Shown here piece by piece: positions 1 through 64,000 of a stretch of DNA of 64,000 nucleotides. The notes under the pieces were generated by a model. That model worked only from the letters and a program-made list of their open reading frames with translations. It searched no databases and was not told the origin of the DNA. This DNA comes from Centroberyx gerrardi (taxonomy: Eukaryota > Chordata > Actinopteri > Beryciformes > Berycidae). The stretch's first letter is position 1; the number at the start of each line of letters is the position of its first letter. The stretch lies in the NCBI RefSeq assembly GCF_048128805.1, contig NC_136016.1, positions 11,274,676 through 11,338,675 on the forward strand, given 5' to 3'. The position numbers were made by a program, and so were the translations under genes.

Positions 1-2149
1 CCCAAATGTTTTGTGCATCTCTCTAGGATAATAAGCCTGAGACTGAGGACAAACCAAAAACCACCAAACCAATGTACCCACCATTACAGGAAAGCCACAC
101 TGGAATTATTTGTTTTAACTGGCATTTTACTTTGATTTCCCTTATGGCTTTCCCTTGGCTGTCCTGTAGAGCAGCAGAGAGGGAAGGAGGCCACAGAGTG
201 GTTACTTTACTCTGCTGTTTTGCCCTGTAAATCAACCAGGCTCTTCTAAAGGGGCTGAGTCATGTTAGGCCCCCCTCTTGCTCATAAAGAGGTTGTGTTA
301 ATGGTGGCAGTCAGGGGGTGATTTGCAGCCTGCCTCTTTATCCCAGTGCTGGTGGCCTTGGGGTGGCTGATTGATGGTGTTTGTCGTCCAGCCTCGGACA
401 CTCGCTGAGAGAGGCTTTTTTTGCTTTGGCTGCGGTGGGATGGGACTTTACTTTTGTTACATTTGGTGTTCTCCAGACCTCACCATTGAGACACGCCCAA
501 GCATGACCTTGAACTCCCACTCCCAAACTCACTTTACCTCCCCTCCCCACTCTTCCACCTCGCTGCCTGAAGGACAAACTCGGTGCTAACCAGCATGACC
601 CAGTTATAGGACCAGGGAAAGAGAGAGACAGAAGCAGGGAGAGAGGGAGACGGAGAGAGAAAGAGAGAGGGAGAGATTTTGTGTTTGTGTGTGTGTGTGT
701 GGTGGTGGCGGCAGGGCATAGCCTACTTCTCGTACCCTACTTTACCCCTCTCGTCATTAGGCAGCTGTGAGGCTGAGCCCTGATTGCACCATTTCTTCCT
801 GTTGTTTTTTTCTTTTTCTTTCAATGATTGTGGCCAGATGGTGGATTACAGGTCAAGGCAAAGGCTGGGTGCTGCCACTGTCACAGGAGAATACTTTTCT
901 GGAAGCTGACCTGCTGGAAACAGCGGCTGGCTAGCTGGGATTGTAGAGACTGTGACTGTGTGTGTTTGGATAGACAGATCAATGACCCAAAATATCCTTG
1001 CATAAGACTAGAAGGAAAATGTAGCAGAGGATGTATTAAGAGGTTAATGGGGTTCAAGACTCAAAGTATGACCAGGGCACAGATTAGTTTTTAGGAAAAA
1101 TGTGAGGAAAACATACATTTATCCATAGAGATGTAAGAAGTTAAGCCCCCCCCCGTGTTAAATTTGAACAAACATACAGTGGCATGTTCTGCGCTTTGAA
1201 AACCATTAAATTCTCACTACATGTACAGTTTGTCGTACACCCAACTCTATCTCTTGTCATGTCATGATCCTCCCTTGGCTTTGCTTTCAAGGAATAGCAA
1301 TGCTGATCTTTGATAAGTTCACCACTTAATTCACCGTGAAGCTTATAAGGCTCTGTAATCAGCCTTCTTTCTTCGAGAAGTTGGTGTGTGCGCGTGACTG
1401 CGTGTTTAGATCAAGGGATGAGAAGTGGGACCGCACTGTCTGCTGAGGCTTCATTAAGCTGCTGTTACATACTCTGTCTGATTATAGTTTTCCCTCTCCA
1501 GACTCCAGTCTCAAGCTCCCACTTTTTCCAGGCAGTTCCACCCGTACACTTCCACTAAAATTAAAAGGAAATTAGCTTAAGCCGTAAGCTGAATCTCGAC
1601 GCCTCCCGAATTTCTTATTCTTTTCACTCACATCTTCTTTAGTGTGTATCTTTTATGCACTTGGATGAAGACTCAGACAGACGAAGTGGCTGAAATCAAG
1701 AAAGTGCCTCTGTTGCAAGAGGAACTCTAGGCTTTTTAAAGTAAGACGATATCCTCATGCAATCCCAGTTTCTTTCACTCTCCGTACCTCTCTACATGAA
1801 CTGGGCATGGACAGCAGAATGGTCTTTCACTGACAGCTAGCCTCTCCCTGGCTTTCTGTTTCTGTCTCTTTTCTCCCCCTTTTTTTTTTTTTTTTTACAG
1901 CTTGACAAAGGCAATAGAAGACTTTGCCGAGTGTAGTTTCTTTGGTCAAAGGAAATGGTAGAGGAGGAGAGAGCAGTGAAAGGAGAGTGGAGCAGGGAGA
2001 GAGGAGGTGTATCTGTCAGAGAGAGGGAAGGCTGTGTGGGGAGGGGGGGTGGCCAGGAGAGAGGAGAGGAAAGGAAGGGGAGGGGACTGTGCTCCCATTC
2101 ACATTGGCGGCATTTGGCTTGAAAATGAGCTGCATTTTTTTCTGGTAGA
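1..2149. other. Non-coding 5' flank / intergenic
   Basis: I see no supportable gene here. The open frames are short, lack splice partners and run through simple sequence: purine-rich AG/GGAGA stretches at about 600-680, a T-run at about 1880-1897 and a GGAGA-rich tract at about 1965-2090. This is probably upstream flank or distal intron of lzts2. Confidence 0.5.
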
Positions 2150-2317
2150 GAAGTTTCCCTCAGGAGGGCTGGTTCAGAGACAGAGCCAAACGTCCAGGAG
2201 AACGGGAACATACTGAGTGTCTGTGTTGGCTAAACCTGGGACCCCGAAGGAGCCGAGACTGGATAATAAGGAGGAGCTGGCCAGACACAGGCGTAACTAT
2301 GCAGGGCTCAACCTGGG
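2150..2317 (+). other. lzts2: Candidate non-coding first exon of lzts2
   Basis: The lzts2 coding exon begins with a splice acceptor (AG at 8208-8209) upstream of its ATG, so at least one 5'UTR exon must lie further upstream. The segment ending at 2317 is followed by a good donor (GGG|gtaaga at 2318) and has no long reading frame. It is the best donor I noticed upstream, but its 5' boundary is arbitrary and no promoter motif is obvious. Transcript data would be needed to prefer it over another donor. Confidence 0.25.
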
Positions 2318-5300
2318 GTAAGAAACTCAGAGGGATAAGAGAGAGGGCTCTGGGGATGAGGAACGTTGGAGAAAAGGGAAGTTGACTTTATTGCTTTGAG
2401 AATTAACTGACAGAACATCCAAGGCAAGTGCAAACATAGATGTTATCCATTTCTGTTTATTCAATGTTGGAATTACATGTTCACCACGAAAGACTTATTT
2501 GCTTAATGAAAATGTGTGAATAAATTGTCGTTACGGGGCTATAGCCTTTATGTCATGCATTGTGCGAGTGTATTGCATGTTAATGTGCAAAAATAGCAGA
2601 AATGCCATAGTTGGGAGTTTTGTTTCCATCAGTCTGTTAAAAAACAGAAAGGTAAAGGATCTCAGTAGGAAGCGACATGTTCCAGTCCTCTTCCATAGAT
2701 CACACTGGGGGGGTTCTTTTCTCTCTCACTGCTCACTGAAACAAAAACAAAGACAGTGACAAGCTGGGGAAAGTTTCTTCAGGAGTGTGTGTGTATGTGT
2801 GTAAGAGTGAGAGAGTGTGAGAGAGAGAGAGAGAGGGGGCCTCTGCTCTCTTTCAGTGCAGTGTAATCATTGACTATGTCCTACCTTCTGTGCATCATTT
2901 AATCCAGCCTCTAGGCCTTAATGAGAAATACCTATTTATTTAACCATTTCCTTTGTATATGGGTTGCCACTTGTGTACTTGTACTTAGTCCATCATATAC
3001 CACTTTATAATCAAAGTGGCTTATTCTACACCGTGCAACATGTGGTGTGCAATCAGTTATTTGCAAGTTGGCAGCCTTAGCATTTGGCATGATGACAGTA
3101 GTGTCTGTCAGGTCTGTTTAGCACAATAGGTCTCTGCCCATGGAAAGGTAGGTTGTCTGTGTAACCAAAATAGCTTTGCCACACTTTCCCTTTATGTTCC
3201 ACTTTCCACATGTCGGTGTCGGGCAGTAGAAACGGAGAGAGAGAGAGGGGGAAGAGTAAGGAGATGGGAGGAAGGAGGAGGGGGAGAGAGAGTGGGATTC
3301 AGAAGATTGGGCAGGGAGAGATGGAGAGTGGAGGAGGGGATTTCCAAACTCGCTTGTTCCCAGTTGCTCATGCAGACGTTCCCCGCTGAAAAGTGAGACA
3401 CCCTCTCCTTCTTTTCTTCCTCCGTCTCTGTATATGTCTCTCTCCCTCTCTCTCTCTCTCCATCTCCCCTGAGTCAGAGGTGGCATTGCTCTCAGCGCTG
3501 CAGACTCAAATGAGGGCCTGCATAACAGAGCTTTCCTTTTTTACCAGTCCTGACACATCACCTGGTGTGGGTAGTATTTTTAGACTCTAACCCCCGTGGC
3601 TGTGGATGTGTGTTTATGGTGTGGTACTAACAAAGAGGGATTTAGTTCAAGCTCTCTCAGTTTGTCTCAAAGCACGTTTGTGTGACGTTGCAGTCTATAG
3701 CGCTGGGTCAGTAAAATGTGTATACTGTATCTTTGTATTTGTGTGTGTTTGTGTGTGCAGGGGTGTGTATGTATATGCAAATGTACGGGGGTGTGTAGGA
3801 GGGTGGGTGGGGGTATGCATGCACATTAGGAATACGATAACTTATGTAAATGGAAAGGCTTTCATACTGTTTTACTGTTTGTTTCTCTGCTCGTAATACT
3901 TTGGGTGCAGTCAGAAGCAAAGTTGCATGCCAGTGTATTTCATGGTCATTTAAGTATCTAGACATACAGAAGGGCTGTGTGTGTGTGTGTGTAAGCCTGA
4001 TGAATACACTGCTGTAATTGGAGTGACCTGACTGTCAGTCTATGAACTCGGCCATCTGAGCAGGGTGGTTAGGAGCAGAATATAGACTTTGTTTCATATT
4101 TCATATCCAGTGTGCTCTGATGATCTAGTAGACTGAAATCTCAGCAAGAAATGAAATATGTATTGATCTCAGCATGTGGACTCTATTATGTCTCCCATTT
4201 CACCACAGAACAAAATCTATCAAAAGCATTCCTATCAAAACGGAAGAAAGTCTATCAAAAGCTCAGTAAAACATATACTACAATGTAAAAAATATCAATA
4301 AAACATACATTCTACAAAAATGTGCCATGGTCTGTAATAAACAAAAACAACAAACGCAAATGTACAACATATCTGATGTGGAGGCCTATCGTTCGTAGGG
4401 TTTCGATCTGTGCAGCTTTATGCAGAAGGATCTAATTTTTGCAGATGCAGCAATTGTAGATTCCCCCAGTGCTTTTTCTCTTGTATGTTCTAATATCTAT
4501 ACGAGAAATTCTATAAATTATCAATGCTGAGAGCCAGGGGATAAAATCCTGAAGGCCGAAGGTCGCAGCAGATCCCCAGAGCAGGTAATGTTGCAGGTTG
4601 ACTGCTCTTGAGCCTCTGTGGGGGAGGGTGCCAGCTGAAAAGTGAAAATGTTCTACTAAGAAATGAAATATTGCTTTAACTCTCCTCTCCCCAGCCGTGC
4701 CATGTGATTGATGAGATCAGAAAAACAATGGCTTTAAGTCTGCCTGTCCAACAGTGAATGCCAACACTGGTGTTAGGACTAAATCCACTGACCAGCGGCC
4801 TTTCTGCCCGTGTTTAGGCTAAACGCTCATTAGCTTCTGTGCCCGCACATTCCTCCAGCCGGAGGAGTGACTGACCGACTCCGTCTGGCTGCTGCTACAC
4901 CGAGGGGCATTAAAACCTTCAAGGGCTTTCCCAGACAAAAACAGTCTGCTCACAGAATGCTTTCACTCACAGCCGCAGTCAGCTGAGACTGCAGAAGTTA
5001 CAACCTAATTCAGTTTTAAATTTAGATGACATTACTTGCACATTTGTTATGGATAGGTGTGGTAAAAAACAGATTTTTGATCAAATGGCTATTATTGAAT
5101 TGTAATTGTATTTTCTTTTTTGGATTTTACTTGCATATCACACTGTAGGAATATTATCCTCCCGACTCCGCATAGTGGGCATGGATCATTTCACCAAATA
5201 CCCTTGCGGCCATTGGTTGCTAATATCCATTTATCTTATACCAGGCCAACCCGGAGCGTATGGGAGATTGTCAGAGCTATAGAAAGGTTGGCTCTCATGT

Positions 5301-7171
5301 TCTCCATTGGAGTCCAAAGGCTTTAAGATGCTAAGGAGGTGTCCTGCCCTCTCTGTCAGCCCTCTGACCCACCCCCCCCCCCCCCCCCCACCCCACTTTC
5401 TTCTAATGGTTGAGGCCCCGATCACCATGACAACAACGGGAAACGGGGACTGCACATACACCAAGGGGGCTTTAAAAAAATGTTTGAGACCCCTCTGCTT
5501 CTCCTAGTTAAGTCCCTGCATAGTTTCAGTCATCTTGAGTCCAGAGGGATTAGAGCTTATTCACTTATCTGGAAGTTAGAGGGCAACAACTGGACTCCCC
5601 CTGACCAATAACAGTGGCATGAGGAATGCATCTGAAAGGGCAGGACTTCCAAACATTCTGTTAGTGAGAAGGTGTAGGTTGAGATTCACAGATACTCTTG
5701 ATTCTGTGTGGACCTTTGGGGTGAGGAATTCTCATCTGCCACAAAAACCCCATAACTCCCATCTTGTAGATTTTTCACTTGAATCAAAAGTTTGTATAGT
5801 TCTTTAGGAGCTATGGCACAGTCCAAGATCTAATGACCCATGGAAGCCAGTTCAGACCTATTGTTTATGTAAGAAACCATGAATGTCTACATGAAATCCC
5901 TAACAAATTACATTTTGAGTATGCAAAGTTTACTAACAAGGTTTTCTATGTTGAGACGGATCACAAGATTCCTTGAACCTTGTTGTATGTTTCTAGTTTG
6001 ATATAGGGTTGTAAATATGTGATAAAAATTAACCGAGGGCTCTTGGCTTAGTCAGCCTCTTTCCATGCCGTTCAGAAAGGATTGTGTGTAATAAATATTA
6101 TCATGGATTAATTACCTTTTCTCAGTGCCTAGAGAAATCACTTAAGATTCATCCTACCGGCTCTGTTCATTTGGATTGTGATTAATTCTGCCTGTCAAGG
6201 TTGACTTTTGCTTCATTCAGGCAAACTGACACGCATTTCAAACTACAATAATTGAATGAGTTGAGAAGACATAGAATTTCATGTCTCAATTTCAGTCTAT
6301 CCCACGACACAGTGAGAAAATCTAACTGATATAATATTCTCAGTGTTGTGTTTAACTACCATTACGAGCTCAAGGCAGGTAGTTTGATTCTCTGAAGTGT
6401 TTTGTTGCGCTGAATTATTTAATTCTTTAGTTAAAACTCTACTACCTTTATGACAGAAAGCATGCTGTTTAAAAAAAGTAACACCATATAGAAAGAGAGA
6501 GATTACTGTCCAGTTCAACTTTATAATTGCCTGCTGCAATATAGATTATGACCAAAATGTCCTTTTATATGTGATAGAATACATGTCAATTTCTTTTGCT
6601 TGTGTTTTCACACTGTTGAGAGCATATCATATTAACATATTGCAGTACCAGATTTTTCTGTCTTTGTGGGTTATTATGAGTCTATAAGTAGGGATCAGAC
6701 TGATTTTGAGTGTGCTAATTAAAGTCTGGTAATCACAGCTAAATCTCAGTAGTAGCCTAGTAGGCTGTCAGTCCACTTGGCACGTTGGCAAATGACTTGG
6801 CATGGCCGCCATGGCCCCTACTGGTGCCAGGCTGGTGGAGACTCGTAATGAGGCTGGCCAGCAGGCCCACTACCGGCCATTCTTTCACCTTATTCATCAC
6901 CTTCGATAGTGGACAGCCCATTTCTCTTTTCTATCTTTGTTGTGATAACAGGACGGTTGAGAGGGTTACAAAGTAGGTGAAATGCACAAAAGGGAAAGTT
7001 CTGGTTGGATTTGATCCTACACAGCAGGGTTGCACCAACAAACTGCAAATTTGCATTGCCTATACTGCATTATTGATCCTGTGTACACCTAGTGGGAATT
7101 GCAGACTTGGAACGCTTTGCCTGACTCCTTCACTCATATAACTTTGAGACTTGCTAGAGAATCTGAAACTC

Positions 7172-7345
7172 TCAGAAACAGGACACACCCGTCACTCGGA
7201 TATCCTCATGTTCTGTGACTCACCATGATGATGCATTTAAGCACTGTTGGCTCTAATGTCCTGTTGTTGTCAGCAGACCGTGACCTCATCATCATGCGTC
7301 CTGTTTGCCATTGTTCTCCACTCAACACTGAACAATTCACCATCC
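7172..7345 (+). repeat. Interspersed repeat copy 1
   Basis: The segment starts with AGAAACAGGACACA and contains a block reading TGCCATTGTTCTCCACTCAA. A related copy lies in reverse orientation at about 28840-29005, with the same blocks in the same order: AAACAGGACACA, GTCAC, GGATATCC, GTCCTGT, TGCCATTGTTCTCCACTCAA. Two diverged copies in unrelated introns indicate a dispersed repeat family. I cannot assign it to a named family. Confidence 0.5.
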
Positions 7346-7411
7346 ATGGGACAAATAGATGATATCATAGTCTGTTTATGGCTAACCATACTATTATGGT
7401 TTTGTGGATTC

Positions 7412-7414
<3 letters not shown>

Positions 7415-7476
<62 letters not shown>
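7415..7476 (+). repeat. (TG)31 microsatellite
   Basis: An uninterrupted TG dinucleotide repeat of about 62 bases in the lzts2 5' intron. It creates artefactual Cys-Val and Thr-His open frames on the two strands. Confidence 0.97.
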
Positions 7477-7478
<2 letters not shown>

Positions 7479-8236
7479 TGAGTTCTTGTGCCATCTACAT
7501 TGCTATATCATACATTTTCTCACAGCTATACATTTGTTTATTGTTAAATTTACTCAGCAACATTTTAATGCTAGCTGTTACAGTATTACACCAGTGAGAG
7601 GTGAACCTGGCCCTTTTCTGTGTGTTTCTCTTTTGAGGTATTTTCCACAGTTGTTAACTTAATGGTTACTCCTGAGGCTGATAAGATGTATGGAGACAGT
7701 AGCCTTTGTTGCTGTCAGGAAAAAAGCCAGCATGTCAGGAGCCATTTTACATCTCTCAGATGAAAAGAGACCCTTTGCTTCTGCTGCCTCATGCCTTGCA
7801 AGCAGAAAGCCTCAAGCCCAGTTTGTGCTGCTTGAATGGGCTCAATGAATGGCCTGTCCTCGTTCACTCTGTGTGTGGGCCGGGCTGGTCTTGTAGGATA
7901 TCGGTATGCTTCAATCTACTGTATGTCATCTCTGTTTTGCCTCTTGTTATTGAGTCTCTGTATGGTCTTGGGCTTGGAAAATTCCTGGAAAGCACCCTCT
8001 GGTGGAGATTGTAATACCACCTGTCAAGAGTCTTATCAAGAGTGAACCTGACCTTGCCAGCATCAGGAAGCATAACATGCCATTTCTAGCAATATTTTTA
8101 CTCGCTAGACATGATGAAAATGAAATATATGTAAATTTTTATAGTTTAATTTTTTTAAGATGTGTTAAACATAGTCTTTCTGACACTGTTTTTTCCTTTT
8201 CTCTGTCAGAGCGAGTGGCCCCACTGAGCTGCCGCC

Positions 8237-11200
8237 ATGGCCCTGGTTCAGGCTCTGCCCGTCACTGCTGAGCACCACAACCCAGGCCTCGGTGGAGGAG
8301 CCCGCGGGCGACACCCCTCCGGCCCTCGCTCTCCCGCCGCCACCACAACGTCCTCCTCTCTGGACCCCATGGGCTCCGTCAGCAGCCTCATCGCCACCCG
8401 CCCCGGTGCCTACCAGGACCACCGCTCTGGCGTTGAACTGGGAGCCAGGATCCGACGGCCCACACAAGGCACCACCTGTCTGGGCTCCAATTCCCCCCTG
8501 GACCCCCTCCTGCAGAGCCACACTCCAGTCAAGAGGCAGACCGCCGCAACCTCCGGCAGGACCATGGAGAAGGAGTGCGGGAATGGAAACTATACCTATC
8601 TTAATGAGGACTATGTAGGTGACTGGAATGACAACCATGTGACACCTACCAGCCCAGGGAGTGATGCAGACGAGACTAAAGAAGCATTGGGGCTGAATGG
8701 GAACATGGGAGGACCCCCTCCCAAACTGGTCCCTGTGTCAGGGAAACTTGAGAAGGTGAGTCTTTGAATCAATTATTTCAAATTTAGTGTAATTAAATGT
8801 GTGTTAAACAAATACCCCAGGAACTTAAAATGGTGAATAAATTACTTTAAATATGACCTTCCTGTTTTGAGTGAATCATCATTTTTCGCTGTGGGGCACA
8901 ATTAGCCGGCCAGTGTGACCTAGTAAATCATTCTGTCATTGTCATTTTGAAGTGACATCAACTCTCTGGCACATTAATGCTTTGAGTGGACATGAATCAA
9001 ATCTTCTGTCACATCTACTTGCTGAATATCCATGACTTCCTGCCTCTCATCCTGTATCCTCCCTCCAGAACATGGAGAAAACAGTGCTGCGGCCCACTGC
9101 CTTCAAACCTGTCATTCCCAAGAGCCGGACCTCCATGCAGTATCTGTCCCCTCGCCATGGCGCCAGCCTATCAGAAAGCCAAAACAACCTGAACCTGCTC
9201 AGCCCCACCCACAGAGAGGCGTCGCCCTCCTGCTCCGAGAAACGCAGCTCCTACAGCGGGGGGCGTAACGGCGGCAGTAGCAGCCAGTCCTGCTCCCTGT
9301 CCGACTCTGGCCGTAACTCTCTATCCAGCCTGCCGCCCTACAGCAACGCGGGCTACGGTCTGGCGTCGGCAGAGGCCTCCGGTGGCCACCTGGAGCCCAT
9401 GAAGAGCGCTCCGCCGGTCAACGGGCACGTACACTCCAACTCAGACAGCGGCCGCTCGTCTTCCAGTAAGAGTACGGGCTCTGGGTCGCTGGGCGGGCGA
9501 GGGCAGCCGCTGTCAGATAGCGGGTCCAGCGAGCGCTCCCCTGCCCCCGTGGAGGGCTATGAGGGGGTGGTGAGGGACTTGGAGGACAAGCTGAGGGAGA
9601 GAGAGATGGAGCTGCAGCAACTCAGAGACAACCTGGATGATAATGAAGCCGCAATTTGTCAGGTTGGTGGATAGCACAGAATGACTCCAGCTACAATCAA
9701 AGCTTCACATACTGTTAATACGTGTATCAAGCTCTGTCCTAGAATTTGAGAATGAAAATGTCTCTAAACTCATGTTTCAGTGACAGCACTATCGTTTTGT
9801 ATATTTATCTGATCCCAGATTGGAGCTTTGACCTCTTTGCCTCCTCTCCCCTTGCAGGTTTACGAAGAGAAGCAGAAGCGCTGTGAGCTGGAGCTGGAGG
9901 AGCTGAGGCAGAGCTGTGCCACCAGGATGCAGACAGCCTCACAGAAGGCCCAGCGTGCCCAGCAGGTGCTTCAACTGCAGGTCAGAGACACTGACAAAGA
10001 GTTTGGTCAGGTTGTACTATGTGTGCCATGTTGCTGCCCTTTCTCTACAACTAAAAAGCCTCCCAGAATATACTGGTCATCAGTCTTGCAAACAAAGCAT
10101 CAATGCATTAAAACTGAATGAAACAAAAAAACCTCTTTGTCATGTATTGCTAACAATCAGGAGCAATGCTGTATAGCAATCCAAGCAGTAGAGTTATAGT
10201 ATATTTGCATAATCAGTTTCAAGGCTTTTGCACCAGTACTTTTATCTATGGCAACAAGATAAACATGTCAGTGTGCTCTACTACAAGCGACGTCAGCTTT
10301 TGGTGATATACTTGTGATGTTTTAGTTATTTTAATGATATTTTAGGCTATAAATATTAGATGAATTTAGACCCCTTTTTGGTCATTCTGCGATGTTTTTT
10401 ACTGGAGACCGGCCTTTATTTACGCATACACGCAATGGAAGTTTCACGTTAAGTTAACATGGCTGTCACTGTGTGTATATCTGTCTCATGGCTGCAGGTA
10501 TATCAGCTCCAGCAGGAGAAGAAGAAGCTGCAGGAGGACTTTGCTCAGCTCCTGCAGGAGAGGGAGCAGCTAGAGGAGCGCTGCACCTCCTATGAGCATG
10601 AGAAGATCCAGCTCGGGCCCCGCCTGGAGGAGACCAAGTGGGAGGTGAGCAGCACAAGATACTAACGCAGGGCAGAAGAGGTATTCAGTCAGAGGCCCAT
10701 TACTCATGACATTTTATTCTGCAAAAGATACTAATGGCCACTAAGGGACAACACTGTGATGTAATTATGGGCGGTTTACCAAACATTTATGACCAACAGC
10801 GTCTTTTTGTTTTGCATCTTTTAGCCCAAAGTGCCATTCATATTGATTCTGACCCATTTGCCATTTCCTGTCCCTCCCTAAAGCAATATCACTCATTTAC
10901 ACTGCCTCAGGAGCAGCTTATATTATACCATGGCCTTAATGGAGGGCAGAACATAATGTTGAATAACATTTGTCAAGCTGACTTTGACGGAAGTAGGTCC
11001 ATAATATATTTATTAATAATAAGTTCTTTCTTAATTAAAAGGAAATGCATCTGGAAAATGATGATTAATGCTTTTTTTACAATTCATCTCACATTGATGC
11101 AACAGTGAGATAGGGAAGCATTGACTGACAGAATGTAACCTTAGTCTATCTAGGTTTCTTGTGGATTGTGTTGCATTGTGGGTACAGTGTGGTGTTAATA

Positions 11201-12622
11201 GGTTCGGAGGCTTCTCTTTGAGCTGTAGCCCTCACCACAGTATGATAGGCAATCTAAGTGTGTATTGTTTGTACGATGGCAGGTGTGCAGCCAGGCAAAC
11301 AAGCTCAGGATGAGATGTTGCCCCAGGCTTGGTACGTGCAGGCAAGAGTCTGGCACAAGCTGGCAGCATCATCAGTCACGTAGAACAAAGGAATGAGCTG
11401 GCTGCCTGCCTCTGTGTCTTTGTAATGTCCAGACACAGATCAATAATGAAATGGATCCCCCCCACTCTTAAGAACAATATTTAATTTTCCTACCACAGAG
11501 GAAATTGATTCTACAAGTTTAAAGAAACTGCACATCAGTCAGAAAGTTTTGATCCCACTGAGATGACTGTTGTTGTCCTTTCATAGGCCACAGGGCATGA
11601 TATGTGGGTTGTGTCACTTCACACCTCCTTCAGTCATCTGTCTGTTGTCACAGGCTCCTGCTGACAAGCAAAAACAACATGCAAACCCCTTCCATAACAG
11701 AACTGAATTGTGAGAACTCAAATACGATCAAACAAATTATTCAGTTGCAGTTTTTAACTACCTCTAAACCTCAAATATTTTTTTTTAATGTATTTTACTT
11801 CTATTATTTATGAGCCTGTGCACCAAAAATGTGTCTACCTTTATAGACAATGAAGGTTTTGAATAATTGAACTGAATATGCATCCTGAATGTGACTGTTC
11901 CTCCCCCCACCCAGGTTTGTCAGAAGTCAGGGGAAATCTCCTTGCTGAAGCAGCAGCTGAAGGAAGTGCAGGGAGAGTTAGCCCAGCGCGTGGGAGAGAT
12001 CGTTTCCCTGCGGAGTCAACTGAGAGAGGCTCGTGGCGAGCTGACAAACAGCCAGGTTCTGCTCCAGGAGGCCCACGGCATGAGCCGTACGCGCACCCTG
12101 GAGCTGGAGGTGTGCGAGAACGAGCTCCAGCGCCGCAAGAGCGAAGCGGAGCTCCTACGAGAGAAGGTGGGACGCCTGGAGGAAGAGTTGTCCCATCTCA
12201 GAGAAGCTTTGACCAATCAGGGCCCGGGAAACCGACAGTGTCAGGTGTTCCAGGAAGCGGAGGAGCACCTGCTTGCCTACGAGAGCGATGAGGCGAAGGC
12301 CCAGCGGCAGGGCGGCAGCGAGGCCCTGCAGAACATGAGGCTGCAGATGGACAGGATGAGGGCCGAGCTGGCCTTCGAGCGGCAGCGGGCCGAGGAGCAA
12401 ACAGGTAGCTTTGAGGAGGAGCGCAGGGTGTGGCAGGAGGAGAAGGACAAGGTTATCCACTACCAGAAGCAGCTGCAGCAGAACTATGTGCAGATGTACC
12501 GCAGGAACCGAGAGCTGGAGCAGCTTCTGCGGGAGCTCAGTCAGGAACTGGAGAGCAGAGAGGAGGACGAGGGCAGCGGCAACGAGATCAACTTCGACGA
12601 GATCGCCGCCACTGAAATTTGA
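8237..12622 (+). CDS. lzts2: Leucine zipper putative tumour suppressor 2 (LZTS2), 5 coding exons
   Basis: Coding exons are 8237-8755, 9069-9662, 9858-9980, 10498-10644 and 11915-12622. All junctions are phase 0 with GT-AG borders, giving 696 aa (the human protein is about 670). The start is the first ATG after the acceptor at 8209 and has an ideal context (GCCGCCATGG). Residues 1-340 are Ser/Pro/Gly-rich and disordered; exon 2 carries the family stretch METVLRPTAFKP-like (MEKTVLRPTAFKP). From about residue 345 to 685 the protein is a long coiled coil rich in Glu, Gln and Leu. It includes EETKWEVCQKSGEISLLKQQ-type sequence of the Fez1 domain and ends in the conserved ATEI. The family binds beta-catenin and katanin, restrains Wnt signalling and acts at centrosome/midbody; that role is inferred from family knowledge. 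It is convergent with pdzd7, as in human. A teleost a/b paralogue suffix cannot be assigned. Confidence 0.93.
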
Positions 12623-14820
12623 CCCTTTTATCTCTCCATCTGTGGATTTGCACTACTGTCAGCTAAAATCCGATTTTATTTTCACCTACGTGGCACAGAT
12701 CTGATCTATTAACTGCTGTCTAAATGGAAACACCTGAGTCTGTGTTTTATTCATGTTGAGACGGCAAATGATCAGATTGGTATCACGAATGTGGAGCAAA
12801 ATATGCAGATCTGCAGTGTAAAATCAGCCACACTTTGGTTCTGCCTCATTGGTCTAGTCTCCAAGGAGCTCCACTTGGAAGCCAGTGACCTCTATTAGTC
12901 GTTAGTAGGTCATCTCAGCTCTGTACCTCTCCATTAATGTGTCTATTAGTGTTCGCTCCCTCTAGCACTAACTAGGGATCAGCTTCCCGGCCCCCTTTCC
13001 CAAAGCTTAGGCATCAGTGGGAGAATTGTTATTTGCAACTTCACCGAACTACTCGGTATCCTTCTTCTGTGTTGGTAATGGCTCCACCTTCCCTGCTGGG
13101 TTTAGCACTGTACTCCCACTCTGTCTCGGCAATCAGCTCTCATTAGTACAGCTGATTCAGACTGAGCCTACAGTGTTGTCAATTTACAGTAGATGTGGAA
13201 CATCACACATACACCATGGTAAGGGGGAATGAATCAGAGCGGAGTGGTAATGACGTGGTTGGGCTGTGGGTGTTGAGGAGAGAATTGTGTTCATGCTGTT
13301 TTCTCAGAATTACTCAAGCTTATGTGTAAATTACTTAATGGCCAACAAGTAAACAGTAGGGGGCTCTTATATTCCCAAGGAATTTGTACTTCCTCATTCA
13401 TTGTGGGCGGCCCTGTAGTTCTGACAAGAATAGCCTGACAAAAAAAAAAAAAAGTTGTGTGGCATATCATTACCTAAAATACCAGATTCAGTGGCGAAGA
13501 GGAAGGAGGGCTGGATTTACAGAGGTGCAAAAAATCCAATGTTCTGATTATATATAGCACAGATTTGATTTCACTTTGTAAACAGATAGAATCAGATTTG
13601 TATGCATCTGAAGTCGGATATGAATCTGATGTTTGGTCCTATTTGTTGGTGGACAGATCCAATTTTTTAACCTCAGAAGGGAAAATAATGGGCAAAATTT
13701 AGTCAGTGGACACACATCCATTCGCCTAAGTAATAGTGCTTTCATTTCATTTTGATCACTTTTATGGCACAATTAAACTGAAAACAAGTCAGCATCATGA
13801 ACACCAAGGGGGTATTTTATGAATGCACCAGCTGACATCCAGTGCACATGCAAGCAATTTCAACATGCCTCTTTCTGGACACAGAAATTATCCATGCCAC
13901 ATATAGAACTGTGTGTGTGTGTGTGTGTGTGTGTGAGTGTGTGTGAGTGAGTGAGAACAGCCATGTCAAATTATCGTCTATGATCAGAAAATTGGATTAT
14001 GTCACTTGGCCTGTAGTGTAAACTCAGTCATGGAAATACAATGACATATAACCAAAAGTCTTAGACCTTGTGATCAGTGTGTGCTCAATACTTGCATTCA
14101 ATATCTTTCTTTTTCCAGCTAAACAGAAATTGTACATACAATAAAATAAAAATGTTAAAGCACACCTATAATGGCTCTTCTATCTGATAATAGAGACAAT
14201 ACTTTTCTACTACCCTCACTAAGAGGTGGTGCAGCATGGATTGCTGTATGTTTTGGTTTTGTGTTACTAAGATTTGCATTCCACAATGTCATAGAAGTGC
14301 TTTTTGTAAAGCTATAAGAGGGAGATCATGCACTGAATGATGGCTGTTTTGACATTTTTGTAAAGTCAAATTAATTTGACCATGACATGACTGTTGTTTC
14401 TGTCAACCTTTATAGTATAGGAATCCGTTTCATGTGTATTTACTTCCCTGTACAGTACAAAGGCACACCCATTTCCAAAAGAAGACACTTTATGTTCCTC
14501 TATTGCTGGTGATTACGTAATGTTAATCATTCATTGTAGATATCCCTACTGAAAAATAATACATGGTGAAGTATAACAGATTTCTTCCATCTCAAAAAAA
14601 AATATAGCCACTGTGAATAGACCAAAGCAATGTCGCACATTGTATTTTGCTCCTACAGTACAATGCCTGTATATTAATGTATGTGTGAATGCTTGTCCTG
14701 GTTCCCCAGTATAATTTTATAATCCACAGTATTTGTATGAAGACATTAAATGTATATTTTCATGCTGTAAATTTCTTGAACCAACTTACTATGTTTTTAA
14801 TAAAAACAAAGACAAATTAA
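12623..14820 (+). other. lzts2: lzts2 3'UTR with poly(A) signal at 14799-14804
   Basis: After the TGA stop (12620-12622) no further coding exon is seen. An AT-rich stretch runs to a canonical AATAAA at 14799-14804, followed by a T/G-rich region. This gives a 3'UTR of about 2.2 kb, usual for this gene. It contains an A-run at 13440-13453 and a (GT)n tract at about 13912-13935. Nearby alternative signals may exist (for example ATAAAA at about 14142). Confidence 0.6.
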
Positions 14821-15151
14821 TAACTGTGCGTGATTTTCTAACCAATGTTCCACCTCCATACAAATTAGTTCCCTAGTTAACAAGTCTTGTAATGATTGTA
14901 TTTTCTCCCTTAATTGAATTATTGCACCAAATTGTATACACTGCAGTGCTTTTTCATGTTATTTTGGCTTTGGGACATTGAGCTGTTGGAAAAATAAGAA
15001 TGAGTTGCACTTTATTTTTGTCAGATACACCTTGTTTAAGTGAAAATAACACACACCCTCCAGCCAATCTGAATCTAGTATTCACCCAGGCCATGGTGTA
15101 ACAGTTTTATCTGGGCTGGCTGGTCATTCTCTCCCATGGCAACTTGGATAA

Positions 15152-16077
15152 TTTATTCTACAGTACTCATCGCATTGATATTTTCAGTTCTATGGTGCGG
15201 TTTGACATACAAGGCTGTGAAAAACGGCAAAGTCATGTCAAGTTAATATGCCTCATTAGTTGCGGATTGCAGAAGTGTGTCTAAACAGCTAAAGTCTGCC
15301 CTCTTCAGGTCAAAAAAATCCTTGTTTTCAAGCCACCTTGCCACATGGCGTCAGACTATTTTATATGTTCAGTCTACAGGGGTTTCGAAGGCACTCAGGT
15401 TACAGTTTGCAGTTTGTCAGCCTGCACATTAAAAAATTCAGGAGCAGTAGGATGCACTGCGGATCCATGAAATGTCTACATAATATATTTTGTATTATTA
15501 AGCGTGTTAAACATGGATGTTAATACTACATAAAATGTAAAAAGAAAATGATGAGCTTAACAAGCATTGGCTCTTCGGTTGTGATACAGCGAAACATCAG
15601 GGCAAGCATCAGCCTTTTTTTCAGGATTTCAGACACACATTTCAGAACACATTTCCTTTAGTTGGAGTGTGTTTTACCTCTAGTACATTCACCGTCTTCA
15701 TTTGCTTGATCCTCCTGGAGTCACCCATACAGTATGACTCCACATCTCATGTCTGTGTGGGATATACAGCCCTATAGGGAAGAGTAATGGCCAGCATCGC
15801 CTTCTGCTGTGCTCTTTAGCACAAAAGTTGCTCTTGAGCGCTGAATAGTGACCAGCTTCCTTGTCTCCCTTCTATTCTCCATTCCTAACTTTAACATTAA
15901 TGGCAAAATTACACAACCGACCCCAGAACAGATCAGAGTCTGCTGCTCCACTCTCTGGTGTCTGGTGTCCTGTTGCTGTCTCTGTGTTAATCCCAGTGGC
16001 TGCTAAACTTTGGGAATTCATCCAAATTCATACTGAGCTTCTCAGTTTCCATTAGCTGCTAAAGGTTCAGTCTCCTT
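15152..16077 (-). other. pdzd7: pdzd7 3'UTR with candidate poly(A) signal
   Basis: Downstream of the pdzd7 stop codon on the minus strand there is no further exon. The first canonical AATAAA I found on this strand is the complement of 15152-15157. If used, the lzts2 and pdzd7 transcripts converge with only about 350 bases between their ends. Confidence 0.4.
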
Positions 16078-25289
<9,212 letters not shown>

Positions 25290-26660
25290 GGCCGCAGGCA
25301 GGGTCCCCTTTCACACGCACTCCACCAGGGGCTCAACGCCGGATGGAGGAGCCTACAGTAGCAAACAGCAGAAGGAAGGGGATCCTGAAGCTTTTTCTCA
25401 GCTCGCAAAAGTGGACAAAACTGAGTAATCACAATGCAATTAAAAAGCACATGCATTGTAAGTAGCAGTACAAATCCGGTATTTTGTAGCAGTTTGTACT
25501 CTTGTCTCTTCAGGTGAAAATGGCAGAATAATCTAACTCACCGGTGCAGATTGCTTTGTGACATGATGGCTGACTCTCTGCCTCTTTGGAGTCACACTTT
25601 GGTCCATTCCTGCCCATGTTGCATCTCACTCACCTGTCTAGATCTCAAAGGACAATAAACATATCAAGTTCTGTCCCGGTGTGTGAGTAAGGCACATCCA
25701 GTAAAACAATATAGCGAGGCTTTAACACAAAAGGCTCTCATTAGAATGTTTTAAGGGTGCAGATCTACTATTCTAAATTCTCTGCAAAGCAATTCACGTT
25801 CAAGAATATTAGTAGAAAGGTTACTAAACGTGTTTGTTACTGTAGATAGGTTGAGAAATAGGATTTAATAGGTTTTTCTTGGCTGACCCACTTAGTCAGG
25901 ATGTCACATGGCTCGGATGCCATGGATACCTGTCACTAAACTTAAGCCGTGATAACAGTGTGCCCTCATGTCGTCACCTCGGGGTTCCCCCCGTGCGTCC
26001 TGAGGCTTTTCAGGACCCTGGACAGCGACGCCGACAGCTTGGAAAATTGAGATAACATCGATAGACGAATTCTCATCTGCAGTAAAATATTATCGAGGCC
26101 AAGATCCGCATTAATTAAGTTTACTTGCGCCTTAATTTAATACGCAGCTCTATTTTATCCCTTTTCCCATTGCTCTGCATGCGCAGTTTCAGCTTCAGCT
26201 TCAGGGAGAATATTTTATACCGTCTGGGGCAACAAGTGCAGCCTTTCTTGTACAGTCAGTGCCAGTCAAAGATATTGGTTATATTGGATATTGCCTATGA
26301 TAACAAACAAAATACATAACAGATCACACACATTTTAACTTTCCGAGACAACTGTAGGTAATATTGGGCAGCTCTTTCATCGGCTGGCTTAATGCTGTCA
26401 GACGGCGGATAAGTGAAAGGCGACACTAACACCTGTGACCTCGATAGATAATCGTATTCTTTAAAGACAGACCAAATTCTGTAAACTAACAAAATCAAGT
26501 TGGGTAGTTAGCCTACCTGAGTCCATGTTGTGCAAAATGACCCAACTCAACTGGGACATTTCTGTCACTAGCAAAGGTCCGCCCATGCGCCACGCCGATT
26601 GGCTGGATTGTTGGAACTTGAGACAGTTTGAGTGGGTGCCAATTGTGCCAATCATTCCTC
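25290..26660 (-). promoter_or_regulatory. pdzd7: pdzd7 5'UTR exons and promoter region (candidate)
   Basis: On the minus strand an acceptor (TTTGCTACTGTAG|GCTCCTCC) places the start of the ATG-containing exon near 25351. A matching upstream donor could be CTCAG|gtaggc at about 26517, preceded by a first-exon-like segment. An ATTGG/CCAAT box lies at about 26598-26602 (gccgATTGGctgg). The positions are inferred from splice-like motifs only. The rest of the interval (25360-26510) shows nothing coding. Confidence 0.3.
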
Positions 26661-26870
26661 CGCGTGGGTGAATTTTCTTTATTTTACAATAGAAAATGAG
26701 TCCTCCTTATCAGATATTTGACATAAAAATATTGTAAGAATTCATACTATTTTATCACTACTTTAAGCGTAAACAAATGTTTACAGAAAGCCTACAAATG
26801 CAACATCCACGACACATTACATTATGTGTATGATTGTTTGATTAAGGACAGTTGACTCCAATAATTACAC

Positions 26871-26876
26871 TTTATT
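26871..26876 (-). terminator. selenou1: Poly(A) signal of selenou1 copy A
   Basis: AATAAA on the minus strand, about 57 bases beyond the SECIS-like element. It gives a compact 3'UTR of about 380 bases that contains the whole SECIS. Confidence 0.65.
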
Positions 26877-26932
26877 GACAGCAAATATTATTCATGGTAC
26901 ATCTTCTTTCATTATTAATGCTGTGGTCTGAG

Positions 26933-26996
26933 TTGGTGTTAAGCATCAGGTCTGCCTCCTCAGTAGTTTAGACACAGACTATCATGGACACACCAA
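26933..26996 (-). ncRNA. SECIS-like element in selenou1 copy A 3'UTR
   Basis: Read on the minus strand: a lower stem TTGGTGT pairs with ACACCAA. An internal loop is followed by the SECIS core, with ATGA (complement of 26982-26985) opposite TGAT (complement of 26945-26948). The upper stem includes GTCTG paired with CAGAC, and the apical loop carries AAA (complement of 26967-26969). These are the defining features of a eukaryotic SECIS, which recruits SBP2 and EFSec to decode UGA as selenocysteine. It lies about 260 bases past the stop codon of a gene with an in-frame TGA. Confidence 0.88.
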
Positions 26997-27251
26997 CAGG
27001 CACAACACTAACAACACAGCAAAACAACAAACAAAATATAGTCTCATCTGATCACTATACAGCTGAATGTTCAGATGCAATTGCAGATTACAAGAAGGCG
27101 GCATTTCCTCATCTGATAAACATTATTTTTCCCCTCACAAAATCAATTAAAAGTGCAAATATCTAAAAAGCTACACTAACGAAATGTCCAGTTACCATGC
27201 AATACTCTATAGCCTTGACTTCACTTCTACCTCCAAGATATTCTGACTAAT

Positions 27252-30200
27252 CTATTGGCTTTTAACAATTTTCTTTGCTGCCTCCAGGATGGAAGTAAGG
27301 TCCGCTGTGTCTCCAAACTCCTTCTCCCTGTGCTCCAGTAGAATACCCTGAATAAGAGAGAAGCAGTCAGCAATGCTAGTTCACACAATGAAAGACAGTA
27401 CAGAAAACATTTTTTCTGACACTGAGACAACAAAGTTTGATTAATATCACAAAAGATATGAATTGTAAATCATGAAAAATATATAGAAAGTGAGCAAATA
27501 CAAAGTATCATGAATTACCTGTTTCCCTGCACCAATCACGTACAAGCCACCAAGAATGAAACCCTCTCCATTTTTGTTACCCTGGTAACCTTTATTCCGA
27601 GCATGGACCAAGTTATGCAGCACACCTAGACGAGCAAGGCCCAGACCCAGACCCATTCTCCTCTGCTTAGGCCCATAGAAAATTTGCTGCAAATTAGGAA
27701 AAGTCAGGAAAGAAGGAAGGAAGGAAATACGGAAGGGAGGACAGAAGAAAAAAAGTGAAAACAAATGTGGAAATGAAATGAAAACAAAGAAACAAAGAAA
27801 GAAGATAATTGAAAAGATACTTAATAATTGAAGAGACTTTTCTCCTAATCACTATTTGCAGGCAATGAGTGCTAGTGAAACCGTGTATAAAAAATACCTT
27901 GTGATCCACAAAGATCTCCCCCTTGAAGTAGGCTCTGAAGTTCTGGACCTCTGTGCCGATGTCCTCCTTCACCACGGCGTACAGAGGGACCCCAAGCTCA
28001 TCCAGCTGGGGCTTCAGAGAGGACAGCTCTGCAGCCTCCTGGAGGAGGGGGATGGACACAAACAGAGGCTGATTTGCTGATATTCAAAGGTGCTACGCGT
28101 AGCATTTTTAAACGCGTATCATTGTCAAATTAATCATGACACTTTGGTATAATTACCTTAAACAAATGAGACTGTGGTCGAGATGATTGGTAGCCTCTAT
28201 CTCACGCCAGTGGTACTGTTAGTGCTAATGTTTCTTAACATTAAGACCACATTTCCCATAAACCCCGTTGCTTCCTCTCACAAAGTGAATGTTACTTCTC
28301 CAATCAAGAGTTTTCTCCTTGCTTTACTGAACAGGATAAACATGTTGGAAATAATTTTTCCATAGACCTTTCACCATTGTGAGAGTCTTTAGTTTGAACT
28401 GGAGGAACAGCGCCCTGTTCCTGTGTTGTGCCATGAAGCAATCTGCTGTAAAGCAATCCAGCACCTATCCCGTGAAATCTGACATAATGTAAAATGCAGT
28501 GTCAAGGTCGGTAGAGGCTACTATTCCTTACCTCTCTGCAATGGTCTCGTTTGTTTACAGTAATGACACTTACAATTTATTGATGTTAAAATGCTACATG
28601 TAGCACCTTTAACACACATAAAAATCATAAAATAACATAAAAATCTACAGTTGACAGGGTCGATTACATTTAACAATTTTCAGTAACAACAGGGTCAGAG
28701 TTAGGGTACCGAGCATCAAACAAGACACAATGATACATCCCTTCTTTTTTTCCACACAATAACACACAAAAATGTACACCTACAAAATCAGTGACCTCAT
28801 TCAAATCTGCCTGCCACCACTGTGTAGATATCATCAGTTTGTTCCAGTGCAGGCTGTGTGGTGTTGAGTGGAGAACAATGGCAGACAGGACACATGGGGA
28901 TAAGGTCACTGTGTCATGTTGGTGGACAGAGGTTTACAGTTGGAACTAGAAATTATACTTATGAATCACACGGATATCCAAGTGACAGATGTGTCCTGTT
29001 TCTCAGTTTTAGCTTCTCTACTAAGACAACAAATATAACATAGTGATATATTACGCCATGTGGTGGACGGTTTACTCCAAAGAACCTTACTTACAAATAA
29101 AAGTGCATACTATTTTCATCTTGGCAACCCCAGTGGGAAATACTGAATATGTCTTTAAGTTCAAAGTATATGTACTCTCTCTCTCTCTCACACACACACA
29201 CGCATGTACACACAGACAGACAGAGTACCTCTCTGCACAAGAATCATCCAGGGCGCCTCACAACCATGACCACTGCTCCGTTCCTCTCCCACAGAGTTCG
29301 GCCTTTCACTGTTTTCCCATCTGCAGAATCACACAACCCATATGAATTGAATATGATTTCAGGTCAAAATCAACAGCAGTTCGCATCCCTCTTTGGTGGT
29401 GTTAGGCGGTCAGAGCTATCAAAAAACATTAATTCCTACTGAGAATAACACAGTCTTCATTCAATATTCAATGTATTGTGTTAAAAAAATGTTTTCCTCT
29501 ACAACTACCACTCTATCAGCCATAAGAGTGTAAACATTCTTTGTTAGGAAAAACAATTTTCTTTCCATCACCTCCTGTTGTTGTATTGAGGTCTGTGTTT
29601 TCCAGTTGCTCCAGAGAGGCCAGGACTGACTTGGTCAGGAATAAGTCAGTGTTGGCTAGAGCCAGGGTGACCAGCACTGTAGCCACAACTGCCAGACCCA
29701 CACACCACACACTGAACAGCTCCCCCTCCAGGATGGAGGAAAGCACTAAAAACAAGGAATATTAATATTCATTAGTTGCACAAAAGGTATTTGCATAGAA
29801 CACTTATTTGATTTAATACACAAAAAGCTGAAGCAATTGAGGATGGTTCATATTCAACATTGATTAAAGTTGACTAAAATTATAGTGTAAATTCTGTTTA
29901 AACTAAATCATAATTTGTGCTCTGTAGTGTTGCACGTCCAAAACCTCCTCTGCCTGTGCATCTCTGTATCCCTGTGTTTTCTTCTGTTTCAGCAAAAAAT
30001 CAAAAATACTTGAGTGCTATTATTTCTCTCTGCAAAGCCTCTCCTGAAGATGATCTTAGTAGGGCTTTTCACTCAAAACAATTCAAGGCAACACTGTCTA
30101 ACCATGCAGAACACAATGACTCAGTTCCCTTGATAAAAACTGTTTGTTTCACATATTCAAACTATATACTGTCGTTTCCGAGGTCGTCACTGGAATGTCT

Positions 30201-30688
30201 GATAAGGTTCCGGCACCCGGGCATTTACCATATTACCAAGTTGTTCTGAGGGAGGATAACATAAGGACAGATATCTGAAGGACCACACCCTTAGTCTGTG
30301 CCACCAAGTTTGTATATCAGCCATGGCTGCCCTTCACCTCCACAAAAACATTGTTTCTCCCGGGATTGTTTCAGTCTCTTTCCTCAGTTGGTTCATGCAA
30401 GAGAGAGCACAGACTTGATACCAAGCTGGCACAAAACTTATTAGTGACACGCCGCTGGCAGTTTCTTCTTGACTTCACAGAGCTCCAGAATGTATTAAGT
30501 ATCATAAGCAACATCATGCACTCATTGTCCTGTAGAAGTCAATAAAAGCGAGTTTGCTTAAAATATCTAATGTCACACTTAATGCCCCTCATTAGAGGCC
30601 CTGAGCTTACTTCTGTTATTATATTGTATTATGAAATAATTTTATAAAAAAAGTTAAATGAATAGTACTAACTTGCTGCCGTAGACAT
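27252..30688 (-). CDS. selenou1: Selenoprotein U1 (PRXL2A/FAM213A family), tandem copy A
   Basis: Exons: 30688-30673 (tentative), 29745-29572, 29320-29229, 28038-27898, 27686-27519, 27347-27252, for 228 residues if TGA is read through. Residues about 15-35 form a hydrophobic N-terminal segment (SVWCVGLAVVATVLVTLALA) followed by the family's ANTDLFL. The thioredoxin-like peroxiredoxin-2 fold follows: LWERNGAVVMVVRRPG-U-FLCRE, GVPLYAVVKEDIGTEVQNF, YFKGEIFVD, FYGPK, GEGFILGGLYVIGAGKQ and GILLEHREKEFGD. The active motif is UxxC (U89, C92), where mammals have CxxC. The family is linked to redox control. Exon 2 starts with an acceptor and has no in-frame ATG, so an upstream start exon is required. 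ATG at 30688 with donor GCAGCAA|gttagt fits the phase but is unproven. Exons 2-6 are secure. Confidence 0.9.
28086..28610. mobile_element. MITE-like element with ~25-bp terminal inverted repeats
   Basis: The segment begins AAAGGTGCTACGCGTAGCA and ends TGCTACATGTAGCACCTTT. The ends are inverted repeats over about 25 bases with few mismatches, and each TIR holds its own palindrome (TGCTACRYGTAGCA). The 525-bp interior has no coding potential. It sits in the intron between exons 3 and 4 of selenou1 copy A. A target-site duplication is not obvious (flanks ...GATATTC and AACACA...). Probably a non-autonomous DNA transposon. Confidence 0.6.
28840..29005 (-). repeat. Interspersed repeat copy 2
   Basis: Reverse-oriented relative of the 7172-7345 repeat, with the blocks GAAACAGGACACA, GGATATCC, GTGTCCTGT and TGCCATTGTTCTCCACTCAA on the minus strand. 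It lies in the same intron as the MITE-like element. Confidence 0.5.
29244..29246 (-). other. selenou1: In-frame TGA, predicted selenocysteine codon (copy A, residue 89)
   Basis: The minus-strand codons read CCT GGA TGA TTC TTG TGC AGA GAG, i.e. P-G-U-F-L-C-R-E. The mammalian homologue has Cys at the TGA position. The frame continues correctly through the splice to the next exon, and the 3'UTR carries a SECIS-like fold, so I read this as recoding, not a disabling stop. Confidence 0.9.
29834..30339. repeat. 0.5-kb direct repeat, unit 1
   Basis: Shares an ordered series of blocks with 32194-32703: CAATTGAGGATG, GATTAAAGTTGACTAAAATT, GTAAATTCTGTTTAAACTAA, TGCAGAACACAATGACTCAG, ATAAGGACAGATATCT and TATCAGCCATGGCTGCC. 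Both units have the same orientation and nearly equal length (506 vs 510 bp). It lies just upstream of exon 2 of copy A. Confidence 0.7.
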
Positions 30689-31071
30689 TTCAAATCTACG
30701 AACAAGAGTCCAGTAAGATCTGTCGTCTATTCCTCCCCAGCTTCAGCCTCTACTGTACAAACAGCTTCAAAATGCTGCACACATCTCTGCTCACCATTTA
30801 TTGCAATGTCATCTTGAGTGGGAGGGCACCAAAAGTGAGTAAGAGGTATATGGCATGAGCGTTTGGCCAATCCCAGCTCCCAAACCTTCGATATGATGGA
30901 AACTTTCACAGGAAATCAGACTGACCTCATAAGATGTTTGTGTTTGAACAAGTTGGCTACAGTAACTCCAAAAATGGCTTTCCCAAATGGAATTCAGCTG
31001 ACATATCTTCTCAGGGAGGGGTTATTTGAAGAATAAAAATAAAACCCAGACGTACAGCACATGATGACATT

Positions 31072-31077
31072 TTTATT
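31072..31077 (-). terminator. selenou1: Poly(A) signal of selenou1 copy B
   Basis: AATAAA on the minus strand about 66 bases past the SECIS-like element of copy B. Only about 380 bases separate it from the candidate start codon of copy A, so the two genes are tightly packed head-to-tail. Confidence 0.6.
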
Positions 31078-31142
31078 GTTCAAAAGGTCATGGTCTCTTG
31101 GCTCCCGAGATAACCTAGCTGCAAGGGAATAATAAAGGGGAA

Positions 31143-31210
31143 CTGAGTGTTTGACATCAGGCCTGCTCCCTCTATGGAGTTTAGAAACAGACCATCATTA
31201 ACACACTCAG
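31143..31210 (-). ncRNA. SECIS-like element in selenou1 copy B 3'UTR
   Basis: Read on the minus strand: lower stem CTGAGTGT pairs with ACACTCAG. The core is ATGA (complement of 31195-31198) opposite TGAT (complement of 31156-31159). The upper stem starts GGTCTG/CAGGCC and the apical loop carries AAA (complement of 31180-31182). The architecture and the motifs ATGATRGTCTGT and TCTAAACT match the copy A element, although the lower stems differ with compensating bases. Confidence 0.88.
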
Positions 31211-31592
31211 AGACCTTTATAACACATTCATACCCTGCAGGCCAGGCTTCCCAGAATCCAATGAGACCACTGCACCAACAAACTCAAAAGTCCTCTGTAC
31301 ACTTTTCAGACATGTAAACTTTTTTTTTTTTTTTTTTTTAGATACATCCCCCTCTCAAGCTACATAAGCTTTCACATTGCAACTGTCACACGAAAACCTC
31401 TAAACTCCAATTTAAGTGTTTTTCAACTTCAATAGTGTATTAATGTGGGTCAGGACCTTATTGTCTGATAGAAAGGCCTACATTCTAAAGTTTCTAAAGT
31501 TTAATTTCAAAGATATGATTGTAAAGCTGTTTAACTACTTAACAGGATTTAAGGATATGACTTTTATCTGATAGCGGTAATATCATAGAGCA

Positions 31593-34580
31593 TTATTTCT
31601 TCTCTAGAAGCACAAGTTCCTGTGGCATTCTCCTGGCCGCTCGGATGACATCCAGAATGTTGACCTTGTCCCCAAACTCAATCTCTCTGTGCTCCAGCTT
31701 TATTCCCTGGAAGAGAATAAACACAATGGGTGTAATGAGAAATAGTTTGACTTTTATGCAAATCAAGGGAAGGCTCTTGATATCAAGTCATAAAAAAGGA
31801 AAGCCTGAAAGTTATAAAGTAAAAAGTCCACCCCAAAACACAATTTTTTTTAAACTATCTAAAGCTCAAAAGGTAAACATCAGGTTTTGGTGTCAGTCCC
31901 TCAGAATCAAAGAGCGAGGGCTTCTTTCTAGACTCACTGTTTTGCACCGATGTTCAACAATCATACTGTGAGAAATCCATCGTAAAAGAGGCAGAGAGAC
32001 CAATTTCTGACAGTAGCCTCTGTAGACCACAATGCAATGCAGCCACAGGAGGTGTTGTATTTTGAGTAAAGGACGCCTCTTCTCAACTGGAAAAACTTTC
32101 TCTCTTGCCGTTATTATGCTTTCGCTATCACCATCACTCTCTCCACCTAAACGTACTGAATGCCAATCAAACAACAAAATCAAGCTGGGTAGCCAATTGA
32201 GGATGACTCGTATTAAACATTGTTGATTAAAGTTGACTAAAATTATTGTGTAAATTCTGTTTAAACTAAATCATAATTCATTCTCTGTAGTGTCACACAT
32301 CCCTGCTGGCCTAGGACTTAATCCCACCAAAACCTCCTTGTTTCAGCAAAAGATCAAAAATACTTTGGGAGTTGCCTTACTGACTCCAGCAGAGCTGTTA
32401 TTTCTGTCTCCTGCTGATGATCTTAGGGCTTTTCGCTCAAGAGTGATTCAAGGCAACACTGTCTAAACATGCAGAACACAATGACTCAGCTCCCTTGATA
32501 AAAAAACCCCCACTATTTTTGTTTCACTTTAAACGATTGTCAGTTGTTTCAGAGGTTGTTACTGGAATGTCTGATAAGGTTCTGGCACTCTTGGCTAGTT
32601 TTTATTTTTAACTTGTTATGAGAGAGGGTAACATAAGGACAGATATCTTAAGGGCCACACAGTATGGGAAACTAAGTTTATCAGCCATGGCTGCCTATCA
32701 CCATCATTGCTACTTAATGTAACAACTTCACACCTGTTCTCTTGGGTTTGTCAAAAGGCATTCTGGGAAATGTAAGAAATCATGAACTTAAGTAAAAGTA
32801 GATGAGGAAAATTGGAGGGAAAGTGGGTACACCAAAAAACACATCACGAAATAACTCCTGAAAATGCATTGAACATCACAGATTGATCTTGGTTACCTGT
32901 GATGTAGGTTACCTGTTTTGTCAGCCAATAGAAACCAAGATCAACCAATCACAGATTGCAAAAGCATGCTTTTTAACTAGTAGAAGTCAGTCCAACCTGA
33001 AAAGCTGGTCTGTGTTTGAAGGGTGTGCTGGCTTGCCTCTTCTATAATTAGTAAAGGTATCACTAGTAAAACATTTCATCATTATGTAATTGATTGTGTA
33101 ATGATGATTGTTGTTGTTGGATTATGTCTGTGCCAACTGTTGAAGTTTTACCTGCTGTCCTGGTCCAATGACGAACACTCCACCGAGGACAAAGCCCTCC
33201 CCGAAAATGTTTCCCATGAAACCGTTCTTGAAGGCCCTCAGGCCGTTCATCCACACCCCCACACGGAGGAACGCAAGGAGACCCATCTTCCGCTCACGGG
33301 GCCCATAAAAACGTCTCTGCAAGCAAGCAAACAAGAGGACTTCAATGTTTCAGTAAGGCCTAAATTGATTCTCACAGATCTTGAATGACTTCAGTGTATT
33401 CAGAAAGTATTGGTGCTGGAACTGGCTCAGTCCCCAGTTACCATGACCGGTAGCATGATCAGTGGTTCTCGTATGAAAGAGGACCGCTGTAGCAGAGAAA
33501 GCTGACCAGACAATAAACCAATTCATTACAGAAATAAGCTGCACCTTTTCATCCAAGAAGACCTCGCCCTTGAAGTAGGGTCTGAAGTTCTGGACCTCTG
33601 TGCCGACATCCTCCTTCACCACGGCGTACAGAGGGACCCCAAGCTCATCCAGCTGGGGCTTCAGAGAGGACAGCTCTGCAGCCTCCTGCAGCCAGTGAAC
33701 GGTGAACAAAAAAAATTCTGAAAACCTCTGACAGGGTTTTGTTCATTGCCATAGTATAATAGTACTGCAATACCTTGACAAAAACTACTACTGCTGTTGT
33801 AAATATTCTCAAATATTGCAGTGATAGCATAGGGGATTTTAAAAAACTAGGATAAGGTCACTAAATTCACAATTGAGTACCATCAGACAGACAGTGTGTC
33901 CTAATAATAATAATAATAATAATAATAATATTAGTGATTCCTCATTAAGGCATTACTTTTCCTGAGGGAAACACATTTGAGACTTGTGAACCTGGATCCA
34001 GCTGAGGCACTGGACATAAACAAATGGAGTAAAACATCATCACACTGAAGGGACAGGATCTTACGAACATATTACCTCTCTGCACAAAAATCATCCAGGC
34101 CGCCTTACAGCCATGATTACAGCCCCAGACTTGTCCCATAGAGATTTGGCTCTGAAAGTCTTTGCTTCTGGGTGAAGAAATGAGGTGAAAGGGGAATTAG
34201 GCAATACAATAGACTGAATGCAGAACAACAGTAATTTCACAGTGCTTTAAGATACAAGGAAATCAATAAACGATTATAACAAAAATGAAAAACAATGACC
34301 AGCTTCATTAGCATTAGTATTATTATCAAACAATGGAATAACCAGTCACAGAAAACAAGACATTAGTGCAGACATTTGAAGAGTGAAAACAATCAGTGCT
34401 AGGAAATTTGCACTTGTTGAGCTGTATTGTCTTACCTCCTTTCAAAGTTTTAAGGTCAGTCTCCTCTAAATGTTTGAGAGTGGCTTTCAGCGGTGGTGTC
34501 AGAAACATATCGGTTAAAAAATTCATAATACCAGCAACGAATGCGCCGACGGCCGCCACGGCGCGTGCTACGACGGCCAT
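31593..34580 (-). CDS. selenou1: Selenoprotein U1 (PRXL2A/FAM213A family), tandem copy B
   Basis: Exons: 34580-34436, 34167-34076, 33685-33545, 33316-33152, 31706-31593, giving 218 residues with TGA read as Sec (U74, C77). The ATG at 34580 has A at -3 and G at +4, and the frame opens directly into an Ala/Val-rich hydrophobic anchor (VVARAVAAVGAFVAGI). The order of family motifs matches copy A: LWDKSGAVIMAVRRPG-U-FLCRE, GVPLYAVVKEDVGTEVQNF, YFKGEVFLD, FYGPRERKMG, GEGFVLGGVFVIGPGQQ, GIKLEHREIEFGD. The C-terminus (LVLLEKK) differs from copy A. Exon lengths match copy A for exons 2-3 (92 and 141 nt) but not elsewhere. The TGA plus 3' SECIS argue for a working selenoprotein rather than a pseudogene. 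The exact teleost paralogue suffix is unknown. Confidence 0.93.
32194..32703. repeat. 0.5-kb direct repeat, unit 2
   Basis: Second unit of the repeat described at 29834-30339, in the same orientation, located in the last intron of copy B. Its position relative to exons is not the one it has in copy A, so it does not simply mirror the gene duplication. Confidence 0.7.
33902..33931. repeat. (AAT)10 microsatellite
   Basis: TAA/AAT triplet run in the intron between exons 2 and 3 of selenou1 copy B. Confidence 0.9.
34091..34093 (-). other. selenou1: In-frame TGA, predicted selenocysteine codon (copy B, residue 74)
   Basis: Minus-strand codons read CCT GGA TGA TTT TTG TGC AGA GAG, the same P-G-U-F-L-C-R-E context as copy A but with a different Phe codon. 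Both copies keep TGA, with sense codons maintained downstream. Confidence 0.9.
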
Positions 34581-35304
34581 CGTCGGCTGCCTTGAATCTG
34601 CCACGATGCAACAAACCGCAATAAACTTTGCAAATACTACAAATAGTCCTCTTCCTCAGTCCGTTTTATTGAATCTTGCTGACTAACCGCTTGGCTCACC
34701 ACTTGTGACTCGACCGCGGCTGAAGCACGTTTAAATTCCAGCTAAATATAATCCACTCAGATTTTTTCCGAACTTTCTCAATCGACATGGACCCTGATAC
34801 TGATCAAACACGGCTTGATTAGATACAGACCATGCAGCTGTGGTCAATCAGTGAGGCTGCCATCAAGTCTGCTGCTGGAAGACGATCCAACAAAGGCCAA
34901 AATGAAGAAAGAAAAAAAAATAAGTCACATGAATCATCACTTTTTGCCTACATGCCTCTTCAAAGGGGACTGAATCAGATTTGAAAACATGTGGGCTTTA
35001 ATATCAGACATGGCAAGACTGGGAATGTTGCAAGATCATAGAATAAAATATCATGTTGTCACAGATTCTGCAATACAATCTGTGTCATTCTTCCCAAATG
35101 GAGTGGATAATGACCTTACATAAGAGCTGAATGAAAAGACTCTTAGGAAACAAGTCACATGAAACATGAATCATCACAGCAAACTTTACCCTCTTCCTCT
35201 TGCCTGTGTAAACACGGTTCAATCAGGTTAAAAAATAATAGGCCTAGATCTCAGATACTGCAATAAACTGCAATAAACTGAATAGATAAAAAATAATTTA
35301 ATGA
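34581..35304. other. Intergenic region between selenou1 copy B and dydc1
   Basis: Holds the 5' flank of selenou1 copy B (including an AT-rich stretch with AAATATAATC at about 34744) and the distal 3' flank of dydc1. I see no coding exon and no firm promoter motif. Confidence 0.4.
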
Positions 35305-35321
35305 TTTATTATTCATTTATT
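35305..35321 (-). terminator. dydc1: Poly(A) signals of the dydc1-like gene
   Basis: Two AATAAA hexamers on the minus strand (complements of 35305-35310 and 35316-35321), about 150 bases after the stop codon at 35473. Confidence 0.6.
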
Positions 35322-35472
35322 CAAACTGCATATTTACACACATACAGATCCATCATTCACACGTCCTGCTAATAGACTTGAGCAGGTATTAGGTCAGTGA
35401 CAGTGTTATATAAACTCGTTTAAATCTATATAAAGTATGACGTGGATCAATGAGAAAACAACAGTGAGTAGT

Positions 35473-38400
35473 TCATGTCTGTTCTGCTTCGTTTTCTTCC
35501 TCCTGAAAAGCAAAACAAGGCTCAGTTAGAAAATATTCATCAGTGATATGATACATACTGTAAGAACACTAAATATCTAAAGTATAGGCACAGAGACTGA
35601 GAACAGTTTAGGCCTCTTCACTGATGGGCACACTTATTCACTTTAGCATTTGAAACAGACACGCATAAATCATGAGTTGTTCCCAGTTGACCTGCAGAAT
35701 CGAGATAATAGCTGATTTGTTCTTTTAGAAACAACCCTCTACCTTCTCCTGGGCGTCTTCCTCGTCAGGAGGAGAGTTTTCAGGTTCCCCTTGCGGCATC
35801 GCTGGCCCCTCGCCCGCCGGTGTCCCATCTTCCATTACATCACTGTCAGCTGTGATGTAATCAGTGGTCCCACTTGTCTGGTGCCTGTCTGCCTCCTGGG
35901 ATGAGGTAGTTAGAACAGTACTGGTTAAACATTAAACCGATGTGTCTTGCATTTCTATTTCTAGGTTTCCATCCTCACAGTGCTGAACAGCGTCTCCCCT
36001 GACTGCACTGCCTCCAAGACCTGCTAGGACTCATAAGCTTCACACTGCTGCCTCCTCTGGACGCATTTTCCTTTAGCGTCTCAATCTCTAGACATGACTT
36101 TTGGGAAGGATAGGCCAGAGACATTCTGAAATTTACAAAACACTAATGAATGTATGAATAGACATGCTCAATAGAGACAGTATATAACGACCACCTTTTC
36201 CTGGTCCTGATGAGGAGGAGAAGTTGGTTTGTGCGTCTCCTGTTCCCTTTCGTTCGTCTCTTTTTCCGCAGAAGGTGTCTCTTCTGGCTTGAGACCTTCA
36301 TTCTGTGGGTCAGAGGCTGACTCTGCTTGGATGGAATCAGCAGGTTCACTGGTTTCAGGTTTATCAGTCTTCTGGTAAAACGGTGCGATGTGGGAAAAGG
36401 AGTAAATTAGACTCTGGACAACATAGCCAGCAAAGCAATCCTATCCTTCTGCCTTTGCTCAGCCTGACTCCTGTTTTGTTTTCACCTGGACATCCCAGAC
36501 TTTTTTGCGTGGGGGTGTTCAAAATGTTCCTCTATTCTTCTCAGCTGTGGTTTTCTTGTTCCATCTGCCTCTCTTTCCCTTCATCTGGCCTTTTGAATTG
36601 AACCTGTCTTCAGCTCATCATAATCTTTTTAACCACTCTGTCAATCTATCCATTGTCTTTCCTTGCTCTTTTATCCTGGGTCTGTTGCATCCTCAATCTG
36701 AATACACGAGAACATGAATCCTCATTCTGGATACATCAAAATCAATCTCAGACAGCATTCATTCACACTGTGTATTTCAGCAGCATCACCTTCTCCTCGT
36801 CTTGAGGGTCAAGGGAACGAGGATTTTCTTTCTCATGTAGCTCTTCTGTTTTGTTTGATTTTAAATCTTCAGCATCTTGGCTAGAAGCTGACTGTAATGG
36901 ATCAGTGAGCTCCGGTTCGGCAGTCTCAGCTTGATCAGCCACCTGCTGAGCAGTTTGTGAGACAGGACAATATGTGATTCAACCACTTACCTTTTCATTT
37001 GTTAGTTATATAATATGTTACAACATAAAGCATTCAGGTAGTTAGTCTACACGACAGGTCTAAAATACAATAGGATGATATTTGGTCACAAAAAGTGGCT
37101 CATCACCTTATCCTCATCTTGGACAGCCTCTTTCTCTTCTACTTGATCATTGCTTGGCTCCGCCTCAGTTTTTCCTGCAGGCATTTCTTTAGACTCCTCT
37201 TCGACTGGAGCGCTGATGACCTCAGAAGGGGAAGTTCTTACCTCCACAGGTTCTCCCACAGTGCTTACATCATCTGTAACCTTCACCTGGCAGACACACC
37301 ACCTCCTTAAACCATCTGAAGCCAGTCATTTCACAATCACTCCCACACCATACGAGCCAAGCCATGATGCAAGCCATGCACAGAATGTACAGAGGAGTAA
37401 ACCTGCCACCCTCCAGCCTCCAAAAAGACTTCAGCAGCGCACACACCTCAAAACTAAAGAGGAAAAAAGAATAGCTCCTTAAGATGCTTAAAAGGTTATC
37501 AAAGAAGCGATTGCAGTGATTCAGGGAGGCACCACCACCAGAAGCACACAGACAATGTTGAGATCAGCTTTATCACCTCCTGTTCAGTGTTATTTTCCTG
37601 AGTTTTGACTTGGTTTTCCTCTGTGCCCTGCTGGTTTTCTGAATCAGAGGTGATTGGTTCCTCTACTTCCAGAGGTTTGTGGTCCTCAGCAGCTCCTGCT
37701 GTGGCCGGTGGGGTCGTATCAGACCCTGGATGCTCCTTCTGAGGGATCTGCCGATGTGTTGATGAAATTCTCGTGGGCTTTTGCTCAAAATGTCATGTAA
37801 GGGGTTAATACATTTACTCCATGGGAGCACAGGTGTGTGAAATATATTACTGTGATGACGTTCCTTTTCTGAACCTCATCTCTCTTCATTTGCTGTTCCT
37901 GCTGGTTCTTAATTTCAAAATAGGGGTCCTTTACCTCTTATAGTCTGAAATATGACTAAGATTAATTATGAACACTAGATCAACCTTCACAATTAAACTA
38001 AGCCAGAAAATGACAAAACAAGACAGCACAGCCTCAAGAATCTAAAGAAAGGAAAACAAATCTTACATCATCTCCCTCAGGCAGTGCAGCGAGACTCGGT
38101 TGGTAGGAGTCTTTGGATTGTTTGAACATAGGAGTAGGAGTAGATGGAGGAGATGAAACGTTTGGTTCAGATACCTTCAAAGATTAACATGTTGTGATTA
38201 CTAACCCTAACCCGAGGAAAAACACACACAAACTCATTATCAAGAGGATTTTGTCACTCAACATACTTTCTTAGACTCCTCCAAGGCCTCACTGATGTTT
38301 TGCTCCTCCTCTCTCAGCTTTTGCTGGTGCAATGCCTCTTCTCTGGCTGTGAGCTGCTCCTGCTCCAGCAGTGCCAAGTTGATCTTTTGCTGAAATTACA

Positions 38401-39523
38401 AAAAAAATAGTAGCATGAAGAATATTTTTATAGGTTTTTATTTCATACGTATATGGGTTCAATGGTCTAAAAGGCTCATTATGGATGAAGGAAACTCTGA
38501 ACTGAAATTGTTTATGTGCCAGCATGGTATTGCCTTTCATTGCTACACCAGTGATACATCTGTCAGTAAAACCCAATGACTTAAGTAAGTTGGTTGTATT
38601 ACATTACTGCTGATGTTCAAGACAGGATGTCTCAGAACTTTCTTCATTACACTTTGATAAAAATGAAGTTGGTTTACTAAATTGTTCCTGAATGAATTTC
38701 AAGACAAATTCAGCAGTCTTTGGTATTTTAACAGATAATATCCAGGCTGTATCTAAAAATGAAGGCATTGTCTTTGATCCAAGTTTAAACTTTGAACAAT
38801 GTTCCAAAAAGCTAGTCCAGTCTTCTCCAACTCAGAGATTTTGCCAACCATAGATTGGTCCTGTCTCTCATTGACAAAGAGAGAGTTATACATGCTTTCA
38901 TGTCTTCTTCTCTTGATTACCGTAACACTTTATTTACCTGTCTTGACCAACAAGCTGTTGCACGGCTTCAGATTGTGCAAAATGCTGTAGCAAGGCTTTT
39001 GACTATGACTAAGAGAAGGGACCACATTGCACCCTTTTTAGCACCCTTACATTGGTTGCCTGTCAGTTTTAGAATAAGATTTTACTGGCAACGTATAAGG
39101 CTTGTCAAGACCCTGCCCCTACCACATCTCTGACCTCTTAACCCCTCATGAGCCTGCGTGCAGCCTTAGATCCTCAGACAGCTCCCAAGTCCAGGCTAAA
39201 GACAAAAGGTGACTGGGCTTTTGCTGTCACAGCTATCACGGCCGGTGGCTTTGAAATGCCCTGCCTGAGGAGCTTAGACTGGCTAAACCGGTGTCATCCT
39301 TTAAGGCACCTCTCAAAACCCATTTGTACACAAAGGCCTTACATAATTTCACCTGCATGTTCATCCTGCATTTTTACCCTTCTTTCTCATTGCTGCGTTT
39401 TTTTTCAGTTATATTTCTTTTTGATTGCCTGTTTGTTAAGCAGGTTGTAACTTTTGTTTTTAGTTTTAATATTATTATTATTAGAATCATCATTATTATT
39501 CGTAGTTGTAGTAGTAGTAGCAA

Positions 39524-39570
<47 letters not shown>

Positions 39571-39822
39571 ACGTTGTTCCTACAGGGATGCAAGGCAACC
39601 ATAAGCCCAGGTACACAGTAGCCTATATTGTGTAATACCGCCCCTCACTGACAAGAAAACAAAACAACAACATACCTCCGCCTCATATTGAATGTTGTCG
39701 TTGTATTTGTAAAGCCAGTGCGCCAGATATTCGACGGGGTCCACCGGCTGCTGCTCCGCCACCTCGGCGAGTCCTTCAGCGAGACACTTTCCCAGATGTT
39801 TCTTTATATACTCCGAGTCCAT
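35473..39822 (-). CDS. dydc1: DPY30-motif protein (DYDC1-like) with extended acidic exon array
   Basis: Exons: 39822-39676, 38389-38267, 38174-38067, 37747-37577, 37286-37107, 36942-36790, 36371-36195, 35895-35743, 35502-35473. All are phase 0-0 with lengths divisible by three, total 413 aa. Residues 1-49 carry the Dpy-30 dimerisation motif ([15 protein letters not shown] at 26-40). Residues 50-90 are a Gln/Glu-rich helix ([17 protein letters not shown]) typical of DYDC1. The human proteins end at about 177 aa. Here five further exons (57, 60, 51, 59 and 51 codons) encode acidic, Pro/Ser/Glu/Lys-rich sequence, four of them ending D/Q-E-(D)K. Family members are linked to cilia/sperm flagella. 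The lower exons rest on clean splice sites and an open phase, not on homology I can recall. A possible extra exon at about 37866-37925 was not included. Position next to mat1a supports the identity. Confidence 0.82.
38594..39400 (+). mobile_element. Degenerate LINE (L2/Rex-like) reverse transcriptase 3' fragment
   Basis: The frame at 38855-39133 translates to a typical C-terminal segment of a fish non-LTR retrotransposon ORF2: [44 protein letters not shown]. The next frame (39178 on) gives the GDWAFAV ... [14 protein letters not shown] end of the same family. It is frame-broken and 5' truncated, followed by AT-rich triplet repeats, and lies in dydc1 intron 1 in antisense orientation. It is not expected to be active. 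Confidence 0.8.
39502..39570 (+). repeat. (GTA)n microsatellite
   Basis: Imperfect GTA/TAG triplet run at the 3' side of the LINE fragment, interrupted near 39520 (agcaatag). It yields artefactual poly-Ser/poly-Leu/poly-Thr frames. Confidence 0.95.
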
Positions 39823-40151
39823 TTTCTCTCTCTGGGAAGTTGAAATATAAACTTCATAACGGGAGAGTGGGTACATTATTTCAAACAGGTAACCTCACTG
39901 CACTGCCAGCCAACGTTAGCTTAGGGAACTAACGTTACCGCTACTAACGTTATCTTAGCTAGAAACCTCTTCAGTGATGCAAAATCGATCAGGTTTGAAA
40001 TGAACGAGCACTTGTCTAGAAAATAAATAAATCTTTGCTCATTGCATTTTTACTATTTACATTACAGAGCGTACTATTTTGACACAATGTATAACTGCTA
40101 TTGTTACTAAAATATCACAACTTAATTTAGCAACCAAAACAACTTAAACAA

Positions 40152-40200
40152 ACCTTCCTTTCGTTGAGCGTCCGGATATGTGTTGTGTCTCCATGGTAAC
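40152..40200 (-). promoter_or_regulatory. dydc1: dydc1 5'UTR first exon/promoter with X-box-like motif (40187-40200)
   Basis: On the plus strand 40187-40200 reads GTCTCCATGGTAAC. This is close to the RFX-factor X-box consensus (GTNRCC, 0-3 spacer, RGYAAC), with one mismatch in the first half-site and a perfect second half-site. A donor on the minus strand (GGAAG|gtttgt, about 40153) could end a short non-coding exon leading to the coding exon at 39822. RFX X-boxes mark ciliary gene promoters. Confidence 0.45.
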
Positions 40201-40425
40201 AGTGTCACTTCATTAATCCTCCCTCCTACCGTGATAGAACAGTTCCTAGTTAAATGAACATGTGACAATTATTGGTGCTGAGATAAGTTTGCTGAGTTTG
40301 TTTGTCAGTTATTAATAATCAACCGCAATATGGTGCTTTTTCTTCTTTTTCATACTTGATAATGGGACAGAGGCTGCCGTCTGGGCTACTCATAGGCCTA
40401 CTGTCTGGCCAGTGTTAGATCTGCT

Positions 40426-40474
<49 letters not shown>

Positions 40475-41636
40475 TTCAATGCATTCTAGCAAGGACACTT
40501 TGATTCATTCATAAACCAGTGCGACACGTGCTTTTTTTTGGCCTGTTAATTTCTCAGGTTCTGACTTCCAGGCAACTAGATCATAGACTGCAGAGCCAGG
40601 TCACACATCAGGGGAGAACCACTGCCGACCGGCTGGAATCGGAATGCGCTGAGATATACCGGGATGGACGACACACTCGCAGCTGCCACATTCCCTAGAA
40701 CTGCTGGAGGGGAAACAGGATCTTAGCACATTCCTCGTCTCACAGTGCCACTGCTCAGCAGCCACCAACACCTGACCCTGACACATAGGATGCACACGGT
40801 AATCGCAGAGGGTTAGGATGCACACGGTAGTCCCCTCCTCCAACACACACTCTCACACTTGCAAACATTTAGTGTTATGTTATGGAGTCCTGTGATTCCT
40901 TATTGTCAGCATAAATACTGCGTAAACAGTATTACACATACTTTGCTATAGGGTAAATGCTATATGTATGCTGCACTGCCTGTTGTAAAATTAAACTGCC
41001 TGTGGTCTATGTTGATTAATAGCTTTGAAGTAAAACAAAATACTCATTTTTTTTGCTCAGGTCTGACTTGAACTTGGATGACCTTTGCTCTTTGCCTGTC
41101 ATGGTCCCTGCACTACAGAAATGGGTGCAAATCTTACCGGGGGACCTCGTGTATCCTAAAGTTTCATCATCTCTTCATGATGTTTGTCATGTCCTGTCTT
41201 TATCAGTTCATATCAGTGCCAATAAACTGTGCAGTACACTAAGTGGTGAATATGGCCCAGCAGCAGGGAACTCTGTGTACACAGCCATAGACATCCCTAT
41301 GGGGAACTCAGGGGCCCCTGGCTACAAAGAGACAAAGACTACGCATGAGGAGTGGGTGGAAGAGCTTCAAAGTAACCCTTTGATGAAATGAGCGACTACT
41401 GGAATGTCTAGCACCGGGGATTTGATTTTGATTGGTCCAGTGGCTGACATGGCTGTGACAAAGTGAGAATGTTTGGCACACAAGGAGTTAAAAAAAGTTT
41501 CTCCAGGAAAAAATTTAATCCCTCCCTCGCTTTTCTCCCCTCTGAATGGTCTAGCCCGCCGGTTCACATGGCCCCCTCCCCCTGTGAGTGTGAGCGTGTG
41601 TGAGTGTGTGTGTGTGTGTGCATGTTGTCTTTGCCT
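40201..41636. other. Intergenic region between dydc1 and mat1a
   Basis: A divergent intergenic stretch holding an (AC)22 microsatellite at 40429-40472. The open frame at 41053-41391 has no splice partners or family resemblance. No gene is supported. Confidence 0.5.
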
Positions 41637-41643
41637 TATATAG
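41637..41643 (+). promoter_or_regulatory. mat1a: TATA box of mat1a
   Basis: TATATAG in the context gccTTATATAGtgc, about 220 bases upstream of the mat1a ATG, just after a GT-rich stretch. A start site about 25-30 bases downstream would give a 5'UTR of about 195 bases with no intron. The mammalian liver gene is known to have a TATA-type promoter. Confidence 0.55.
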
Positions 41644-41865
41644 TGCAGAGTTGTCCGGGTGTAGTGCCTTAGGACTGCGAGATTAGACTGCATTTCTGTT
41701 TGCAAAGGAGCAGCCAAAGTCTCCCACGCATTCTGTCTATCATCATTATCCTGTCTTGATAAGAATACAGGGACACATCAACTGCCAGCCTCCCAGCTCC
41801 ATACTTGACATCTCTGTTTTCTCTATCTAGTTTCTTCCTTGTCAAACCACTCGTAGGGGGACAGA

Positions 41866-44081
41866 ATGAATGGCTCAGTGGATGGGAAGTATGACCTGTC
41901 TCACCATGACGGGTCCTTCATGTTCACCTCTGAGTCTGTGGGAGAGGGACATCCTGGTGAGTAGAGGACCTGATGTTTTGTAGCCCCTCAGAAGTATTCC
42001 CTCCATGCAGCATGCTGCAGAGTGCAGTACTGAAATGTAGAGGCATGTGTTGCACATAGGTCTACAACAAACTACGACTAATAGGTAGTAGTGGTTGTCC
42101 TGTGTTACAGCTTTTTTATGTTTCTGTGATTGTTTGTGACTTTGTGGAATGTGTGAATCCCTGAATGGAGATTATCGGGTGCAGGGGAACAGCCACACTG
42201 CATGGAGGCATGCATGTGATTGCACCATGCTAGAAAGCAGTTTTGATGGTCCACACACCATTGACTTCCAATGCCATTGTAATTTTCTGACGTAATTGTA
42301 TAGCATGGAATATGGACAGTGTAGATGTGAGTGGATTGACCCATTTCTCAACTTAATACATGCATAGAGAGAAAACTAGTAGCTGCACACAATGCTTCAG
42401 AATGTAGTATAACTGCAAGAAAGATGCACTCTGTAACTGAAAATTTAATAAAGGACAATCTTGGGGACAATGTGTTGTGTTGACTTGCCTCTTACTTGAG
42501 AGCAGTTGCTCTCTGTAATGGTAATAATAGACATTCGGCACTATGGGTTTAGTTTTATGTATTTGACTTTTGTGGAAGTATTTAAATTGTCACTGAACAC
42601 TACATGGGGCCACTAATCTTCAACACATTAGCATATTACCAGCTTTTCTGCTGCACAGTGGGTGTAATCATAAGCAATGCCGATGCCCCAAGTCTCCCAC
42701 TCACACCGGACTTCACTGCATACTGTACTGTACTACACATGTTACACGTGTGTTGCTGACACCTCTCCACTGATGCTGACACACATAGCACATGGTGGTG
42801 TTACTGAAATACAGGCACTCACACTTCTCCCTGGTGACACGGTAGCTGTAACTTGTTGTACAGGCTAATGTACTACTGCCATATACAGTATCACTTACTG
42901 CACTACCCCCACAAAATTAGTCTTCTACCAAACTACCAAACTACTAGCATACAGTGCAAACCAACTGCACAACTGAACCACACTATTGTTCTTACAGTAC
43001 TGCAATATGTGGTATTCTCTTCTAAATGAGAATGAGAGATAATGCGCTTATTTACATATGAGTTGAATGCAAACAAGGAATCTTTGATGTGTTACAGTGT
43101 AGTAGCTAATGACAACGTGGCGGCACTTTAATGCTGTGATGGACTTACCATACCATGCAGTGTAGCACGCCACATTGGCATGCATCCACCAAACCAAGGC
43201 TATTCTTAGGGCCATAGCTCCTAATAGCCCCTTTTCCACTAAGGAACTTAAGCCCAAGAATTTAAGCCCAGGAACCTAAGCCTAGGACTTTTTTGTTTGT
43301 ATGAGCCAGGAGTAGTACTCTAATGGAAGGGTTGAAATTTGATATTGAGGCATCTGACGTGTGCAGCGAAAGGTCAGACAAGGAAACAACTCAATATAAT
43401 CAATTGAGATATTTGCACACCATTGCATTTTGTGATACCTGACCTAGTACTGCACATTTTGTAACAGTCAAGTGGTTTTCTTGTTTTCTAGATAAGATAT
43501 GTGACCAGATCAGTGATGCTGTGCTGGACGCTCACCTGAAGCAAGACCCTGATGCTAAGGTGGCTTGTGGTGAGTAACAATGAGTTTCTCTCCAGCAGAG
43601 GGTAGCAGAACACAAATAAGGCACATTGTCTGTCCTCAGCAGACCTGAGTCAAATAATATTTGCAAGTACAGCTTGATCCAGGCCTGGTTCAAAGTCTTC
43701 CTTTAAACCATGATAGTGCTATTGGGTAAGCCAAATGTCGTCTATGTACTGAAACAGAGACGGTGTGTAAGACCGGCATGGTGCTGCTCTGTGGTGAGAT
43801 CACGTCACGGGCCAATGTGGACTACCAGAAGGTGGTGAGGGATACCATTCGACATATCGGCTATGACAACTCAGACAAAGGTATGTAGAGCCTGAACTGT
43901 ACAAACACCTTATAAGTCTTTTACATCCATATGCATCTGCTGCCCATTTGTTGCAGCCATTTTGTATCCCTTCCTGTAGGCATTCTATTCAATCCATATG
44001 GGGGTGCATGAATGAAAGCAATTTGAGTCAGCAATTTGAGTCAGCACCAGCACTCTCTTTTGTGTCAAATGAGTTGATACT

Positions 44082-44149
<68 letters not shown>

Positions 44150-47100
44150 CCTCTCTCTGTCCAGGCTTTGATTATAAGACCTGTAATGTGCTGGTGGCTC
44201 TGGAACAGCAGTCCCCTGATATTGCACAGGGAGTTCATATCGACCGAGTGGAGAGTGACATCGGAGCTGGAGACCAGGTCATCTCAGACACCAACGCAAC
44301 TCGACAACAAATACTCTCTTTTTCCCATTTGGATTCTGGGGACTTGTAGCCTTGTAGTCATGTTATTATTCAAGGAAATGCCACTGATGAATGACAGGGG
44401 AGATTAGAGACCACATAAATCACTCTAACAGGATCAAAGTCAATCAAAAAATGTGTTACACTGGTACAGATTGATGTTGATGTCATAGTATATCCAGTCA
44501 TGCCCTGAACAGCTCTGAAATGGAGGATAAAACACTCTAATGATAAAATAACTCATTAATATCAAGGTTTAATTCTGCCCTTTCTCTCTGTGCACAGGGT
44601 CTGATGTTTGGATATGCCACAGATGAGACAGAAGAGTGCATGCCCCTCACCATCGTCCTCGCCCACAAACTCAACGCTAAGATGGCCGAACTGAGACGGA
44701 ACGGGACGGTCCCCTGGCTCCGTCCTGACTCCAAGACACAAGTATGGTATTACTGTATAATACTACAGTATGCACATAATCTAACTGTCTATAAATGGCC
44801 ATAAACATGCCAATACATACTTTATATTTATTTGCTGTAAACCATAAAGAAATGCCCAATTTGCAGATATGCCACAAATTATTTCTTCAAATAGAATAAT
44901 TTCCATCCTTTGAGTGGAAGAGCCAGTATTTATCCCTGTGTTTACACTGAGCACTAGTCACTAGTATTGCTGTACAACATGAGGATAGTGGCTAACAGAG
45001 ATATGCTTACCCGCAGAGACCAGAGCATGCCGGTATGCGTGGTCTCTGGTTTTACCCCACTGCTGAGGGAAGCCTTTTCAATGATCCCTCAACAGTCTCC
45101 GCCCCCCACGATCCCATGGACAAGCCTTATTGGTCCCTTGAGCCCAATACACACCTGTCACTCCCAAGCCTTGAGCCCTTTGCAAAAGCTCAGATGTGAA
45201 AAGGGATGTCTCTCTATGGATGTGGAAATATCAAGAAGCTATTTGGAGTTCCTTCTGTTGAGAAGCAGCCAAAAGAAGCGTCACATGTCCATATCCCTAA
45301 ACTAGTGTGTGTGGCTTACAGTTGAAAATTGATATTGCTTTGCATGTCTAAACACAGACGTAATGACCCAATTTTGACAGAACGCAATGTACCTACAGTC
45401 TGTGACCGAAAACTCTCTTCTGAAAGCTCCCTCATTGCAATTGAAGAATTTCACTCGAAAATGAGATTTGAAAAACTCGTACTAATTTATTGGTGGCACA
45501 TGTGTTAAACGGGTTGTGGAACCTTTTTAAGGATCATAGGTTACTGAAGTCCTTGATTGATAAAATAGTAACACTTTTACAGTGTAAATTTTCGAGATAT
45601 TGAATGCTGAACCTCAAGCAATGCTTTTTCATCAATGGATTTTGGAATAGACCTTTTCAATTTTTCTCCCTCTGTCACTGTCTGTTTTACTGTCCATCTG
45701 CCTTCGTCTCTGTCTGTCTCCCTTGCTCTTTCTTTATATAATCTCTTCTTCCTTTCCTTTCCTTTAGGTGACAGTTCATTACGCCCAGGAGAACGGTGCC
45801 GTGATCCCCAAGAGGGTGCACACCGTGGTCATCTCGGTGCAGCATGACGACTTTGTGAGCCTGGAGGAGCAGAAGGAGATCCTGAAGGAGAAGGTCATCA
45901 AGGCTGTGGTGCCATCCAAGTACCTGGACGAGAACACCATCTACCACCTGCAGCCCAGTGGACGCTTCGTGATTGGTGGGCCCCAGGTAAAGTTCTTAAG
46001 GCGGGAAGGTTGCCTAGTGCTTACAGTGAACCATAACCATAAGATGACAGGGTTGATCAGCATACCAACCTGATCCGTGGATTCTGCTCCTGGTGAAATG
46101 CTTATATGTCTGTCAAATTCAAGATTAAACTGTGCATAATATGGCAATTGAGCACTCTAAATTCCTTTAAAATAATTCTATGTCCATGTTGATCCTGTTT
46201 CTAGGAAAAAGGCAGCACATATCCGTTCTTAATTGCACAACACTTAACTGAGTCTATTATGTTAAAGCGTCTAATTATTATTATGTAGTTGCATCTCACA
46301 TTTAAAATCCACAATTCCTGCATAATGGTTGCAAGAATCTGCCTTTTTTAAGAGATTTTTGCCTTTATTTGACAGTTCAAAGTAGAGACAGACAGGAAAG
46401 ATTGGGGATGATGACATGCGACAAAGGCTCTGGGCCAGATTCGAACACATAAGGTCACGTTTACATGATACAAGCCTTAGACCACTTTTGTGTGCAGTAC
46501 AACAGTAAAGCTTAGTGTTTTCTCTGGCAGGGCGATGCTGGTGTGACTGGCAGGAAGATCATTGTTGACACATATGGCGGTTGGGGAGCCCACGGCGGCG
46601 GGGCCTTCTCTGGGAAGGACTACACCAAGGTGGACCGCTCAGCTGCGTACGCTGCCCGCTGGGTGGCCAAGTCCCTGGTCAAGGCCAAACTGTGCAGGAG
46701 GGTGCTGGTGCAGGTGAGACGTCTATCCACCAAATCCATAAGGAATCTGCCAAATATACAAGGAATGTTGGTATCTTTATGTGAAGTTTGATGTTTTCCC
46801 TGAGAATCAACTATGAGCTAAAATGAAAAGGAATGGAATTCTAAATTTTTGGGCCAGCAACTTACCTTGTAATCTCAGACCACTAATACACAGGGCTTGA
46901 GTTGCAGGATATACAGACCTTATGGTGTAAATGCATTTTTTCAGTCATTTGCTAAGGTGCTTTGTAAACAGTCCGAATGTCAAATTGTATTTGCAAATGC
47001 CTTTCATGTTTCTTAGCCTACCTACAGTATGTTGACACCAGATAGGTGGGGCTTATCTCGTGACAGCATGAGTGACAGAAAAGTTAGCAAAATCACAGGG

Positions 47101-47739
47101 AGGTATTTAAAAGTTGATTTAACATACCTCTCTGTGATTAACACCTTACCTGACACTATTCAATTGCCCTAATGAAATAAATCTCACCCATCTTGTATTC
47201 AAGTCAGGTTAAAACAAATGTGAAATATTAATTCCAACCACTGCTTTAGTAGAACCTTAATGCCAACCCTAACCAAGGTCCGAAATACAGATCAATTGTG
47301 TAAATGACTTAACTATATTTCTCCTAAGTCATCATGGGTCATAAGTAATGCATTCCTGTGTCTCCCATGCCTGTGTTTTCAGGTGGCTTATGCCATTGGA
47401 GTGGCCCATCCACTGTCCATCTCCCTGTTCACCTACGGCTCCTCTCAGAGGAACGAGAAGGAGCTGCTACAGATTGTCAATAAGAACTTTGATCTCAGGC
47501 CCGGCGTCATTGTCAGGTGAGCATTGCGCAGAGATTGCATCTTCTTGGTTGTTACATATGCAGTGTGATGTATCAAACACAGCCATAGGTTTTGTTATAT
47601 CTTGAATAGACCTTTCTTGTTTTGATTGTTTTACAGAGACCTGGACCTGAAGAGGCCAATCTACCAAAAGACAGCCTGCTACGGCCACTTTGGCAGAAAG
47701 GACTTTCCCTGGGAGATCCCCAAAAACCTCAACTTCTAG
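41866..47739 (+). CDS. mat1a: S-adenosylmethionine synthase, liver type (MAT1A), 9 exons
   Basis: Exons: 41866-41956, 43492-43569, 43758-43880, 44165-44277, 44598-44741, 45768-45986, 46531-46713, 47383-47516, 47637-47739. All phases close and the protein is 395 aa, the length of human MAT1A. It makes S-adenosylmethionine from methionine and ATP in the cytosol as a dimer/tetramer. Visible motifs: substrate loop SVGEGHPDK (24-32), signature 1 GAGDQGLMFGY (131 on, split by the intron after Gln135), [22 protein letters not shown], and signature 2 GGGAFSGKD (278-286, the phosphate-binding loop). [14 protein letters not shown] and TACYGHFGR favour MAT1A over MAT2A, as does the dydc1 neighbour. The residue at position 120 is Gly (IAQGVHI), where the mammalian liver enzyme has the regulatory Cys (Cys121 in rat). 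Confidence 0.97.
44084..44144 (+). repeat. mat1a: (TC)30 tract in the polypyrimidine region of mat1a exon 4
   Basis: A pure CT repeat that ends about 20 bases before the exon 4 acceptor (AG at 44163-44164), so it merges with the polypyrimidine tract. Confidence 0.95.
46345..46470. repeat. Interspersed fish repeat fragment
   Basis: Segment with TTTGCCTTTATTTGACAGTT, AGACAGACAGGAAAG, GATGACATGCGACAAAGG and CAGATTCGAACAC, in mat1a intron 6. It matches the pattern of a repeat widespread in teleost genomes (GACAGGAAAG ... GACATGCAGCAAAGG ... TCGAACC). Assignment is from memory. Confidence 0.5.
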
Positions 47740-47845
47740 TGTGTGTGTGTATATGTGTGTGTGTATGTTTGTGTATCTATGTGCCAGCGTGTGTTTATAT
47801 AAATGTGAGTGTCAGGCTATAGCTACGTACATGTGTAGCTGTTTT

Positions 47846-47887
<42 letters not shown>

Positions 47888-48685
47888 ATGAGTGTCAGAC
47901 AAGCTACATAGATAGCTGTCCTCATGCTCCTGTAACCCAGTAGGAGGGCAGCTGTCACAAGACAGGGGAGGGGCAGGGAGGATGGGCAGGGAGGTGCTCA
48001 GTCCCTGGTCATTGGATGGGGGTACAGTGGGTTTGGGGGAAAGGGGCGTCATCTGTAATTTATGATGTCATAACCCCCTCAATGGTAACCAGAGATATGG
48101 GTGAGCTGTTTGGTATTTTTACCACATGGATACAGTATACAGACTCATGCTTGCAGACACACACATTCTATTTTTCAGTGCAAGCGGTTTCAAAAGAGAT
48201 TTAGCAGGTTGAGAAGGTTGTAGATTGATGCCACTGTTGGACTTTCATCTGTTACAACAGGCTTACACAAATAGGTGAATGACCAAATGTAAAGGTAGAA
48301 TAGCCATACATTTGTTTGCAGAGACATTTCAGAGCCAGTGTCTTATCTAACATCACCGAGCTACATTTGTCTCTCTTTGTTTGGTCTTAAAACATCTTGA
48401 ATTTAGTTTGCTGAGACTTGTAGACACTCTGTGGTTGATTTCCAAAGAACGGCTGCAATACGGAGATGAGGTGTAACATTAGAAAGGAGATACAGTATAG
48501 CTGCCCCAAACCAGTTTCAACTGTCCTCTGACTCTGCAACCTTGTGAACCGCTGTCACCTTTGTGTCATCTTTCTCTTTTCTAAAAGCTGACCATATCAG
48601 ATTCTTCACACACATTTTGTCAATAGAGCTGGAAAATTATGTAAATATGATTTTTGAACAATAAAACATTTTAACAAGAAGCTAT
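47740..48685 (+). other. mat1a: mat1a 3'UTR with poly(A) signal at 48660-48665
   Basis: After the stop (47737-47739) the sequence carries GT/TG-rich tracts, notably (GT)19 at 47847-47884. It runs to AATAAA at 48660-48665, followed by a T-rich downstream element. No alternative exon is seen. Confidence 0.75.
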
Positions 48686-48780
48686 CTTTTTAATTTTCTC
48701 ATAAAGTTCCATATACTCACTCACTGTTGCTGGATCATGCAAAACATGAAATGAAGAAATTATTTTTTTTTAAATTTGCT

Positions 48781-48786
48781 TTTATT
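48781..48786 (-). terminator. tmem150a: Candidate poly(A) signal of the tmem150a-like gene
   Basis: AATAAA on the minus strand, with further AAATAAAAA-like copies at about 48795-48805. It lies 1.1 kb beyond the stop codon at 49893. It faces the mat1a poly(A) signal across about 115 bases. Confidence 0.4.
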
Positions 48787-49549
48787 TTTTGGTTTTTATT
48801 TTTATTTCTGCATACATTAATGAACTATATTTCTTGGAAACATATTGATGTATATGATCAAATACAGCATGGTGATTCTCTCCTCTAGTTTGGTCCCATT
48901 AAAGCTGGAGGGAGTCTTTGTCACTGAGAGCAATGATACAACTGGCAACTTTTTTGGCAAGGAGAGACACAGGGCAAAATATACAACAGAACTTACCTAG
49001 GCAATATGAGACATCTACTTGGGCAATATTTCCCAAAAGTGTTGCCCAAAAAGTTGCCTAGAGTATCACAGCCTGAACTTGTCTGACAACACAAACCTTG
49101 AGCGCCCCCCAATGGATGTAAAACTGTCAACATCAGAGAACTGTTCAACATGACACAGGGACAAAAGTGTCCCGCCATAGAATTTAGGGCAACAACACAA
49201 ATCCTTTTACATAGTACAACAATTAAACCTCTTTATATGAAACAAATAATTCTTGGCACACAATAACAATCCCTCTGTGGTCAGGTTTTGAATTATTTTC
49301 CCTTACTTTTGAGGCAATGAGTGAAAGCTGATAATGTAACAGAACTTCCTGAGAAGAAACAATACAGAGTTCGGTGTCTGAACTTCCAAACACAAAAACA
49401 CGCCAATACCAACCCACGACATTCTGCTCTGTAAGCAAAGACATCTAAGGCACTTACAGGATACTGGACCTGATGAAAGGCAACTGTGGGCAACAATTCA
49501 GAGAGTGATTGTTACATACTGACGATTAAAGCAAAGATCAAGGATTGTG

Positions 49550-49551
<2 letters not shown>

Positions 49552-49592
<41 letters not shown>
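49552..49592 (+). repeat. (TG)20 microsatellite
   Basis: TG run in the probable 3'UTR of the tmem150a-like gene (it reads as CA on the transcript). Confidence 0.95.
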
Positions 49593-49600
<8 letters not shown>

Positions 49601-49892
49601 CTTCACAATCGTTTACTGGCGTTTGATTGTATTCCAAAAGGCACTTGTAACATACAATGTTGTGCAATGTTTTGCATTGTGAATCCCTTCTGGCTGCACT
49701 TTTACAAAGCAGTATAAAAGTTTATAGTCTGTCAGTCTTTGGTCATTGCTGGGTAGAACAGCTTTGGAGCCACGGCTATGTGCGATATGCAGGATGCAGG
49801 GTCCAGGCTCCTCCAGATTGTTCCTTGGTCCATCAGTCGCCCTTCAGCCTACATGTGAATGGTCAGCGGCGCTGTGGCATGCTGTAGTTAGG

Positions 49893-52800
49893 TTACAGCA
49901 TAGATAGACTCTCTGGTTGGTGGTGGTTGGGCCTTCCTGTCTCTGTCTTATGGTCAGTGGAGGAGAAGTTGTGGCCCCCCCCTCCTCTGGACAGGACCAT
50001 CAGGGTGTCCCCAGACATGCCTCCAAACTCAAACGCAAACGTCCCGTAGAACAGCATGATGAGCATGCAGAACATCCACTCGAAAATGGCAGAGGCGTGC
50101 TGCAAGGTAAAGCTCTCCTGGCAAAAGAAAACCCCACCTGGTGAATGGAGGTTAAGGAGAACAATAGCTGCACAGCAGGAGTGTGGAGCGAGCGAGGGTA
50201 AGTAAACACACACAGAGATACAGTGACACACACACACACACACACAAAGGGACGTGACACTCTTCTTTCTCCAGCAGGGGGCCATGCAACACACTATAAT
50301 ATAACCTGCCAACAAAGTGGAGGGACAACCAAACGTCAAAGAACTCACTCTCACAGTCCAGATGATGCAACCGAACACAACACATTCCTCCAGACAGTTG
50401 CCATTTAAAAAGCAGTGCAATTCGGTGACATCATAGGGTTGCATTTTCCTGGATGTTACAACTCCAAGAAAAAATACCTCGAGGGATTTTAGGAACATGT
50501 CTGCTTTTGCAGAGCAACATGCTAAAAGCTAAAATTTCAGTGGAATCCCCCTTTAACTCAGCAACTCCTAGCGTGAAACTTTACATCTGCAGCATGTTGG
50601 AAGGATACTGAGCACCAGGGCGATGAGTGCCAGCAGGGACATCCCAACACGTAAGTGTCCCATCCGATACTCCTCCTGGGTCTTGGCCAGTCTGTAGGTC
50701 AGAGCCGACTGGAGACACACAAACAGCATGCTGGTGGGGAAAGCCACTCCAGCTCCAACGTAGTGGAGGACTTTGGCATAATCCACCTAAGAGGAAAACA
50801 GCCAGACAGATACGCACACACACACGGAAACACACACAGAGGCACACACATACATAAACACAAAACAGTGTTATTACACAATTCTCTTGACAGACAATCT
50901 CTTAACCATATCCATAACCCTCAAAACTGTGTCAACTCAAGTCTAACTCTAATTCTGTAAATCAAATTCTAACCCTCAACCCTGTAAGTATCCTCTTTCC
51001 TAATGGGCTCCGGAAAACGGTCCTTTGCATGTGACCATCAGCTCTTCCATCAGGTTTTCTCGTGGGAACATTTGGACATAACAAAGTCAGTAAAAACACA
51101 GATTACACACAAACACTAACAAACACATACGCACGCACACATACACACACGCACAAGGTCATCGTGACCCTACACCATCACTCTTGGTAATCATTGTTAC
51201 AATATCATCTGACACAGAACGCCACGTACAAGGCTCTCATCGGCTCTAAGAGGACAAGGAAAATACAAGATGAGAATGGAGCAGGGGACACTGTAATGAT
51301 GCTGCATTACAAAGTCAACGAGCTCGTCTCCGTTATTATCTCTCATGCTGAAAGAGACTGGATAGTGTCAAGTTGAGCTCAACAGCTCATAAGTTGCATA
51401 TTGAGTTAACCTGTTTTTCGGGTACAGCGTATCCATCTAATTTTATTTCTTTGAACCTTTACCATGTTAGTCCTGTTGAGGTCAAGGAACTCTTTCACAA
51501 GGGAGACATGAAAATGGCTATGAATGCCTTGGAGGTAAATCTGTTACTATTCGTCTGGTCAAGATAATCACAAATGCCCAATCAGAACATGAGTCTGACC
51601 CTAAGATAGTTTTTCCTAACCTATGAGTAATTGCAGCAATGTAGAACAAAATACAGTCAGCAATTGTAGAGAGAGCAAGTGCATCTCTCCTGCATTCACA
51701 CAGCAGCATCTTAGGATTTTATAAACAATTCCTTTTGGGGTTGGAGCAACAGCGCATAAGTGAAGTAAGCATTACTGGGTTAAAGCGGTATAAGCTTCAC
51801 TTGACTTAGGCTTATACAGATGTGTGCTAGGAGGCCAAGACCAGTATAAGTTAGTTATATCCTTTGCTACAAATGTGCAAGCCACACGCATGCACACACC
51901 CACACACATATATTTTCAAATGCAACAGCTGGTACAATGATGACAGTTCAGCCCAGTACATGTAGTTAAGCGGATGACAGAGGTGTACTGTGGGAGACCC
52001 TCAGACAGCTGTTGAGTCTCCATAATTACAGGGAAGGGACATAAGGGACAAGTAAATGGGACGTCCTGCTTGGTTTAAGTGTATGCTCTTTGCTCTACGC
52101 AAACCGCCTGAAAGTTCCTCATTCATCCACATAGGAGGGAAAATGAATGGCAGCTGCTCTTCAGTGAGAGGACTGGCATTCCTTTGATAGCACAAATTAT
52201 AAAATGCCTCCCACGAAAGGCTGATTCAACATCAACACTACGACTCCGAGACGTAAACAGCAGCCCTCGTTGTGTGTAGCTGTTTATCGCATCAACGAAA
52301 CACCCGCTTGGCAGATGCAGTGACGAGGCATATTTATATACATTACGAGCTCAAAGACTCCTGCCATGTTTATTCCCGGACAAACAGTGAGGTTCATTCT
52401 GTAAGGGGGACGGCGGTACGGAGGCCTCTTCCTACAGCACATACAGGGAGGAGGGCCTGGCAGCCAATCAGGGGCCAGAAGGAAGAGGAGGACAGAGGTG
52501 GGTGCTGCGTTTTGAAGGTGGAGTTTCCCAGGGGTGCTAAGTAGGGATCAGCTTCCCCACCTCCAAATCCTTAACCGCTAGAGGGTGAATTGCATGACGG
52601 ACCCCCAGAACTGAATTCCCCTCCCGTCTAAAACATAGTTGATGGGACCCAGGCGTGTGCAGACAGACCAAGAGGAATCTGAGCCGGCACGCTTCACACA
52701 GACAGGAAAGGGCCTCCCTGCAACATCGACCTCTGACATGCTCACGTGCATCTGCACACACCAGCACATGTGCACGTGCACACCCGCCAACACAACTCTC

Positions 52801-55800
52801 TCTGCCCCCCAGATGCCTGCTAAGTGGAGTCTTATATCCTGACACCGCACACATACTGTGGATACACACATGCCCAAACAAATAAATGTCACTGTATGTT
52901 TCAAATGCTGAACACATACTACATTCCTGGCAAAAACCCCATAGTTACAACGTGTTCACTGTCATAATACAGACGTAACACAGAATTGGATCACCTAGGG
53001 CAGTGTGAATTCTCTCAGTACCAGGAGCGGTGTATATGCGTGTGTGTGTGTGCTTGTGCCATATGTATGCATGCATGTACGCACATGTGCTGCTGCTCTC
53101 TGTCTGTATAGCTGTCTCTCTGTATCCCAACTATATATTGTTATTTTGGCCTGCTGGCAGGGAGCAGAGAGCGACAGGGATCAAAAGAAAGTGCGTGTGT
53201 TTCTTCCTTGTTGGGTTTTGTTGTCATTTAGTCTCTGTTATCCAGTTGCGCTGTGTTTTTGTCGTCATTTTTTTGATTTCTTTTGTTTGTCTAATGGGCA
53301 TGCACAAATATTGTCTGTGATGGCTGTTACAAATCGCCACACGAGGTGACATGGGTGACACTCACACTGCGTTGTTTTTTAGAGCGGGTGGGGGGAGGAG
53401 AGGTAAGGACAGGACTCATCATGAGGGTACGTCCTTAAACTGAACCTCTCTTGAGTGTACTGAGGGCAGGAACACAGACACCAAGCCAGCGAGCCAAAAC
53501 CTCTTGTTTTTAAGATCATACTACCACAGAGAAGCTGCCGGACGATTTCCAAACAGAACATCAAAAGAGATTTGCTTGGAAGGCCTACAAAGTGCTGAGA
53601 GCCTGCGGGGGGGGGGGAACCGGATCAGAAACGCTCAGCAGCCACACCGCAGCAGACCATTATTCAACCAGAAGCATCACATATAGGGCTGAGAAGTTTG
53701 CTTTAAAGATGGTTATTCACTGACATAATCCTACTGATTATTCCAACTAAGTACTGATTATTTTTACTTTTAGATTGAATTCCAAATGGTTATGGAGTTG
53801 CAAAGGACATTGTATTACAGTGTAAAAACACTGCTTTTAATAGTGTTGTTAATGTGGTTTCCTTCCTTTAAAATGTGTTACTAAGTAATCAAATTATCAC
53901 AATAAATCACAGTTTTGGCAGTGGTACAAATTCACATAGCAGCAGATATGGTACCAGGCGCTGCAGATGGGGGGGAACCTTTTCTTCTCTCTTTCACTCT
54001 GCATTCTTACACTCAGTTAAGATGATTTAGTGGTGCAAATCTCTGACCTGCACCACAGATCTCGGCATTCAGCTCAAGGTATCCGTGTGTTAGTTAAAGA
54101 GACGCAGCATGGTCGGTACTCCTTAGTCGCCCACCTCCAACGTTAACCCCTGTATTGTTTATATTACACTGAGGCCAAAGAGACCCTCTGCTTTTAGTTG
54201 CCATGGCACCAACTCATAAAACCCTACAAGGTGATTCCACAACGGCAAGCTCATAATGCTGCACTACAGTCTATGTGTAGGATGAAGCATGTCAGCTCTT
54301 TATGGGAGACAGAGAAATGTCTTTTACCTCCTGCTAAATTCCAGCAGCTAAACTAAACTACATGAAATGGGACTGGTATTGAGTGAGTCTTTTAAAAATT
54401 CTACTTACAGTATCAAGGCCACGTGTTACGGTGCTCCAACAATAACAAAAGCCCCTCTTACTGTTGCTAGACCACACCTGGGAAACCTCCAACCCACTAG
54501 CAAAGATCAAACGTCCAACTCAACTTCAGCGAGGCGATTGTGATTTACAATAGCCGGAGGTAGTGAAAATCACCAGCAGTGAGATAGCAATCAAACTTTG
54601 AGAATATTGTTTGGAATTTATGTAACAATTTATGCAACTTAGACTTTTTTGCAGGGTGCCATATTGTAAAAAAAATATTTTTCAAGTGAGCCAGAGCTGA
54701 TTTTACAAGTTATTGGGTAGGTTGATTTTAGAATCAGAATCAGAATCAGAATTCTTTTATTATGCCGAGTATGTTTGCACATACAAGGAAAGTGACTTGG
54801 TGTGGTTGGTGCATAGGTACATAAATATAGCAAATACAAGAAATATCAAAATATTAACAAAATATTAACAACATATATACAAAATAAATACGATGTATTG
54901 CACATGTTAATTGTATGGTGAGGTGGGAGATGTTGGTGTTGCAGGAACAACAGTGCATTTGTGTGTGTGTGTGCGTGCATGCGTGTGTGTGTGAGTGTTT
55001 GTGTATGTGTGCAATGTCGTTTATTTATTTCTACCTATTTTTAGTGGGTAGTTTAAGCTGGGTAGCAAAATTTCCTTTGTTATAAGTACCTAATCTACTA
55101 TTCCACTCCCATTTTATTCAGTCAACCTTACATTACATTGTCTTTAGGACACTTTGGTGACATAACAGCTAGTAATCACATATACCAATTTCCTATTAAT
55201 CTGCCTGAAATCCACCTTTGGATCTCAACCCATGGAAACTAGTGTAATGGACCACTAACACAATCTGGATATATAAAATGGTAATTAAGCTTTCTTACAT
55301 AAAAAAACTGCTAGACCACATAATACAATGCTAAATTATGGACCGAAAATCAATTATTTAAGTAAAATGATACTATGGAGCCTAAAGGAGGAAGAATATG
55401 TTGCTATCTTGTGCCTTTATCATCCTTGATTGACTTAAACTGAATGATTACACAGAGAGACACTAAATGGCTGCAAGATGGGAGATGTGACATCAAATGC
55501 AAGTAAAAGACAATTAGAAAATGCCTTTGTAAGTGTAATATGTCTATCTATCTATGTAAGTGTTGTTCTTGTGCCATGTGTGTCAGTATATGTACTGTGA
55601 AGCTGTGTAAGCTGTCAATATGCCTCTAAACCAATGTCACCAAGACAAATTCCTGTACTGTTACTGTGCTTGATGCTGATTGTGATTCAGACTGTGATTA
55701 CCTGGAAGTTTCCCACCATGATGAGTCCAGCAGCACAGATCCAGCCGGTGGAGAGGCCTGCCGTGTTGAGAACGCAGTTCTGGTGCTTCTCTATTACGTG

Positions 55801-58800
55801 AGCATAGCGCAACAGGCCAATCAGCATCACTGGAAGAACAGATGAAAGGAGGGGGAAATGAGAAATGAAGAGGAGAGAAAGATAGCAAAAGAGGTGAGAA
55901 AGGGAGACAGAATAACATATTCCATCACATGGATGGTCAACCACATTAGCCAAAGTGAGCTCTCTTCCAGGAATGGTGCCTGCACTATGAACTGCTCTTG
56001 AAATGTTTATAGTTTGGGTCTTTTCCCAGTTTTCCCTCATGTTTAACACTTCCTGGGTTAAATGCCATTTTCTTGTTCTAAATAGAAGGATTTTTTCAAC
56101 AACGACGATTGCAGTGATGTCCCAAGATGGCCTGTTATTTCCAGAAACAAACATTAGGTTCAGGAGTTACCTTTAAACCAATTTATTGTGAATAATTGCT
56201 CACTGCTATCACAAACTATGTGAATACAAACTCTATAAACATACTCAACATTACTGAACTGTGCTGCCCTCTAAATTTCAAGATGGAACAGCAGATTGAG
56301 AGAACAGAGCGAGAGCGTGGAGCCGGGGCCAAAACGTAGAGAGATGATGTTGCTAGGAACTGAAACCTCTATGTGAGCCGATTCCTAATGGCTGTTTACA
56401 AAACTGCTCCATCAAAGCTTCACAGCAGTTTCACAACATTTCCAAAGGCAGCACACTGCTCTCCCACAATTCCATCTGATGCTCATGCCGTTCACATCTG
56501 GCGTCCATCACACTGCCAACTACCGAGAACGCGTGTTTTGATGTTCATACTGTCAGTTTCTGATCATCAAGTGTACATTGCAATAAGACTCCCTGTTTTG
56601 CTACTGAGTTTTCTGCACATTTCACTGGCTGCGGCACAGCGAGAGATCTACTTTCTGGTCTGTGGGGTTCCAACCATTACCATTCTTCTCATCTCAGCTA
56701 ACGCCACACCTTGGAGTTAAACAAACTGTTTCACAAACATAAACTGAGTATTGTTTATGAGGGTGGAATAGAAGACGGGAAAGCTTTTGATGTCGGTGAA
56801 AATTTCCCAAAGTGTGTGCGTGCGCTCCCGAACACTGAAGCTTTCATTTCAAGAACTGAGGTGAAAGTAAATGTGGCCTTGTGCTTTACTCTTTGACACC
56901 TGACCTTTGACCTTCCCGGGTCAGTGACAGATCTCCCAGGAGTTGATGACATCACTGCCTGTCCCTGCCACATGGCTTTTTGTTTATCCTGCTATAAGTC
57001 ATTCAAAACCTTGTACATTTCAACAGGTTAGATAAAGGAAGATAAAAGGAAGATAAAATGTTGTTTCACAAAGATGGAGTTCCTAATGTATGATCTATTT
57101 TACACTATAATGTAAATATCAAATCTTGGGTCTGTGAGAAAAATGCCTTGGTTACGAGAAGTCATAAAGACTAGCAACACACTCAGTGGGTGTTAACAGC
57201 CAAGTTGTAAGATAAATAGCACACGCAGAAAAAAACTCAGCAGACAGGTTAACGGCCCTGTTAAACGTTCCCAAATTCCAGCATTTTCTAAGAAAATCTA
57301 TAAGAAGCAGGTGTGCCCTGGTGAGACATACTGTGCTCTGGAGATGGAGTGATTTACGAGAATACAAATACACTATGTGCACTTTACCATGTACAGCAGT
57401 TCATATTTTCAGCTACTTTTCAAAGGCAAGCTGTTATCCTCACTTCTGCAGGGGAAAATGCCCACAGCAAAAAATAAAAATGGTGTGATTGAGATTATAT
57501 GTGGTTTTACTACTTTCCTTGGTTTCCATGGTTAATGTCAGGGGTTTGTTATGTTGGGGTGGGACTACGTGATCAGCAGCACTACACTCATCCCCCAACC
57601 CCAGTTCCTCCTAACTACTACGTCAATAAGACACAAAGTGCTGCTCAAACAAACAGATCCATAGGAGGAATTACTCCATAATACTGGTATTTAATGATCA
57701 CTTCAATGCTGCCCCTCTTCTCACTCTGGCTGGGTAAATGTTTAACTGCAAGTGCTTAAAAAAACCAAAGACAAGCTGGTCTTATGAATCTGAGAATCTA
57801 TACAAAGCCAACAGTATATGAGGTTTTCATCCAGGTGCAAAATGTTCCAGTAAGAGAGCCAGATATCCATTCACATACACTAAGCCTTCTATATTTAGTC
57901 AAACCTACTGTGCTTAGTCACAAAACTGAATTTGAGTGGGGTCCATTTGAACATCTCAATAGACTAATGATTGGTTAGCATACCATATATGGTAAATTCC
58001 TAGATTGTAAATTCTTAGAATCCTGGCAGAGTTTTATAAAGCAAATACTAAAGAAAAAAACATCCATATCCGCCCTACACACTGGACAGTGAACCATGGG
58101 TAAACTAACCAAAATAGATGTTTTAAAGTAGTTTTGGCACAGTCTACATCTCCTTAGAGAGGGTCAGCTACACAGTAGTTGCCCTCGTGGTCAGAAGGCG
58201 GCTGCTATCGGGTCATGGGAGGCACATAGAAGGGGCACATTAAAAATGCACCTTTCAGGGCAGGGAATAACTTTCCCCTACAGAGAGGGGGGTAAAGGAG
58301 GGGCCTGGCAGTGGATTGTGGAACAGAGACTTGGCTGGAGCCACCGCTACAGCTGGAAAAACAAGCCTAAAGTCTTGAGTGCATAGAGCCCCATTCAACC
58401 AACAACAGCAAATAGGGTGAGACATATGGGATAAATACAGTTTCAAAACTGTACTGTGTATATTCATGCATTTCTAAACATCTGAATGAATACGTTTAAA
58501 CCTAAACCTACATCTTTATTGATACTTACCCATAAAGGAACCAGTGCTGCATATGAGACTGAAGAAGCAGCTTTCGGGTGGCAGGGTTCCACATTTACTG
58601 TAATGGAAACAGAGAGGAGGGAATAGTTAATATGGTTTGCCCTTCAGACTCACTGGGCTAAAGTGCATGCTAAGGTCTTGCAGCGCTGCGGGTTCAAATC
58701 GGGTCCATGACCCCATAACCCCTGTTGTTGTTTTTTTGCTGTTTTTACTGTGTAGTATAAACTAGAGCAGAAGTTTTTCCTAGGAGAGGGGTTTGGCAGA

Positions 58801-58815
58801 GACTCCACCTTATAG

Positions 58816-58865
<50 letters not shown>

Positions 58866-61800
58866 TGAGGATTGTCTTGTAGAGAGGCCGAGGCAAGCTT
58901 GACAGACCCCACTCAAGTCTTTATCCATGGATCCAAAGCCATACAAAAACTATTCAAAAACCAAAACATGAGTAAATTTAACCTGCTTGTAACACTAGTA
59001 TTGTCCCACAGTCAAGACACGGTGACAACATCTTGCTAGGGCAAACCCATAGACACATCCACAGTGACATAAACCTCCATGATTATGAATAGCTTTTCCA
59101 ATAGAACACCCAGTACATTATTCTGGGTTTTTTTTGTATCGGGGGGGAAAAAGCAGTTCTTGTTTACATTCTGTGACTCAGTGTGGTGATGTTTCAAAGA
59201 GCAGTAAAGGATCCACCATACACAACAAAAGCCCTTCTTCCTGTCAAGGTGAAGAGGTCTCCCCCCCCCCCCGACTGAGAGCTCCAGTCGGACAAGTGTG
59301 GGCTTATCTCACATGGCTAAAACAGACTCTGAGCTCACCAACTGTACTGACATCAGATCTGGCTCAAGTAGTATTTGCCCTGGGGAGGGTTACTTTCAGA
59401 GGAATTGAGATAGTGCCAGGTAAGTTGGCAATACAAAAAAGCATACTACACTACCTTTTCTTCACATGTGACATCTGACTGCATACATTTTGTGACACTC
59501 ATTGTTTGTCTATGTGGGTCACATGGCAAAACACTTGGGAGTATGTTTTTAATCAATGCGTTGACCAATGCAAAAATGTAAAATCATTGGTAAATTAGTT
59601 TATTCCACATATAAATGATGAATAACAATTTTGTATTGGTTAAGATTCTGTAGCTGCAGCTACTTTCATATCTTATATTTCACATCCTTACAGCCCTGGC
59701 GTGCATTTTCCCCAAGTTTTCCCACAACATGACATGGTTAACACAAACCCAGGCACACATATTCTTGTTTTTCTATTGCTCTTTGGGCTGAGTTTGTGGC
59801 CAACCGAAGAAAAGAGAATTAAAAGGAGGAACAGAAATAATGTGACTAGATCGAAGAAACCCAAAACCAAACATAGCATAGAATATATTAAAATGACTGG
59901 CCGCAACCACAGACCACAGAGTCAGCTCGGCAAGTTGCTATTCTCATCATAGGTTATCTGTGGTCACATCATGCGTACAATGCGTTCTGTTCTGTTTAAA
60001 TGATATTATTGTGAGAATGGGACTAAGAGAGAGGCTCCTCAGTCAATTTCATCATTGATTTACCACTGTGGTTTCAAACAACCTCACCAATGGCAGCAAC
60101 TCCATGATAAAAATGTACCACTGTTTACGTCTTTGAAGTTAACATACTGGGACTACACTACTGTCACTGTTGTATGTAACAATAGCTTCACAGGCTAACA
60201 CACTAGTGGTAGTGTTGCAATGCTACTCCAATACTCCTGGAATACTTGCAGATGGCAAAAAAACATTTGAGTTTGACACAAACCTGATGAGTGGTATGTT
60301 GTCCAGAGTGCAGCACAACACTGGACCCCTCTGTAATGGAAGCTGCTCCTCACATGACTCGTTATAAAGCCTGCAAAGACACACACACACACACACACAC
60401 ACACAGCTACTTCAGTCTACAGACAACACAGATGGATATGGATATACTGCTATTGGCTTTTCAAAGGCTGAAGGTTCAGGGGATATTAACTGTAAAGCAG
60501 GTTACAGTGTGAGATATCCAAACTCAAACTCTTTAAAACAGGAGTTATGGGGCAAGCTAGCTCCTGTGACGCATGCAGGACTCATGGACACACACATCTG
60601 TAAGCTCAAAGTGGTATGAAGTTCACAAAATTATCCTCATTTGATGTCAAACTTTTACTTTTACGCACTAAGTGCCTCCTCAATGGAGCATGATGAATCT
60701 CTTTAACTTTAGGACGACTAAAGCAAGCAAACTTGTTAAGACTCTGTTAATGGGTCACATCAAGCCTCGTATTTCACACAAATGACAGAAAATTAACCTG
60801 AAATATTTTTAGGTAAAAGGTCTCATGAATAATACAGCCTAGATGCTTCACTGCGTGTGTTGTTTTGATTAAAAAACTGTCTATGAGATTTATCACAGTG
60901 TTTTCCCCTACATTCAGTCAGCAGCTGTGGCTCCCTGAGACAAGTGCTGGAGGTATACAGCTATGTATTTAGGATATACCAATCCACACATAAATATGCA
61001 TTTATACAATACTGCCATCAACAAACATAAAACTTGGAAACTGTAGCTGTATTATGAGGATTTTGCAATTAATTGGATGGGAATAGATCATTTTGAATGA
61101 AAGGCATACCATTAAGTAACAAAAAAGGCATCAAAAAATCACAAAACAGTGTAATTTGTATTGGAAAACAAAATAGTGTCAAATATCACTGTGCCAGTAA
61201 AAAATGAGATTGCCCAGCCCTTTTAGAATTGTATGCAGATAACAAAAAGGCCTCATCTAGTCTTATTGCACCTGATGGATAAAAAATATGGGGGCAATGT
61301 TTCGATTTAGTTGCTAATATCATAGTATAAACTTCCAAATAACAGCTGTTTTAATGGAGCAGGGGTGTTAAGCCGGTCTGAGACTGGACCAAGAACCCAA
61401 ATTCACCAACTCCTCCCTACTACAGAAAAGCACAGATTCCCTCAGACTGTGAGCAGGTGTTTTGGCGCTGCAGACGCCTTCTGATAAGCTTCTGCTGATA
61501 GAGATTTTACAAATTCCTTGTGTACGGACGTTCCTTGAAATGAGACAGCCCAAACTATTATAAATGGATTTTGGCTTGCTTATTTGTTTTCTGTACAAGG
61601 CTGATCTGTTGATGGGAAGAGACTTGTATTAATGGGACAGGCAGGTGATTTTAATCCCTGTTTGCTCTTCACATACCATAGAAGTCACTGCTTTCCCTGA
61701 GAGAATGTGGCTGCCGCCCTTGCAGACGTTGTTACTCCTTTCATTTGCACCACTGTGTTTGCATTCCTCGCCTTTGCTAAAACTTCAATTTACAGTATCC

Positions 61801-62660
61801 CAAAACCCTCTCCCTCTCTCTCACCCACATACACTCTTTCTTTCTCTCTTAGTCTTTCTCCCTTCACGTCAACATGTGTAATACCCCCCCATTTCCCCTC
61901 ATGGCACTTTATTTTCTTTGTGCCTACTCCCCATCATCTTTTTCTCTCCATTCCTCCCTCGCCCCTCTCTCCATCTCGTGCCTATGTTTGAATTAAGACT
62001 GGGAGACTGCCCAGGAAGTGGGGAGTGGGGCCTTGTTGATGTAGCCTGAGAAAAGATCCCGAATTACTGTTGAATAAACACACCAGTTGAGAAAGTGGTG
62101 TTTTTCTGCCTTCTTACAGTTTTCACAGTGGGCATCTGTGTGGGGATGAGTAATCATTTGTAATTAGTTAGGGAGTTGGTGGGTTTTGTGGCACATCAGA
62201 GTTTAAGATGGAACAAGCTGGGGGATGAATTCATTGAAATCCCTTTGATTGGCTTGGCTGCTGCGGTCTTAGTCAAAGAGACGCTAACTTCATCACACCT
62301 TTCAGGTTTGAGCTGAGTAAGACGTCCACAGTCAGTCTCTTACTAATTATCATAAGAACATCTCAAGGTTGTTCATATTGATGACATCACAGATTAGAGT
62401 CTTGGCTTATATTACAGCTATGGGAGAGAGTTGTTTGGGTTTAGAACTGAACTATCCTATGTCAGAGGAATAGTATAATGTGAATTCTTGAAGTAGTATT
62501 ACCCTCTAAACATACAGTACACATTTCTACATAACAATATCAATGATTATAAGTCAGCCAACAACGTTATTGACAATGAAGAGCAGAAACAGGTGTGTGT
62601 AGAGTACTGTACCAGTTATTCACAGGGCAGACATGCTGGTTGTACAGGGCCATCGCGTAT
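49893..62660 (-). CDS. tmem150a: TMEM150A-like transmembrane protein (DRAM/TMEM150 family), 5'-partial
   Basis: Exons: 62660-62613, 60370-60284, 58597-58530, 55829-55702, 50786-50609, 50137-49893. Phases 2, 2, 1, 0 and 1 close in order, giving 251 residues. Human TMEM150A is about 271, so roughly 20 N-terminal residues (the first TM helix start) lie in an exon beyond the window. Visible: [16 protein letters not shown], the Cys-rich extracellular loop (NESCEE ... [14 protein letters not shown]), PPESCFFSL, then hydrophobic segments, [31 protein letters not shown], and [20 protein letters not shown]. The tail is polar and Gly/Ser-rich. Motif by motif it fits TMEM150A better than B or C. The family includes modulators of plasma-membrane phosphoinositide synthesis (TMEM150A with PI4KA) and of autophagy; function here is inferred. 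Confidence 0.88.
50787..55701 (-). other. tmem150a: 4.9-kb intron of the tmem150a-like gene
   Basis: No additional exon is recognised, and the flanking exons join in phase 0. The intron contains CA-rich tracts (50810-50870, 51110-51160), a G-run at 53609-53618, TG-rich sequence (53035-53055, 54960-55015) and an interspersed repeat at 54729-54900. Confidence 0.6.
54729..54900. mobile_element. Retroposon-like repeat with (GAATCA)n start
   Basis: Begins with tandem AGAATC units (AGAATCAGAATCAGAATCAG), then TTCTTTTATTATGCCGAGTA and GCACATACAAGGAAAGTGACTTGG. This arrangement is the common 3'-end signature of a non-LTR retroposon family in fish genomes. Only the tail is present. Family name not assigned. 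Confidence 0.5.
58630..58720 (-). repeat. SINE-like fragment with tRNA B-box-like motif
   Basis: Contains GGGTTCAAATC at about 58688-58698 (the B-box consensus is GGTTCRANNCC) preceded by ACTGGGCTAAAGTGCATGC, an A-box-like stretch, in an intron next to GATA repeats. It resembles a tRNA-derived SINE head, but I cannot assign the strand or family firmly. Confidence 0.35.
58817..58865 (+). repeat. (GATA)12 microsatellite
   Basis: Uninterrupted GATA tetranucleotide run in a tmem150a intron. Confidence 0.97.
60379..60405 (-). repeat. tmem150a: (GU)13 tract abutting a tmem150a acceptor
   Basis: On the minus strand GT repeats end eight bases before the exon starting at 60370 (gtgtctttgcag|G). Confidence 0.92.
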
Positions 62661-64000
62661 CTGCAAAGTTGACAGAGAGAATCCTTGGTAAAAGAACTGA
62701 ACAATCAGTTGAACAACAAGATTGAAAATAAAAAAAACATACTGTTAATTTGATTGGTATAACTTTGATAAGGCCTGGACATTGCACGCAATAGTTACAT
62801 ATATTCATAGTCATACATTCCCATACTGTTTATTAATGTTCAACAAAACATTCTTATGATTAAATAAGCCAAATGGACTGTTTGACTTGACTTGAGGTAT
62901 TCATGTTTAGTGTGATTTATCCCAGTCCAGGGTCTCTTTAATTTCCAAAATGCATGTCCCATGAATTATCATGCTGTTGCTTCCACAGACTGTGACCCCT
63001 CGTCTACGTCATAAATATAGAGACTCTGCTGGCAGCGTCTGCTAGCTTTATTTTAACCTGCATTCTGACGCCAGCGGAGCTGTTCTTCCTCTTTCCCTTA
63101 AGGCTAAATCTGTCAACCACACACTAACCACCTCCACAAACACACAGCCTGGCCACAAACCTGAGATAGTTCGTTGCATGATTACACATAGTTACATTTT
63201 AGGCATTTTGCTGACACTCTCATCCAGAGCAGCTTACAATGAGAGAGCAGGTAGGGCTTCAGTGTCTTGCGGAAGAACAACAAGAAACATGCCAGTTGCT
63301 GGTATCAAACCTGTGATCTTTTGATTAAAGGATAGTGTTTCTAACCACTAACACCCTGCCACCACATGTCAACAATATGTTATCTTAGTGTTAAATATAC
63401 CAAGTGAAAAGATAACAGAGTTTCAACCACTGCAGATCTGGTGCGCATAATGACAACAGACTGACGCTAACATCAGTTACTTTCAAGTCCCAAAAGACAC
63501 ATTGCCTCACCGCATGAAGACTGTGGGTTTTGCACAGCCTGATAAGATCCTCACAGGAATCATCAAAACAAGTCACAAGTTAATGTACAAAAGTTCAAAA
63601 TTAGACATGAGATGGTTGCAGAGCCCTTATTGATTGCTGATGTTGATAACGGGGAAACACTTAGGTTGTACAATTCGATCCGCCTTCACTGGAACAAACA
63701 GAGATAATGTTTGAACTTCTAGATTCTAGAAAAAGGTGCAGATATACCAGAAATGCCATGAGTCTGAGCTCCTGTCAAACCTAACTGGGGGAGAGGGCAT
63801 CACAGCATTCAGATTCAAGAGAAAATGTAACTGCTAAGCAATTCTGTAGTGTTTGACGTAGATGATGTAATCTATAACTAAACTGCAATCCCTCTTTACA
63901 GACTTTACTGTTTCTGAGGTAAAAAGTTGTTCTTGCAGTGCATGGGTTAAAATGTAAAAACAAAGACTCTCATTTCTACAGCCATTTCACCTCAGGACAA
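62661..64000. other. Intron/5' part of the tmem150a-like gene; nothing coding recognised
   Basis: I looked on the minus strand for the missing first coding exon (about 20 residues, ending in phase 2) and did not find a convincing one, so it probably lies beyond 64000. A SINE-like repeat occupies 63195-63362. Confidence 0.45.
63195..63362. repeat. SINE-like interspersed repeat
   Basis: Pattern TTTTAGGCATTTTGCTGACA, CATCCAGAGCAGCTTACAAT, GTGTCTTGCGGAAG, GTATCAAACCTGTGATC, CTAACCACTAACACCCTGCC. This matches the order of elements in a repeat common across teleosts (gcatttagctgacgc ... ccagagcgacttaca ... gtcttgctcaag ... gatcgaacc ... taaccactgagccacc). Recognised from memory. Confidence 0.6.

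Follow-up and report, generated by a model that had tools for sequence, protein, structure and literature searches.

SelU is an established selenoprotein family in fish, and in eukaryotic selenoproteins a SECIS element in the mRNA recruits the selenocysteine (Sec) machinery, by which UGA is recoded. We take human PRXL2A (FAM213A) to belong to the SelU1 family and to be a single-copy gene with Cys in place of Sec in its motif, unlike the four genes described below, its neighbours presumably being MAT1A and DYDC1/2, as at the locus considered here. Published accounts, in the portions of text available, report SelU in its Cys form in human and mouse (PMC3473315) and describe SelU1 and its duplication in fish under the names SelU1a, SelU1b and SelU1c (PMC3316567). 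In the available portion of the latter paper, Mariotti and colleagues ascribe SelU1c to a genome doubling and SelU1b to a later, percomorph duplication.

The DNA analysed here, referred to as the window, is a 64-kb stretch of the Centroberyx gerrardi genome (C20:11274676-11338675). Its minus strand carries two head-to-tail SelU1 (PRXL2A family) genes, A and B, the exons of which were set by eye with the PRXL2 family as guide and without a gene finder.

Gene structure and SECIS elements of the tandem pair

Gene A, 34580-31593, minus strand: ATG to TAA, five exons, single in-frame TGA (34093-34091)
Gene A exon 1, 34436..34580, minus strand: ATG at 34580
Gene A exon 2, 34076..34167, minus strand: Sec TGA at 34093-34091
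Gene A exon 3, 33545..33685, minus strand: putative conversion tract, compared with gene B exon 3 below
Gene A exon 4, 33152..33316, minus strand
Gene A exon 5, 31593..31706, minus strand: TAA at its end
SECIS of gene A, 31145..31206, minus strand: Rfam SECIS_1, 43.2 bits
Gene B, 29745-27252, minus strand: five exons to TAG, single in-frame TGA (29246-29244)
Gene B exon 1 as recognised, 29572..29745, minus strand: 5' end is an acceptor, no in-frame ATG
Gene B exon 2, 29229..29320, minus strand: Sec TGA at 29246-29244
Gene B exon 3, 27898..28038, minus strand: putative conversion tract
Gene B exon 4, 27519..27686, minus strand
Gene B exon 5, 27252..27347, minus strand: TAG at its end
SECIS of gene B, 26935..26994, minus strand: Rfam SECIS_1, 38.3 bits

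The two gene models have GT at all eight donors and AG at all nine acceptors, and the TGA stands at an equivalent site in exon 2 of each, within RRPG-U-FLC (a U-F-L-C motif). Exon 2 is 92 nt long, so that skipping the exon with the TGA would shift the frame. Gene B comprises 222 codons that are open except for the TGA, and both products match the Pfam family AhpC-TSA_2 (peroxiredoxin-like 2), with E-values of 1.9e-19 for A and 3.2e-19 for B. When viral contigs were searched with the gene A protein, three stretches matched a pattern, but a relative is encoded in none of them.

Across both strands of the window and 4227 Rfam families, only two matches reached the curated threshold; both were to SECIS_1 (threshold 35 bits), one lying 3' of each gene. 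The 101-nt stretches around them each folded better than all 200 of their shuffles (z -4.47 for A, -3.43 for B), and an AATAAA follows each SECIS on its 3' side, at 31077 for A and 26876 for B. The combination of SECIS, fold and AATAAA behind both genes is beyond chance. A first-pass annotation of this DNA had proposed a tandem pair of Sec-type SelU1 genes at these positions on this strand, each frame running through correct splices to a terminal stop with a single in-frame TGA, and had placed a SECIS-like element before the poly(A) signal in each 3' UTR. The frames, TGAs, splice sites and AhpC-TSA_2 matches all agree with that description, and the SECIS profile matches above threshold at both sites. 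A and B are thus a genuine selenoprotein gene pair of a known family, and from their sequences we infer Sec insertion at the UGA of each.

A matching pair on a second contig

Protein queries were searched against the genome (778,876,752 bases, 278 contigs), and the matches listed, 17 for B and 15 for A, fell on C20 and C15, with one more on C5, in an exon that encodes Cys in the position of Sec. The matches on C15 resolve into two further genes.

Gene C, C15, L009 6692-8688, plus strand: five exons, one TGA in exon 2
Gene D, C15, L010 2479-4712, plus strand: five exons, one TGA in exon 2

Genes C and D are arranged head to tail, with the TGA at the site equivalent to that of A and B; the motif is RRPG-U-FLC in D, as in A and B, and RRPG-U-LLC in C. 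Both match AhpC-TSA_2 (E 5.5e-19 for C and 2e-22 for D). The SECIS match behind C scored 40.9 bits; that behind D, at 29.3 bits, fell short of the 35 set by Rfam. When the stretches were folded alone, 2 of 200 shuffles equalled that of D and 23 of 200 that of C. In an alignment of the four SECIS elements, the folded structure of copy A paired 86.4% of 81 cells, and both sides had changed in 5 of 21 pairs. Of 500 shuffles, 11 attained this paired percentage and 10 the covariation score, and sliding the alignment gave a lower value in each of six versions. An alignment of four sequences, with the structure drawn from one of them, is supportive of a common SECIS structure, not decisive.

The surroundings of the two pairs also correspond. 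Of ten window ORFs submitted to Pfam, four had no match and six matched, giving around the A/B pair a Fez1 exon, a PDZ exon, a Dpy-30 exon, two SAM synthetase exons and a Frag1 exon. We take the names of the neighbouring genes to be LZTS2-like, PDZD7-like and DYDC-like, and the name MAT for the SAM synthetase exons was borne out by a further check. The order MAT, SelU1, SelU1, PDZD7-like exon, LZTS2-like exons was found on both C20 and C15, and the relative strands agree. Identity of the C15 flank was 91% over 69 residues for the MAT exon and 63-70% for the LZTS2-like exons, and the best match of the LZTS2-like exon outside C20 was that on C15. The PDZD7-like exon reached 44%, two stops falling within the aligned part, and its query exon itself had no Pfam match. 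For MAT, a copy on C8 and one on C2 (both 94%) were closer than the C15 copy, so that MAT supports the correspondence by position only. Zebrafish has such pairs in pdzd7a/b and lzts2a/b. Partly on the basis of those pairs, and of saturated dS between the copies, we infer that the block duplication that gave rise to the C20 and C15 copies was probably the teleost whole-genome doubling.

Order of the duplications and the conflict at exon 3

Outside exon 3, quartet analysis of the four proteins favoured the grouping of A with C and of B with D (AC/BD) at AU 0.976 vs 0.024, and the four copies appear to be under purifying selection there, dN being smaller than dS for each of the six gene pairs. 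In five-sequence trees that included a provisional human PRXL2A sequence, ((A,C),(B,D)) was the best of the eight trees tried and both trees joining A with B were rejected (AU 0.0217 and 0.0119), while those retained kept A with C and split B from D (AU 0.175 and 0.173) or kept B with D and placed A with human (AU 0.102). It is therefore most likely, as far as the quartet outside exon 3 can tell, that the tandem duplication preceded the block duplication, and the length and start of exon 1 and the order of the copies agree with this.

The contrary sequence of events, in which the block was duplicated first and each chromosome then underwent its own tandem duplication, would correspond to a late, percomorph SelU1b. 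That origin was proposed in PMC3316567, in the text available, since zebrafish has no SelU1b. Exon 3 of A and B, being closest to each other, also favours it, and when exon 1 is left out along with exon 3 the rejection of AB/CD weakens, so that this grouping is not quite excluded (AU 0.056). Against it, AB/CD is rejected outside exon 3 both for protein (AU 0.0244) and for codon positions 1+2 (AU 0.0026). Exon 1 is moreover of one type in A and C (145 nt, with the ATG at the exon start) and of another in B and D (longer, with a 5' acceptor in equal phase), and the A-type gene precedes the B-type gene in both pairs, A-B and C-D. We consider separate tandem duplications improbable, and the percomorph origin of SelU1b given in the available text of PMC3316567 appears to fit the sequence of the Centroberyx gerrardi genome less well than a tandem step older than the block step.

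Exon 3 appears to have a different history from the rest of the gene, and the best reading of the sequence patterns is a local gene conversion between A and B over most of it. The two genes are identical at 132 of 141 positions in exon 3 vs 48-72% in the other four exons, and codons for the same residue are identical in 39 of 42 cases vs 30 of 74 elsewhere. The longest run of sites at which A equals B spanned 21 of 352 polymorphic sites, a length reached in none of 10000 shuffles. Among the remaining pairs only B-D had a run of note (10 sites, 247 of 10000 shuffles). The nucleotide quartet of exon 3 preferred AB/CD (AU 0.040 for AC/BD and 0.109 for AD/BC), and the protein quartet showed no preference. 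Neither direction of conversion was favoured by the ratio of sites with A=B=D to those with A=B=C (18:8 in exon 3, 36:27 elsewhere, p 0.35). The likeness of exon 3 in A and B could alternatively reflect constraint on its nucleotides and not copying, as every one of the six gene pairs has a lower dS in exon 3 than elsewhere, and such constraint, or older conversions, may contribute. As the whole explanation, constraint is unlikely. Even within exon 3 the A-B pair stands apart, at a dS of 0.10 (2.61-2.79 elsewhere, depending on the alignment) vs 0.40-0.92 in the other five pairs (1.34-2.00 elsewhere). The site patterns, which are independent of overall rate, support AB/CD over AC/BD by 12:1 in exon 3 and by 11:24 elsewhere (p 0.0002), and an exact 80-nt run shared by A and B starts 3 bases ahead of the exon, all of which is more readily read as gene conversion.

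The start of gene B

Gene A has its start codon, the ATG at 34580, whereas gene B has no in-frame ATG ahead of exon 2, its first being codon 76, which lies in that exon 7 codons ahead of the Sec codon. The first-pass reading of gene B as a frame continuing through the TGA to a stop holds, but it had missed that the exons read contain no start codon. The first recognised exon of gene B opens at the acceptor TTTTTAG/TG, and an acceptor matching it in place and phase is present in gene D on C15.

These features could mean that gene B is a decaying copy that has lost its start codon and no longer yields a product. In this direction also point the absence of the in-exon MGMW start of gene D, at which the alignment of B with D has a two-residue gap in B, and the failure to find, between A and B, a homologue of D's possible upstream exon. 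Such decay is nevertheless hardly to be expected of a gene whose codons are all open except the TGA, whose SECIS is above threshold, and which outside exon 3 differs from D with a dN of 0.29 and a dS of 1.72. The stretch LSSxLEGELF, which lies upstream of D's MGMW, is identical between B and D at 9 of 10 residues as if translated in both, which suggests that the start of B lies further upstream. A scan upstream of B for donors above 4 bits gave one site, with no in-frame ATG upstream of it; this cut-off is reached by only two of the eight real donors of A and B, so that the scan was too strict to tell against an upstream exon of B. We rate the decay of gene B as a slim prospect, and presumably the gene starts in an upstream exon, its ATG perhaps being split by an intron (A/TG).

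A duplicated noncoding block

A noncoding block of 0.5 kb is present twice at the locus, once within gene A and once next to gene B.

Noncoding block copy 1, 32174..32702, minus strand: in the last intron of gene A, similar to 29820-30338
Noncoding block copy 2, 29820..30338, minus strand: ends 74 bases upstream of gene B exon 1, similar to 32174-32702

The two copies are identical at 412 of 491 gap-free positions, and genome searches with each of them, in which very common words were skipped, returned these two places only. Apart from the SECIS of gene A, Rfam gave nothing in the stretch containing the blocks. A transposon was considered and rejected, since there is no terminal inverted repeat, no Rfam match and only two genomic places, although a search that skips very common words may miss a common repeat. 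The block is better conserved than most of the coding exons of A and B, which implies either that its copying postdates that of the genes or that it is constrained, and one possibility is that of a shared control element.

Proposed model

In the model proposed here, the SECIS in the 3' UTR of each of the A and B mRNAs would recode the single in-frame UGA as selenocysteine, and the products would be thioredoxin-fold redox proteins with a U-x-x-C motif. An ancestral tandem duplication would have been followed by duplication of the chromosomal block, most likely as part of the teleost genome doubling, leaving two tandem pairs, A-B on C20 and C-D on C15, and at a later time gene conversion between A and B would have copied most of exon 3 from one to the other. 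Taken as a whole, with working genes A and B, a tandem step before the block step and a later conversion of exon 3, we regard the model as rather probable. A broader version, in which a single tandem pair predating the teleost doubling gave rise to the fish SelU1 genes (the percomorph SelU1b then reflecting differential loss), sequence has been exchanged between A and B in the exon beside the Sec codon, and the noncoding block is maybe a shared control element, is in our judgement about evenly poised between right and wrong.

Genes of this kind tend to be cut at the TGA by ordinary annotation, and copies can then easily be overlooked or taken for pseudogenes. Should the tandem pair prove older than the genome doubling, the dates published for the history of the SelU1 family would have to be revised. 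Conversion of exon 3, which lies beside the Sec codon, would distort gene trees computed from full-length SelU1 sequences. A genome with four Sec-type copies would also allow a natural comparison of the roles of the copies.

Comparison with known systems

Among solved structures searched by sequence, the sole family matched was prostamide/prostaglandin F synthase (PDB 9us9; two distinct sequences, best E 8.2e-15), the CxxC of which aligns with the U-x-x-C of SelU1. The likeness is one of sequence only, and the enzyme differs in having Cys for Sec and in belonging to a more distant branch of the family. Salmonid selenoprotein P, according to the available text of PMC6301783, resembles SelU1 here in having four paralogues and a diversification tied to vertebrate evolution, but it is of a different family.

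The closest described system is that of SelU1a, SelU1b and SelU1c in bony fishes (PMC3316567), which in the text available share with genes A-D the Sec residue, the SECIS, the presence of more than one copy and the attribution of one copy to the teleost doubling. They differ from the present case, in which there are four copies in two tandem pairs within matching blocks, and while the duplication giving SelU1b is placed in percomorphs in that text, the tandem step here looks older than the block duplication. In the portion of PMC3316567 available, 'tandem' is applied to SelW2a/b and GPx5/6, not to SelU1, and 'gene conversion' does not occur; among the titles listed from open-licence literature, none dealt with conversion in SelU1 genes or with tandem SelU1 pairs that match each other. 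Relative to SelU1 as known, what is new are the second matching pair, the apparently early tandem duplication and the putative conversion of exon 3, which are modest but testable refinements.

Second SelU1 pair

L009 7461-7552, plus strand: stretch of gene C with U-L-L-C, from sequence comparison
L010 5520-5585, plus strand: SECIS match of gene D, from Rfam
L010 1098-1303 (C15:15483098-15483304), plus strand: 69-codon frame with an ATG, lying between gene C and gene D, from reading of the sequence

In the second tandem pair (contig C15), the redox motif of gene C is U-L-L-C, whereas the other three copies (A, B and D) have U-F-L-C. The SECIS match of gene D scored low, at only 29.3 bits, and reads UUCGAUG where CUGAUG is usual. 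The 69-codon frame is abundant in Arg, Ser and Ala and, judged by eye, looks like a mitochondrial presequence; its end, CAG/GCAAGA, is in a phase matching exon 1 of gene D. It may represent a coding exon of gene D that lies upstream and uses a GC donor; alternatively, it may belong to a different gene. A Pfam search of the frame gave no match, and a genome search returned weak matches on contigs C22 (E 0.0035) and C1 (E 0.87).

Other features of the window and genome

Window 32174-32702 and 29820-30338, minus strand: 0.5-kb noncoding block present twice, from genome searches
Window 38816-39130, plus strand: ORF, from ORF listing
L013 about 4424-6336 (contig C5), plus strand: Cys-type relative, RRFGCQVC, from protein search of the genome

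The block copies, in the last intron of gene A and just upstream of gene B, have exact islands of 20-31 nt in common, and genome searches found the block at no place beyond these two. The ORF may resemble the terminal part of a reverse transcriptase from a non-LTR retrotransposon. The Cys-type relative we take to be probably a PRXL2B or PRXL2C gene.
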